Positions 1 through 49,582 of a DNA stretch of 49,582 nucleotides are shown one piece after another. Made by a program: the position numbers and the translations under genes. The notes under the pieces were generated by a model. That model did no database searches. It was given only the letters and a program-made list of their open reading frames with translations, and was not told where the DNA came from. Position 1 is the first letter of the stretch, and each line of letters begins with the position of its first letter. The DNA comes from an uncultured Pelagibacteraceae bacterium (lineage in GTDB: Bacteria > Pseudomonadota > Alphaproteobacteria > Pelagibacterales > Pelagibacteraceae), in contig CACNFB010000007.1 in the NCBI GenBank assembly GCA_902619665.1, positions 1 through 49,582 of the forward strand. The letters are read 5' to 3'.

Positions 1-750
1 TCAGAAATTATTTTGGAAATCTGTGAAGAAGAAAATGATGATTTATTAATTTTTAGTTGCGGTATTCTAGAAAAGAAATCAAAAATAAGAAATTATTTAG
101 AAAAATCAAAATATGTTGCCGTAATACCGACCTACAAGGATAATTCGCAGTCTTTGATAGCTATCGCTAAAAATTTTTTTGCAGAAAAAAAAATCAGTAT
201 TTCTTACGAAACATTGAATTTGTTAGTTAACAGATGCAGCGGTGATAGGGGAAATTTAAGGAAGGAACTTGATAAAATATCAAATTATTTATCAGATAAA
301 AAAGTTATTTCTCTAAAAGAAATTTTAACATTAACAAATTTGTCAGAAAATTATAGCGCCGCTGAGTTAGCTGATGCTTCTCTAAGTAAAAATATTAGTA
401 AAACTAATGAAATATTAAACGAAAATAATTACTCACCGGAAGATACATTTTTAATTTTAAGAGTTTTTTTGCAGAAAACTAAAAAAATTTTAGATTTATT
501 AGAAAGTCTTGATAATGAAAAAGATGTTGAAAAGGTTATATCTTTACATAGGCCTCCAATTTTTTGGAAGGATAAACCTATAATAAAAAAACAACTTCAA
601 TTATGGACGCAGAAAAATATTAAAGAATTAATTAGCAGATTAAATGATATTGAAGTTAAAATAAAAAAAAATAACTCAATAAGTTTGATCTTACTGAAAA
701 ATTTTGTTTATGAAATTTCGAATAAAGATGTTAATAACTCCTCTTTATAG
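1..750 (+). CDS. holA: DNA polymerase III delta subunit, 5'-truncated by window edge
   Basis: The reading frame is open from base 1 and runs 249 codons to a TAG stop, so the 5' end lies outside the window; a TTG at 13 is in frame but is unlikely to be the start. HolA is the clamp-loader subunit that opens the beta sliding clamp, and family members are usually about 340 residues, so roughly the N-terminal quarter is missing. The visible part has the middle AAA+ lid region, with a CSGDRGNLRKELDKI stretch typical of HolA, and the helical C-terminal collar domain. The call also rests on position: holA lies beside parB in many alphaproteobacteria. Its last 20 bases overlap the end of parB, which converges on the opposite strand. 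Confidence 0.85.
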   Translation, partial: SEIILEICEEENDDLLIFSCGILEKKSKIRNYLEKSKYVAVIPTYKDNSQSLIAIAKNFFAEKKISISYETLNLLVNRCSGDRGNLRKELDKISNYLSDKKVISLKEILTLTNLSENYSAAELADASLSKNISKTNEILNENNYSPEDTFLILRVFLQKTKKILDLLESLDNEKDVEKVISLHRPPIFWKDKPIIKKQLQLWTQKNIKELISRLNDIEVKIKKNNSISLILLKNFVYEISNKDVNNSSL

Positions 751-1573
751 ACTCAATGATCCTATTTAATTGGTCTAATTCTTTGTAGTTAAATATTATA
801 GATCCTTTATTATTTTTTTTATTTTTTATCTCAACAGTCATACCAATTTTTTCCATAAGACTTTGCTCTAATATTTTAATATTTGGATCTTTATTGTTTG
901 AAAGTTTTTTATAAGGTATTTTATATGCTCTAACTAAACTTTCAGTTTGTCTCACCGATAATTTTTTAGAAATAATTTTTTTTGATATTAATAAGCAATT
1001 TTCTAAACCAACTAAAATTTTAGCATGTCCAGGTGATATTTTGTTTTCCTTGACAAATTCAATTACTTCTGGTGGCAAACTAAGAAGTCTAAGAGAGTTT
1101 GTAATATGACTTCTGCTTTTACCTATAAATTTAGCTACCTGTTCTTGATCATAAGAAAACTCATCTATAAGCCTTTTATATCCCTCTGCTTCCTCTATTG
1201 CATTTAGGTCATGTCTCTGAACATTTTCAACTATTCCAAATTCTAAGGCTTTTTTGTCATCAGCATCTACAACAACGATGGGGACTTCATGTAATCCTGC
1301 TTTCTGGGCAGCAAGCCATCTTCTCTCGCCAGCAATAATTTCATATTTAGTATCGCTATTTGAATGCCTGACAATTATTGGCTGAATAATTCCTCTTGAT
1401 TTTATAGACTCAGATAATTCATTTAAACTTGTTTCATCAAATTTTTTTCTTGGTTGATACTTATTTCTTTTGAGTTCGCTTATACTAGCTTTTATGTTTG
1501 ATGATACTTTACCCTCACCAATTAAAGATGATAAGCCTCTACCAAGTCCTTTTTTATTTTTAAAACTGATCAT
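731..1573 (-). CDS. parB: Chromosome partitioning protein ParB (CTPase, parS-binding clamp)
   Basis: This 280-residue protein starts with the usual basic N-terminus containing GLGRGLSSLIGEGK (residues 9-22), where ParA ATPase stimulation occurs. A ParB/Srx domain follows, with the CTP-binding GERRWLAAQ motif at about residues 82-90. A helix-turn-helix lies around residues 135-160 (QEQVAKFIGKSRSHITN), and a C-terminal dimerisation segment ends the protein. ParB loads at parS and spreads to organise the origin region for segregation. Its start overlaps the parA stop by 4 bases (ATGA), so the two are cotranscribed. A matching parS lies at 2940-2955 inside rsmG. The length is normal to slightly short for the family. 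Confidence 0.96.
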   Translation of the reverse strand: MISFKNKKGLGRGLSSLIGEGKVSSNIKASISELKRNKYQPRKKFDETSLNELSESIKSRGIIQPIIVRHSNSDTKYEIIAGERRWLAAQKAGLHEVPIVVVDADDKKALEFGIVENVQRHDLNAIEEAEGYKRLIDEFSYDQEQVAKFIGKSRSHITNSLRLLSLPPEVIEFVKENKISPGHAKILVGLENCLLISKKIISKKLSVRQTESLVRAYKIPYKKLSNNKDPNIKILEQSLMEKIGMTVEIKNKKNNKGSIIFNYKELDQLNRIIESIKRSY

Positions 1574-2370
1574 GCTGCTGTTTCAAAACTTTCTTCTTGA
1601 GCTAAAAATTCTTCTGTAAAATTAATATATGACTTGCTGCCTGGACAATTTTTGTCATAAAATATAACAGGCATACCGTGTGAAGGTGCTTCGGACAATC
1701 TTACATTTCTTGGAACAACATTTTTGTAAACTTTTTCTTTAAAATAATTTCTTGCTTCAGTTTCAACTTCGCCAGAAAGCTTGTTTCTCTTATCATACAT
1801 AGTTAAGAGTATTCCTCTAATCGTTAGTTCTGAATTTAATCCAACTTTAATTCTATCGATAGTTTTAATCAGTTGAGTTATGCCCTCTAAAGCAAAGAAT
1901 TCAGTTTGAAGAGGGACTAAAAGAGAATGAGAGGCTACTAAGGCCATTACAGTTAACAAACTTAGGGAAGGTGGGCAGTCTATAAGCACATAATCATATG
2001 AAGCTCTAGAATCATTTAAATATGCGGTCAATTTCTCCTTTAAAATATAAGCTCTACGACCATCATCTGCTGTCTCCACTTCCAATCCAGATAAATCCAC
2101 ATTTGAAGTGATTATATCCAGGTTAGAAAAATTTGTATTGGAAATTGCTTCATCAATTTTTTTTGTTCCAATCAATACTTGATAAATTGAATTAGATGTT
2201 TGATCTATATTAGATAATCCTAAACCCGTTGTAGCATTTCCTTGGGGATCTAAGTCAATTACCAAAACTTTTTTGTTATTCAAAGAAAGTCCTGCCGCTA
2301 AATTTATTATAGTTGTAGTTTTCCCAACCCCACCCTTCTGATTTATTATTGATATAATTTTTTCTTTCAT
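1570..2370 (-). CDS. parA: Chromosome partitioning ATPase ParA
   Basis: This 266-residue ParA/Soj ATPase has the deviant Walker A motif KGGVGKT at residues 12-18, including the signature lysine, and a Walker A' segment VLVIDLDPQGNAT further on. DYVLIDCPPSLSLLT is the Walker B region. ParA forms an ATP-dependent gradient on the nucleoid that moves ParB-parS complexes and so segregates sister origins. It overlaps rsmG upstream and parB downstream by 4 bases each, giving a tightly coupled mnmG-rsmG-parA-parB string. The length matches chromosomal ParA proteins, and there is no N-terminal extension of the plasmid type. Confidence 0.97.
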   Translation of the reverse strand: MKEKIISIINQKGGVGKTTTIINLAAGLSLNNKKVLVIDLDPQGNATTGLGLSNIDQTSNSIYQVLIGTKKIDEAISNTNFSNLDIITSNVDLSGLEVETADDGRRAYILKEKLTAYLNDSRASYDYVLIDCPPSLSLLTVMALVASHSLLVPLQTEFFALEGITQLIKTIDRIKVGLNSELTIRGILLTMYDKRNKLSGEVETEARNYFKEKVYKNVVPRNVRLSEAPSHGMPVIFYDKNCPGSKSYINFTEEFLAQEESFETAA

Positions 2371-3002
2371 GCTTTTCTTAAATTATTTATTTTTACAATG
2401 ACTGAATTTACGTCTGTTAAACTTTTTAAAATTTCATAATCAAACTTCCATAATTTTAAACATTCATTAATATTTTCCCTGCCACTCTTTCCTAAGAAAA
2501 GTATTAAACTGTTATAATGAGAAAAATTTTTGTTTATTAATTCTAATATTGTTTGCAGTGGTTTAAAAGCTCGAGCTACTACTATGTCTGCTTCTAATTC
2601 CCTTTCTTCAAAAATATTCTTCTGCCTTACCTCAGCATTTAATTCGAAGTGCTTGATCATTTTTTTTAAAAAATTGCTTTTCTTCATACTTTTCTCATAA
2701 AGTTTGAATTTTATTTTTGATCCCTTTTTTTTTAAGATAATTGCAAGAACTACGCCTGGAAGACCAGAACCTGAGCCTATATCTAGGCATGTTCTAGCAT
2801 TTTTATCAATAATATCAATAATTTGCGCTGAGTCTATTATATGTCTTTTTATTGAGTCTTTCTCGGTTGATTTGCTTATTAAGTTTATTTTTTTGTTTTC
2901 ACTCAATAATAATGATCTAAACTCTTCTAAAGCAGGAAATGTTTCACGTGAAACGTTTAATGTTTCTAATTCAGAATATTTTTTAAGATTTGATTCGATC
3001 AA
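2367..3002 (-). CDS. rsmG: 16S rRNA (guanine-N7) methyltransferase RsmG (GidB)
   Basis: The protein has 211 residues with a class I SAM-binding motif [15 protein letters not shown] at about residues 73-87 and a following VVARAF segment ([12 protein letters not shown]) typical of RsmG. The family methylates N7 of G527 in 16S rRNA (E. coli numbering). The N-terminus carries NVSRETF (residues 16-22), which is encoded by an embedded parS sequence, a situation known from other bacteria. It overlaps mnmG and parA by 4 bases each. A plus-strand open frame over 2704-3015 is only its antisense shadow. Confidence 0.96.
2940..2955. promoter_or_regulatory. parS: parS centromere-like site inside rsmG
   Basis: The plus strand reads TGTTTCACGTGAAACG. 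This differs from the widely conserved 16-base parS consensus TGTTTCACGTGAAACA only in the last base, and has the perfect 14-base palindromic core GTTTCACGTGAAAC. It lies in codons 16-21 of rsmG, about 0.6 kb upstream of the parA start and about 8 kb from the putative origin. I found no second copy by eye. ParB from the adjacent gene is the expected ligand. Confidence 0.93.
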
Positions 3003-4870
3003 GCTATATGCTTAATAGACTTTCTTTTAAGATGTGACAATAGAATAAATACAGCTGCTGGAGTAATTCCATCTATTCTCAAAGCTTGGCCCATTGTTTT
3101 TGGCCTAATTTGCTTAAATTTAGACTTAACTTCATTAGAAAGCCCTGAAAAACTATCATAATTTATATCAGATGGTATTTTAAGGCTCTCATCTCTTTTA
3201 AAAGCTAGAATATCCGCCTTTTGTTTCTTCATATAACCTTTATAGTGAGCGTTAATTTCAATCTGCTCCTCAATTTCTCGACTATAATCACCTATTTCAG
3301 GCCAAATATCCCTAATTTTATTAAATTTTACACCTTTTTGAGCTAAAACAGATTTTGCTGACCTATAAACCCCATCTTTTGCGATTTTAACTCCATGTTT
3401 TTCTGCTTCTGACGGTGATATCTTCAATTTATCCATTTTTCTGTTCAATTTCTCCAATTCTCTTGATTTATCCTCAAATAATTTCCTTCTCTCTGATTTA
3501 ACTAAACCGAACTTGACTCCAACAGGAGTCAGCCTTAAGTCAGCATTATCACATCTTAGAGATAATCTGTATTCGGCTCTTGAGGTAAACATCCTGTAAG
3601 GTTCAGCAACACCCTTTGTAACTAAATCGTCTATCATCACGCCAATATATGCCTGGGATCTATCTAGAATTAATGGCTCTTTACCCTTGATTGATAAAGC
3701 AGCATTAGCTCCAGCTATTAGCCCTTGAGCTGCAGCTTCCTCATAACCTGTTGTGCCGTTAATTTGACCAGCGAGGTAAAAGTTTTTTATCTTCTTCGTT
3801 TCTAATGTTAAAAAAAGTTCCCTTGGATCAACGTAATCATATTCTATTGCGTATCCTGGGCGTAATATTTTAACGTTTTCTAAACCATTGATATTATTGC
3901 ATATTTTTTGTTGTAAATCAGCTGGAAGCGATGTTGAGATTCCGTTTGGGTACACTGTATTATCTTCAAGGCCTTCAGGTTCCAGAAAGATTTGATGCCT
4001 AGTCTTATCCTTGAATTTATAGATTTTATCCTCTATGGAAGGACAGTACCTTGGCCCTGCTCCTTTAATACTTCCCGAATACATTGCGCTTTGTTTAATA
4101 TTTTTAGAAATCAATTCATGAACTTTTTCATTGGTGTAAGTAATTCCACATCTAATTTGTTTGTTAATATTTTTTTTTGTTAGGAAAGAGAGAAATGATA
4201 TTTGATCATCTGGATGTTGTTCTTCTAAATTTGAATAATCAATTGTCCTACCATCTAACCTAGGCGGAGTCCCTGTTTTTAACCTACCAATTTTAAAATT
4301 ATATTTATGCAATTGTTCACTTAATCCAATAGTAGGCTTTTCGTTATATCTACCTGCGGGAGTTCTTTTGTCACCTATATGTATCATTCCATTCAAAAAT
4401 GTTCCTGTTGTAAGTATAACCTTGTTAGTGTGAATTTCTTTTCCAGAGGAGGTTAATATGCCGTTTATACTATTTTTGTTAAATATAAAACCATTTACGG
4501 AGTCAGAAAAAATGCTTAAATTACAGTAGTTTACAAGTTTTTCTTGCATATATTTTTTATATAATGATCTATCGCTTTGGGTTCGGGGTCCTCTTACAGC
4601 TGGTCCTCTACTCCTATTTAATAGCTTAAATTGAATACCAGATTTATCAGCCACATCTCCCATAACACCATCTAAAGCATCTATTTCTCTAACTAAATGG
4701 CCTTTACCTAAACCACCAATTGCTGGATTACAAGACATCTCACCAATAGATGATTTATCATTAGTAAAAAGAGCTGTATTTACTCCTAATCTTGCAGAAG
4801 CCGCAGCAGCCTCACAGCCTGCATGACCTCCACCAATTACTATGACATCGTACTGTTTATTATTTTCCAT
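2999..4870 (-). CDS. mnmG: tRNA uridine-5-carboxymethylaminomethyl modification enzyme MnmG (GidA)
   Basis: This 623-residue FAD protein opens with the dinucleotide-binding motif [12 protein letters not shown] (residues 11-22). It carries the GidA signatures [20 protein letters not shown] and [13 protein letters not shown], followed by [18 protein letters not shown] in the second FAD region. With MnmE it installs the cmnm5 group at wobble uridine 34 of certain tRNAs, using methylene-THF, FAD and NADH. The partner mnmE lies immediately upstream on the same strand, 95 bases away. The start ATG at 4870 fits the family, because the FAD motif begins within 15 residues. The 3' end overlaps rsmG by 4 bases. 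Confidence 0.98.
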
Positions 4871-4965
4871 TACCTGAATTTATATTTGAAATCTTTTTTT
4901 ACAAGACTATCTTGAATTTTATTAATTAAATGTAAAATAAGCTAATTTAATCAGCAATTAGCATT

Positions 4966-6297
4966 TTATTTACCTATGCAGAAATCATTGAAAATACTCG
5001 ATAAAATCTCCTCTACATCAACTTTTCCGACAACCTTGCCTAAATTTCTTACAGCAACTCTTAAATCCTCAGTAGCTTTATCAAATTCTTCATTTAAATT
5101 TTTATTTTTGAAATCTTGTAAAGATAGAATACAATTATTTAAATCAATCCTGTGACGTTCTCTAGTAATAAAAACATCTGTACTTGTGTATAATGATTTT
5201 TTTAAAATATATTTGATTTCTGATATTACTTTATCAATATTGGTTTCTTTAAGAACAGATATAAGAAAAGGATTATATTTTTTTAATTGCTCGGGAACTT
5301 TAAAATCATATAAATCTGTTTTATTAACTAATAAAATCGAGCTTTTATCGAATAAATCATTCAAAAAACCAAAGAATTCAACATTTTTTGGCTCTATTAT
5401 TACTATTCTTAGGTCCGCTTCCTCTGCTTTTTTAAAAGCTAATTTTATACCTTCTTTCTCTATTATATCTTTTGATTCCCTAATACCTGCAGTATCTGAA
5501 ATTATAACTGGATATCCATCAAAGTTTAAATGGGTTTCTAAAACATCCCTAGTTGTGCCAGCTATTTCTGAAACAATTGATACATCCCTTTTCGAGAAGT
5601 AATTCATTAAACTTGATTTTCCAGAATTTGGAGGTCCAACTATAGCAACTTTAAAACCAGTTCTAATTTTTTCTCCAACTTTATTATCATCTAAAATTTT
5701 TTTAATATCTTTTTCAATTTTTTCCAAATCTTTTTTGATGTTTTTTGTAACATTTTCTGGAATATCCTCCTCTGGGAAATCTATTTTAGCCTCTAAAGTT
5801 GCTAAAATTTTAATAAGATTTTCTCTGATTTTTTCAAATTTTAAAAAGCTTTTACCTTTAATTATACTTTGTGCTTGATCAATTTGTATTTGAGTTTCTG
5901 CCGCTATTAAGTCTCCGATTGCTTCAGCTTTCAGCAAATTAATTTTACCATTTATAAAAGCAAGTTTCGTAAATTCGCCAGGCTCTGCTAATCTACATTT
6001 TTGTGTGTCTAAAATTGTATTTTGTAAACATGTGATTATGGCTCTACTTCCGTGCACATGAAGTTCTGCCATATCTTCTCCTGTATAACTATTTGGGCCT
6101 GGAAACCATAAAACAACAGCCTCATCTATTAAGCTAGAAGTATTGATATTATACAATTTTAGAAGGGTTGCCATTCTTGGTCTTGGTAACTCCTTTTTGA
6201 TTAACTTCTTTATTAAATTTTTAGTTTCGGGACCTGATAACCTGATAACAGCCACACCCGAAGAGCCTGGAGCTGAAGATAAAGCACATATTGTCAT
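4966..6297 (-). CDS. mnmE: tRNA modification GTPase MnmE (TrmE)
   Basis: The protein has 443 residues. The N-terminal tetrahydrofolate-binding domain (to about residue 120) contains FPGPNSYTGEDMAELHVHGS. A helical domain follows, interrupted by the GTPase domain with P-loop GPPNSGKS at residues 221-228, the switch II motif DTAG and NKTD for guanine specificity. The C-terminus is CIGK, the conserved catalytic cysteine box. MnmE dimers work with MnmG on tRNA wobble uridine. Spacing to mnmG is 95 bases, which holds no recognisable gene. A divergent 49-base gap separates it from the sulfotransferase gene. Confidence 0.98.
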   Translation of the reverse strand: MTICALSSAPGSSGVAVIRLSGPETKNLIKKLIKKELPRPRMATLLKLYNINTSSLIDEAVVLWFPGPNSYTGEDMAELHVHGSRAIITCLQNTILDTQKCRLAEPGEFTKLAFINGKINLLKAEAIGDLIAAETQIQIDQAQSIIKGKSFLKFEKIRENLIKILATLEAKIDFPEEDIPENVTKNIKKDLEKIEKDIKKILDDNKVGEKIRTGFKVAIVGPPNSGKSSLMNYFSKRDVSIVSEIAGTTRDVLETHLNFDGYPVIISDTAGIRESKDIIEKEGIKLAFKKAEEADLRIVIIEPKNVEFFGFLNDLFDKSSILLVNKTDLYDFKVPEQLKKYNPFLISVLKETNIDKVISEIKYILKKSLYTSTDVFITRERHRIDLNNCILSLQDFKNKNLNEEFDKATEDLRVAVRNLGKVVGKVDVEEILSSIFNDFCIGK

Positions 6298-6346
6298 ATC
6301 AATATTATATATTTAAATTTAACAATGGATATAATTAAAATTTAGT

Positions 6347-7189
6347 ATGATTATATGGTTAGCTTCATACCCTAAAAGTGGGAATACGTGGGTTAGATTA
6401 TTTTTACGATCTTACTTATCTAAAAACAAAGAAGAATTTAATATAAATCAGAAACCAAATGATAACTTTAAAATAAATAGATTTCCTAACAATAAAATGT
6501 TAAAGGAGATGCAAATTGACTCTGGTAATTTTTTTGAAATTGCAAAAAATTGGATAACAGTCCAAGAAAAAATTAATCTCAATAATAGACTTAATATTTT
6601 AAAAACTCATAATGCAATGTGCACAATCGATAAAAGTAAGTTTACTAATCAAGATAACACATTGGGGGCTGTTTATATTGTGAGAGATCCAAGAGACGTA
6701 GCTGTATCATTTAGTCATCATTTGGGGATATCGTTAACTGATGTGGTAGATTTAATGATTAATGAAGAACATTTAATATCTGAAAAAGATTTCGTATTAG
6801 AAAAAAAAGAGGCTGGGAGCACATTAGTTAGTTCATGGTCAAATCATTATAATTCATGGAAGAACTACAACTTAAGAAAAATTTTAATAATTAAGTATGA
6901 GGATCTAATCAAGAAAACATTCGAGAAGTTTTACGAAATTGTTTTATACTTAAATAAACTAGAAAAAATTGAGATAGATGTTAAAAGAATAAAAAGATCA
7001 ATAGAACTAACCAAATTTCGCAATTTACAAGATTTAGAAAAAAAGTACGGTTTTGAAGAAACTACATTTTCTAAAACATTTTTTAGAGAAGGTAAAATAG
7101 GTTCTTGGAAAAAGGAGCTTGATAAAGATTTATCAAAAAAAATTCAGAAAGCTTTTGAAGCTGAAATGATTGAGCTTGGTTATTTGTAA
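6347..7189 (+). CDS. Sulfotransferase-domain protein inserted between mnmE and rho
   Basis: The 280-residue protein has the PAPS 5'-phosphosulfate loop YPKSGNTW at residues 8-15, a KTH segment at about residues 86-88, the 3'-phosphate motif VRDPRDVAVSF (RDPRD at 113-117, Ser121), and a late GKIGSWK at 249-255 that matches the RxGxxGxWK box of cytosolic sulfotransferases. It should transfer a sulfuryl group from PAPS to a hydroxyl or amine acceptor; the acceptor cannot be told from sequence. It is the only plus-strand gene between parB and the origin. It also breaks the rho-mnmE adjacency usual in alphaproteobacteria, which suggests insertion. Its stop lies 3 bases from the convergent rho stop. 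Confidence 0.88.
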   Translation: MIIWLASYPKSGNTWVRLFLRSYLSKNKEEFNINQKPNDNFKINRFPNNKMLKEMQIDSGNFFEIAKNWITVQEKINLNNRLNILKTHNAMCTIDKSKFTNQDNTLGAVYIVRDPRDVAVSFSHHLGISLTDVVDLMINEEHLISEKDFVLEKKEAGSTLVSSWSNHYNSWKNYNLRKILIIKYEDLIKKTFEKFYEIVLYLNKLEKIEIDVKRIKRSIELTKFRNLQDLEKKYGFEETTFSKTFFREGKIGSWKKELDKDLSKKIQKAFEAEMIELGYL

Positions 7190-7192
7190 ATA

Positions 7193-8464
7193 TTAAGCAG
7201 GTTTATTCATTGAAGTAAAAAACTCTGAATTAGATTTGGTAGCTTTTAGCTTAGAGTTTATAAATTCAATTGCATCCATTGATCCCATTGGGGCAATGAT
7301 TCTTCTTAAAACATTCATCTTTTGAAGGTCATTTTTATCAAATAATAATTCTTCTCTTCTTGTTCCTGATTTAGTTATATCTATAGCAGGGAAAATTCTC
7401 TTTTCTGAAATCTTTCTATCAAGTATTGTTTCACTATTACCTGTGCCTTTAAATTCTTCAAAAATTACCTCATCCATTCTACTTCCTGTATCAATCAGTG
7501 CTGTAGCTATAATTGTTAAGGACCCTCCCTCTTCAATATTTCTCGCAGCACCAAAAAATCTTTTGGGTCTTTGAAGGGCGTTAGCATCAACACCTCCAGT
7601 CAAAACTTTTCCCGAACTTGGTACAACCGCATTATATGCTCTTCCTAAACGAGTTATAGAGTCTAGCAATATAATTACATCTTTTTTATGTTCCGTTAAT
7701 CTTTTAGCTTTTTCGATTACCATCTCTGCTACAGCAACGTGTCTTTGTGCTGGTTCATCAAAAGTGGAGCTGATAACCTCTCCTTTAACCGTTCTTTGCA
7801 TATCAGTAACTTCTTCTGGTCTTTCATCAATTAATAACACCATCAACGAACACTCAGGATGATTTGCTGTTATTGAGTTTGCAATACTTTGAAGTATCAT
7901 AGTTTTACCTGCCTTTGGCGGTGAGATAATCAATGATCTTTGCCCTTTTCCAATTGGGCTAACTAAATCGATTAATCTTGAAGTTAAATCTGGTTTTTTC
8001 TCGGTTTTGTTGTTTTCTACTTCCATAACTAATTGTTTGTTTGGATAAAGCGGTGTTAAGTTATCAAAAGCAATTTTATGTCTAGATTTCATTGGATCTT
8101 CATTGTTGATTTTACTGACTTGTAATAAAGCAAAATATCTTTCACCTTCTTTAGGAGCTCTTACTGGACCCTCAACAGTATCTCCTGTTCTAAGACCAAA
8201 TTTTCTTATTTGGCTTGGGCTTACATAAATATCATCTGCACCTGGTAAATAATTCGATTCTAATGCTCTAAGAAAACCAAAACCATCTTGTAATAATTGC
8301 AAAACACCCATACCAGTTATTTCCTCACCTTTTTCAGCAAGTTTTTTAAGTATAGCAAATAAGATTTCTTGTTTTCTTAAAGTGCTAGCATTTTCTATTC
8401 CAAGCTCTTCTGCTTGAGTAATAAGCTGTGCAGGGGTGTTTTTTTTAAGTTCTTCAATTTTCAT
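7193..8464 (-). CDS. rho: Transcription termination factor Rho
   Basis: The protein has 423 residues. It has an N-terminal Rho_N helical domain, an RNP1-like cold-shock RNA-binding segment GFGFLR (61-66), a Walker A PPKAGKT (about 182-188), and the motor-core segments [15 protein letters not shown] and ITRLGRAYN. The hexameric RNA helicase ends transcription at unstructured C-rich RNAs. The length equals that of compact Rho proteins, without the long N-terminal insertion of some bacteria. It ends the hemE-hemH-hemJ-rho series on the minus strand, 59 bases after hemJ. Confidence 0.98.
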
Positions 8465-8523
8465 GTTGTGGGATTTTGTTTAAAGATAAAAACAATATAA
8501 ACATAAATATAAATTTTTCAACC

Positions 8524-8958
8524 CTACATAGGCTTTAAAATGGCTAAAAAGACTATTAATATTAATAAAATTGTCGGAATTTCATTAATTATTCTAAAAA
8601 ATTTTGGACTGTTATTATTCATATCTTGATTGAATGATCTTAAGCAATGTCCAAGATAAAAATGATAGCCCGTTAAAATAATCACAGCTATAATTTTTAT
8701 TAAAAACCATTTAGCCTTTAATAATTCTATTCCTTGAAAGTGAATTATTGTTACTCCAAAAATCCAAGATAATAACATTGCAGGATACATAATGTAGAAG
8801 TATAGACGTCTCTCCATTATTTTAAAAACGCTAGATATGTCATTGTTTAATTTATTTTCAGAATGATACACAAAAATCCTTGGCAAATATAATAGGCCAG
8901 CCATCCAAGAGATAACCGCTATCAAATGTAATGATTTTAAAATTAGGTAAATATTCAT
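8524..8958 (-). CDS. hemJ: Protoporphyrinogen IX oxidase HemJ-type membrane protein
   Basis: This is a 144-residue protein with four predicted membrane helices. The N-terminal signature LKSLHLIAVISWMAGLLYLPR holds the conserved His near residue 11 and the WMAGLLYLPRIFVYH block. HemJ (UPF0093) oxidises protoporphyrinogen IX to protoporphyrin IX in bacteria lacking HemG or HemY. The start overlaps the hemH stop by 4 bases, and hemE-hemH-hemJ encode adjacent late steps of haem synthesis, which supports the call. The lysine-rich AKWFLIKI segment around residue 82 fits the conserved lysine of the family. Confidence 0.92.
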   Translation of the reverse strand: MNIYLILKSLHLIAVISWMAGLLYLPRIFVYHSENKLNNDISSVFKIMERRLYFYIMYPAMLLSWIFGVTIIHFQGIELLKAKWFLIKIIAVIILTGYHFYLGHCLRSFNQDMNNNSPKFFRIINEIPTILLILIVFLAILKPM

Positions 8959-9956
8959 TTTTTTACCAAATATGAGTCCACTAAATTTTTTAGTAAATTT
9001 ATATGATCTTCATTGTCATTTAAACATGGTATTAGATCGAAATTTTCACCACCAGCATCAACAAAAGACTCTTTTCCTTGAATCGCTATTTCCTCTAATG
9101 TTTCCACGCAGTCAGATGCAAAACCAGGGCAAATAACTAATATATTTTTTTTACCTTGTTTTGGAATTTCTTCTAAAGTCTTGTCTGTATAGGGTGTTAA
9201 CCATTCCTGTGGACCAAACCTTGATTGAAATGTTGTCATAATATCAATACTGTTAAATTTTTCTTTTAAAAGCCTTGTGGTTTTCATGCAATAGCAATGA
9301 TATGGATCACCTTTATCAAAATATTTTTTTGGTATTCCATGATACGAGGCAACAATTAGATCTGGTTTCCAATTAATTTCGGAAATTTTCTTTTTAATAG
9401 AATTAACAATTGCGTCTATATAAAGAGGATTTTCCTCATAGTGAGATATAACTTGAAGGCTTGGCTGCCATCTCAATTTCATTAAAGATCTAAACACTTC
9501 ATCACAAACAGTTGCGGTTGTAGGTGATGCATACTGAGGATAAAGAGGCAATACTATTAAATTTTCACAACCTTTTTCCTTAAGATCTTTAATTTTTCCA
9601 TTGATACTTGGTGACCCGTATCTCATTGCAAAGTCAATTATTAAGTTTTCCATGTTAAATTTTTTGGATAATTTTTGAGTTTGCATCATGGTATAATATC
9701 TAAGCGGGGACATATTTTTATCTTTCATCCAAATTTCTTTATAAGCTTTTGCAGTTTTTGAGGGTCTAAATGTTAATATAAAAAGATTCAATATTATTTG
9801 CCAGAGGAAAGGGTTTACCTCTATTACTCTTTTATCAGATAAAAATTCTTTTAAATATTTCCTTATATCCCACCACCCGGTACTGTCTGGAGTACCAAGA
9901 TTAACTAATAATATTCCTGTCTTACCATAGTTTACTTTTGGGTGATTTTGGTTCAT
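8955..9956 (-). CDS. hemH: Ferrochelatase
   Basis: A 333-residue ferrochelatase that inserts Fe2+ into protoporphyrin IX as the last step of protohaem synthesis. Visible signatures are GILLVNLGTPDS near the N-terminus, PLYPQYA, the metal-binding histidine in VASYHGIPKKYF (with YHCYCMKTT following), TFQSRFGPQEWL, and the acidic CPGFASDCVETLEEI helix. The start overlaps the hemE stop by 4 bases and the stop overlaps the hemJ start by 4, so hemE-hemH-hemJ should be one transcript. I see no C-terminal membrane helix. Confidence 0.98.
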   Translation of the reverse strand: MNQNHPKVNYGKTGILLVNLGTPDSTGWWDIRKYLKEFLSDKRVIEVNPFLWQIILNLFILTFRPSKTAKAYKEIWMKDKNMSPLRYYTMMQTQKLSKKFNMENLIIDFAMRYGSPSINGKIKDLKEKGCENLIVLPLYPQYASPTTATVCDEVFRSLMKLRWQPSLQVISHYEENPLYIDAIVNSIKKKISEINWKPDLIVASYHGIPKKYFDKGDPYHCYCMKTTRLLKEKFNSIDIMTTFQSRFGPQEWLTPYTDKTLEEIPKQGKKNILVICPGFASDCVETLEEIAIQGKESFVDAGGENFDLIPCLNDNEDHINLLKNLVDSYLVKK

Positions 9957-10954
9957 GAGTAATTTTTAACTAATTTTACTAAATAATCTATCATACTAGG
10001 ATCAGTATTAGGCAACACACCATGACCAAGATTAAAAATATATGGTTTGTCCCTAAATATATCTAAATATTTTTTAACATTTTTTTTAAGTTCATCCTTA
10101 CCACCAATTAAAAAATTAGGGTTTAATCCTCCTTGGACTGTTATATCTATACTTTCTGAAATCTTCTTTGGATCAACATTATAGTCTATACTAATAACAT
10201 CTGGTTTAACTAAACTAACATATTCTTTATAATCATTAATCCCTTTAGGAAAACATATGACTGGTGTTTTTTTAGACTTCACAAAATTAACTAAGTCCTT
10301 GGTGGGATTATATATATATTTGTCATAATCTTTTCTATTTAAAAGCCCAGCCCAACTGTCAAATATTTGAATGATTGTTGCTCCACTTTCGATTTGGTTA
10401 TTTATATGAATTTTAAGAAACTTTACAATAACTTCTAATAAATCCTCAATAAATTTTTTATCTTTTAGATTAAGTTCAATGTCTTCGTCTTTAGGAGATT
10501 TTTTATTTAACATATAAACAAGAATTGTCCATGGTGCTCCAACAAATCCTATTAAATCTTTATTTTTTAACTCGCCTTTATTTTTTGTTTGTTTAATAGC
10601 ATTATAAACAGGCTTTAATTTATCTATAAATTGTATTTCATTAATGTTTGATATTTTATTAAAATCTATCTCACCTAATAATGGTCCAAAATCTTTTTTA
10701 AATTTTACTGATTGTCCTAGAGCAAAAGGTACCAATAAAATATCAGAAAATATTATTGCCGCATCCATATCAAATCTTCTTAATGGTTGAACTGTAATTT
10801 CAGATGACAGATTTTCATTTAAACATAGTTTTATGAAGTCCTTATGTTTAGATCTTATTTCCCTAAATTCTGGTAAATATCTACCTGCTTGCCTCATTAG
10901 CCATATACAGTTAATGTTCAATTTTTTATTTATACAATCCTGTAAAACAGTCAT
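9953..10954 (-). CDS. hemE: Uroporphyrinogen III decarboxylase
   Basis: A 333-residue enzyme that decarboxylates the four acetate side chains of uroporphyrinogen III to give coproporphyrinogen III. The N-terminal signature WLMRQAGRYLPEFR (about 18-31) contains the substrate-binding arginines. The second family signature GFVGAPWTILVYML is about a third of the way in, and IFDSWAGLL follows. It leads the minus-strand hem operon. It is the gene flanking the replication origin in Caulobacter and Rickettsia; here, too, its start borders the 283-base gene-free stretch. Confidence 0.98.
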   Translation of the reverse strand: MTVLQDCINKKLNINCIWLMRQAGRYLPEFREIRSKHKDFIKLCLNENLSSEITVQPLRRFDMDAAIIFSDILLVPFALGQSVKFKKDFGPLLGEIDFNKISNINEIQFIDKLKPVYNAIKQTKNKGELKNKDLIGFVGAPWTILVYMLNKKSPKDEDIELNLKDKKFIEDLLEVIVKFLKIHINNQIESGATIIQIFDSWAGLLNRKDYDKYIYNPTKDLVNFVKSKKTPVICFPKGINDYKEYVSLVKPDVISIDYNVDPKKISESIDITVQGGLNPNFLIGGKDELKKNVKKYLDIFRDKPYIFNLGHGVLPNTDPSMIDYLVKLVKNYS

Positions 10955-11039
10955 AATAATAGATTAAGTAATATTTATATTATTTGTATTAGAGATGTTA
11001 ATATTGAATATTACTATTTTCTAACACTTTTATAACATC

Positions 11040-11048
11040 TTTTTCACA
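11040..11048 (+). promoter_or_regulatory. DnaA-box match TTTTTCACA
   Basis: The 9 bases fit the relaxed DnaA box TTWTNCACA. They abut the first of three ATTAA-starting 13-base repeats, an arrangement like a DnaA box bordering a DNA unwinding element. Confidence 0.55.
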
Positions 11049-11087
11049 ATTAATTTGTCTAATTAATCTTAGAAATTAAGGATGATT
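11049..11087 (+). repeat. Three tandem 13-base AT-rich units in the putative origin
   Basis: ATTAA occurs at 11049-11053, 11062-11066 and 11075-11079, so the phase is exactly 13 bases. The remaining 8 bases of each unit are not conserved (TTTGTCTA, TCTTAGAA, GGATGATT). The phase and the position next to a DnaA box suggest an unwinding element, but in such AT-rich DNA part of this could be chance. Confidence 0.45.
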
Positions 11088-11125
11088 GCAAATAATATAA
11101 TTTTATTCAAAAAAAGGTATATTGT

Positions 11126-11134
11126 TTATACACA
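11126..11134 (+). promoter_or_regulatory. DnaA-box match TTATACACA
   Basis: TTATACACA matches the stringent E. coli-type box TTATNCACA. It lies 86 bases downstream of the first box, on the same strand, within the hemE-ppsR gap. Confidence 0.65.
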
Positions 11135-11170
11135 TGTTTTATAATGTTATTAAAAAGCTTTTTTTTGATT

Positions 11171-11203
11171 TTGGACGCTAGAATTTGTAAGTTTGTTTAT
11201 AAT
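11171..11203 (+). promoter_or_regulatory. Possible promoter of the ppsR-maf-aroE-coaE-dnaQ operon
   Basis: TATAAT at 11198-11203 with an upstream TG is a good -10 candidate 35 bases before the ppsR start. The nearest -35-like hexamer TTGGAC (11171-11176) is 21 bases upstream, longer than the usual 17, so the assignment is weak. Confidence 0.35.
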
Positions 11204-11237
11204 TTAATATTAATACATAATTCTTTATTAATTATAC

Positions 11238-12062
11238 ATGAGTAATACATATGAAATTTACCTAGTCTCGGATTCAACTGGTGAGACATTGGAAAGAATA
11301 TTCTTAGCTATTAAAGCCCAATTTAAAAATTTCAATTACAAAACTCACTATTTCTCATTTACACGAACTGAAAATCAAATTTTAAAAATAATAGAAAATT
11401 CAACCCAAAATAAAAATTCTATCTTCTTGTACACAATAGTAGATAATAAACTTGCTCAATTTTTATCAACAGAATGTAGTAAAAAAAAAATCCCTTGTTT
11501 TGGTGTATTAGGAGATCTTATTTTAACTTTCTCAAAATTATTAAATCAAGAAGCAAGCCACATTCCTAGTGGACAACATGTGATGAATGATGAATATTAC
11601 AAGAAGATCGAAGCTATACAATTTACTATGAACCATGATGATGGAAATTCATTAGATGATATAGGTAAATCTGATATTATTCTATTAGGAGTTAGCAGAA
11701 CAAGTAAAACACCTACCTCAATTTATTTAGCAAATAAAGGTATGAAAATTTCTAATATACCTCTAATAAACGAACAATCAGTCCCAGAATTTTTAAAAGA
11801 GAAACCAGACTTGACTTGTGTCATAGGCTTAACAGCAGAACCAGATAGATTAGTAGATTTAAGAAAAAATAGAATGCAATCTATAAAAGAGAATGAAAAC
11901 AAAAACTATATAAACTTTGAAAAAATTAAAAACGAAATAGAAATATCAAAAAAACTTTTTCAAAAATACAACTGGCCAACTATAGATGTTACAAGAAAAT
12001 CAGTAGAAGAGACCGCAGCCTCAATACTTAAAATTCACGACATATTTAACCATAATGAATAA
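11238..12062 (+). CDS. ppsR: Pyruvate,phosphate dikinase / PEP synthase regulatory protein (DUF299)
   Basis: The protein has 274 residues and belongs to the DUF299/COG1806 family, bifunctional ADP-dependent kinase / Pi-dependent pyrophosphorylases that switch PPDK or PEP synthase off and on. It begins YLVSDSTGETLERI, the family signature, and has a P-loop-like GVSRTSKTPTSIYLANKG around residues 151-168. It is the first gene to the right of the putative origin, the position held by its homologue in Rickettsia (RP001) and Caulobacter. It overlaps maf by 8 bases. Whether the target here is PPDK or PEP synthase cannot be told, since neither is in the window. Confidence 0.95.
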   Translation: MSNTYEIYLVSDSTGETLERIFLAIKAQFKNFNYKTHYFSFTRTENQILKIIENSTQNKNSIFLYTIVDNKLAQFLSTECSKKKIPCFGVLGDLILTFSKLLNQEASHIPSGQHVMNDEYYKKIEAIQFTMNHDDGNSLDDIGKSDIILLGVSRTSKTPTSIYLANKGMKISNIPLINEQSVPEFLKEKPDLTCVIGLTAEPDRLVDLRKNRMQSIKENENKNYINFEKIKNEIEISKKLFQKYNWPTIDVTRKSVEETAASILKIHDIFNHNE

Positions 12063-12639
12063 AATAATATTAGCTTCAAAAAGCGAGGTTAGAAAAAAAA
12101 TTTTATTGGAGAATGGTATAAGCTGTAATGTTGAACCATCTAGAGTTGACGAAGACGTTATTAAGGAGTCACTTTTAAAAGAGGGCGCAACACCAGAAAT
12201 AGTATCTAAAAATCTTGCAGAATTAAAAGCCAATAAAGTAAGCAATAAAAACCCAAACGAGCTAGTTTTAGGTGCGGACAGTGTGATAGATTTAGATGGT
12301 GAAATAATCTCAAAACCAAAATCACGAAAAGAAGCTCTTAATATTTTAAAAAAAATGAGAGGCAAAAGCCATTTTTTGATTAGTTCAGTTTGTATTTCTA
12401 AGAAAGGAAATATGATATGGAATTACACTGATAAGGCAGAATTAGTTATGAAAGATTTTAATGATAGCGAGTTAAATAATTACTTATCAAAAATATCTGA
12501 CAAAAATCTTTATGCATATAATGTGTATCAAATAGAGGGCGAAGGAAAAAAGTTATTTAGTGAAATAAAAGGTGACAAAAATACCATAATGGGACTACCA
12601 ATAATAAAAATTAAAAGCTATCTACAGGAGCACGAATGA
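12055..12639 (+). CDS. maf: Maf-family nucleoside triphosphate pyrophosphatase
   Basis: The 194-residue protein carries the Maf N-terminal signature ILASKSEVRKKIL (residues 4-16), the catalytic-region VLGADSVIDLDG and SKPKSRKEAL. Maf proteins hydrolyse non-canonical or certain canonical NTPs (dTTP, UTP or m7GTP types) to the monophosphate, a house-cleaning role. The subfamily cannot be fixed by eye. It overlaps ppsR by 8 bases and aroE by 4, so translation is coupled along this operon. Confidence 0.93.
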   Translation: MNKIILASKSEVRKKILLENGISCNVEPSRVDEDVIKESLLKEGATPEIVSKNLAELKANKVSNKNPNELVLGADSVIDLDGEIISKPKSRKEALNILKKMRGKSHFLISSVCISKKGNMIWNYTDKAELVMKDFNDSELNNYLSKISDKNLYAYNVYQIEGEGKKLFSEIKGDKNTIMGLPIIKIKSYLQEHE

Positions 12640-13418
12640 AAAAATTTTTCGTAATAGGTAATCCTATAAGTCATTCTCTTTCTCCTGAGCTACATAATTT
12701 TTGGATCAAAAAAAATAAAATTAATGCGTATTATGACAAAATTAAACTAGAGGAATCAGAATTGAAAGATTTTATCAATAAGTTAAGAAATGAGGAGATA
12801 CACGGAATAAATGTGACTGTTCCTTTTAAAAACAAGGTTACAAAATATTTAGATAAACTTAGTTTAGAAGTTGAAAAAACCGATTCTGTTAATACTATTT
12901 ATAAAAATGGAGATGATATAATTGGGCATAATACAGATGTTGCTGGGTTCGAACTAGGTTTAAGACACTCAAAAATTAATGTTTTACATAAATCAATTTT
13001 AATTTTGGGAGCAGGCGGGGTTGTCCCTTCAATTATTTATTCTTTATTAAGCATGGGATGTAAAAAAATATTTTTATCAAACAGAACTATTGAGAAAGCT
13101 GAAAACATTAAAAAGAAATTTAATGAAGTCGAAGTATTGAATTGGGGAAAAATACCTGATTTTGATATAGTAATAAATGCTACAAGTGTCGGTTTAAAAG
13201 ATGATAGTTTAGATTTAGATCTTAAGGCAAAGGATAAAATTTTCTATGACATTATTTACAATCCAAAAGAGACCCAATTTTTAAAGAAAGCTAGGAAAAA
13301 TGGCAACAGAATTGAAAATGGTATGTTTATGTTTATTTATCAGGCCAATCAGTCGTTTTCAATATGGAACAATGTAATTCCTAAAATTGACGAGGAAGTT
13401 TTAAATATATTGGGATGA
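12636..13418 (+). CDS. aroE: Shikimate dehydrogenase
   Basis: A 260-residue NADP-dependent enzyme reducing 3-dehydroshikimate to shikimate in aromatic amino acid synthesis. The substrate domain has GNPISHSLSPELHN at the N-terminus and NVTVPFKNKV near residue 60, containing the catalytic lysine. DVAGFELGL follows, and the Rossmann domain has LILGAGGVVPSI (about 122-133) and NRTIEKA. The length is typical. It overlaps maf and coaE by 4 bases each. Confidence 0.96.
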   Translation: MKKFFVIGNPISHSLSPELHNFWIKKNKINAYYDKIKLEESELKDFINKLRNEEIHGINVTVPFKNKVTKYLDKLSLEVEKTDSVNTIYKNGDDIIGHNTDVAGFELGLRHSKINVLHKSILILGAGGVVPSIIYSLLSMGCKKIFLSNRTIEKAENIKKKFNEVEVLNWGKIPDFDIVINATSVGLKDDSLDLDLKAKDKIFYDIIYNPKETQFLKKARKNGNRIENGMFMFIYQANQSFSIWNNVIPKIDEEVLNILG

Positions 13419-14002
13419 TCAAAATTAGTTTAGTAGGAGATATTGGTTCGGGCAAAACGTATATTTCAAAACTATTTAAAGCACCTTGTTTTTTTGCAGA
13501 TGCAGAGGTCAAAAGACTATATAAAAGTAACATACAGTGCTTTAACAAATTAAAAAAAAAATTTCCTCAGTTTATAAAGACCTTTCCAATTAAAAAACTT
13601 GAGTTATCAAACACAATTAAAGATAAATCTTCCAATCTAAAAAGTATAGGTTTTATAGTTCATCCCTTTATTAGAAAAAAACTAAATATGTTTTTAAAAA
13701 AAAATAGAAAAAAGAAAATTGTTGTTTTAGACATACCTTTATATTTAGAAAATAAAATGTATAAAAGAAAAGATGTTATTATATTCCTAAAAACTAAAAA
13801 AAAAGATGTTGATAAAAAGTTAAAAGAGAGAAAAAACTTTAATCAAAAACTAATAAATATTCTTAGAAAATCCCAACTTACATTGAAACAAAAAAAAAAT
13901 AAATCAAACTATGTTTTGGTGAATAATTATAATAGTGCTATTATGAAAAGGAAAGTTAAATTACTTAAAGCAAAGATATTAAATGATAGAAGTAGTACTT
14001 GA
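13415..14002 (+). CDS. coaE: Dephospho-CoA kinase, divergent
   Basis: A 195-residue P-loop kinase that phosphorylates dephospho-CoA in the last step of CoA synthesis. The P-loop is VGDIGSGKTYISKLF (residues 7-21; the usual form is GGIGSGKS). An FFADAEVKRLY segment corresponds to the family's xDAD motif with the second Asp replaced by Glu, and VVLDIPLYLENKMY matches the VLDIPLLFE block. The C-terminal half is very lysine-rich. The call rests on these motifs together with the maf-aroE-coaE-dnaQ order common in alphaproteobacteria. It overlaps dnaQ by 20 bases. Confidence 0.88.
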   Translation: MIKISLVGDIGSGKTYISKLFKAPCFFADAEVKRLYKSNIQCFNKLKKKFPQFIKTFPIKKLELSNTIKDKSSNLKSIGFIVHPFIRKKLNMFLKKNRKKKIVVLDIPLYLENKMYKRKDVIIFLKTKKKDVDKKLKERKNFNQKLINILRKSQLTLKQKKNKSNYVLVNNYNSAIMKRKVKLLKAKILNDRSST

Positions 14003-14642
14003 TACAGAAACAACAGGTTTGTCAGTTGCTAAAGGTCATCGTATTGTTGAAATTGGCTGCATCGAATTAAAAAATCAAATGCCAACTAATAAAACTTTTC
14101 ATTGCTATTTAAATCCACAAAGAAAAGTATCTGAAGATGCTATTAAAGTTCATGGTTACACGGATGAATTTCTAGCAGATAAAAAGAAATTTTCTGATGT
14201 TGTCGACGATTTTCTACAATTTATACATAATAAAAAATTAGTAATACATAATGCAGAATTTGATATTTCACACATTAATAATGAACTTAAATTAATAGGC
14301 AAATCCACAATATCTAAAGATAATGTTATTGATACATTAGACATTGCAAGAGAAAAATTTCCTGGATCTTCAATAAGCTTAGACGCATTATGTAAAAGGT
14401 TCAGGATAGATAACTCCAGAAGAAAATTTCATACAGCATTAATTGACTGTGAACTTTTATCTAAGGTTTATATTAATTTAATTGATCAAAAAGAGCCTAG
14501 ATTAAATTTTAATACAGAAGAAATTATTAATACAAATACTTCTAATAAAGTAGAATACTGTAAAAAAATAATTCAACCAACAGAAGATGAATTAGAAAAT
14601 TACAAAGTATTTATGAAAAAATCTTTAAAAAAAATTGTTTAA
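13983..14642 (+). CDS. dnaQ: DNA polymerase III epsilon subunit (3'-5' proofreading exonuclease)
   Basis: A 219-residue DEDDh exonuclease. ExoI is VLDTETTGL with Asp7 and Glu9, ExoII is HNAEFDISHINNEL, and ExoIII is FHTALIDCEL with the catalytic His. Epsilon proofreads for the replicative polymerase. The C-terminal tail (from about residue 180) would hold the alpha-binding segment and is divergent. The start overlaps coaE by 20 bases; no better in-frame start lies further down before the exonuclease motif. The stop overlaps the convergent secB stop by 4 bases. Confidence 0.95.
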   Translation: MIEVVLDTETTGLSVAKGHRIVEIGCIELKNQMPTNKTFHCYLNPQRKVSEDAIKVHGYTDEFLADKKKFSDVVDDFLQFIHNKKLVIHNAEFDISHINNELKLIGKSTISKDNVIDTLDIAREKFPGSSISLDALCKRFRIDNSRRKFHTALIDCELLSKVYINLIDQKEPRLNFNTEEIINTNTSNKVEYCKKIIQPTEDELENYKVFMKKSLKKIV

Positions 14643-15061
14643 TTACCCCTATTTTTATAAAGCTCGTTAAAGTCTACTTTGCTCTCAAACTTCACATTTG
14701 GGTAACCAGAATATTCAAGTAAGTTTAATAAAGTTTTTTCAATTTTAGGATAAACTTCTGTAGGAACTTCTTTTAAAAAAATAGGCTCTAAAATTTCTTT
14801 AGTATTTACATCTTCATCAATTTTGACAATTACAGCATAAATCATCTCAAAATAGCTATTTTTTTTACTCTCATCTGTCTCCTTAAACTTTGTTGTTATT
14901 GAAACTTCTGCCATCTTATTTTTTAAAGGTTTAGTGTTTATATCAATAAATAATTTAAACTTTGAAATATTTTCTTTGGTGTATATATAACTTTCAACGT
15001 CTTTAGTTTCTGCTGATATATCTTTTATAAATTCTCCTAAAATTTTATATTTTTTTTCCAT
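14639..15061 (-). CDS. secB: Protein-export chaperone SecB
   Basis: A small 140-residue acidic protein with the SecB fold signatures: FIKDISAE near residues 12-19, the FKLFIDINTK / MAEVSITTKFKE strands, YFEMIYAVIVKI, and a C-terminal EYSGYPNVKFESKVDFNELY that replaces the usual GFPPLxLxPIDF. SecB keeps presecretory proteins unfolded and hands them to SecA. In alphaproteobacteria secB sits opposite dnaQ and next to fxsA, exactly as here. It abuts fxsA with a shared base. Confidence 0.9.
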   Translation of the reverse strand: MEKKYKILGEFIKDISAETKDVESYIYTKENISKFKLFIDINTKPLKNKMAEVSITTKFKETDESKKNSYFEMIYAVIVKIDEDVNTKEILEPIFLKEVPTEVYPKIEKTLLNLLEYSGYPNVKFESKVDFNELYKNRGN

Positions 15062-15465
15062 TATTTATCTTTATCCTCATATTCACCTTCTATCAAATCA
15101 TCTTTAACTTTTTCTTTTTTGTACTTTTTACCTAAATATTTAAATATTAAACTTCTAGTTATTGGAAGAATTAAAAGAAAACCAATTACGTCTGTAGCAA
15201 ATCCTGGAATGATCAAAAGCAAAGCTGCGATAGCCAAAGCAGCACCAGACATCATTTCATAAACAGGTATTTGGTTTCTGTAAAGTTGTGTAACTCCTGA
15301 TTTTAAAGTGGTCAAACCCTGCAATCTGACAAAGTATATGCCAATAACAGCGGTCAAAAGAATTATCAGGATAGTGTTAAAAGCTCCTATTTGAGCACCA
15401 ATTTGAATGAAAAGGTATATTTCAACAAGAGGAATAAATAAAATAATTAATAAAAGTGTGTTCAT
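15061..15465 (-). CDS. fxsA: FxsA family inner-membrane protein
   Basis: A 134-residue protein with an N-terminal segment LLIILFIPLVEIYLFIQIG followed by further hydrophobic helices (NTILIILLTAVIGIYFVRLQG and ALAIAALLLIIPGFATDVIGF) and a charged C-terminal tail. GAQIGAFNT and IPGFATDVIG are FxsA (cytoplasmic membrane protein FsxA/FxsA) family features. The E. coli homologue relieves F-plasmid exclusion of phage T7; the general role is unknown. It lies upstream of secB in one transcript and is divergent from the timA-like gene across 58 bases. Confidence 0.92.
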   Translation of the reverse strand: MNTLLLIILFIPLVEIYLFIQIGAQIGAFNTILIILLTAVIGIYFVRLQGLTTLKSGVTQLYRNQIPVYEMMSGAALAIAALLLIIPGFATDVIGFLLILPITRSLIFKYLGKKYKKEKVKDDLIEGEYEDKDK

Positions 15466-15523
15466 TTGTCATTAATCTAATTTGCTAGTTGAAATTAAGC
15501 AATAGAGTAAATATTATATAATT

Positions 15524-16111
15524 ATGAGTTATAGCTTTGAATATATTGACATAATACTTTTAGCCATGATTGCAGGTTTCATATTTTTGAGACTAAGGGG
15601 TATTCTAGGTAAAAAATCTGGCTTTGAAGAGGATATTACCCAAAGTTTTCCACATGAATTCCCAAATGTAAATCCAGTCAAAAAAACAAACTTTGACGTC
15701 TTTGATGATAAAGCCAAAACAGAATTTTTATCAGGCGCAAAGATTGCGTATGAGAATATTATAACTGACTTTTCAAAAGGAAATTTAAAGGGTATTAAAA
15801 ATCTTTTAGAAAAGAATGTTTTCAAACAATTTGAGGCAGCAATTAACGAAAGAGAAAAACAAGGCAATATATCTGAAACAACTTTTATAGGAATAAATTC
15901 AGCAGAGATTAAAAATCATGAGAGAAATGGAAATTTTCTTGAAGTCACTGTAGATTTCGTGAGTGAAATCATCTCATGTGTTAAAGATAAAAATTCTAAA
16001 GTAATAGCCGGGGATCCAGAAAAAGTAAAAAAAGTTTATGATACCTGGAAATTTTCTAAAAACGTGAAATCAAATGATCCAAATTGGGCTTTGATTGAGA
16101 CCAACATTTAA
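15524..16111 (+). CDS. Tim44-like domain membrane-anchored protein (TimA type)
   Basis: This 195-residue protein has one N-terminal helix (IDIILLAMIAGFIFLRLRG, about 8-26), a linker, and a C-terminal Tim44-like domain (about 70-193) with FLSGAKIAYENIITDFSKGN and VYDTWKFSKNVKSNDPNWALIET. The WxFxRxxxSxDPNWxL ending is typical of bacterial Tim44-like (TimA) proteins. The function in bacteria is poorly known; a role in membrane biogenesis has been proposed. The order fxsA(-) / timA(+) / smr matches Caulobacter, except that the intervening mltA gene of that order is absent. Confidence 0.9.
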   Translation: MSYSFEYIDIILLAMIAGFIFLRLRGILGKKSGFEEDITQSFPHEFPNVNPVKKTNFDVFDDKAKTEFLSGAKIAYENIITDFSKGNLKGIKNLLEKNVFKQFEAAINEREKQGNISETTFIGINSAEIKNHERNGNFLEVTVDFVSEIISCVKDKNSKVIAGDPEKVKKVYDTWKFSKNVKSNDPNWALIETNI

Positions 16112-16525
16112 TTGAATAAAAAGTTATCTAAAAAAGATCTAAAGGTTTGGAAAGATTTTATAGAAGGAAAAGAGAAAATTTACAACAAAGATAATATTGA
16201 TAAAGATTCTCAATATAAAAAAAAAGAGTCAACAATAGATCTTCATGGTTTTTCTTTAGACCAAGCAAATAATAAAATTGAAAAATTTATAACGGCTTGC
16301 TTTGAAAAAAAAATTGAAAAATTGAATATAATTACTGGAAAAGGACTAAGATCTAAAGTCGAGCAGAATCCCTACCAATCAAAAGATTTGGGTATTTTAA
16401 AATATTCGGTTCCTGAATTTATTAAATCTAATTCAGAATTAATGAGAATTATAAAAAAAATTGAGGATAATACTGATAATAAAAATTCAGGTTTCTTTAC
16501 TTTATTTCTCAAAATTAAAGAATAA
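16112..16525 (+). CDS. Smr domain protein
   Basis: This is a 137-residue protein with a TTG start directly after the timA-like stop. The N-terminal [13 protein letters not shown] resembles the start of alphaproteobacterial Smr/DUF proteins. The Smr domain carries the [12 protein letters not shown] motif (near residues 42-53), the [12 protein letters not shown] loop and a C-terminal [11 protein letters not shown]. Smr domains are DNA or RNA endonuclease-like; the substrate here is unknown. It converges with hslU and overlaps its end by 11 bases. I found no better start: the first ATG in frame lies within the C-terminal third. Confidence 0.88.
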
Positions 16526-17879
16526 ACTTTGACAAATCATTATCTTTAACTAGCTGCCCGAGATTTTTTTTAACGTACTCAGAATCTATGATAATTTTTT
16601 CTCCAGATCTGTCAGTTGCTGTGAAACTAATTTCATCAAGAATTCTCTCGATTATTGTATGAAGTCTTCTTGCACCAATATTTTCTACAGATGAGTTAAC
16701 CTCTGTTGCAAGATTAGCAATGGTCTCAATACCATCCTCAGAAAATTCTAGGTCAACATTTTCCGTTTTAAGCAATGCTTGGTATTGTTTGATTAAACTA
16801 TTATCTGGTTCTTTTAAAATTCTTTTAAAATCCTCACTTGTGAGCGCATCTAATTCTACTCTAATTGGCAATCTACCTTGAAGTTCAGGCAATAAGTCCG
16901 ATGGCTTTGCTAATTGAAAGGCTCCAGATGCAATAAATAAAATGTGATCAGTTTTAACAGGTCCATATTTTGTGCTAACTGTTGTGCCCTCAATTAATGG
17001 AAGCAAGTCCCTTTGAACACCTTCTCTTGATACATCTCCGCCAACCCTGTCTGTCCTTCCTGAAATTTTGTCGATTTCATCTAAAAATACTATACCATTA
17101 TTTTCAGTTACATTTTTTGCTGATTTTATAATTTTGTCTTGCTCGATTAGTTTGTCTGCTTCTTCATTAAGTAATATTTCATGAGATTCTTTAACAGTCA
17201 TTTTTTTCTTTTTTGTTTTACCTCCCATAGATTTGCCTAACATGTCGCCAATATTTATCATTCCAATATTCGCACCAGGCATGCCTGGAATTTCAAAGCT
17301 GGGCATGTTACTAGACTCATTAGTAGCTATTTCTATTTCGTTATCATCTAAGTCACCATCTCTTAGTCTTTTTCTGAAACTCTCTCTTGTTGCAACAGAT
17401 GCTTTATTTCCGACTAAGGCATCCAATACTCTCTCTTCAGCTAATTTTTGAGCTTTTGCATGTACTTCTCTTCTTTTTTTAACCTTTTCCATAGCAATAG
17501 CTATTTCAAGCAGGTCTCTTATAATTTGTTCAACGTCTCTTCCAACATAACCAACTTCAGTAAATCTTGTAGCTTCAACTTTTACAAAAGGAGCTTCTGC
17601 TAATTTTGATAATCTTCTAGATATTTCTGTTTTACCAACTCCAGTTGGGCCAATCATTAAAATATTTTTAGGAAGCACCTCGTCCCGCATATCACCTGTC
17701 AAAGCTTGTCTTCTCCATCTGTTTCTTAAAGCAATAGCTACTGCCCTTTTAGCTTTATTTTGACCAACAACGTATCTATCTAACTCAGAAACAATTTCTC
17801 TTGGAGATAATGAGTCAATATGATTTTGTTTTTTTTCCTCAGTTTTCTTTGGGAAAGTTTTTACGTTAGATTTTTCCAT
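16515..17879 (-). CDS. hslU: ATP-dependent protease ATPase subunit HslU
   Basis: A 454-residue AAA+ unfoldase. Signatures are [20 protein letters not shown] near residues 25-43, Walker A GPTGVGKT at 77-84, the pore motif GYVGRDV ([12 protein letters not shown]), the variable I-domain in the middle, Walker [12 protein letters not shown], and a C-terminus ending FIL that inserts into HslV. It partners with HslV encoded immediately upstream; the genes overlap by one base. The complex degrades regulatory and misfolded proteins. Confidence 0.98.
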
Positions 17880-18394
17880 TAAATTTTTTCAACTTTTATA
17901 TTATGATTTGTAAACACACAGATATCAGCTGCAACTTGTATAGCTTTTTTTGCTACTTCTTCAGCTTTTAATTCAGTATCCATTAATACTTTTGCAGCAG
18001 CTAATGCATAATTTCCTCCTGAACCAATTCCAATAACATCTCCTTCAGGCTCCAAGACGTCTCCAGTTCCTGAAATAATAAAACTTTTTTCTTTATCACC
18101 AATTGCCATAAGAGCTTCTAACCTTCTTAAGTATTTATCTGTTCTCCAATCTTTAGCTAATTCAACAGCAGCTCTTGTTAAATTTCCTGCATGTTTTTCA
18201 AGTTTAGCTTCTAATCTCTCAAATAAAGTTAATGCATCGGCTGTGGATCCAGCAAATCCAGCAATCACATTTCTTTTCTCAATTTTACGAACTTTGTTAG
18301 CATTACTTTTTATCACTGTATTTCCCATACTCACTTGACCGTCGCTTGCCACAACTACGTCATTATTTTTTCTTACCAGTACTATCGTTGTCAT
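17879..18394 (-). CDS. hslV: ATP-dependent protease peptidase subunit HslV
   Basis: The 171-residue protein begins [25 protein letters not shown]. Removal of Met would expose the catalytic N-terminal Thr2, and [11 protein letters not shown] holds the conserved active-site Asp. [13 protein letters not shown] and the C-terminal region also match the proteasome-beta-like HslV family. It is cotranscribed with hslU. The 90-base gap to hisB must contain the divergent promoters of both operons. Confidence 0.98.
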
Positions 18395-18484
18395 TTCAGT
18401 TAAATGGATACTAATTTTAAATGTTCAAGTGCTAAATTAACTGTTATTGATATCAATAGATAATGCATATATATCTAACTAAAT

Positions 18485-19075
18485 ATGAAGCGAAAAGCAG
18501 AGATAAGTCGAAAAACTAAAGAAACTAAAATCGATGTTGCTATAAATATCGATGGTAAAGGCAAGTTTAAAATAGACACTGGTATTGGTTTTTTAGACCA
18601 TATGTTAGAACAATTATCAAAACACTCCTCAATTGATTTAAAAGTCAAAGCTAAAGGCGATACACATATTGATCTTCATCACACGACTGAAGACACAGGC
18701 ATTGCAATTGGTGAATGTTTAAAAAAAGCGTCAAAAAAATTCATAGGGATAAAAAGATACGCACATGCAATGATTCCAATGGATGAAACTTTAACAAGAG
18801 TTGCTTTAGATGTTTCGAATAGACCTTATTTAATTTGGAAAGTTGATTTGAAAGTAGAAAAGCTTGGTGAAATGGACACTGAATTATTTAAAGAGTGGTT
18901 CCAGGCATTTTCACAAGCAGCAGGTATCACTCTACACATAGAAAATTTATATGGCGATAATAGTCATCACAAAGTTGAGTCTTGTTTTAAAGGATTAGCA
19001 AGATCTTTAAGAAGCGCACTTGAAATTGATCCACGAAATAAGAACGTAATACCATCGACTAAAGGTTCTTTATAA
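18485..19075 (+). CDS. hisB: Imidazoleglycerol-phosphate dehydratase (monofunctional)
   Basis: The protein has 196 residues. Metal-binding motifs are [29 protein letters not shown] and a later [15 protein letters not shown]. It catalyses dehydration of imidazoleglycerol phosphate to imidazoleacetol phosphate in histidine synthesis. The length shows it lacks the histidinol-phosphatase domain of the enterobacterial HisB. It leads a plus-strand cluster hisB-H-A-F-E, the common alphaproteobacterial order beside hslVU. hisG, hisD, hisC and hisI are not in the window. Confidence 0.98.
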
Positions 19076-19081
19076 GAATTA

Positions 19082-19708
19082 ATGAACGTAACAATTGTTG
19101 ATTACAAATCAGGGAACATAAGTTCTGTCATAAACTCATTTAAAGAAGTAGCACAAAATAAAGTTAAAATTGGAGTTACTTCTGATCTTAATAAAATTAA
19201 ATCGAGCGACAAGGTCGTCTTACCAGGCCAAGGTTCCTTCAAGAGTTGCATCGATGCCTTAAATAAAATTAATGGCCTTATTGAAACTTTAAATGATTTT
19301 GCGATAAACAATAAAAAACCTCTACTTGGAATTTGTGTTGGTTTACAAATGTTCGCAGATGTTGGATACGAGGAAACAGAAACAAAAGGATTAGGGTGGA
19401 TACCTGGAAAAGTTACAAAGATAGATAATCAAAACGGAAAATATAAATTACCCCACATAGGTTGGAATGAAATTAATATTATGAAGGATAGTAAAATTTT
19501 AAAGGATGTAAAAGATAAGTCTCATATGTACTTTGTACATAGTTATGAATTTGTTCCTGAGGATAAAAAAGTGATTTCAGCAACAACAGATTATTCATCA
19601 AATATTGTTTGTTCAGTCGAAAAAGAAAATATATTTGGTACACAATTTCATCCAGAAAAGAGTGACAAGTTCGGGCTCAAAATAATTGATAATTTTATAA
19701 GTTTATAA
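19082..19708 (+). CDS. hisH: Imidazole glycerol phosphate synthase glutaminase subunit
   Basis: A 208-residue class I glutamine amidotransferase. The nucleophile Cys85 lies in LLGICVGLQMF, the oxyanion-strand PGQGSF is at about 48-53, and the His-Glu dyad is in QFHPEKS near residue 193. It makes ammonia from glutamine and channels it to HisF. It starts 6 bases after hisB and ends directly against hisA. Confidence 0.97.
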   Translation: MNVTIVDYKSGNISSVINSFKEVAQNKVKIGVTSDLNKIKSSDKVVLPGQGSFKSCIDALNKINGLIETLNDFAINNKKPLLGICVGLQMFADVGYEETETKGLGWIPGKVTKIDNQNGKYKLPHIGWNEINIMKDSKILKDVKDKSHMYFVHSYEFVPEDKKVISATTDYSSNIVCSVEKENIFGTQFHPEKSDKFGLKIIDNFISL

Positions 19709-20425
19709 ATGAAAATATTTCCTGCAATAGATATTAAAGACAAAAAGTGTGTAAGATTAATCAAGGGAGATTTTGATAATAAAACTGAGTACAGTATGTC
19801 TCCAATTGAACAAGCTGAAAAATTCAAAAGTCATGGATTTGAAAATTTACACATTGTTGATCTAGATGGGGCTTTAACTGGTGAAACTGTAAATTTAGAC
19901 ATAATTCAAAACATAGTTGGTAAATTTGATTTAAACGTTGAGGTAGGTGGTGGTATTAGAAATCTTGGCAGTGTTCAAAAATATGTAGATGCTGGTGTTG
20001 ATAAAGTAATTCTAGGAAGTGCTGCCATTAAAGATAAAAACTTTTTAAAAGAAGCATGTGAAAAATTTCTGAATAAAATTGCTTTAGGCTTAGATTCTAA
20101 AAATGGGTATTTATCAATATCTGGATGGAAAGAAAGTTCTAATCAATTAACATTAGATTATTTAAATGAAGTTAATGACTATGGTGTTAGTAGATTAATT
20201 TATACTGATATTGATAGGGATGGTATGAAGCAAAGTCCGAATTTCGAAGAAACATCAAAAGTTGCTGCCAAATCAAATTGCCCAGTAATTATATCTGGTG
20301 GAGTTTCATCAATAGATGATATTAAAAAAGCAAAGAATTTAAAAAATATTGAAGGTATTATAGTTGGTAAAGCTATTTATGATGGCGATATTAAACTGGA
20401 AGAGTTAGTTAAAGAAGATGCTTAA
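19709..20425 (+). CDS. hisA: ProFAR isomerase (phosphoribosylformimino-AICAR phosphate isomerase)
   Basis: A 238-residue (beta-alpha)8 barrel that catalyses the Amadori rearrangement of ProFAR to PRFAR. Catalytic Asp8 is in [17 protein letters not shown], and the second Asp, near residue 128, is in [18 protein letters not shown] and [11 protein letters not shown] form the phosphate-binding loops. Its start abuts the hisH stop and its end overlaps hisF by 8 bases. Confidence 0.97.
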
Positions 20426-21173
20426 AAATCGAATTATACCTTGTTTAGATGTAAAAAATGGGCGTGTTGTAAAAGGTATTAACTTTGTTGACTTAAAGGA
20501 TGCAGGTGATCCAGTTGAACAAGCAAAAATTTATAGTGATGGTGGAGCTGATGAGATTTGTTTCTTGGATATCACAGCCTCAAATGAAAATAGAGACACA
20601 ATTTATGAAGTAGTAGAAAAAACTTCTAAAAAATGTTTTGTTCCTTTAACTGTTGGAGGAGGAATAAGAAGTGCAGAAGATATTAATAAGCTACTCAACT
20701 GCGGTGCTGATAAAGTGTCAATTAATACAGCAGCTGTTCAAAATTCTAAAGTAGTTATCGAAAGTTCAAAAAAATTTGGCTCCCAATGCATTGTTGTTGC
20801 AATAGATGCCAAAAAAAATGGAAAAAATTGGGAAATATTTACCCATGGAGGAAGAAATAGCACTGGCATAGATGCAATAGTATATGCAAAAAAAATGGAA
20901 GAGTGTGGTGCTGGAGAATTATTAGTAACCTCTATGGATAGAGATGGAACCCAAGTTGGTTATGACATTGAATTAATGTCAAAAATATCATCTAAAGTAA
21001 ATATACCAGTGATTGCATCTGGAGGAGTTGGTAATCTTGATCATTTAGTTGAAGGAATTAAATTAGGAAAAGCAAGTGCTGTCCTTGCAGCTTCAATATT
21101 TCACTATGGAAAACACTCTATAAAAGAAGCAAAGGAATATTTGGATTCAAAAGGAATTCCTGTTAGAATTTAG
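20418..21173 (+). CDS. hisF: Imidazole glycerol phosphate synthase cyclase subunit
   Basis: A 251-residue (beta-alpha)8 barrel. Catalytic Asp11 lies in [15 protein letters not shown] and the second Asp near residue 130 in [20 protein letters not shown] and VIASGGVGN bind the phosphates, and [10 protein letters not shown] is the family motif. With HisH it converts PRFAR to imidazoleglycerol phosphate and AICAR; AICAR is consumed by purH at 27599-29155. It overlaps hisA by 8 bases. Confidence 0.98.
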
Positions 21174-21174
21174 A

Positions 21175-21447
21175 ATGCTAAATGTCTTAGAAGACTTAAT
21201 TAATCTTGCAAGACAGCGAAAACAAAATCCTGTCGATGGTTCTTACACTAATAAATTATTGAATGATAAAAATTTGAATAAAGAAAAGATTATTGAGGAG
21301 ATCAATGAGCTGATCGAGTCTGTTGATAAAGACAGTAATAAAATTCACGAAGCTGCAGATGTTTTTTATCATTTAATTATGTACTTGGAGTCTAATAATA
21401 TTAAAATAGAAGACGTGATGTCTGAATTAGAGAATAGAAGAAAATAA
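21175..21447 (+). CDS. hisE: Phosphoribosyl-ATP pyrophosphatase
   Basis: A 90-residue all-helical MazG-like pyrophosphohydrolase that converts PR-ATP to PR-AMP. The metal-binding acidic helices appear as KIIEEINELIESV and IHEAADVFYHLIMYLE (the EAADxxYH motif). It starts two bases after the hisF stop and closes the his cluster. The length is near the usual size for HisE, with no fused HisI domain. Confidence 0.95.
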   Translation: MLNVLEDLINLARQRKQNPVDGSYTNKLLNDKNLNKEKIIEEINELIESVDKDSNKIHEAADVFYHLIMYLESNNIKIEDVMSELENRRK

Positions 21448-21452
21448 AAATT

Positions 21453-21797
21453 ATGGGGCAAATAAAATTAGTTTTTTATTTGGTTTTGGTTTTCATAATT
21501 TACAAAGGCTATGTTGCTTTTACAGAATTTGAAATCGGAGTTGGGGATAGAGTTGCTGAAATCGAGGAAAAAAGCGATTTTGAGAGAGAAGATCAAGTTA
21601 TTGCACTTATGATGTATTTAGGAGACCCACCAGAGTTGAAAGAACATTTATATGTAGTAAATAGCTCTAAGTGTTTAGAACTAAAACAAATAGCAGAGGA
21701 AAGTTCTTTTGCATATTATGAATGTGCTTATGTAAATGCAGTAGTGAGAGGACAGAAAATAGTAAGCATTATCAATGAAATTAATATTATAAAATGA
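21453..21797 (+). CDS. Small membrane-anchored protein of unknown function
   Basis: I do not recognise this 114-residue protein. It has one N-terminal hydrophobic helix (about residues 4-22, LVFYLVLVFIIYKGYVAF) that could be a signal anchor. An acidic segment with EIEEKSDFEREDQ follows, then a compact domain with two cysteines (in SSKCLEL and YYECAYV), which could form a disulfide if periplasmic. It lies 5 bases after hisE and overlaps the HIT gene by 4, so it is cotranscribed with the his cluster. Coding character is normal and a clear ATG is present. Confidence 0.72.
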   Translation: MGQIKLVFYLVLVFIIYKGYVAFTEFEIGVGDRVAEIEEKSDFEREDQVIALMMYLGDPPELKEHLYVVNSSKCLELKQIAEESSFAYYECAYVNAVVRGQKIVSIINEINIIK

Positions 21798-22159
21798 CAT
21801 ACGATGATAACAATATATTTGCAAAGATTTTAAGAGGAGAGATACCTTGTGAAAAAATCTATGAAGATGACTATGTTTTATCTTTTTACGACATTAATCC
21901 TCAAAAAAAAATTCACGCATTAATTATTCCTAAAGGCAAATACATCGATTTAGATGATTTTGCATCAAAGGCTTCCGAACAAGAGATTTCAGGATTGATA
22001 AAAGGAATTAATATTGTTGCAAAAAAATTACAAATTTCATCTGATACGGGAAAAGGTTATAGAGTTTTATCAAATATTAACGAAAACGGTGGACAAGAAG
22101 TTCCTCACCTACATTTTCATCTTTTTGGCGGTGAAAAAGTTGGTAAAATGGTTGAATGA
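21794..22159 (+). CDS. HIT family nucleotide-binding hydrolase
   Basis: A 121-residue histidine-triad protein. The N-terminal half has NIFAKILRGEIPCEKIYEDD and the KKIHALIIPK strand, and the catalytic triad is PHLHFHLFGG with His105, His107 and His109. HINT-type members hydrolyse nucleoside phosphoramidates or adenylates. The gene commonly follows hisE in alphaproteobacteria, which agrees with the position here. It overlaps its neighbours by 4 bases on each side. Confidence 0.95.
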   Translation: MTYDDNNIFAKILRGEIPCEKIYEDDYVLSFYDINPQKKIHALIIPKGKYIDLDDFASKASEQEISGLIKGINIVAKKLQISSDTGKGYRVLSNINENGGQEVPHLHFHLFGGEKVGKMVE

Positions 22160-22665
22160 TGATTCCTGTTCAAAGAAATTTCCTAGAATTAAAAGACTTA
22201 AAAAATCTTAAAACTAATTCAATAAATAAAAACAGATACTTAGTAAAAAAAATCAAACCTGATTTTCAACTAAACAAATTTTTTTATAAACAAGTTGGAA
22301 AAAAACATAGATGGATAGATAGACTTAGTTGGTCAGATGAAAAATGGGTTGATTATATCTCTAATCAAAATTTGGAAACTTATGTGATTAGTGAAAATAA
22401 TGATCTAGCAGGTTTCTTTGAGCTCTTATACAATCCAGAATTAAAAGAGACTGAGATTTCATACTTTGGGTTATTAGAGGAATATATAGGTAAAGGAATT
22501 GGAGGATATGCTTTAAGCATAGCAATAAAAAAATCTTTTGAAAAACAAATCAAAAGAGTCTGGCTTCATACTTGTACACTGGATCACCCTAATGCATTAA
22601 AAAATTATATTGCAAGAGGAATGACTGTATTTAAGAAAGAAAAAATTAATGTACTAGAAAGTTAA
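22156..22665 (+). CDS. GNAT family N-acetyltransferase
   Basis: A 169-residue GCN5-related acetyltransferase. The acetyl-CoA pyrophosphate loop is LLEEYIGKGIGGYALSIA (about 111-128), preceded by the beta4 strand ETEISYFG, and VWLHTCTLDHPNALKNYIARGM is the motif B region in which the last strand and helix bind substrate. It starts with ATGATG overlapping the HIT stop. The acceptor is unknown. It ends four bases into the convergent lolA-like gene. Confidence 0.85.
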   Translation: MMIPVQRNFLELKDLKNLKTNSINKNRYLVKKIKPDFQLNKFFYKQVGKKHRWIDRLSWSDEKWVDYISNQNLETYVISENNDLAGFFELLYNPELKETEISYFGLLEEYIGKGIGGYALSIAIKKSFEKQIKRVWLHTCTLDHPNALKNYIARGMTVFKKEKINVLES

Positions 22666-23213
22666 TTAAATTTTTTAATATCAAATAAATCTTCATCAAT
22701 AATTTTATTAATTTCAAGAATTTTAATTTCTGTAAATACAGAATTATTATACATATCTATTGTTTGCCAACCCTTTAAAAGATGTTTTTCCTTATCAAAA
22801 AAAACTTTTATTCCAATATCTTGATAGTTTAGATTTACAAATATTTCACCATTTTTATTCTTAATATTACTCTTATTTAGCTCGTTAATTAAATAATTCT
22901 TATCTAAAATTTTGTAAAAAGTAGTATTTTTTAATTTATAAAAGTTTGGGATATCAGAGTTTTTATTTTTGATAATAAGATTTTTACCATCAGAAATTAA
23001 TATTTTGTCTGAATTATCGTATTTACAGTTTATCTTTCTATTAAATAATAAAACACAGTTTCCAGTTTCCTTTTTTTTATTAATCTTTTGAGTAAATCTA
23101 AATTCATAATTATTAGACATTGTTAAAGTATTTATAATTTTTTTTTTAATTTCTGAATAAGTCTTAGTAGTCATGGAAGCAAGAATTAATAAAGTTGTTA
23201 AAAAATATTTCAT
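22662..23213 (-). CDS. lolA: LolA-like outer-membrane lipoprotein carrier
   Basis: A 183-residue protein with an N-terminal signal peptide (about 1-20, LTTLLILASMTTKTYS) and a beta-rich body: YEFRFTQKI, GNCVLLFNRKINCKYDNSDK, ILISDGKNLIIKNK, then GWQTIDMYNNSVFTEIKI. The pattern of a FxQ strand, a disk of paired strands and a kilISDGk segment fits LolA, the periplasmic carrier of lipoproteins from LolCDE to LolB. Sequence is divergent, and the ftsK-lolA adjacency (4-base overlap) typical of alphaproteobacteria supports the call. Confidence 0.8.
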   Translation of the reverse strand: MKYFLTTLLILASMTTKTYSEIKKKIINTLTMSNNYEFRFTQKINKKKETGNCVLLFNRKINCKYDNSDKILISDGKNLIIKNKNSDIPNFYKLKNTTFYKILDKNYLINELNKSNIKNKNGEIFVNLNYQDIGIKVFFDKEKHLLKGWQTIDMYNNSVFTEIKILEINKIIDEDLFDIKKFN

Positions 23214-25279
23214 TTAAGAACTTCTCTTTTGCCAACATGATTCGCTTTACTCACAATTCCCTTTTCCTCCATCATATCTATTATCCTAGCCGCTCTATTG
23301 TAACCAATCTGGAGTTTTCTTTGTAGTAATGATGTAGATGCCTTTCTTTCAGATTTTACAATTTGTAACGCTGTTTCATATAAATCATCTAATTGATCAT
23401 CCCCATTATCTCTTATATTTACCCCCTTTTCATCTGGTAAACTTAAAATTTCATTTACATATTCAGGCTCACCTTGAGACCTTAAAAAATCGTTAATTTT
23501 TTCTATTTCACTTTCAGATACAAATGGTGCATGAATTCTTGTTATTCTGTTTGCTGAGGACATATATAACATGTCACCCTTTCCTAAAAGCTGTTCGGCA
23601 CCTTGTTCACCTAGTATAGTTCTACTATCTATTTTTGATGAAACCTGAAATGATACTCTAGTTGGAAAATTTGCTTTGATAGTTCCTGTTATAACATCTA
23701 CACTTGGTCTTTGTGTTGCCATTATTATATGAATTCCGGCTGCTCTAGCCATTTGAGAGAGTTTTTGAATATAGTTTTCTATTTCTTTGCCTGCAACTAA
23801 CATTAAGTCTGACATCTCATCAACAATTACAACAATATATGGCATAGGTAGTTTATGTTTTTTATTGTATCCTCCAATATTTCTTACCCCAACTTTTGTC
23901 ATTAATTTGTATCTATTTTCCATTTCTTTAACCACCCAACCTAAAACAGTTGCAGCCTTTTTTGCTTCAGTGATAACAGGACACAAAAGATGCGGTATCC
24001 CTTCATATGTTGATAATTCAAGCATTTTAGGATCAATTAAAATAAACTTACATAGATCAGGTTTATGCCTATATAAAAGAGAAAGTATTATAGTATTTAT
24101 ACAAACTGACTTACCAGAACCAGTTGTACCAGCAATTAGCAAGTGAGGCATTGAGGATAAATCACCTATTATTGGTTGACCAGATATACTTTTGCCAAGC
24201 GCTATTGGCAAAATCAAATCTTTGCTATTGAACTTAGGGCTGCTTAGTATTTCCCTCAATGAAACGTTATCTCTTTCTAGATTTGGCAATTCGATACCTA
24301 CTGAACTAGAGCCAGGAATAACAGAAATTCTAGCAGACTCTGAACTTGTATTTCGTGCTATATCATCAGATAAATTTATAATTTTAGAAACTTTGATCCC
24401 AGCAGCAGGTTCAAACTCATTTAAGGTCACGACAGGTCCTGAACTAATTTTTCTAATTTTGCCCTCTACTCCAAAGTCTAAAAGTATTTTTTCTAGAAAC
24501 TGTTCATTTATATCGCTTCTCAAATTATTTTTCTTATTTTTTACTTTTGGCTGTTCTAGCAAATCAAGTTTTGGCAAATTAAAAACTCTTTTTTGACTAT
24601 CTTTTTTTTCATTATTTCTATCAAAAGAAAAAGTCTCTTGAATATTATCTTGTATCTCAGATATCTCATTTCTAACTTTTGGAGTTTCAACTGATTTAAT
24701 GATTTTATTAAATCTAAAAATTTTTTTTATAGATGAAAACCAAATTATTCTGAATTTAATACTCATAAGAAAGAATATAATGAATAATAATATTTGGAGA
24801 TAATACGATAGTTCAACATTAAGATTTGCAACTTCAAAAAATATACTATTGTATAAGTAGCTCCCTACAAATCCACCATTTCCATTAATTATTAGAAAAA
24901 AGGCCTCTTCGTAAAACTGAGCTAAAAACACAGTTCCAATAATTGAATAACAAATCATATAAAAAAAACTGTTAACAATCTGAATTAAATTTTTTTGATA
25001 GATTATTGTTGTTGATAAGAATATTAAAGTTACTGGTAAAAAATAACAGATTAAACCTATAGACTGTAATAAAAAATCAGCACCAATACTTCCATTTATA
25101 CCTAAAATATTATTAATTTCCTGATTATTTGGATAAATAAAATTTGGATCATTTGGACTATAACTAATTAATGCTAAGAATACGAGTATTGCAAAAAATA
25201 GTATTAAAATTCCAATAAATTCAATTAGTCTTTTTACTGCGTAATCTCTAACCTTTTCAACATTATTTTTAAAATTCAT
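23210..25279 (-). CDS. ftsK: DNA translocase FtsK (SpoIIIE family)
   Basis: The 689-residue protein has four predicted membrane helices in the first 175 residues, a short basic linker, then the motor domain with GTTGSGKSVCINT (Walker A, about residues 381-393), KFILIDPKMLELS and PYIVVIVDEMSDLM (Walker B). The C-terminal gamma winged-helix domain (last ~65 residues, ASTSLLQRKLQIGYNRAARI) reads KOPS sequences. FtsK pumps chromosome dimers through the division septum and activates XerCD at dif. The linker is much shorter than in E. coli, which agrees with genome streamlining. It is divergent from the ubiH-like gene. Confidence 0.97.
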   Translation of the reverse strand: MNFKNNVEKVRDYAVKRLIEFIGILILFFAILVFLALISYSPNDPNFIYPNNQEINNILGINGSIGADFLLQSIGLICYFLPVTLIFLSTTIIYQKNLIQIVNSFFYMICYSIIGTVFLAQFYEEAFFLIINGNGGFVGSYLYNSIFFEVANLNVELSYYLQILLFIIFFLMSIKFRIIWFSSIKKIFRFNKIIKSVETPKVRNEISEIQDNIQETFSFDRNNEKKDSQKRVFNLPKLDLLEQPKVKNKKNNLRSDINEQFLEKILLDFGVEGKIRKISSGPVVTLNEFEPAAGIKVSKIINLSDDIARNTSSESARISVIPGSSSVGIELPNLERDNVSLREILSSPKFNSKDLILPIALGKSISGQPIIGDLSSMPHLLIAGTTGSGKSVCINTIILSLLYRHKPDLCKFILIDPKMLELSTYEGIPHLLCPVITEAKKAATVLGWVVKEMENRYKLMTKVGVRNIGGYNKKHKLPMPYIVVIVDEMSDLMLVAGKEIENYIQKLSQMARAAGIHIIMATQRPSVDVITGTIKANFPTRVSFQVSSKIDSRTILGEQGAEQLLGKGDMLYMSSANRITRIHAPFVSESEIEKINDFLRSQGEPEYVNEILSLPDEKGVNIRDNGDDQLDDLYETALQIVKSERKASTSLLQRKLQIGYNRAARIIDMMEEKGIVSKANHVGKREVLK

Positions 25280-25338
25280 AAAGAATCAAATTTACCACTT
25301 TGTATCATTTAATATTTATTGTTAAAATTAAAAAAATT

Positions 25339-26433
25339 ATGACTGTTTGTTTAATAGGAAAAAGTTTAACAACTTTGGTATTATCAAAAATTTTTATTAA
25401 TAAAGGCGTAGACGTAGATATTTATTATTCTAATAATAAAAATTTAAATGATATATCTCGTACAACATCTAGAACAATCGGATTATCTAATTATAGTATT
25501 GATTTTTTAGAGAAAGAAAAAATTTTACAAAAAACAGATTGTTGGGATATCAAAGAAATTAATCTGTATAAGGATAAGAATCCTAATGTTTTTTTAAATT
25601 TTAAATCAAAAAAAAGTAGTTTTTTTATGACAAATTATAATCATTTTTATAAAACTCTAGAAACTAAAATTAAAAAAAATAAACTTGTTAAATTTAAAAA
25701 GAACACAACACAGAAACAATTTCTAGACTTAAAAAAAAAAAATTATGACATAATTATAATAACTGATACAAATAATTTTTTATTTAAAAAATTTTTTAGT
25801 AAACATTACAAAAAAAATTATAAAAGTACTGCTTTTACGACAATTATTAATCATCCAAAAAAAAAAAATAATATTGCAGAACAATATTTTACAAAATTTG
25901 GACCCTTGGCTTTTTTACCTATTTCTAATAAAAAGACCTCAATTGTCTTTTCTGTATTTGATAAAGATTTAACAAAAGATCAATCAAGAATAATAAATCT
26001 TATTAAATATTATAATAAAAATTATAAAATCAAAAATATTGATAAGTTTCAGGAATTTCCAATTTATCTGTCTTTATCACGTAACTATTATCATAAAAAT
26101 ATTTTATCATTTGGCGATGCATTGCACAGAGTCCATCCTCTAGCTGGACAAGGATTCAACATGACTTTGCGTGATGCTAAAATTTTAAGTGAATTAATAA
26201 AAAAAAACTTAAATCTTGGATTAAACCTAAGTTCTGTCCTAGAGAAATTTGAGAAAAAGAGAAAGAATACAAATTTTCTTTTTGGAATTGGAATTGATTT
26301 TTTGCATGAGTTTTTTAAACTTTTAAATAAATATAATTTTAAATCTGTTGATAGACTTTTTAAATTTACTAATAAAAATACTTTTATAAAAAAAAAATTA
26401 GAGAGCTTTGCAGATAAAGGATTTATTTTATAG
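25339..26433 (+). CDS. UbiH/COQ6-type FAD monooxygenase (ubiquinone biosynthesis)
   Basis: I chose ATG 25339 (364 residues), because the upstream in-frame TTG at 25300 adds 13 residues ahead of the first beta strand (MTVCLIGKSLTTLVLSKIF). The protein is recognisable by the second FAD motif FGDALHRVHPLAGQGFNMTLRDA, the GDAAHxxxPxxGQGxN block of UbiH/UbiF/COQ6 hydroxylases, and by the SRTIGLSN segment after the first strand. These enzymes hydroxylate the quinone ring. The first GxGxxG motif is degenerate (GKSLTT), and the body is very rich in Lys and Asn. The ring position cannot be assigned. Confidence 0.85.
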   Translation: MTVCLIGKSLTTLVLSKIFINKGVDVDIYYSNNKNLNDISRTTSRTIGLSNYSIDFLEKEKILQKTDCWDIKEINLYKDKNPNVFLNFKSKKSSFFMTNYNHFYKTLETKIKKNKLVKFKKNTTQKQFLDLKKKNYDIIIITDTNNFLFKKFFSKHYKKNYKSTAFTTIINHPKKKNNIAEQYFTKFGPLAFLPISNKKTSIVFSVFDKDLTKDQSRIINLIKYYNKNYKIKNIDKFQEFPIYLSLSRNYYHKNILSFGDALHRVHPLAGQGFNMTLRDAKILSELIKKNLNLGLNLSSVLEKFEKKRKNTNFLFGIGIDFLHEFFKLLNKYNFKSVDRLFKFTNKNTFIKKKLESFADKGFIL

Positions 26434-27078
26434 TTATTGTAATGTTTTGTTGCTAAAGCTATCTGAAGTATAAAGTTTTATTATTTGTTCAAGTTTCTGT
26501 TTTCTAAACTCTAAATCTCTAGCTTCCAATAACATTTGTTTTTCTTCTTTAGAAAATGGTGAAGCCATAGATAGTGTATTTATAGTTTGATCTAAACTTT
26601 GTTTTTCTAACTCTTTCCAATTTATTAAATAACCTTGTTTTTCAAATATTTTTTTGAGATTATTGAATATCATATTTAGATCAGAAAATTTTATATCTAC
26701 CTCTTTGCCATTAATGTCATCTTCAAAACCTTCAAAATTTATTTTAAATTCTCTAAAAATTTTTCCATTGTCTATTTCTTCAACAATATTAAATCTGGAA
26801 ACTCCATTTAAAACTATTACATATCTTCCATCTTCGGTTTCATTAAAACTAGATATTTTTCCCAAACATCCTACTTTAAACAGATCAGGTTTTTCCTTAA
26901 CACTTGTACCCCTGGGTTGAGCCATACCAATCATACGATTAGTTTTCATGCTCTCATCAATCATTTGGATGTATCTTGGTTCAAAAATATTTAAAGGCGC
27001 AGATGTATTTGGAAAATATATAAAATTTGAAAGTGGAAAGATGGGTAGAGTATTGGGTAGTTTAAAATTTTTGCTCAT
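26434..27078 (-). CDS. LON substrate-binding domain protein (LonB-N type)
   Basis: A 214-residue protein with only the N-terminal LON domain: LPIFPLSNFIYFPNTSAPLNIFEPRYIQMIDES near residues 10-43, MIGMAQPRG, and GCLGKISSFNETEDGRYVIVLNGVSRF. It lacks the AAA+ and protease parts of Lon. Such free-standing domains are widespread in alphaproteobacteria beside thioredoxin-like genes, and their function is not defined. It converges with the ubiH-like gene, stop against stop, and lies 97 bases upstream (divergently) of the tRNA-Gly gene. Confidence 0.92.
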   Translation of the reverse strand: MSKNFKLPNTLPIFPLSNFIYFPNTSAPLNIFEPRYIQMIDESMKTNRMIGMAQPRGTSVKEKPDLFKVGCLGKISSFNETEDGRYVIVLNGVSRFNIVEEIDNGKIFREFKINFEGFEDDINGKEVDIKFSDLNMIFNNLKKIFEKQGYLINWKELEKQSLDQTINTLSMASPFSKEEKQMLLEARDLEFRKQKLEQIIKLYTSDSFSNKTLQ

Positions 27079-27157
27079 TTAATTAAAAAGTAACAAATAA
27101 TTTTTAAAAGATCTATGTTCATATTGACCCTTGCTTAATTCGTAAAAAGCCTTTAAT

Positions 27158-27163
27158 TATAAT
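27158..27163 (+). promoter_or_regulatory. Probable -10 element of the tRNA-Gly transcript
   Basis: TATAAT lies 12 bases before the first tRNA base, the right distance for a start just upstream of the tRNA. No good -35 is 16-18 bases upstream; TTGACC at 27124-27129 is too distant. Confidence 0.45.
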
Positions 27164-27175
27164 ATTTATTTATAA

Positions 27176-27250
27176 GCGGGCGTAGCTCAGTGGTAGAGCG
27201 TCTCGTTGCCAACGAGAAGGTCGTGGGTTCAAGTCCCATTGCCCGCTCCA
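27176..27250 (+). tRNA. tRNA-Gly (anticodon GCC)
   Basis: The 75-base sequence folds as a full cloverleaf. The acceptor GCGGGCG pairs with TGCCCGC (one G-T pair at the base), the D arm is GCTC-AGTGGTA-GAGC, the anticodon arm is TCTCG-TTGCCAA-CGAGA with GCC in the loop (27209-27211), the variable loop is AGGTC, and the T arm is GTGGG-TTCAAGT-CCCAT. The discriminator is T and CCA is encoded. phhB begins 13 bases after it, so they are probably transcribed together and processed. Confidence 0.98.
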
Positions 27251-27263
27251 AAAAGTTATTATT

Positions 27264-27602
27264 ATGGAAGATTTATCAAAAAAAAAATGTGTACCTTGCG
27301 AAGGAGGAATTCCATCATTTAATTTAAGTGAAATTCATAAATATTTAAAGAAAGTTGATGGATGGGATGTCAAAAAAAACGAAAATGAAAATTTTTATTT
27401 GTTAAAAGAATTTAATTTTGAAAATTTTATAGATGCCCAAAATTTTGTTAACAAAGTTGGAACAATTGCTGAAAATGAAGGACATCATCCAGACATATGG
27501 TTTGGTTGGGGATATGCAAAAATTAAAATATTTACTCATGCAATAAATGGTCTGGCTGAAAGCGATTTTATTCTTGCCGCTAAAATTGATAAAATAAACT
27601 AA
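27264..27602 (+). CDS. phhB: Pterin-4a-carbinolamine dehydratase
   Basis: A 112-residue PCD/DCoH family protein. It has the N-terminal CVPCEGGIPSF, the VDGWDV motif, and the active-site EGHHPDIWFGWGYAKIKIFTHAINGL with the HHPD histidines. It dehydrates 4a-hydroxytetrahydrobiopterin (or a related pterin), supporting aromatic amino acid hydroxylation. No phenylalanine hydroxylase is in this window. It is tucked between tRNA-Gly and the convergent purH, whose stop it overlaps by 4 bases. Confidence 0.96.
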   Translation: MEDLSKKKCVPCEGGIPSFNLSEIHKYLKKVDGWDVKKNENENFYLLKEFNFENFIDAQNFVNKVGTIAENEGHHPDIWFGWGYAKIKIFTHAINGLAESDFILAAKIDKIN

Positions 27603-29155
27603 TGTCTAAAATGTCTAGTTTTCGAAAAAACTAGCACAGTATCTGTATTGTTGGCAAACTTTATAATTTCCTTATCTCGTATTGAGCCGTAGGGCTGAAT
27701 AATCGCTTTTACACCAGATTGGACTAGTGTCTCAATCCCATCAACAAAAGGAAAAAAAGCATCGGAAGCCGCAACTAAATTTTCTGAATTGTGATTAAAT
27801 TTTTTCATTTTATTAACAGCAATTTCACAACTATCCAATCTGCTAGGTTGTCCCGATCCAATTCCTACTGTTGAATTATTATTTGTTAATACAATTGCAT
27901 TAGATTTTACAAATCTACAAATATTGAATGCAAAAATAAGATCATTAAAAATTTTTTTACTAGGTTTCTTTTTTGACACAACTTTAAACATTTTTTTATT
28001 TAAATTTTTATTATCAGAAGTTTGTAAAATAAAGTTTCTTGAAAGTGTATTAATGATTAATTGATTTGCGCCAGGTTTTTGATTATTTTTAATAATTCTT
28101 AAGTTCTTTTTTTTCTTTAAAATAGATAAAGCTTTAGCATCAAAATCTTTAGCAACTACAACTTCAAAAAATTTATTGTTTATCTCTCTAGCTGTTTCTA
28201 ACTTAATTTTATAGTTACAAATAATAACCCCACCAAATGCACTTATTGGATCACAATTAAAAGCTTGTTTGAAGCTAGAAAATTGATTTTTTTCAATAGA
28301 TACGCCTGATGGATTAGCATGCTTAATTATAGTTGTGCCTATCCCTTTTGGTAAACTATTAATAATATCTAGTCCAAAATAAATATCGTTATAGTTATTA
28401 TAACTTAATTCTTTACCATTTAATTTTTCTAATTCTGCAAAATTTTCTCTAGAGTATAATGCTCCCGATTGATGTGGATTTTCCCCATACCTTAATTTGC
28501 TAATTAATGTTCCATTAAAAGTAATCTTATTCGGATATTTATTCTCCATAATTGTATTAAAGTATTTTGAAATATTTGTGTCGTAGTAAGCAGTTTCATT
28601 AAAAGCTTCTTGAGATAATTCTTTCCTAAATTTAAGTGATGTTGACCCTTTATTATTGTTCATTTCATTAACTAAACCATCCAATTGATGGTTAGATGTA
28701 ATTACAACCACATCTTTAAAGTTTTTTGCAGCAGATCTCACTAGAGCTGGACCACCAATATCAATATTTTCGATTATTTTATTTTCGTTTTTAGTTTCAA
28801 GAACAGTTTTTTCAAAAGGATAAAAATTAACAATTACAAGATCTATATTTTTAAAGTTTTGTTTTTTTATTTGATTGAGGTGTTTTTTATTATCTCTCTT
28901 AAAAAGTATTCCAGAATGTACTTTAGGATGTAGAGTTTTTACTCTACCGTCTAAAATTTCCTGAAAACCTGTGAAATCTCTTATCTCAGAACATTTAAAT
29001 TTATGTTTTTTTATATAATTAAAAGTGCCTCCAGAGCTTATAACCTCAACTTTAAATTTTTTTAACGTTGGTAAAATTTTATAAAGTTCAGACTTGTCAG
29101 AAACAGATATTAGAGCTCTTCTTATTTTTCTCTTCATATTTTTCTGATTTCCCAT
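27599..29155 (-). CDS. purH: Bifunctional AICAR formyltransferase / IMP cyclohydrolase
   Basis: A 518-residue protein catalysing the last two steps of purine synthesis. The N-terminal IMP cyclohydrolase domain (to ~200) contains RALISVSDKSELYKILP, VISSGGTFNYI and DIGGPALVRSAAKN. The C-terminal transformylase domain has RYGENPHQSGALY, IIKHANPSGVS with the catalytic Lys-His, GIGSGQPSRLDSC and SDAFFPFVDGIE. Met7 at 29137 is a likelier start than 29155, because homologues begin a few residues before RRALISVSDK. The upstream heparinase-like gene overlaps by up to 22 bases. AICAR made by HisF feeds this enzyme. Confidence 0.97.
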   Translation of the reverse strand: MGNQKNMKRKIRRALISVSDKSELYKILPTLKKFKVEVISSGGTFNYIKKHKFKCSEIRDFTGFQEILDGRVKTLHPKVHSGILFKRDNKKHLNQIKKQNFKNIDLVIVNFYPFEKTVLETKNENKIIENIDIGGPALVRSAAKNFKDVVVITSNHQLDGLVNEMNNNKGSTSLKFRKELSQEAFNETAYYDTNISKYFNTIMENKYPNKITFNGTLISKLRYGENPHQSGALYSRENFAELEKLNGKELSYNNYNDIYFGLDIINSLPKGIGTTIIKHANPSGVSIEKNQFSSFKQAFNCDPISAFGGVIICNYKIKLETAREINNKFFEVVVAKDFDAKALSILKKKKNLRIIKNNQKPGANQLIINTLSRNFILQTSDNKNLNKKMFKVVSKKKPSKKIFNDLIFAFNICRFVKSNAIVLTNNNSTVGIGSGQPSRLDSCEIAVNKMKKFNHNSENLVAASDAFFPFVDGIETLVQSGVKAIIQPYGSIRDKEIIKFANNTDTVLVFSKTRHFRH

Positions 29156-30759
29156 TTAATTTTTTCTTCTTCCTTTGTAATTACTCCACTTACATAAATA
29201 TTTTTATTTTCAGTGTAAGAATTTTTTTTTCCAAAATATAGTCCTGTCTCAATGCCAAAATTTTTATGATTGCAAATGAATCTCCATCCAGTTTTTTTAA
29301 GTTGTAATAAAATAGACTGCTTATCCTGTGTCTTTATTGCGTTAGTACTTGGTAGTAAATGAAATCTAATATCATAACCAATTTTTCGAAAATTTTTTTT
29401 GCTAACTATTAAATCCTCTCCAATGTACTTAAATTCTTTCGGAAAAAATTTAATATTTCTTTGATGTAAAATGCCATATTCTTTCATGTAACCGTCATGT
29501 ACTCCTTGTATTTCCCAAATTTCATCATCTTGGTAAATTTTTTTGTTTGTCACTTTAATGTTATTTTCCAAAGTAAAATAACCTAAATTCTCCTTTTTAA
29601 ATTTACATGAAGACCTATCATCAATTGAGAGCGTAGAATGTGCGGCTGTTGATTTAGATAAAATATTTAATTTATGATTATAATCTTGAAAGTACCCACA
29701 ATTAGTGATTATTTTTTCTTTATTGTGAAAAATCTCAAACGATAAGGCACCCGATTGGTAATCAGCAGAGTATTTCTTTTCAGGTGCTGTTCCAAAATCA
29801 ACTACAATTTTATCTTTTTTATTTTTAAGTATTGAATAACCTCCAATACTATTAAATTTGTTCTTAAATTTATAGCAATGTTCTTTTAAATATTTTTTGA
29901 ACTCAGTAGTATCTAAATTATGGTTGCCATTAAACAAACAAGTACCGTCGTTCTCTTCAAAATAAAAATTAAAAGATTGACCGAGATAAAATATAATTTC
30001 ATTTAAAAACTCTGGTATATCAGTATTAGAATCTTTTAGTAATTCTCTTATAAAAACAAAATACCTTAAGTAAAAAATTACCTGTCTCGGATTTCTAGAT
30101 TTTGGAAAGCCATCGTTATCAAAAAAAGTGTTAATTATTTTCTTTAGTAATTGAAATCCAATATTTAAATATTGCATTTGACTTTTAAAACATAGACCAC
30201 CCATAATAATTGCGGAACACCCGATCATTTTAACATTAACTAGTTCAGTATTTTCTATTTCATTAGTTAAATGATTTAATTGTTTTTTTATAATTTTTGT
30301 AAAATTTATTTTAAAATTCTCATCACCTTCATGATAGAAGTTGTTGCTATTTGCTATCCAAGAAATAACTCTCTTTGAGAGTGTGTCTAGTTCCCAGCTT
30401 TTGAAACTGTAGTTTTGATTTAAATTTGTCCAATTAGAGATTACAGATCTAGTAATTTTCTTTGAAGATTTTAAATCAATAGTAAACAACCAAAAAAAAC
30501 TATGTAGTTTTTTAAAATCTTTTTTTGTCAAATTTTGATTTTTCCAGATACTTTCTATATCGTAATCCTCAATTCTATTTCTACGATCTTTAACTTTTAC
30601 TATACAATCAAATATCTTAAGGTGTGGAATATACTCAAAACCACCATCAAAAATTTTTGAAATTTTAGTATTATAAATACTTGAGTTTAAATAAATTTTT
30701 CTAATTTGCTTTGTAATATATAAAAAAGGATTAATGATAGAATTTTCTTTGTAACCCAT
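29134..30759 (-). CDS. Heparinase II/III-like protein
   Basis: This 541-residue protein is of the heparinase II/III-like family often found directly upstream of purH in alphaproteobacteria. The C-terminal beta domain is visible in KIVVDFGTAPEKKYSADYQSGALSFEIF, IITNCGYFQDYN and STAAHSTLSIDD, which correspond to the ALxFELS...NxG...GAHNTLxIDG pattern of the family. The N-terminal alpha-helical toroid is divergent. I see no signal peptide. In these organisms the substrate is unknown and real heparin lyase activity is doubtful. It lies 5 bases after rpe. Confidence 0.85.
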   Translation of the reverse strand: MGYKENSIINPFLYITKQIRKIYLNSSIYNTKISKIFDGGFEYIPHLKIFDCIVKVKDRRNRIEDYDIESIWKNQNLTKKDFKKLHSFFWLFTIDLKSSKKITRSVISNWTNLNQNYSFKSWELDTLSKRVISWIANSNNFYHEGDENFKINFTKIIKKQLNHLTNEIENTELVNVKMIGCSAIIMGGLCFKSQMQYLNIGFQLLKKIINTFFDNDGFPKSRNPRQVIFYLRYFVFIRELLKDSNTDIPEFLNEIIFYLGQSFNFYFEENDGTCLFNGNHNLDTTEFKKYLKEHCYKFKNKFNSIGGYSILKNKKDKIVVDFGTAPEKKYSADYQSGALSFEIFHNKEKIITNCGYFQDYNHKLNILSKSTAAHSTLSIDDRSSCKFKKENLGYFTLENNIKVTNKKIYQDDEIWEIQGVHDGYMKEYGILHQRNIKFFPKEFKYIGEDLIVSKKNFRKIGYDIRFHLLPSTNAIKTQDKQSILLQLKKTGWRFICNHKNFGIETGLYFGKKNSYTENKNIYVSGVITKEEEKIKWEIRKI

Positions 30760-30764
30760 GCAAT

Positions 30765-31424
30765 CTAAATAGTTTTTAAAAAATTTATATTTTTCTTAAT
30801 GTCTCCATTATTTTCTTTAAAAATTGTTGTACCTGAAACTAAAATATTTGCCCCAGCTTCAAGAACTTCTTTAAAATTTGAGAAATTTATTCCACCATCA
30901 ACTTCAATATCAAATTTAAAACTATTTTTATTTTTAATTTCGCTTAATTTTTCAATTTTTTTTAGAACATCTTTTATAAATTTTTGACCTCCAAATCCTG
31001 GAAAAACACTCATTACTAAAACTAAATCAATTTGATCTAGATACTTTTCTATTACTTCAATTTTTGTGTCTGGATTCAAAGATAAACCCACTTTTTTTTT
31101 ATATTTTTTTATCTCTTCAATAGACCCTTGCAATGAAGTAGTTGCCTCTGGGTGTATTGTAATTATATCAGCACCACTTTCTGCATAATCTTTTATATAC
31201 TTATGCACAGGATTGATCATTAAATGAACGTCAAATGGAATATTGGTATATTTCCTTAAAGCTTTTATCACGGGAGGGCCTATAGTTAGATTAGGTACAA
31301 AGTGACCATCCATAACATCTACATGGATCATATCAGCGCCACCGCTTTCCAAATTCTTAATTTCTTGTCCAAGTTGACTAAAATCAGCGGATAAAATTGA
31401 TGGTGAAATTTTTATTTTTTTCAT
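30765..31424 (-). CDS. rpe: Ribulose-phosphate 3-epimerase
   Basis: A 219-residue (beta-alpha)8 enzyme interconverting ribulose 5-phosphate and xylulose 5-phosphate. Signatures are ISPSILSADFSQLGQEI at the N-terminus, MIHVDVMDGHFVPNLTIGP with the metal-binding His and Asp, DVHLMI, LVMSVFPGFGGQKFI, and DIEVDGGIN for phosphate binding. The length is standard. It heads rpe-heparinase-purH on the minus strand and lies 42 bases downstream of the YggT-like gene. Confidence 0.98.
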   Translation of the reverse strand: MKKIKISPSILSADFSQLGQEIKNLESGGADMIHVDVMDGHFVPNLTIGPPVIKALRKYTNIPFDVHLMINPVHKYIKDYAESGADIITIHPEATTSLQGSIEEIKKYKKKVGLSLNPDTKIEVIEKYLDQIDLVLVMSVFPGFGGQKFIKDVLKKIEKLSEIKNKNSFKFDIEVDGGINFSNFKEVLEAGANILVSGTTIFKENNGDIKKNINFLKTI

Positions 31425-31466
31425 TGATACTTATTTACTAGTATCAATTTTTGTTTTTTTTTTGAA

Positions 31467-31817
31467 TTATTTTTTACCAAATATTTGGTAGATTTGAGAC
31501 GCAATTTCACTTTCCAATGGAAAAGAGAGCATACCCATTACTGAATAACCCATTAAGTAAGGCATTAGATAAAATCTGAACATATAGAAAAACCAAGCCA
31601 CATATAAAGGCACTAGAGGTTTTATGATGAAGGATGGAGTTATAAACCTAAACATCGTTATAAAAGGATCTGTCAATTTAACGAAAACTTTCATAAAGAA
31701 AAAACTAGAGTCTTCCCTTTGAAATATGTTCATTGCAACTCTACCAATTAAAGTCCACATGATCATGCCCATGACGTAGTCAATTAGGTAAATCATTGGG
31801 TGAAAATTTGCGTACAT
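31467..31817 (-). CDS. YggT-like two-helix membrane protein
   Basis: This 116-residue protein has two hydrophobic segments, MIYLIDYVMGMIMWTLIGRV (about 8-27) and VPLYVAWFFYMFRFYLMPYL (about 69-88). Between them are FVKLTDPFITMFRFITPSFI and NIFQREDSSF, the LTDPxLxxxRxxxP pattern of the YggT family, some members of which are linked to envelope or cell-division functions. A second YggT gene is at 43008-43298. It follows the symporter terminator directly, so it needs its own promoter or read-through; the terminator ends only about 15 bases before its ATG. Confidence 0.7.
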   Translation of the reverse strand: MYANFHPMIYLIDYVMGMIMWTLIGRVAMNIFQREDSSFFFMKVFVKLTDPFITMFRFITPSFIIKPLVPLYVAWFFYMFRFYLMPYLMGYSVMGMLSFPLESEIASQIYQIFGKK

Positions 31818-31832
31818 GTCTGAGAAAAAAAC

Positions 31833-31861
31833 TTAAGGGGCGATAAATTCTCGCCCCTTAA
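31833..31861 (-). terminator. Rho-independent terminator after the symporter operon
   Basis: A perfect 11-base-pair stem (TTAAGGGGCGA / TCGCCCCTTAA) with a 7-base loop is followed on the minus strand by AGTTTTTTTC. It lies 12 bases past the symporter stop. GC-rich stems are rare in this AT-rich DNA, so it is a strong signal, and it is the only clear intrinsic terminator I found in the window. Confidence 0.93.
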
Positions 31862-31872
31862 AAATTAAGTAT

Positions 31873-33693
31873 TTAGTGTTGTCTTCCTAGTATCGCTTTA
31901 CCACTTGGTACACGAACATCGTCTACCATTTTCTGAGTAGCAGCGTCTGGCGCTTTAGTTGCCAAGCTGACTACGATCATAAGTACTAAGCTTACTACTG
32001 ATCCAACTATACCAAATGTTAACTGAGTAATATCTAAGAAACCAGGGTAACCACTTCTTACAGCAATTAAGTATGCTGTTCCAGCGGCTAGTCCTCCTAG
32101 CATTCCTGCGACTGCTCCTTGAGCATTTGCTCTCTTCCACCATACTCCTAGTACAAGTGGGAAGAATAATCCTGACATCGCAAAGTCAAAAGCCCAGATA
32201 ACCGAACCTAAGATACCTTGAATTTCAAGAGCTGCAATTGTTGCTCCAGCGAAACCAATTAATACAAGTAATATCCTTGCGATTAACAATCTTTTAGCTG
32301 TTTCCGCTTTAGGGTTAATCATCTTGTAGTAAATGTCGTGAGATAATGCATTAGATATCGCTAATACTAATCCGTCAGCTGTTGACATGGCAGCAGCCAT
32401 ACCTCCAGCAGCAACTAGACCAGAAATTACATATGGTAATCCTGCTATCTCTGGAGTTGCCAATACAACGGCTTTACCACCCATGAAGAACTCGTTTAAT
32501 TCGAGCGTTCCATTTCCGTTAAAGTCGCTTACAAACATTAAGTTTGCTTGGTTCCAGTTTTGATACCAGTCAATTGCTTGAACTTCAGAAATTGACTTAC
32601 CAATAATTCCTGTTGCTAAGTTTGGATCCATTAACGATAGTTTAGATAATGTAGCTAACATTGGAGCTGATGAATAAAGTAGGAATATAAAGAATAGTGA
32701 CCAACCTACTGATCTTCTAGCAGCTTTTACACTTGGAGTAGTAAAATATCTCATCATAACGTGTGGTAATGAAGCTGTTCCAGCCATCATACAAACCGCT
32801 AATGAAATAAATTTCCAAGGTGTAGTGTTAACTTCAGCGTGCGCTTTGGTTATACCTGATAGTCCTTTAGGAACCTGTTTTAAATCAGCTGCAGAATTTT
32901 TAACATCGCCAAGACCAAACTGAGCTTCTAACTCAGCGATTCTAGCAACTTCATCTGCTAACATTAAGTGTGGAAATACTCCAGCACCCATTTTGTTACT
33001 GATCCAGAATACAGGTATCAAGTAAGCTATAATCAATACAATGTATTGAGCTACTTGCGTCCATGTAACCGCTCTCATTCCACCAAGCATTGAACACATC
33101 AATATACTTGCTAATCCTACGTAAACAGCAATGTTAAAAGGAATATCAAGTGCAACTGATGCAATTGTTCCTGTAGCATTAATCTGCGCTGTCACATAAG
33201 TGAATGATGCAACTGTTAAGACTATTACCGCAGATAGTCTAGCTAAGTTTCCGCCATATCTAGTTCCAATGAAATCTGGAACTGTGTAACAACCAAATTT
33301 TCTTAAATATGGTGCTAGTAACGAAGCAACTAGTACGTATCCACCCGTCCAACCAACAAGTAGTGCCATATAACCATAACCTTTGAAGTAAATTCCTCCA
33401 GCCATCGCAACGAATGAAGCACCAGACATCCAGTCTGCTGCTGTAGCCATACCGTTGAACACTGTTGGAACTTGCCTTCCAGCTAAGTAATATGCATCAA
33501 CTTGAATTGTACGAGATAGGTAACCAATTAGTGCATAAATTAAAACTGTAAAGGCTACAAAGCAAATACCAATTACTTTTGCAGACATTCCAGCTTGTTC
33601 AGCAATCGCCATCAAGATTATGAAAACTATGAAACCACCGGTGTATGTTCCATAAATCTTGGGGAGATTGTTTATAAAATTACCCTTAAACAT
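31873..33693 (-). CDS. Sodium:solute symporter large subunit (acetate-type, VC_2705 subfamily)
   Basis: The 606-residue membrane protein belongs to the sodium:solute symporter family, with about 13 hydrophobic segments. Visible signatures include YYLAGRQVPTVFNGMATAADWMSGASFVAMAGG, PYLRKFGCYTVPDFIGTRYGG and the late GMAAAMSTADGLVLAISNALSHD. Pairing with a DUF4212 small subunit and closeness to acetyl-CoA synthetase suggest uptake of acetate or a similar short-chain acid. An EF-hand-like loop DFNGNGTLELNE sits at residues 390-401. Codon use is visibly less AT-rich than in neighbours, as in highly expressed genes. It shares one base with the small-subunit gene and ends at a strong terminator. 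Confidence 0.9.
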   Translation of the reverse strand: MFKGNFINNLPKIYGTYTGGFIVFIILMAIAEQAGMSAKVIGICFVAFTVLIYALIGYLSRTIQVDAYYLAGRQVPTVFNGMATAADWMSGASFVAMAGGIYFKGYGYMALLVGWTGGYVLVASLLAPYLRKFGCYTVPDFIGTRYGGNLARLSAVIVLTVASFTYVTAQINATGTIASVALDIPFNIAVYVGLASILMCSMLGGMRAVTWTQVAQYIVLIIAYLIPVFWISNKMGAGVFPHLMLADEVARIAELEAQFGLGDVKNSAADLKQVPKGLSGITKAHAEVNTTPWKFISLAVCMMAGTASLPHVMMRYFTTPSVKAARRSVGWSLFFIFLLYSSAPMLATLSKLSLMDPNLATGIIGKSISEVQAIDWYQNWNQANLMFVSDFNGNGTLELNEFFMGGKAVVLATPEIAGLPYVISGLVAAGGMAAAMSTADGLVLAISNALSHDIYYKMINPKAETAKRLLIARILLVLIGFAGATIAALEIQGILGSVIWAFDFAMSGLFFPLVLGVWWKRANAQGAVAGMLGGLAAGTAYLIAVRSGYPGFLDITQLTFGIVGSVVSLVLMIVVSLATKAPDAATQKMVDDVRVPSGKAILGRQH

Positions 33694-33956
33694 TAGTCAT
33701 CCTCTCTTTCAGAAAAGCCGAACTCTTCATCAATCTTTTCTTGTCTTCCCGCAAACCAAAAAATTAGTATTACGAAAATTCCAAGAGAACCTTGACATGT
33801 CATATAATATGACAATGGATATCCAAAAGGTCTGATAGATGATGCTTCCATTTCGGCACCGAAGAGGAAGATGCCAATAGAGAAAACGAACCAGATAGCT
33901 AGCGTTACAAATAGCAACCCTCTAGTCTTTTCCCAATGTTGTGCTTGTTTTGACAT
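33693..33956 (-). CDS. Symporter small subunit, DUF4212 family
   Basis: An 87-residue protein with two membrane helices: GLLFVTLAIWFVFSIGIFLFG and YYMTCQGSLGIFVILIFWFAG. WEKTRGL at the start and the acidic C-terminus EEFGFSERED match the small subunit found with VC_2705-type sodium:solute symporters. It is required in pairs with the large subunit encoded next, and the genes overlap by one base. A strong ribosome-binding site precedes its ATG. Confidence 0.9.
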   Translation of the reverse strand: MSKQAQHWEKTRGLLFVTLAIWFVFSIGIFLFGAEMEASSIRPFGYPLSYYMTCQGSLGIFVILIFWFAGRQEKIDEEFGFSEREDD

Positions 33957-33961
33957 TTTTT

Positions 33962-33968
33962 CCCTCCC
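33962..33968 (-). promoter_or_regulatory. Strong Shine-Dalgarno sequence before the symporter small subunit
   Basis: On the minus strand GGGAGGG ends 5 bases before the ATG. Most genes in the window have only weak AT-rich leaders, so this fits high expression of the transporter. Confidence 0.7.
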
Positions 33969-34073
33969 TATAGGTTAAAAGACGAAACATTACTCATTAT
34001 GAAAAATATTGGAACCCCTAAAATTCTCGTATTTTTTGTTATTTTATAATATATTACAACTTTTAGTATACAT

Positions 34074-34700
34074 ATGGCCCTAAAATATAGATTCAATCTT
34101 AAAGATATAAAATTAGAGGATTTCAAGGTCTATCTTCTTGCAATGTTTAAGGGAATTTTGCCCAAAAAAAAAATTAAAAATTTTTTAGATCTCGAACAAT
34201 TTATCCAAAAAAAATCTGCGTGGGTTACCCAAGTTACTTTGTACAATTATTTAAAAACAAGAATGGGTACAAAATATGTTTTACATTTTGATAATGATGT
34301 TTTTATTGACTCAATTAATTTAGCAAAATGGAATATCTATATAATCTCTTTACAAGATTTAACTTTTTTCACATTTTCTTATATCCATAATAATTTTAAT
34401 CTTAATGATTTTGAAAAGTCTAAAAGAATTTATGAAACAATCATTGACGAAGAAATTAAGAACGGTATGCCAGAAGACATAGCAGCCCACGGAAAAAAAA
34501 CTTTTTTTGAAAGATATGAAAAAATTGATTGGAAAAAGTATTATAACTCACTTCCATTTAATCCTAGTGCGCTAGCACTGTATAAATGGGCTCCCATTGC
34601 AGAGGAATTAAAAACTTTAGACAGAAAGATTGTTTTAAATTCTATGATACTCAAGTGGGATAATATTAAAGATGAATTTATAAAACTTATAAAGTTTTAA
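34074..34700 (+). CDS. Conserved-looking protein of unknown function in the acetate module
   Basis: I do not recognise this 208-residue protein. It seems soluble and mixed alpha-helical, with no signal peptide or membrane helix. Notable stretches are [19 protein letters not shown] (about 49-67), a [14 protein letters not shown] segment, and [19 protein letters not shown] near residues 161-179. It is divergent from the symporter genes (117-base gap with promoters) and converges on acs with a 4-base overlap, so by position it could act with acetate uptake or activation. That is inference from context only. Confidence 0.7.
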
Positions 34701-36775
34701 ATATTTTTTCTCTCATCAACTAAACTTTGTACAACACTCGGGTCAGCTAAGGTTGTTGTATCACCAAGTTGATCATGTTCATTTGCTGCAATCTTTCTTA
34801 AAATTCTTCTCATTATTTTTCCCGATCTAGTTTTTGGCAACCCAGGAGAAAAATGTATCAGATCAGGCGTAGCAATTGGACCTATTTGTTTTCTAACCCA
34901 TAACTTTAATTCTCTCTCTAAATCTCCATCTGCTTTTTCACCTACGTTAAGAGTGACATAACAATAAAGACCGTTACCTTTTATATCATGAGGGTATCCA
35001 ACTACTGCAGCCTCTGCTACTTTTGGATGTGCAACGAACGCACTTTCAATTTCTGCTGTTCCAAGATTGTGTCCTGATACTATTATTACATCATCAACTC
35101 TTCCTGTTATCCAATAATATCCATCTTTATCTCTTCTGCATCCATCTCCAGTAAAATACTTTCCATCAAATTGAGAAAAGTAAGTTTCGATAAATCTGTT
35201 ATGATCACCATAAACCGTTCTCATTTGCCCAGGCCAAGATTGAGCAATACAAAGTCTTCCCTGCGCTTCACCTTTCAATACCTTGCCATTTTTATCAACA
35301 ATAACTGGCTTAATCCCGTAGAAAGGTTTAGTCGCGGACCCTGGTTTAAGATCAATTGCCCCTGTTTGTGGGCTTATTAAAATACCACCTGTTTCTGTTT
35401 GCCACCAAGTATCAACAATTGGACACTTCGAATCCCCTACGGTTTTATAATACCACTCCCACGCTTCTGGATTTATTGGCTCCCCAACTGTACCTAATAA
35501 TTTTAAGGTTTTTCTTGAAGTTTTTTTAACAGGCTTATCTCCCTCTCTCATTAAGGCTCTAATTGCAGTTGGTGCAGTATAAAAAATGTTGACCTTATAT
35601 TTGTCTACTATCTGCCACCATCTAGATGAGTCCGGATAAGTAGGTATTCCCTCGAACATTAATGTTGTAGCTCCATTTGCTAAAGGTCCATAAATTATAT
35701 AGCTATGACCTGTGACCCACCCAATATCCGCAGTACACCAATAAATATCTTTTGGTTTGTAATTAAAAATATATTGATGTGTCATTGACGCATAAACTAA
35801 ATAGCCACCTGTTGTATGAAGAACTCCCTTAGGTTTTCCGGTAGAACCTGATGTATACAATATGAAAAGAGGATCTTCAGCATTCATCTCTTCAGGTTCA
35901 CAATATGAAGAAACTTTTTTTGTTATATCGTGATACCAGACATCTCTGCTATCATCCCAGCTAATATCAGCACCTGTTCTTTTAACAACTACACATTTTT
36001 TTACATTAGGACAGCTCATTAATGCTTCATCTGTGATTGATTTTAAAGGTATAGTTTTGCCTCCTCTTATCCCTTCATCAGCTGTTACCACATAGTCTGA
36101 CTCACAATCATTTATACGTCCAGCTATACTGTCAGGAGAGAAACCACCAAAAATTATTGAGTGTATAGCTCCAATTCTTGCGCATGCTAGCATTGTGTAT
36201 GCTAATTCAGGTATCATTGTTAAATAAATTGTTACTCTGTCACCTTTTTGTACTCCAATTTCTTTTAAACCATTTGCGATTTTACAAACTTCATTATGAA
36301 GTTGTTTATAAGTTATTTTTTTTTGTACCTTTGGATCATCTCCAACCCACATAATTGCAGTTTTATCTTTATTATTTTTTAGGTGTCTATCTATGCAGTT
36401 TGCTGAAGCATTGAGTGTTCCATCATAAAACCACTTAATATTTACCTCTGAACTACTATACTTTACATCTTTGATTTTTGTGTAGGGCTTTATCCAAGAG
36501 ATTCTTTTACCTTCTTTTCTCCAAAATCCATCATTATCTTTTAAAGATTGACTATATTTTTTTTCATAAATATTTTTGTTTACAATGGCCTTTTTCACCC
36601 ATTCCGATTTAACTTTGTAAATTTTTTCTACAGACTTGTTTTCTTTGTTACTTAATTTTTTTATCTTTTTTCTTTTAATTCTAATTTTACTCCTTTTTTT
36701 TATCTTAGATTTATACCTCCTTTTAGTTTTTTTACTTTTTCTTCTTTTTTTCATTTTTTTTGATTTTTTTAACAT
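34697..36775 (-). CDS. acs: Acetyl-CoA synthetase with a lysine/arginine-rich N-terminal tail
   Basis: The 692-residue AMP-forming acetate-CoA ligase carries [39 protein letters not shown]-like ACAS_N features, the P-loop [20 protein letters not shown], the acetyl-pocket [26 protein letters not shown] and the C-terminal [11 protein letters not shown], whose lysine is acetylated in homologues. It activates acetate (possibly propionate) to acyl-CoA. The usual length is about 650; the extra ~45 residues at the N-terminus are almost wholly Lys, Arg and Ser. I found no internal ATG before the domain, so the tail may be real or a non-ATG start may be used. Confidence 0.96.
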
Positions 36776-36784
36776 TTTTTTAAT

Positions 36785-37195
36785 TTAGTCTCCGAGCCTA
36801 TTTAAAATCTTCCAGCTTTTAGAGTCAATAGGCATTACTGATAGTCTAGTTTGCTTAATTAGAGGTAATTGTTGAAGTTCTTTAATTTTCTTAATATTTT
36901 TCAGTGTAACTGGGTTTTTAAATTTCTTTTCAAACTTAACTCTTACAGCTACAAATTTTTTCTCTTTGTCCATAGGGTCAATAAATGACTCCTTAATAAC
37001 TTTTACAATACCAACTATTTCCTTACCTATGTTTGAATGATAAAAAAAACATAAGTCACCTATCTTCATCTCTTTTAAGTTTTTGGCTGCTTGGTAATTT
37101 CTTACCCCATCCCAAATTGCACCTTTAGAACCAGCTTTTATTTGCTGGTCAATTGACCATACATCTGGTTCTGATTTTAGTAACCAATAATTCAT
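36785..37195 (-). CDS. EVE domain protein (DUF55, thymocyte nuclear protein 1-like)
   Basis: The 136-residue protein is a single EVE (PUA-like) domain. It opens with the hallmark YWLLKSEPDVWSIDQQ, then GAIWDGVRNYQAAKNLKEMKIGDLCFFYHS, EIVGIVKVI, and a C-terminal LIKQTRLSVMPIDSKSWKIL. EVE proteins bind modified bases in DNA or RNA; the bacterial role is not settled. It lies 9 bases upstream of acs on the same strand. Confidence 0.95.
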   Translation of the reverse strand: MNYWLLKSEPDVWSIDQQIKAGSKGAIWDGVRNYQAAKNLKEMKIGDLCFFYHSNIGKEIVGIVKVIKESFIDPMDKEKKFVAVRVKFEKKFKNPVTLKNIKKIKELQQLPLIKQTRLSVMPIDSKSWKILNRLGD

Positions 37196-37239
37196 TCAGA
37201 ACTGTTTTTTTTTATTAATCTACATTAAAATAAAAAATT

Positions 37240-39213
37240 ATGAGAGATAAAATTAATGAAATTTTAAATTTAATAAAAATCAACAAATTTGTGGAAGCTG
37301 AGAGAAAATGTGAAGAAATAAAAACGAAACTTGATAAGAATGTTGAATTTTTACATATTTATGGTTTCGTTTTCTTTAATTTAAAAAAATATTATCAATC
37401 CATAAATGTTTGGAAGAAAGCAATAATAATAGATCCAGAATTTGCACAAGGTTTAAATAATCTTGGGAACGCATATTTAAAAATTAATGAATTTGATGAA
37501 GCAATTAAGTATTTAAACAATTCATTAAAATTGAAACCTGATTTTTTTGAAACTCACTATACACTTAGTGAAGTATTTTTTCATAAAGGAATGTACGATG
37601 TTTCTTTAAATAATTTAAATGCAGCTCTTAAGTTAAAACCGAATCATTTAACAGCAATTACAAATAAAATAGAACTTTTATTAAAATTGAATAAAAAGGA
37701 GGAAGCTTTACAATTTTTAGAAAAAGTTATTCCTTACCATCCAAAAAATTCTGAACTTTATAACTTAAAGGCTGATATTTTTTTAGATTTGGGTATGAGA
37801 AGTAGTGCATTAAATACTTATAAAACAATTTTGATGATTGATCCAAATTACCCATTTGTTTTAGGTAAAGTTATTGATGATAAATTAAAAAATTGTGATT
37901 GGAGTGAATTAGAAAAAAATTGCAGTGAAATTAAAAGAAAAATAATTGATGGAAAAAAAATAGCAGCTCCATTTCTTGTATCAACTCTGTTTGATTCTCA
38001 AGATCTTCAAAATAAGTCAGCAAAAATTTGGATTAAACAATTCAAAGTATTGGATAAAAAATTTAAACTTCAAAAAGATAAAAATGAATCAAGTATAAAT
38101 ATCGGGTATTTTTCTGCAGATTTTCGAGATCATCCAGTTGGTCATTTGATATCTAAAATTCTCGAAACCCACGATAAATCTAAATTCAATATATATGGTT
38201 TTTATTTAGGCAATCAGCACAAAGAAGACGATAAGTTTTATCACAGAATAAAAAAATCTTTCAAAAAATTTTATGATGTATCAAAAATGTCTGATGAAGA
38301 AATTATATCATTATCAATAAATTTAAACATACATATAGCAGTTGATTTAATGGTTTATACAGGTAGCCAAAGTAGGTTTGGAATTTTTTTAAATAAGTGT
38401 GCACCAATTCAAATTAATTTTTTAGGTTATCCAGGCACTTCTGCATCAGAAAATATTGATTACATGATAGCTGATAAAACAGTGATACCTGAGGCAAATA
38501 AAAAGTTTTTCACTGAAAAAATTATTTATCTTCCTAACTCTTATCAACCAAGTGAAAAAAATAGACAGTTATCTGAAAAGAAATTTAATAAAAAAAATTT
38601 AGATTTACCAAATGATACATTTATATTTTGTTGTTTTAATACTGTTTCTAAAATTTTGCCAGTAATGATAAATCTTTGGTCAAATATACTTAACGAAGTT
38701 CCAAAAAGTATTTTATGGTTAATATCTGATAACGATTTTGCAAAAAAAAATTTAATGATTGAATTTGAAAAAAAAAATATAAATAAAAAAAAAATAAAGT
38801 TCAGTGATAAGCTTCCAATAAGTGAACACTTAGCACGGATTAAATACGCTGATCTTTTTCTAGATACATTTCCCTATAATGCCCATACTTCTTGTAGCGA
38901 CTCTATCTGGGCAGGCTTACCAATACTCACTATAGAGGGAAATTCATTTCAGAGTAGAGTTGCCTCAAGCTTATTGAAAACTAGTGGTTTAGAAGAGTTA
39001 ATTACTAAAAATGAAAAAGAATATGTCGAAAAAGCTATTTATATTGCAAACAATAAAGAATACTTAAATAATCTAAAAAAAAAATTAATAAATTCTAGGG
39101 ATACGAACCCACTATTTGATAATCAAACATTTACCAAAAATTTAGAGAAGGCATACAGCATCGTATTGGAAAAGTATCATAAAAACCAAAAACCAGAGGA
39201 TATTTTTTTATAG
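37240..39213 (+). CDS. TPR protein with GT41 (OGT/SPINDLY-type) glycosyltransferase domain
   Basis: A 657-residue protein. About five tetratricopeptide repeats occupy residues 1-200 (for example AQGLNNLGNAYLKINEFDEAI and YTLSEVFFHKGMYDVSL). From about residue 285 there is a GT41-type catalytic domain: IGYFSADFRDHPVGHLI, PIQINFLGYPGTSASENIDY, and FLDTFPYNAHTSCSDSIWAGLP, matching the UDP-sugar-binding region of O-GlcNAc transferase-like enzymes. It probably glycosylates a protein acceptor. It is divergent from the EVE gene and its end overlaps tsaD by 6 bases. A distant relative is at 44142-45818. Confidence 0.92.
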   Translation: MRDKINEILNLIKINKFVEAERKCEEIKTKLDKNVEFLHIYGFVFFNLKKYYQSINVWKKAIIIDPEFAQGLNNLGNAYLKINEFDEAIKYLNNSLKLKPDFFETHYTLSEVFFHKGMYDVSLNNLNAALKLKPNHLTAITNKIELLLKLNKKEEALQFLEKVIPYHPKNSELYNLKADIFLDLGMRSSALNTYKTILMIDPNYPFVLGKVIDDKLKNCDWSELEKNCSEIKRKIIDGKKIAAPFLVSTLFDSQDLQNKSAKIWIKQFKVLDKKFKLQKDKNESSINIGYFSADFRDHPVGHLISKILETHDKSKFNIYGFYLGNQHKEDDKFYHRIKKSFKKFYDVSKMSDEEIISLSINLNIHIAVDLMVYTGSQSRFGIFLNKCAPIQINFLGYPGTSASENIDYMIADKTVIPEANKKFFTEKIIYLPNSYQPSEKNRQLSEKKFNKKNLDLPNDTFIFCCFNTVSKILPVMINLWSNILNEVPKSILWLISDNDFAKKNLMIEFEKKNINKKKIKFSDKLPISEHLARIKYADLFLDTFPYNAHTSCSDSIWAGLPILTIEGNSFQSRVASSLLKTSGLEELITKNEKEYVEKAIYIANNKEYLNNLKKKLINSRDTNPLFDNQTFTKNLEKAYSIVLEKYHKNQKPEDIFL

Positions 39214-40275
39214 CTCTACACCAGAGCCCTTTAAAAATTTTGCATTTTTATCTAATAACCATCTTGGTTTTACAGGGAAATTTGGTTTATCATATTTACC
39301 ATTTTTAAATTTTTTTAGACCTACCAAAGCTATCATGGCAGCATTATCACCACAAAGATTAATTTCTGGAAAAACTGCAGAAAACTTAACCTCTGAACAA
39401 ATCTGATTAATTGTTTTTCTAATTTCTTTATTAGCCGCAACCCCACCCGCAACAACTATTACTTTTCCATTTGAATATTTTTTAAATTCTTCGATAGCAA
39501 TTTTTGTCTTTTTATAAATAATATCTGTAATTGTTTTTTGAAAAGATGCTGCTAAGTCAAATTTATCTTTATTTGTATTTACGAGTTTCGTGGCCCTTAA
39601 AACTGCTGTTTTAAGTCCAGCAAAAGAAAAATTACAACCACCTCTACTTATGATAGGTTTTGGAAGATTAAATCTAACTGGGTTACCTTTTTTTGCATAC
39701 TTTTCTATCTTTGATCCGCCAGGAAATTCAAAACCTAATATTTTAGCTGTTTTGTCAAAGGCCTCACCCAATGCATCATCTATTGTAGTCCCTATTCTTT
39801 TATATTTACCTAAACCATTCACTATCAGATACTGACTATGTCCACCTGATATCAACAATAATAAATAAGGATATTTGATATGATTCTGAAACATAGGACT
39901 TAGTGCGTGACCTTCTAGATGATTTACAGCTATCAATGGCTTTTTTAATGTCAAAGATAAAGATTTTGCAAAATTAAAACCCACAGATAAACACACTATT
40001 AAGCCAGGCCCTGCCGTAGCAGATATAGCATCCACATCCTCTAATTTTACTTTACTTTTAATTAAAGCCTTTTTTGTAATTATCTCAATTTTTTCTAAAT
40101 GACTTCTTGCTGCTAACTCGGGTACCACACCTCCAAATTTTTTATGAACCTCCTCTTGGCTTGATACAATATTTGCCAATATTTTTGGTGGTTTTGTTCC
40201 ATTATCTTGGATTATTGAAACAGCAGTCTCATCACAGCTTGTTTCTATGCCCATTATAAGTATTTTTTTTTTCAT
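39208..40275 (-). CDS. tsaD: tRNA N6-threonylcarbamoyladenosine transferase TsaD
   Basis: The 355-residue ASKHA-fold protein carries MGIETSCDETAVSII at the N-terminus, VPELAARSHLEKI with the first metal-binding His region, AVNHLEGHALSP (the HxxxH metal site), LLLLISGGHSQYLIV and a C-terminal NLCGDNAAMIALVG with the conserved Asp. With TsaB, TsaE and TsaC it makes t6A37 in ANN-decoding tRNAs. The divergent tsaD / hemC-hemD arrangement is common in alphaproteobacteria. Confidence 0.97.
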   Translation of the reverse strand: MKKKILIMGIETSCDETAVSIIQDNGTKPPKILANIVSSQEEVHKKFGGVVPELAARSHLEKIEIITKKALIKSKVKLEDVDAISATAGPGLIVCLSVGFNFAKSLSLTLKKPLIAVNHLEGHALSPMFQNHIKYPYLLLLISGGHSQYLIVNGLGKYKRIGTTIDDALGEAFDKTAKILGFEFPGGSKIEKYAKKGNPVRFNLPKPIISRGGCNFSFAGLKTAVLRATKLVNTNKDKFDLAASFQKTITDIIYKKTKIAIEEFKKYSNGKVIVVAGGVAANKEIRKTINQICSEVKFSAVFPEINLCGDNAAMIALVGLKKFKNGKYDKPNFPVKPRWLLDKNAKFLKGSGVEL

Positions 40276-40310
40276 AAATCATTTAATTAATATAGGTAAA
40301 TTTAATAATT

Positions 40311-41222
40311 ATGAATAAAAAAAAAATAATCATAGGAGCTAGAGGGAGTAAATTAGCTATTAAATATGCAGAACTCGCTATTAGAGAAATAAAAAAATTT
40401 TATAACGGAAAAATTGAATTAAAAAAAATTGTTACTAAGGGAGATGTAATTTTAAACCGCAGAACTTCCGATATCGGTGGAAAAGGAGAATTTGTGAAAA
40501 ATATTGAAAAAGAGTTGAAAAAAAAAAAAATTGACATAGCTGTTCACTCATTAAAAGATATTCCATATAAAGAAACACCAGGTTTGATTATAAAAACATT
40601 TCTTAAAAGAAATTCGCCAGAAGAAGTTCTAATAAGTAGAAATAATTTATCTTTGGAAAAATTAAAAAAAAATTCTGTAATTGGCACATCATCTTTTAGA
40701 AGAGAATTTCAATTAAAAAAAATTAGGCCTGATTTAAAGTTCAAACTTATTAGAGGAAATATTGATAGCAGAATAAAAAAAATTTATAGAAAAAAATATG
40801 ATGCAATTATTTTAGCCAAGGCAGGTTTAAAGTTTCTAAAAATGACTCATTTAATCACACAGGAGTTTGATTGTGAAAAAATCATCCCCTCGGCCGGTCA
40901 AGGAATAATTTCGTTACAATCAAGAAAAAATGACAATAAAATTAATAAACTTTTAGAGAAAGTTAATGATAAAGATACTGGAATTAGGGCTAAGACTGAG
41001 AGAGAAGTTTTAAAAATTTTGAAAGGTGACTGTAGCACCGCAGTCGGCATATATTCATACATTCAACAAAAAAAACTGGTTTTAAAAGCAGAGCTATTTT
41101 CTGTTGATGGAAAATCTAGATATTTTTATGAATATTCTGATACAATTAGTAAAGCACTAAAAATTGGATCAATTGTTGGTAACTATTTGAAAAAAATATC
41201 TCAAGGTAAATATAAAAATTGA
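40311..41222 (+). CDS. hemC: Porphobilinogen deaminase (hydroxymethylbilane synthase)
   Basis: A 303-residue enzyme polymerising four porphobilinogens. Motifs are IIIGARGSKLAIKYAEL, IGGKGEFVKNIEKEL, DIAVHSLKDIPYKE (with the catalytic Asp), GTSSFRREFQLK and KLIRGNIDSRIKK. The dipyrromethane-binding cysteine lies in LKGDCSTAVG. With hemD, two bases downstream, it makes uroporphyrinogen III, the substrate of HemE at 9953-10954. The coding sequence is full of A-runs, yet the frame is intact. Confidence 0.97.
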   Translation: MNKKKIIIGARGSKLAIKYAELAIREIKKFYNGKIELKKIVTKGDVILNRRTSDIGGKGEFVKNIEKELKKKKIDIAVHSLKDIPYKETPGLIIKTFLKRNSPEEVLISRNNLSLEKLKKNSVIGTSSFRREFQLKKIRPDLKFKLIRGNIDSRIKKIYRKKYDAIILAKAGLKFLKMTHLITQEFDCEKIIPSAGQGIISLQSRKNDNKINKLLEKVNDKDTGIRAKTEREVLKILKGDCSTAVGIYSYIQQKKLVLKAELFSVDGKSRYFYEYSDTISKALKIGSIVGNYLKKISQGKYKN

Positions 41223-41223
41223 A

Positions 41224-41922
41224 ATGCACATTTTATTAACTCGTCAATTACAAGATTCACAAGATTTAATTCAAAAATTTAAATTTAATGGGTTTAAAGT
41301 TTCAAACTTGCCTCTATTAGAGATTAACAAATTTGATTATGATGAAATAAAAAGTTACAATCATAATGCAATCGTTTTTACTAGTTCTAATGCAATTAGA
41401 TTTTTAGATTTAAAGAATATTAACAAGAATATTTTGTGTTTTTGTGTTGGGTCGTATACAGAAAAAACAGCAAGGTCGAATGGTTTCCAAAATGTATTTG
41501 CAGCTGATGGAAATGTCAGAAACTTGAAAGAACTTGTGCAACAAAACTTATCAGTGAAAAATAATAAAATACTTTATGTAAGTGGTGATGTTGTATCATA
41601 TCCTTTAGATAAAGAACTAATTGCTGAAGGTTACAATGTTGAGAGATTGATAAATTATACTGTTAAACATAACGAAAATTTAGATCTATCTTTTTTAAAG
41701 TCTTTAAAGAAAGATATGCCAAATTTGGTTTATGTTTATTCTGAAAATAGTGCAAAAAGCTTTTTAAAATTAATTAAAAAATATGAATTAGTTGACTATT
41801 GGATGAATACTAACTTAATGTGTATTGGTGAAAAAACATCGTCTGTTTTAAATGTGATAAAATGGAAAAAAATATTTTTATTTAACCCTGGTGAAGAGGA
41901 ATTTTTATTATATAAAATTTAA
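41224..41922 (+). CDS. hemD: Uroporphyrinogen-III synthase
   Basis: The 232-residue protein has the two-domain HemD architecture: ILLTRQLQDSQDLIQKFKFNGF at the N-terminus, NAIVFTSSNAIRFL, VGSYTEKTARSNGFQNVFAADGN, then NKILYVSGDVVSYPL and PNLVYVYSENSAKSFLKL in the second half. HemD sequences are poorly conserved, and the call is secured by the hemC-hemD adjacency. It cyclises hydroxymethylbilane with inversion of ring D. Confidence 0.92.
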   Translation: MHILLTRQLQDSQDLIQKFKFNGFKVSNLPLLEINKFDYDEIKSYNHNAIVFTSSNAIRFLDLKNINKNILCFCVGSYTEKTARSNGFQNVFAADGNVRNLKELVQQNLSVKNNKILYVSGDVVSYPLDKELIAEGYNVERLINYTVKHNENLDLSFLKSLKKDMPNLVYVYSENSAKSFLKLIKKYELVDYWMNTNLMCIGEKTSSVLNVIKWKKIFLFNPGEEEFLLYKI

Positions 41923-41925
41923 GAT

Positions 41926-43011
41926 ATGGAAGTTTTTATTAATTTAAAAAATTTATTTCTTTCTGTTTGGGACAAGGGAATTTTAGGAATTGATATTGGT
42001 CAGATACTTATTGGATTAGGAATTTTTTTAATATTTCTAATTTTTAGAGGGTTAATTAGCAAATTAATTATAAAAAAATTGGAACTTATCTCAAAAAGAA
42101 CAACTAACAAATTAGATGACACTTTTGTAAAAGCCATGGTAGGACCGGCACGTTTTTTACCTATAGTTTTAGGTTTTTTCTTTGCAAGTTATTATATGAC
42201 GTTTGCTGAGGACACTAGATCTTTTGTAGACACCATAAATAGAACTTTAATAACGATTTTATTATTTTGGATTATTCATCAAATAATTGAACCAATTTCC
42301 TATATATTAAGTGGATTAGACAAAATTCTCACCAGAGAATTAATTGGATGGATAATCAAATCTCTAAAAATTCTTATTTTTATTTTAGGCGCTGCTGCTG
42401 TTTTAGAATTGTGGGGAATAAAAATTGGACCAATTATTGCTGGATTAGGTCTTTTTGGAGTAGCTGTTGCACTTGGAGCTCAAGATTTATTTAAAAACTT
42501 AATATCTGGGATTTTAGTTCTTGTAGAAAAAAGATTTAAAATGGGTGATTGGATATTAGTAGAAGGTACAATTGAGGGAATTGTAGAAAAAATAGGATTT
42601 AGATCAACAACAATTAGAAAATTTGACAAATCATTAGCTATTATTCCTAATTTTCAGTTTGCAGAAAATGCTGTTATTAATGTAAGCCAAACAACTAATT
42701 GGCTAATAAGCTGGATAATTACTTTACAATACGACACAACGGTTGATCAGTTGAAAAATATTAGAGATCAAATTGAAAAGCATATTGCTGAAAATGATGA
42801 CTACGATAAAAAAGTAGGACTAGCAGTTAGAGTAGATAAATTTTCCGACAGCTCGATAGATATGTATGTAAGATGCTTCACCAAAACTAATAGTTGGAGT
42901 GAATGGCTGAAAGTCAAAGAAAAATTAGCTATTGAAATCAAGCAGATAGTTGAAAAAAACAATGCTTCTTTTGCTTTTCCAAGTCAGTCTATCTACGTCG
43001 AAAAAAAATGA
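41926..43011 (+). CDS. MscS family mechanosensitive ion channel
   Basis: A 361-residue protein with four or so N-terminal membrane helices. The pore-lining TM3 and following beta domain are clear in GLFGVAVALGAQDLFKNLISGILVLVEKRFKMGDWI (about 178-213), then VEKIGFRSTTIRKFDKSLAIIPNFQFAENAVINVSQ, the MscS beta-domain signature. Such channels release solutes on hypo-osmotic shock. It starts three bases after hemD. The hemY-like/mitofilin gene that follows hemD in many alphaproteobacteria is absent. Confidence 0.95.
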   Translation: MEVFINLKNLFLSVWDKGILGIDIGQILIGLGIFLIFLIFRGLISKLIIKKLELISKRTTNKLDDTFVKAMVGPARFLPIVLGFFFASYYMTFAEDTRSFVDTINRTLITILLFWIIHQIIEPISYILSGLDKILTRELIGWIIKSLKILIFILGAAAVLELWGIKIGPIIAGLGLFGVAVALGAQDLFKNLISGILVLVEKRFKMGDWILVEGTIEGIVEKIGFRSTTIRKFDKSLAIIPNFQFAENAVINVSQTTNWLISWIITLQYDTTVDQLKNIRDQIEKHIAENDDYDKKVGLAVRVDKFSDSSIDMYVRCFTKTNSWSEWLKVKEKLAIEIKQIVEKNNASFAFPSQSIYVEKK

Positions 43012-43298
43012 TAGCTCTATTTTATTTATCATTACAAATTTTAAAATTGTATTCTTATGTTGTTATAGCTAATGTTATAATCAGTTGGTTAGTTGCTTTT
43101 AATATTTTAAATACTACAAACCGATTTGTTTACTTGGTTTTGGATTTTACGTATAGACTTACAGAACCGTTTTTACAAAAGATTAGAGGTTTTCTACCTA
43201 ATCTGGGTGCTATCGATATATCCCCAGTTATCCTTCTTTTGTTGATATGGTTTCTAGAAATGTGTATGAAACTTTATATAGCACCATTAATTTTTTAA
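43008..43298 (+). CDS. YggT family membrane protein
   Basis: This 96-residue protein has two membrane helices (about 4-30 and 72-92). The intervening segment LDFTYRLTEPFLQKIRGFLPNLGAIDISPVILLL is the textbook YggT pattern LTEPxLxPIRxxLPxxGxxDxSPxxxxL. YggT proteins are small inner-membrane proteins of uncertain function. It overlaps the MscS gene by 4 bases and precedes folD by 6; a yggT neighbour of folD is common in alphaproteobacteria. Confidence 0.95.
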   Translation: MIALFYLSLQILKLYSYVVIANVIISWLVAFNILNTTNRFVYLVLDFTYRLTEPFLQKIRGFLPNLGAIDISPVILLLLIWFLEMCMKLYIAPLIF

Positions 43299-43304
43299 TT
43301 TAGA

Positions 43305-44150
43305 ATGAATATAATAGACGGAAAAAAAACTGCTGCAGATTTAAGATTAAATTTAAAGAATGAAGTAGATAATTTAAAAAAAAAATTTAACAAAGTTCCA
43401 GGTTTAACAGTAATACTTATAGGTGAATATGCACCAAGCAAAATTTATGTGCGAAATAAAGAAAAATCAGCAATAGAAATTGGCTTGAAATCAGAAATTA
43501 TCAAGTATCCTGACACAGTAGATGAAAAAACTGTTTTGGCAAAGATTAATGAACTTAATAAGGATGAAAATGTCTCTGGAATTTTGGTACAGTTGCCTCT
43601 TCCAAAACATATCGATAATAAAAAAATTATTGATACAATCGATCCTAATAAAGATGTAGATGGTTTTCACCCTAACAATGTAGGAAATTTATCGTCTGGT
43701 TTTGAAAGCTCAATTCCCTGTACACCACTAGGATGTCATTTATTGATAAAAAAAATTGAGCCAAATTTAAATGGAAAAAAAGCAGTTGTTTTAGGTAGAT
43801 CTAATTTAAATGGAAAACCAATGACTCAACTTTTACTAAAGGAAAATTGCACAGTAACAATTGCTCATTCAAAAACAAAAAATTTAAAAGAGGAATGCTT
43901 AAAGGCAGATATCTTAGTAGTCGCAGTTGGGATTCCAAAACTTGTGAAAGGTGATTGGGTTAAAAAAGGAGCTATAGTAATTGATGTAGGTATTAATAAA
44001 ACAGATGAGGGAATAGTTGGTGACGTAGATTTTGATGAAGTTTCAAAATTTGCAAAAGCAATAACTCCAGTTCCAGGTGGAGTTGGGCCAATGACTATTG
44101 CCTGTCTATTAAAAAACACAATAGAGTGTTTTAAAAGATCATTAGTCTAA
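43305..44150 (+). CDS. folD: Methylenetetrahydrofolate dehydrogenase / methenyl-THF cyclohydrolase
   Basis: A 281-residue bifunctional enzyme interconverting 5,10-methylene-THF, methenyl-THF and 10-formyl-THF. Visible motifs are IYVRNKEKSAIEIGL with the catalytic lysine region, ILVQLPLPKHID, DVDGFHPNNVG, VVLGRSNLNGKPMTQLLL (NADP-binding GRSxxxGxP), and the final TPVPGGVGPMTIACLL. Formyl-THF supports PurH in this window. It converges with the following gene and overlaps it by 9 bases. Confidence 0.98.
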   Translation: MNIIDGKKTAADLRLNLKNEVDNLKKKFNKVPGLTVILIGEYAPSKIYVRNKEKSAIEIGLKSEIIKYPDTVDEKTVLAKINELNKDENVSGILVQLPLPKHIDNKKIIDTIDPNKDVDGFHPNNVGNLSSGFESSIPCTPLGCHLLIKKIEPNLNGKKAVVLGRSNLNGKPMTQLLLKENCTVTIAHSKTKNLKEECLKADILVVAVGIPKLVKGDWVKKGAIVIDVGINKTDEGIVGDVDFDEVSKFAKAITPVPGGVGPMTIACLLKNTIECFKRSLV

Positions 44151-45818
44151 GTTAAGAAGTATTTGATTAAATTCCTCACCTGCTCTTGCTGTATTGAATA
44201 ATTTTTCGACAGCTTTTTTTTGATAATATTTTTTTATTTCTAATAAATTTTCTTTATTTGCAATATCGATTGCCAATTCTACATATTCATTTTTATTTTT
44301 AACTATAGGTGGATTATCAATTTCCATCTGTATATAAGCAGCATTAACAATTCTAGATTTTATAAATTTGGTTGGCATTGTAACTGTTGGTGTTCCATAT
44401 ACCATGGACTCATGAAATGAATTACCTGCACCAAAATATAATGGATCTAATAATACTGATGATGTACCCAAATGATTTATATAATTATCTCTATTAAGTG
44501 GATCAAGAAAAATAACTCTGTCCAAATCGAAAAACTTAATTTTCTTAAAACGTTCAATTAATTTATTAAAATAAATTTTGTTGTTGTCTTTAATTAAATA
44601 CAAAACCCCTTTTTTATCCTTTTTAAGTATTTCAGCTAAAATATTATCAAAATCAGGGTGGAATTTGAACATTGTTTGTGGACAGGAGTAAATATTTTTT
44701 TTAGATAATTCAGTATCATCTATCTTTTGTTTAATTTTTGGCACTTCATAAATCATTGGTAAGTGATTCATTAACAATAGTTTTTCAGAGTAGCTTTTTG
44801 AAGTTTCATCCGTAATTAAACTTTTAGAACATAAAAAAAAATCTATGCTTTCACTACCAGTTGTTTCAGGATGACCCCATGACATTATTTGATGTTTGGC
44901 AAGTCTAATTAGAGAAAGATAGTACATCTCAATTGACATACCAATATCTGGATAAAATAAAATATTAAATTTTTCATTTTTAAAAAAATTAATTTTTTCA
45001 TTCAATTTTTCTGGAAGTCGAATGTTTTTTAAAAAGCCATTTTTTTCTTTATTGATAAATTCATTAAAAAGATCGCTGACCTTAGTTTTTTTTGAATGAA
45101 GTATAAAAATATTAAATTTTGATTGGTCTAGACTAAAAATAATATTCTTAAATAATTTACCTATTGTATGATCAGTAAAAAACTCTGATATAAAACCTAT
45201 CTTTATTTTTTCATTTTCTTTTTTTTCAACAACACAATTTTCATTTAATTCACTATAAATTTTTCTCAGAGCCTTTACACTTTTAATATTTAGTTCAAGA
45301 TTATCATGTTGATTATAGGAGGATTCATAGTGAGGAGTTTGAATAACCTGGTCATTATCATAATCTAATTGTTCACTATTCTCTAAAATTTGATCATAAC
45401 AGTTGTTTATTCTTACTCTAAACTTATCAATTTCATTATTGTCCTTTGCAACTACAGGAAACAATAATTCTTTTTGATATTTCCACTTGGGGTTCATTAG
45501 GTTTTTGCTTAAACCTTCCTCAATTAAATTAATCATCTCATCAATCTTGTCCTGGTTTTTCAAAATTGATGCATAAAATTGATAAGCATAAGGCTCTTTT
45601 TCATTCAATTTTAAAACTTTTTTGATTGTATTTTCTGCATTTTGAAAATCTCCAGAAAAAGCATACGCGTGTAATAAATTTCTCAAAACAGACAAGTTTT
45701 CAGGAAAATGACCTAGGATCTTATTAAATAATTCAATCGATTTAGAGTAATTTTTATTTTGTAGATGACTATAAGCGATTTTAAATAATTCTTCTGTAGA
45801 AATTTTATTCACAACCAA
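44142..45818 (-). CDS. TPR protein with a GT41-like glycosyltransferase domain, divergent
   Basis: A 558-residue protein. Two or three TPR units occupy the first ~110 residues (FKIAYSHLQNKNYSKSIELF and LLHAYAFSGDFQNAENTI). From about residue 205 the domain recalls OGT-type enzymes: IKIGFISEFFTDHTIGKLF, HQIMSWGHPETTGSESIDFF and LLDPLYFGAGNSFHESMVYGTP, the last equivalent to the DLFLDTFPYNAHTSCSD...GLP region of the protein at 37240-39213. It is therefore a distant paralogue with unknown acceptor. It stands at the left edge of a group of surface-type genes. Confidence 0.82.
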   Translation of the reverse strand: MVVNKISTEELFKIAYSHLQNKNYSKSIELFNKILGHFPENLSVLRNLLHAYAFSGDFQNAENTIKKVLKLNEKEPYAYQFYASILKNQDKIDEMINLIEEGLSKNLMNPKWKYQKELLFPVVAKDNNEIDKFRVRINNCYDQILENSEQLDYDNDQVIQTPHYESSYNQHDNLELNIKSVKALRKIYSELNENCVVEKKENEKIKIGFISEFFTDHTIGKLFKNIIFSLDQSKFNIFILHSKKTKVSDLFNEFINKEKNGFLKNIRLPEKLNEKINFFKNEKFNILFYPDIGMSIEMYYLSLIRLAKHQIMSWGHPETTGSESIDFFLCSKSLITDETSKSYSEKLLLMNHLPMIYEVPKIKQKIDDTELSKKNIYSCPQTMFKFHPDFDNILAEILKKDKKGVLYLIKDNNKIYFNKLIERFKKIKFFDLDRVIFLDPLNRDNYINHLGTSSVLLDPLYFGAGNSFHESMVYGTPTVTMPTKFIKSRIVNAAYIQMEIDNPPIVKNKNEYVELAIDIANKENLLEIKKYYQKKAVEKLFNTARAGEEFNQILLNLD

Positions 45819-45865
45819 GTTTATTTATAAATAACATTACACTAATACAAAAAAATTAAAATATA

Positions 45866-46582
45866 TTATGATAATTTTGATCTTCCACCGTCTACACCTA
45901 TTATCTGACCAGTTATCCACGAGCTATCTTCAGATAATAAAAATTGTGCCATTGCAGCAGCATCCTTTCCCTCACCCACTCTTTTCATCGGGTGAGCTTT
46001 AGCTACGCCTTCTGCTATTAATTTATTTTTTAATATTGGGTCAGCTATTTTTGATTTGGTTAAACTGGGAGCAATACAATTAACTCTAATATTAGGGGCA
46101 AACTCAGCTGCTAATGAGACTGTTAGTCCTTCAATAGCGCCTTTCACTGAGGCAATAATACTGTGATTTGTAAATCCTCTTTGAACAGCAACTGTTGAAA
46201 ACATAACTATAGAGCCCTTATTTTTTTTTAGATTATCCTGAAAGTTTTTAATAGTCTCAACAATCGGAAAAAAATTTAGATCAAAACATTTCATAAAATC
46301 ATCTTTTTTAACCGCACGAACAGGCTTAAGATCAATAGAGCCGACACAATATGCTATTCCAGCAATTTCTTGTCCTTCAAATTCATTTTTTAAATTTTTA
46401 ATAGATTGTTCGTTCAAAACGTCAACGACACTGTATTTACAGCCAAGTTCAGATGACAATGTATTTAGACCATTTTCATCTCGACCTATCAGTTGAACAT
46501 CCTGATTTTTACCTACCATCAGCCTTGATAAATTTGAACCGATAGAACCTGTCGCACCAAAAATTAAATATTTTCCTGACAT
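45866..46582 (-). CDS. Atypical short-chain dehydrogenase/reductase
   Basis: A 238-residue SDR-fold protein. The nucleotide-binding GATGSIGSNLSRLM is at residues 8-21, IAYCVGSID stands in for the NNAG motif, and the C-terminal ITGQIIGVDGGRS is typical of classical SDRs. The catalytic region is FSTVAVQRGFTNHSIIASVKG, in which the Tyr of YxxxK is replaced by Ile while the Lys remains. It is divergent from the photolyase gene with 28 bases between their chosen starts, a pairing that suggests linked roles. It may be a non-catalytic or mechanistically different SDR; the substrate is unknown. Confidence 0.88.
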   Translation of the reverse strand: MSGKYLIFGATGSIGSNLSRLMVGKNQDVQLIGRDENGLNTLSSELGCKYSVVDVLNEQSIKNLKNEFEGQEIAGIAYCVGSIDLKPVRAVKKDDFMKCFDLNFFPIVETIKNFQDNLKKNKGSIVMFSTVAVQRGFTNHSIIASVKGAIEGLTVSLAAEFAPNIRVNCIAPSLTKSKIADPILKNKLIAEGVAKAHPMKRVGEGKDAAAMAQFLLSEDSSWITGQIIGVDGGRSKLS

Positions 46583-46610
46583 AATGTATAATAATATTTA
46601 TAAACAAGTT

Positions 46611-48098
46611 ATGAAATTGTTTATTATACTCGGAAATCAATTATTTCCATTAAAATACCTTAACCGCTTCAAAAAAGACCATCTTTTTTTTATGGCAGAA
46701 GATAACGGTTTATGCACTTATGAAAAACATCATAAACTTAAAATCCTTTTATTTCTGTCATCAATGAGATCATTCTTTGAAAATCTTAAAAAAAACAGCT
46801 TTAAAATTAATTATTCTAAAATTGAGGACTCAGCCTTCAAAGAGGATTATTTTTTAAAAATCAAAAAAATTTTAAATAAGAATAAAATCAATGAAATTTC
46901 ATGTTTTGAAATAGAAGATAAGCCATTTGAAAAAAAAATTATAGATTTTTCAAAGAAAAACAAAATAAAGCTTAATATAATTACATCTCCGATGTTTCTT
47001 AACACTAGAGATGATTTTAAAAAATATCTATCTAAATCAAAGAAACCGTTCATGTCAGTTTTTTATAAAGAAACTAGAAGAAAAATGAACATCTTGATGA
47101 ATGGTGAAGATCCTGTTGGTGGTAAATGGAGCTTTGATGAAGATAATAGAAAGAAACTACCTAAAGGAACTAAAGTTCCAACATTTCCTAAAATTAATCA
47201 AACAGTTCATACAAAAAAACTAAAAAACATTATAGAAAAAAAATTTGCAGCACACCCTGGTTCTACAGAAAACTTTTGGTTTGCAACTGAATATAAAGAT
47301 GTTCTGAAATTACTTGAATTTTTTATAAAAGAAAAATCCAATTTATTCGGAGATTATGAGGATGCAGTTGATCAAAATAATAACATATTATTTCATAGCG
47401 CTCTTAGTCCCTACTTAAATTTAGGTTTAATAACTCCAGAAATAATTTTAGAGAAAATTTTAGATAGCCATAAAAAGAAAAAGATAAGATTAAATTCTTT
47501 AGAGGGATATATAAGACAAATAATTGGCTGGCGAGAATTTATGAGAGGTATTTATCAAAATTTTTATAACAGATTAGAGACTGGTAATTTTTTTAAACAT
47601 AATCGTAAAATGAAACCTTCTTGGTACCAAGGAAGCACAGGTCTTCCGCATTTGGACTATGCCATTAAAAATGCCAATGATCATGGCTGGTCACATCATA
47701 TAGAGAGATTAATGATTTTATCTAATATCATGAATCTTTGTGAGATTAAACCAATATATGTTTACAAATGGTTTATGGAAATGTTTGTTGATTCTTCCGA
47801 TTGGGTAATGTCTCCAAATGTTTATGGCATGGGACTGTTCAGTGACGGTGGAATATTTGCAACTAAACCTTATATCTGTGGATCAAGTTATTTTCTTAAA
47901 ATGATGGATTTTAAAAAGGGTGAGTGGTGCAATATTATGGATGGACTTTATTGGAGATTTATCAATAAAAATAGAAAATTCTTTCTAAAAAATCCGAGAT
48001 TATCAATGATGGTAAGAATTTATGATAAAATGAACCCAGAAAGAAAGAAACTCATCTTAAAAGAAGCAGATAATTTCATTAAAAAAAATACTTTTTAA
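46611..48098 (+). CDS. Cryptochrome/photolyase-related flavoprotein (prokaryotic (6-4) photolyase, FeS-BCP-like)
   Basis: I chose ATG 46611 (495 residues) because homologues start at the first beta strand, here KLFIILGNQLFP. The N-terminal DPRP domain carries FMAEDNGLCTYEKHHK. The C-terminal FAD domain has NFWFATEYKD, GYIRQIIGWREFMRGIY, NDHGWSHHIERLMILSN with the HHxxR motif of prokaryotic (6-4) photolyases, and NVYGMGLFSDGGIFATKPYI. It should repair UV lesions using FAD and light, or serve as a light sensor. The cysteines binding a 4Fe-4S cluster in relatives are only partly matched (Cys377, Cys423, Cys440). Confidence 0.92.
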   Translation: MKLFIILGNQLFPLKYLNRFKKDHLFFMAEDNGLCTYEKHHKLKILLFLSSMRSFFENLKKNSFKINYSKIEDSAFKEDYFLKIKKILNKNKINEISCFEIEDKPFEKKIIDFSKKNKIKLNIITSPMFLNTRDDFKKYLSKSKKPFMSVFYKETRRKMNILMNGEDPVGGKWSFDEDNRKKLPKGTKVPTFPKINQTVHTKKLKNIIEKKFAAHPGSTENFWFATEYKDVLKLLEFFIKEKSNLFGDYEDAVDQNNNILFHSALSPYLNLGLITPEIILEKILDSHKKKKIRLNSLEGYIRQIIGWREFMRGIYQNFYNRLETGNFFKHNRKMKPSWYQGSTGLPHLDYAIKNANDHGWSHHIERLMILSNIMNLCEIKPIYVYKWFMEMFVDSSDWVMSPNVYGMGLFSDGGIFATKPYICGSSYFLKMMDFKKGEWCNIMDGLYWRFINKNRKFFLKNPRLSMMVRIYDKMNPERKKLILKEADNFIKKNTF

Positions 48099-48125
48099 AA
48101 TCATAATAGTGTAAAAAACTTAAAG

Positions 48126-48833
48126 ATGTCTAATTCTTTACAGATTTTGATGCCTGCTCACAATGAGGGCAAACACATTAAAAACCACATAATAAAAGTT
48201 AATAATATTTTAAAAAAAAAAATTAAATTTTCCTTCTTGATTTGTGAGGATGGTAGCTCCGATAATACTTTAGAAACTTTAAAAAAAATGGAAAAAAAAT
48301 ATAAAATTCGTGTTTTATCTAAAAAAAAAAAACAAGGTTATTCCACAGCAGTAATGTCAGGTATCAAAATAGCTAATGCTGATTATTTGTTAATAATGGA
48401 CTCTGATGGTCAATGTGATCCTAGACAAATTTTTAAGTTCTGGAATTTAAGAAAAAAAGCTGATTTAGTTGTTGGATACAGAATAAAAAGAAGAGACTTT
48501 TTATACAGAAAATTTTTCTCTGATTTTGCAAAGCTTGTTTACGGGTTTTTTTTTAAAGTTAAACTTAAAGATCCAAGTTTTGCTTTTTCTTTAATACGAA
48601 AAGATGTTTATAAATCTCTTCAAAATTTCACCCCATCAATGCCAGATGGTTTTTTTTGGGAATATAACGCTCGGGCAATTTATAAAGGTTATAAGTTATT
48701 AGAAGTAGGCATTAACCATAAAAAAAGAAAACATGGCAGCACTCAAATTTTTCATGTTTGGAAGTTACCAAAAATCGCCTTAATTAATTTTGTAGGATTA
48801 CTAAGAGTAAAGTTTGATTTATTAGCAAAATAG
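48126..48833 (+). CDS. Family 2 glycosyltransferase (DPM1/polyprenyl-phosphate sugar synthase-like)
   Basis: A 235-residue GT-A fold enzyme. It has the N-terminal ILMPAHNEGKHIKNHI, the nucleotide-binding ICEDGSSDNTLETLKK, and LLIMDSDGQCDPRQI containing the metal-binding D-x-D-type motif, then KLKDPSFAFSLIRKDV. The size and the short basic C-terminus without membrane helices resemble polyprenyl-phosphate mannosyl/glucosyl transferases. It starts 27 bases after the photolyase gene and is followed after one base by a multi-pass membrane protein, a pairing typical of lipid-linked sugar use. Confidence 0.9.
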   Translation: MSNSLQILMPAHNEGKHIKNHIIKVNNILKKKIKFSFLICEDGSSDNTLETLKKMEKKYKIRVLSKKKKQGYSTAVMSGIKIANADYLLIMDSDGQCDPRQIFKFWNLRKKADLVVGYRIKRRDFLYRKFFSDFAKLVYGFFFKVKLKDPSFAFSLIRKDVYKSLQNFTPSMPDGFFWEYNARAIYKGYKLLEVGINHKKRKHGSTQIFHVWKLPKIALINFVGLLRVKFDLLAK

Positions 48834-48834
48834 T

Positions 48835-49582
48835 ATGAATGAACATTTAAAAAGAAATTGGTCAAACTATTTTCAAATATATGTTTTTGCACTCATTTTT
48901 TTTGGAGTTTTTTTTCTATATTCAAAACATGATGTTGGAAATGATTCTAGCATCTCGGACTGGTTTATAAATTATGAGGGAGGTTTTGTTCGAAGAGGAT
49001 TAATTGGTGAATTGATAACAAATTTTTCTATTATGTTATCCCTTAAACTTCGGGATACGATATTAATTTTTCAATTATTATTTTTCACGAGTTATTATTT
49101 TTTAATTATTTTATTTTGCAAAAATTTACTACAAAACAGACTAATCATTTTAGCTATTTTTTCTCCAATTTTTATTTTGTATCCAGTAGCAGAGATAGAG
49201 GCATTAGGACGTAAAGAATTAATAATTTTTTTGATTTTTTTATCTTATTTATTGACTGATATTAAAAATTTTAAAGTTCAAATAATCTATAAAGTAATAC
49301 TATTCCCTATAAGCATTTTAACATGGGAGCCAGTATTTATTTTCTTCTCATTTGTTTTCTTAATTGATCTTTTCGTTTTTCAAATCAGGAATTTTGATAA
49401 GAAATTTTTTTATCTTATAGCCAGTTATCTCATATCAATTTTTTTAGTAATACTGATTTATTTAAATCCTTTTTCACAAGAAAATCATAATGTAATGAGA
49501 GATTTTCTTAATAATGAATTTGGTGAGATTTGTTACATGTCGTGTGATTTTGTAGGACAGCAATCTTCAAACTCCTTTTCTG
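48835..49582 (+). CDS. Multi-pass membrane protein, 3'-truncated by window edge
   Basis: The frame opens with ATG one base after the preceding stop and runs 249 codons without a stop to the window end. The encoded protein has a first helix at about 12-29, a loop with DWFINYEGGFVRRGLIGE (about 42-59), and then at least four more hydrophobic segments (for example LIILAIFSPIFILYP and YLISIFLVILIYL). The GGFxRRGLxGE motif is seen in uncharacterised polysaccharide-type membrane proteins, in my recollection. With the glycosyltransferase upstream, an envelope-glycan role is possible. The function cannot be named from this fragment. Confidence 0.75.
   Translation, partial: MNEHLKRNWSNYFQIYVFALIFFGVFFLYSKHDVGNDSSISDWFINYEGGFVRRGLIGELITNFSIMLSLKLRDTILIFQLLFFTSYYFLIILFCKNLLQNRLIILAIFSPIFILYPVAEIEALGRKELIIFLIFLSYLLTDIKNFKVQIIYKVILFPISILTWEPVFIFFSFVFLIDLFVFQIRNFDKKFFYLIASYLISIFLVILIYLNPFSQENHNVMRDFLNNEFGEICYMSCDFVGQQSSNSFS

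Follow-up and report, generated by a model that had tools for sequence, protein, structure and literature searches.

The window analysed here is a stretch of 49,582 bases from an uncultured SAR11 (Pelagibacteraceae) bacterium, contig C7 of a 28-contig draft genome that is 87% complete. Between hemE and ppsR (COG1806/DUF299), recognised by their PF01208 and PF03618 matches, it holds a gap of 283 bases with 17% GC (Table 1). The gap had been described as the largest gene-free stretch, which it is between closed ORFs when ORFs of at least 50 or at least 80 aa are counted; longer still is a stretch of 749 bases at the end of the contig, and raising the limit to 100 aa adds two more that exceed it (380 and 293 bases). 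In a closed relative, called ORFs are spaced by a median of 2 bases, and divergent pairs by 72. DnaA is encoded in the window's own genome, with helix-turn-helix and ATPase domains. Its gene stands on another contig than the origin (L001 940-2328, G000:C9), and the helix-turn-helix reads RDHTTVIHS.

For comparison with relatives, a scan of genome contigs yielded 54 ppsR loci, and of 61 genomes searched, 31 matched, one of them the window's own and every one in the window's genus. Rows without hemE or with a truncated ppsR (L032, L050, L051 and L054) were left out, as was L056, which is the window itself; 80 gaps including the window were extracted, of which 75 were distinct (the window and 74 relatives) and five were duplicates. 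Gap length is held within the narrow range given in Table 1 even where HemE identity is as low as 55%; for some gaps the hemE start was extrapolated from the alignment.

Box positions were obtained by scanning the alignment columns of the 75 taxa with TTATNCACA, allowing at most two mismatches, and using the reversed word as control, which reached a maximum of 44% in the gap; a further control word, TATTNACAC, was discarded because it overlaps the box shifted by one base. This gave a left module of one reverse and three forward DnaA boxes (R1, F1, F2, F3) and a right module of one forward and one reverse box (F4, R2). Their spacing is rigid, with 22 bases from R1 to F1, 11 from F1 to F2 and 11 from F2 to F3, each in 75/75 gaps, and 19 bases from F4 to R2 in 74/75. 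The two modules have column identities of 0.69 and 0.71, the hemE side 0.65 and the spacer 0.51; ahead of the ppsR-side sites the value is 0.46. In the window, several boxes are two to three mismatches off the consensus, and TTWTNCACA matches the gap twice, where 500 dinucleotide shuffles average 0.05 matches (P 0.004). At box position 6, A is commoner than C at R1, F1, F2, F4 and R2, and C prevails at F3. All letters quoted in the original prediction (TTTTTCACA, ATTAATTTGTCTA, ATTAATCTTAGAA, ATTAAGGATGATT and TTATACACA) are present where it placed them, and its first box is the conserved F3. The position of its second, stringent box is kept as F4, but most close relatives read TTATAAACA there. 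Most of the conserved sites of the gap were overlooked, and the anatomy was half right.

Table 1. Features of the hemE-ppsR gap and its flanks (box conservation: at most two mismatches, 75 taxa).
Feature	Position	Strand	Sequence or type	Conservation or support
hemE	9953-10954	minus		PF01208 match
hemE-ppsR intergenic gap, putative oriC	10955-11237			281-286 bases in 65/75 distinct gaps
Trinucleotide array, DnaA-trio-like, predicted opening site	10978-10992	+	TAT TAT TTG TAT TAG	TA[GT] triplets in fixed frame from R1
DnaA box R1	10996-11004	-	TGTTAATAT on +, degenerate	97%
Possible second reverse box R1', directly abuts R1	11005-11013	-	degenerate	15% only
DnaA box F1	11018-11026	+	TTTCTAACA, degenerate	73%
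DnaA box F2, weakest of F1-F3	11029-11037	+	TTTATAACA, degenerate	44%
DnaA box F3	11040-11048	+	TTTTTCACA	95%
AT-rich spacer holding the ATTAA array	11049-11125		poorly conserved	column identity 0.51
DnaA box F4	11126-11134	+	TTATACACA	83%
DnaA box R2	11145-11153	-	TGTTATTAA on +, degenerate	96%
Weaker box-like sites, last overlaps ppsR start codon	11211, 11221, 11232 (11211-11240)	+		55%, 49%, 79%
ppsR (COG1806/DUF299)	from 11238	plus		PF03618 match

Among offsets 6-15 from R1, that of R1' was the best, with a mean of 3.2 mismatches (runner-up 4.4). The stretch after R1 (11005-11013) contains an invariant G, at column 11 of a 34-taxon alignment, and is similar to CGGGGAT, one half of the class-wide box pair described below. 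The three weaker sites near ppsR are of uncertain role and doubtful as DnaA boxes, because within ppsR there is one place where the box word reaches 67% (coding position 11243) and one where the reversed word reaches 61%. The last of them, TTATACATG across the ppsR start codon (11232-11240), is kept letter for letter in 54/75 taxa and could serve as a box-like site, in translation or as a promoter signal.

For genome-wide searches, a 53-base sequence model of the left module was built from 34 taxa, with the window's subclade excluded. In the window's own genome, the best match of this held-out model lay exactly at 10996-11048 (E 3.3e-6, 27.6 bits) and was the only strong one, the second scoring 14.3 bits. 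Across the genus, 240/250 genomes matched at E<=0.1 and 186/250 (a hand count) at E<=1e-3, in a survey where some genomes had fed rows to the model, most were fragmentary, and weak matches may be chance; of 37 genomes at least 90% complete, 37 matched at E<=0.1 and 36 at E<=1e-3. In the closed genome G012, a PWM built without G012 gave the gap 33.3 bits and the runner-up 8.5. Exact TTATNCACA occurs at 54 sites and exact TTATNMACA at 270 sites in that genome, and the sole pair of the former and the sole triple of the latter within 283 bases both lie in the gap. In a second closed genome, G106, of which 1.2 Mb was read, the gap has four exact TTATNMACA sites and other places at most two, and exact TTATNCACA forms no pair in the part read. 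The box cluster of the AT-rich gap is distinct genome-wide in this sense, and loses its distinctness under loose matching: a coding stretch of G012 at 1,324,394 exceeds the gap once one mismatch is tolerated (6 vs 5 box matches), and at two mismatches 1-8% of the windows scanned equal the origin. The cluster at 1,324,394 was rejected as a rival origin, being coding DNA with degenerate sites. The right module alone, searched in G012, had six best places (12.8-14.9 bits) that exclude the gap.

GC skew was calculated for both closed relatives. In G012 (5,000 bases masked), the skew maximum was at 615,774 and the minimum, in a broad flat stretch, at 1,290,841 (all sites) or 1,308,909 (third positions), 29 and 47 kb from the module at 1,261,990. 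In G106 (1,200,000 of 1,437,930 bases read, 8,000 masked), the minimum was at 939,975 (all sites) or 904,690 (third positions), giving offsets of 29 and 6 kb from the module at 910,570. The skew minima thus place the gap within 50 kb (6-47 kb) without pinpointing it.

The original prediction had coupled its first box to an unwinding array of three ATTAA units in a strict 13-base phase (ATTAATTTGTCTA at 11049, ATTAATCTTAGAA at 11062, ATTAAGGATGATT at 11075). The units are there, but their phase is barely beyond chance, because the free choice of word and period has to be counted: of 2000 shuffles, 11% contain some 5-mer repeated three times with a fixed period between 8 and 16 (1.4% at period 13), and 0.35% contain an ATTAA array at one of these periods. 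No distinct relative (0/74) has three ATTAA units spaced by 13 bases, and 2/74 (L005, L052) have two units at the corresponding place. Alignment of the gap across relatives, on which the prediction had staked both its boxes and its phase, keeps the boxes in position and loses the 13-base phase, and with it the box-plus-array design at 11049-11087, in a spacer that is itself poorly conserved. The ATTAA array was accordingly rejected as a conserved unwinding element, and an Escherichia coli-type element of conserved tandem AT-rich 13-mers beside boxes was found in 0/74 relatives.

The conserved unwinding-type repeat of the gap appears instead to be the trinucleotide array at 10978-10992, on the opposite side of the module from the ATTAA units, which in its sequence resembles DnaA-trios. 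In the window, the array is followed by the 3-base spacer AGA and then R1; a 3-base spacer is seen in the 16 gaps of the window's subclade that were inspected, and the distance is 4 bases in most other taxa. The TA[GT] pattern, picked post hoc from inspection of the alignments like the TNG pattern below, forms runs of at least two triplets on the + strand at the hemE side of R1 in 73/75 taxa (shuffle mean 32.8), and beside R1 runs of three in 30/75 (shuffles 6.4) and of four in 16/75 (shuffles 0.9). When taxa were collapsed at 80% identity, 29 remained, and TA[GT] made up 68% of their first three triplets at a distance of four bases from R1, compared with 14% and 2% in the other frames. Beside R1, the strict trio pattern 3'-[GA]A[TA]-5' was not enriched (3/75 vs 4.7 in shuffles), nor were middle-A runs of three (41/75 vs a shuffle mean of 45.5), and neither TA[GT] nor strict patterns were enriched 3' of F3 or 3' of R2 at runs of at least three. 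Since the hemE-side array keeps a fixed register and resembles DnaA-trios, strand opening would be expected on the hemE side.

A second family of the same order (f2; G037-G060) has PpsR in 0/24 genomes, and hemE was found in 21/24. In 21/21 of these loci hemE faces maf across 265-280 bases (for example L165 2466-2742), and the gaps carry T-N-G/T-A-T triplets in the SAR11 frame, such as TAGTAGTAGTAGTTGTACC before TGTG, together with a reverse box. The SAR11-trained left module had no match in the 21 f2 hemE loci (best -11.0), and the f2 resemblance therefore rests on the triplets, the reverse box and the gap length. The origin-like gap between hemE and maf would fit a loss of ppsR next to the origin.

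These comparisons bear on where an origin in the gap would open. Opening might take place in the AT-rich spacer beside F3, in the E. coli manner, the hemE-side triplets serving otherwise, for example as part of the hemE promoter; the spacer has 17% GC and abuts the box array, and as unwinding elements need not be conserved in sequence, this course keeps some plausibility. It is nevertheless unlikely, given that the 13-base array recurs in none of the relatives, that spacer columns are less conserved than those of the modules, that trios are not enriched 3' of F3 or R2, and that the frame of the hemE-side array is kept across two families. A promoter role for the triplets is further disfavoured by promoter-like words in 10900-11300, which fall below the shuffle mean (3 vs 4.7), none of them ending in the array.

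The gap could also be mainly a divergent promoter/operator region of hemE and ppsR, with regulatory DnaA boxes and replication starting elsewhere. Since the two genes diverge, promoters are to be expected in the gap or nearby, and the 6-47 kb to the skew minima fit such a reading. A pure promoter region is made unlikely by f2, which shows no PpsR and yet keeps the gap, now to maf, with the reverse box and triplets in the frame of SAR11, and by consensus promoters, which show no excess over shuffles in 10900-11300; moreover, neither the left module nor the exact-box cluster has an equal elsewhere in G012. Very little credence is left for this alternative.

On the strength of the hemE/ppsR synteny, the rigid box spacing throughout the genus, the module as the sole strong match in its own genome, and a position at most 50 kb from the skew minima of G012 and G106, the gap at 10955-11237 is very probably the oriC of this SAR11 bacterium, and the earlier reading of it as a replication origin is upheld. 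It joins the hemE-linked origins, of which that at hemE-COG1806 in Caulobacter crescentus is already known and that in Rickettsia has been proposed (PMC1914354). It is like both in its flanking genes, AT-rich gap and several DnaA boxes, and is shorter than that of Rickettsia, 283 vs about 384-395 bases (PMC1914354). GANTC methylation in Ca. P. Giovannoni NP1 follows a gradient from origin to terminus, and such gradients imply an origin in Pelagibacter (PMC9516812); a search limited to open-access papers found no mapped or dissected SAR11 origin. GANTC, a methylated motif in Pelagibacter, is present in 4/75 gaps vs 29% in mononucleotide shuffles, with relatedness uncorrected. The CtrA site TTAA-N7-TTAA is absent from the window's gap and present in 26/75 taxa vs 23% in shuffles, and the IHF site WATCAAN4TTR is absent from the window's gap; the gap is, as judged from these motifs, not classed as CtrA- or IHF-controlled. 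Pelagibacter is reported to have no ctrA ortholog (PMC2877005). By orientation, WATCAAN4TTR occurs in 10/75 and 1/75 taxa vs 3% and 7% in shuffles.

By its layout, the gap probably works like the basal unwinding system of Bacillus subtilis, with which it shares a one-sided triplet array by a DnaA box, on the expected strand, few bases off and in a fixed register (PMC8287927, PMC10721633, PMC6727663); the array lies within 16 bases of the box. The degenerate R1' at +9 is a candidate for a tandem, co-oriented box by the array, and single boxes also occur in the published basal unwinding set (PMC8287927). In published DnaA-trios the middle A is fixed and the ends vary (PMC6727663, PMC8287927), whereas the SAR11 array has a constant 5' T, a middle A or T and a last base G or T, and the class-level TNG element has constant ends and a variable middle. 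Outward from R1, the window reads TAG, TAT, TTG, and thus lacks three or more consecutive middle-A triplets; because TTG breaks the middle-A rule, the gap is not classed as a strict basal unwinding system. The forward boxes recall the low-affinity DnaA sites of E. coli oriC, which are set 2 bases apart (PMC6070618), in being degenerate 9-mers with a 2-base separation, that is, an 11-base step; unlike E. coli oriC, SAR11 has one co-oriented array of three, a consensus that leans to TTATNAACA, and no conserved 13-mer L/M/R element.

From the location, box positions, fixed spacings, uniqueness and array register, as read in the sequence, we infer DnaA binding, hemE-side opening and an order of events as follows. 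DnaA would bind the array R1-F1-F2-F3, in which neighbouring forward boxes are separated by roughly a helical turn, as well as the pair F4/R2. A DnaA-ATP filament would then grow from R1 toward hemE onto the + strand of the triplets at 10978-10992, in a manner similar to basal unwinding in Bacillus subtilis, the duplex would open there, and helicase loading would come after opening. We consider it likely that the gap is a chromosomal origin operating in this way, with DnaA on both box groups and opening at the hemE-side array.

For other alphaproteobacteria, 30 loci were examined among 43 matches listed (one being the window's own), and hemE and ppsR were divergent in 27/30, L280, L294 and L295 being dropped for want of a divergent hemE. 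Runs of at least three 5'-TNG-3' triplets were found in 14/27 gaps, all in the hemE-side 40% of the gap, compared with 1/27 on the other strand, and runs of at least four in 6/27 (shuffle mean 0.3); 13/27 gaps had no run of three. In 13/14 gaps a box start in a loose sense (TGTG, TGTT, CGTG or CTGGG) came no more than 20 bases after the TNG run, often as CC-TGTGGATAA-CGGGGAT. The middle bases in the runs were G 21, A 19 and T 14 times. The class core TGTGGATAACGGGGAT exceeded all 50 shuffles in 15/27 gaps, and in 12 it did not. In position, strand and frame the TNG element is trio-like, and it may be read by DnaA. Tentatively, these gaps may share a class-wide DnaA-trio variant that includes SAR11, with a hemE-side 3'-GNT-5' of fixed ends and free middle, a short spacer and a box pair like TGTGGATAA-CGGGGAT, of which SAR11 would keep the element and the 22-11-11 ruler within some 283 bases and with no recognisable CtrA control.

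The trinucleotide pattern raises the question of whether the middle-A rule for DnaA-trios is valid outside the species studied. SAR11 bacteria rank among the ocean's most abundant cells, and an origin coordinate with a conserved ruler would make growth estimates from origin/terminus coverage, and work on the SAR11 cell cycle, directly testable.
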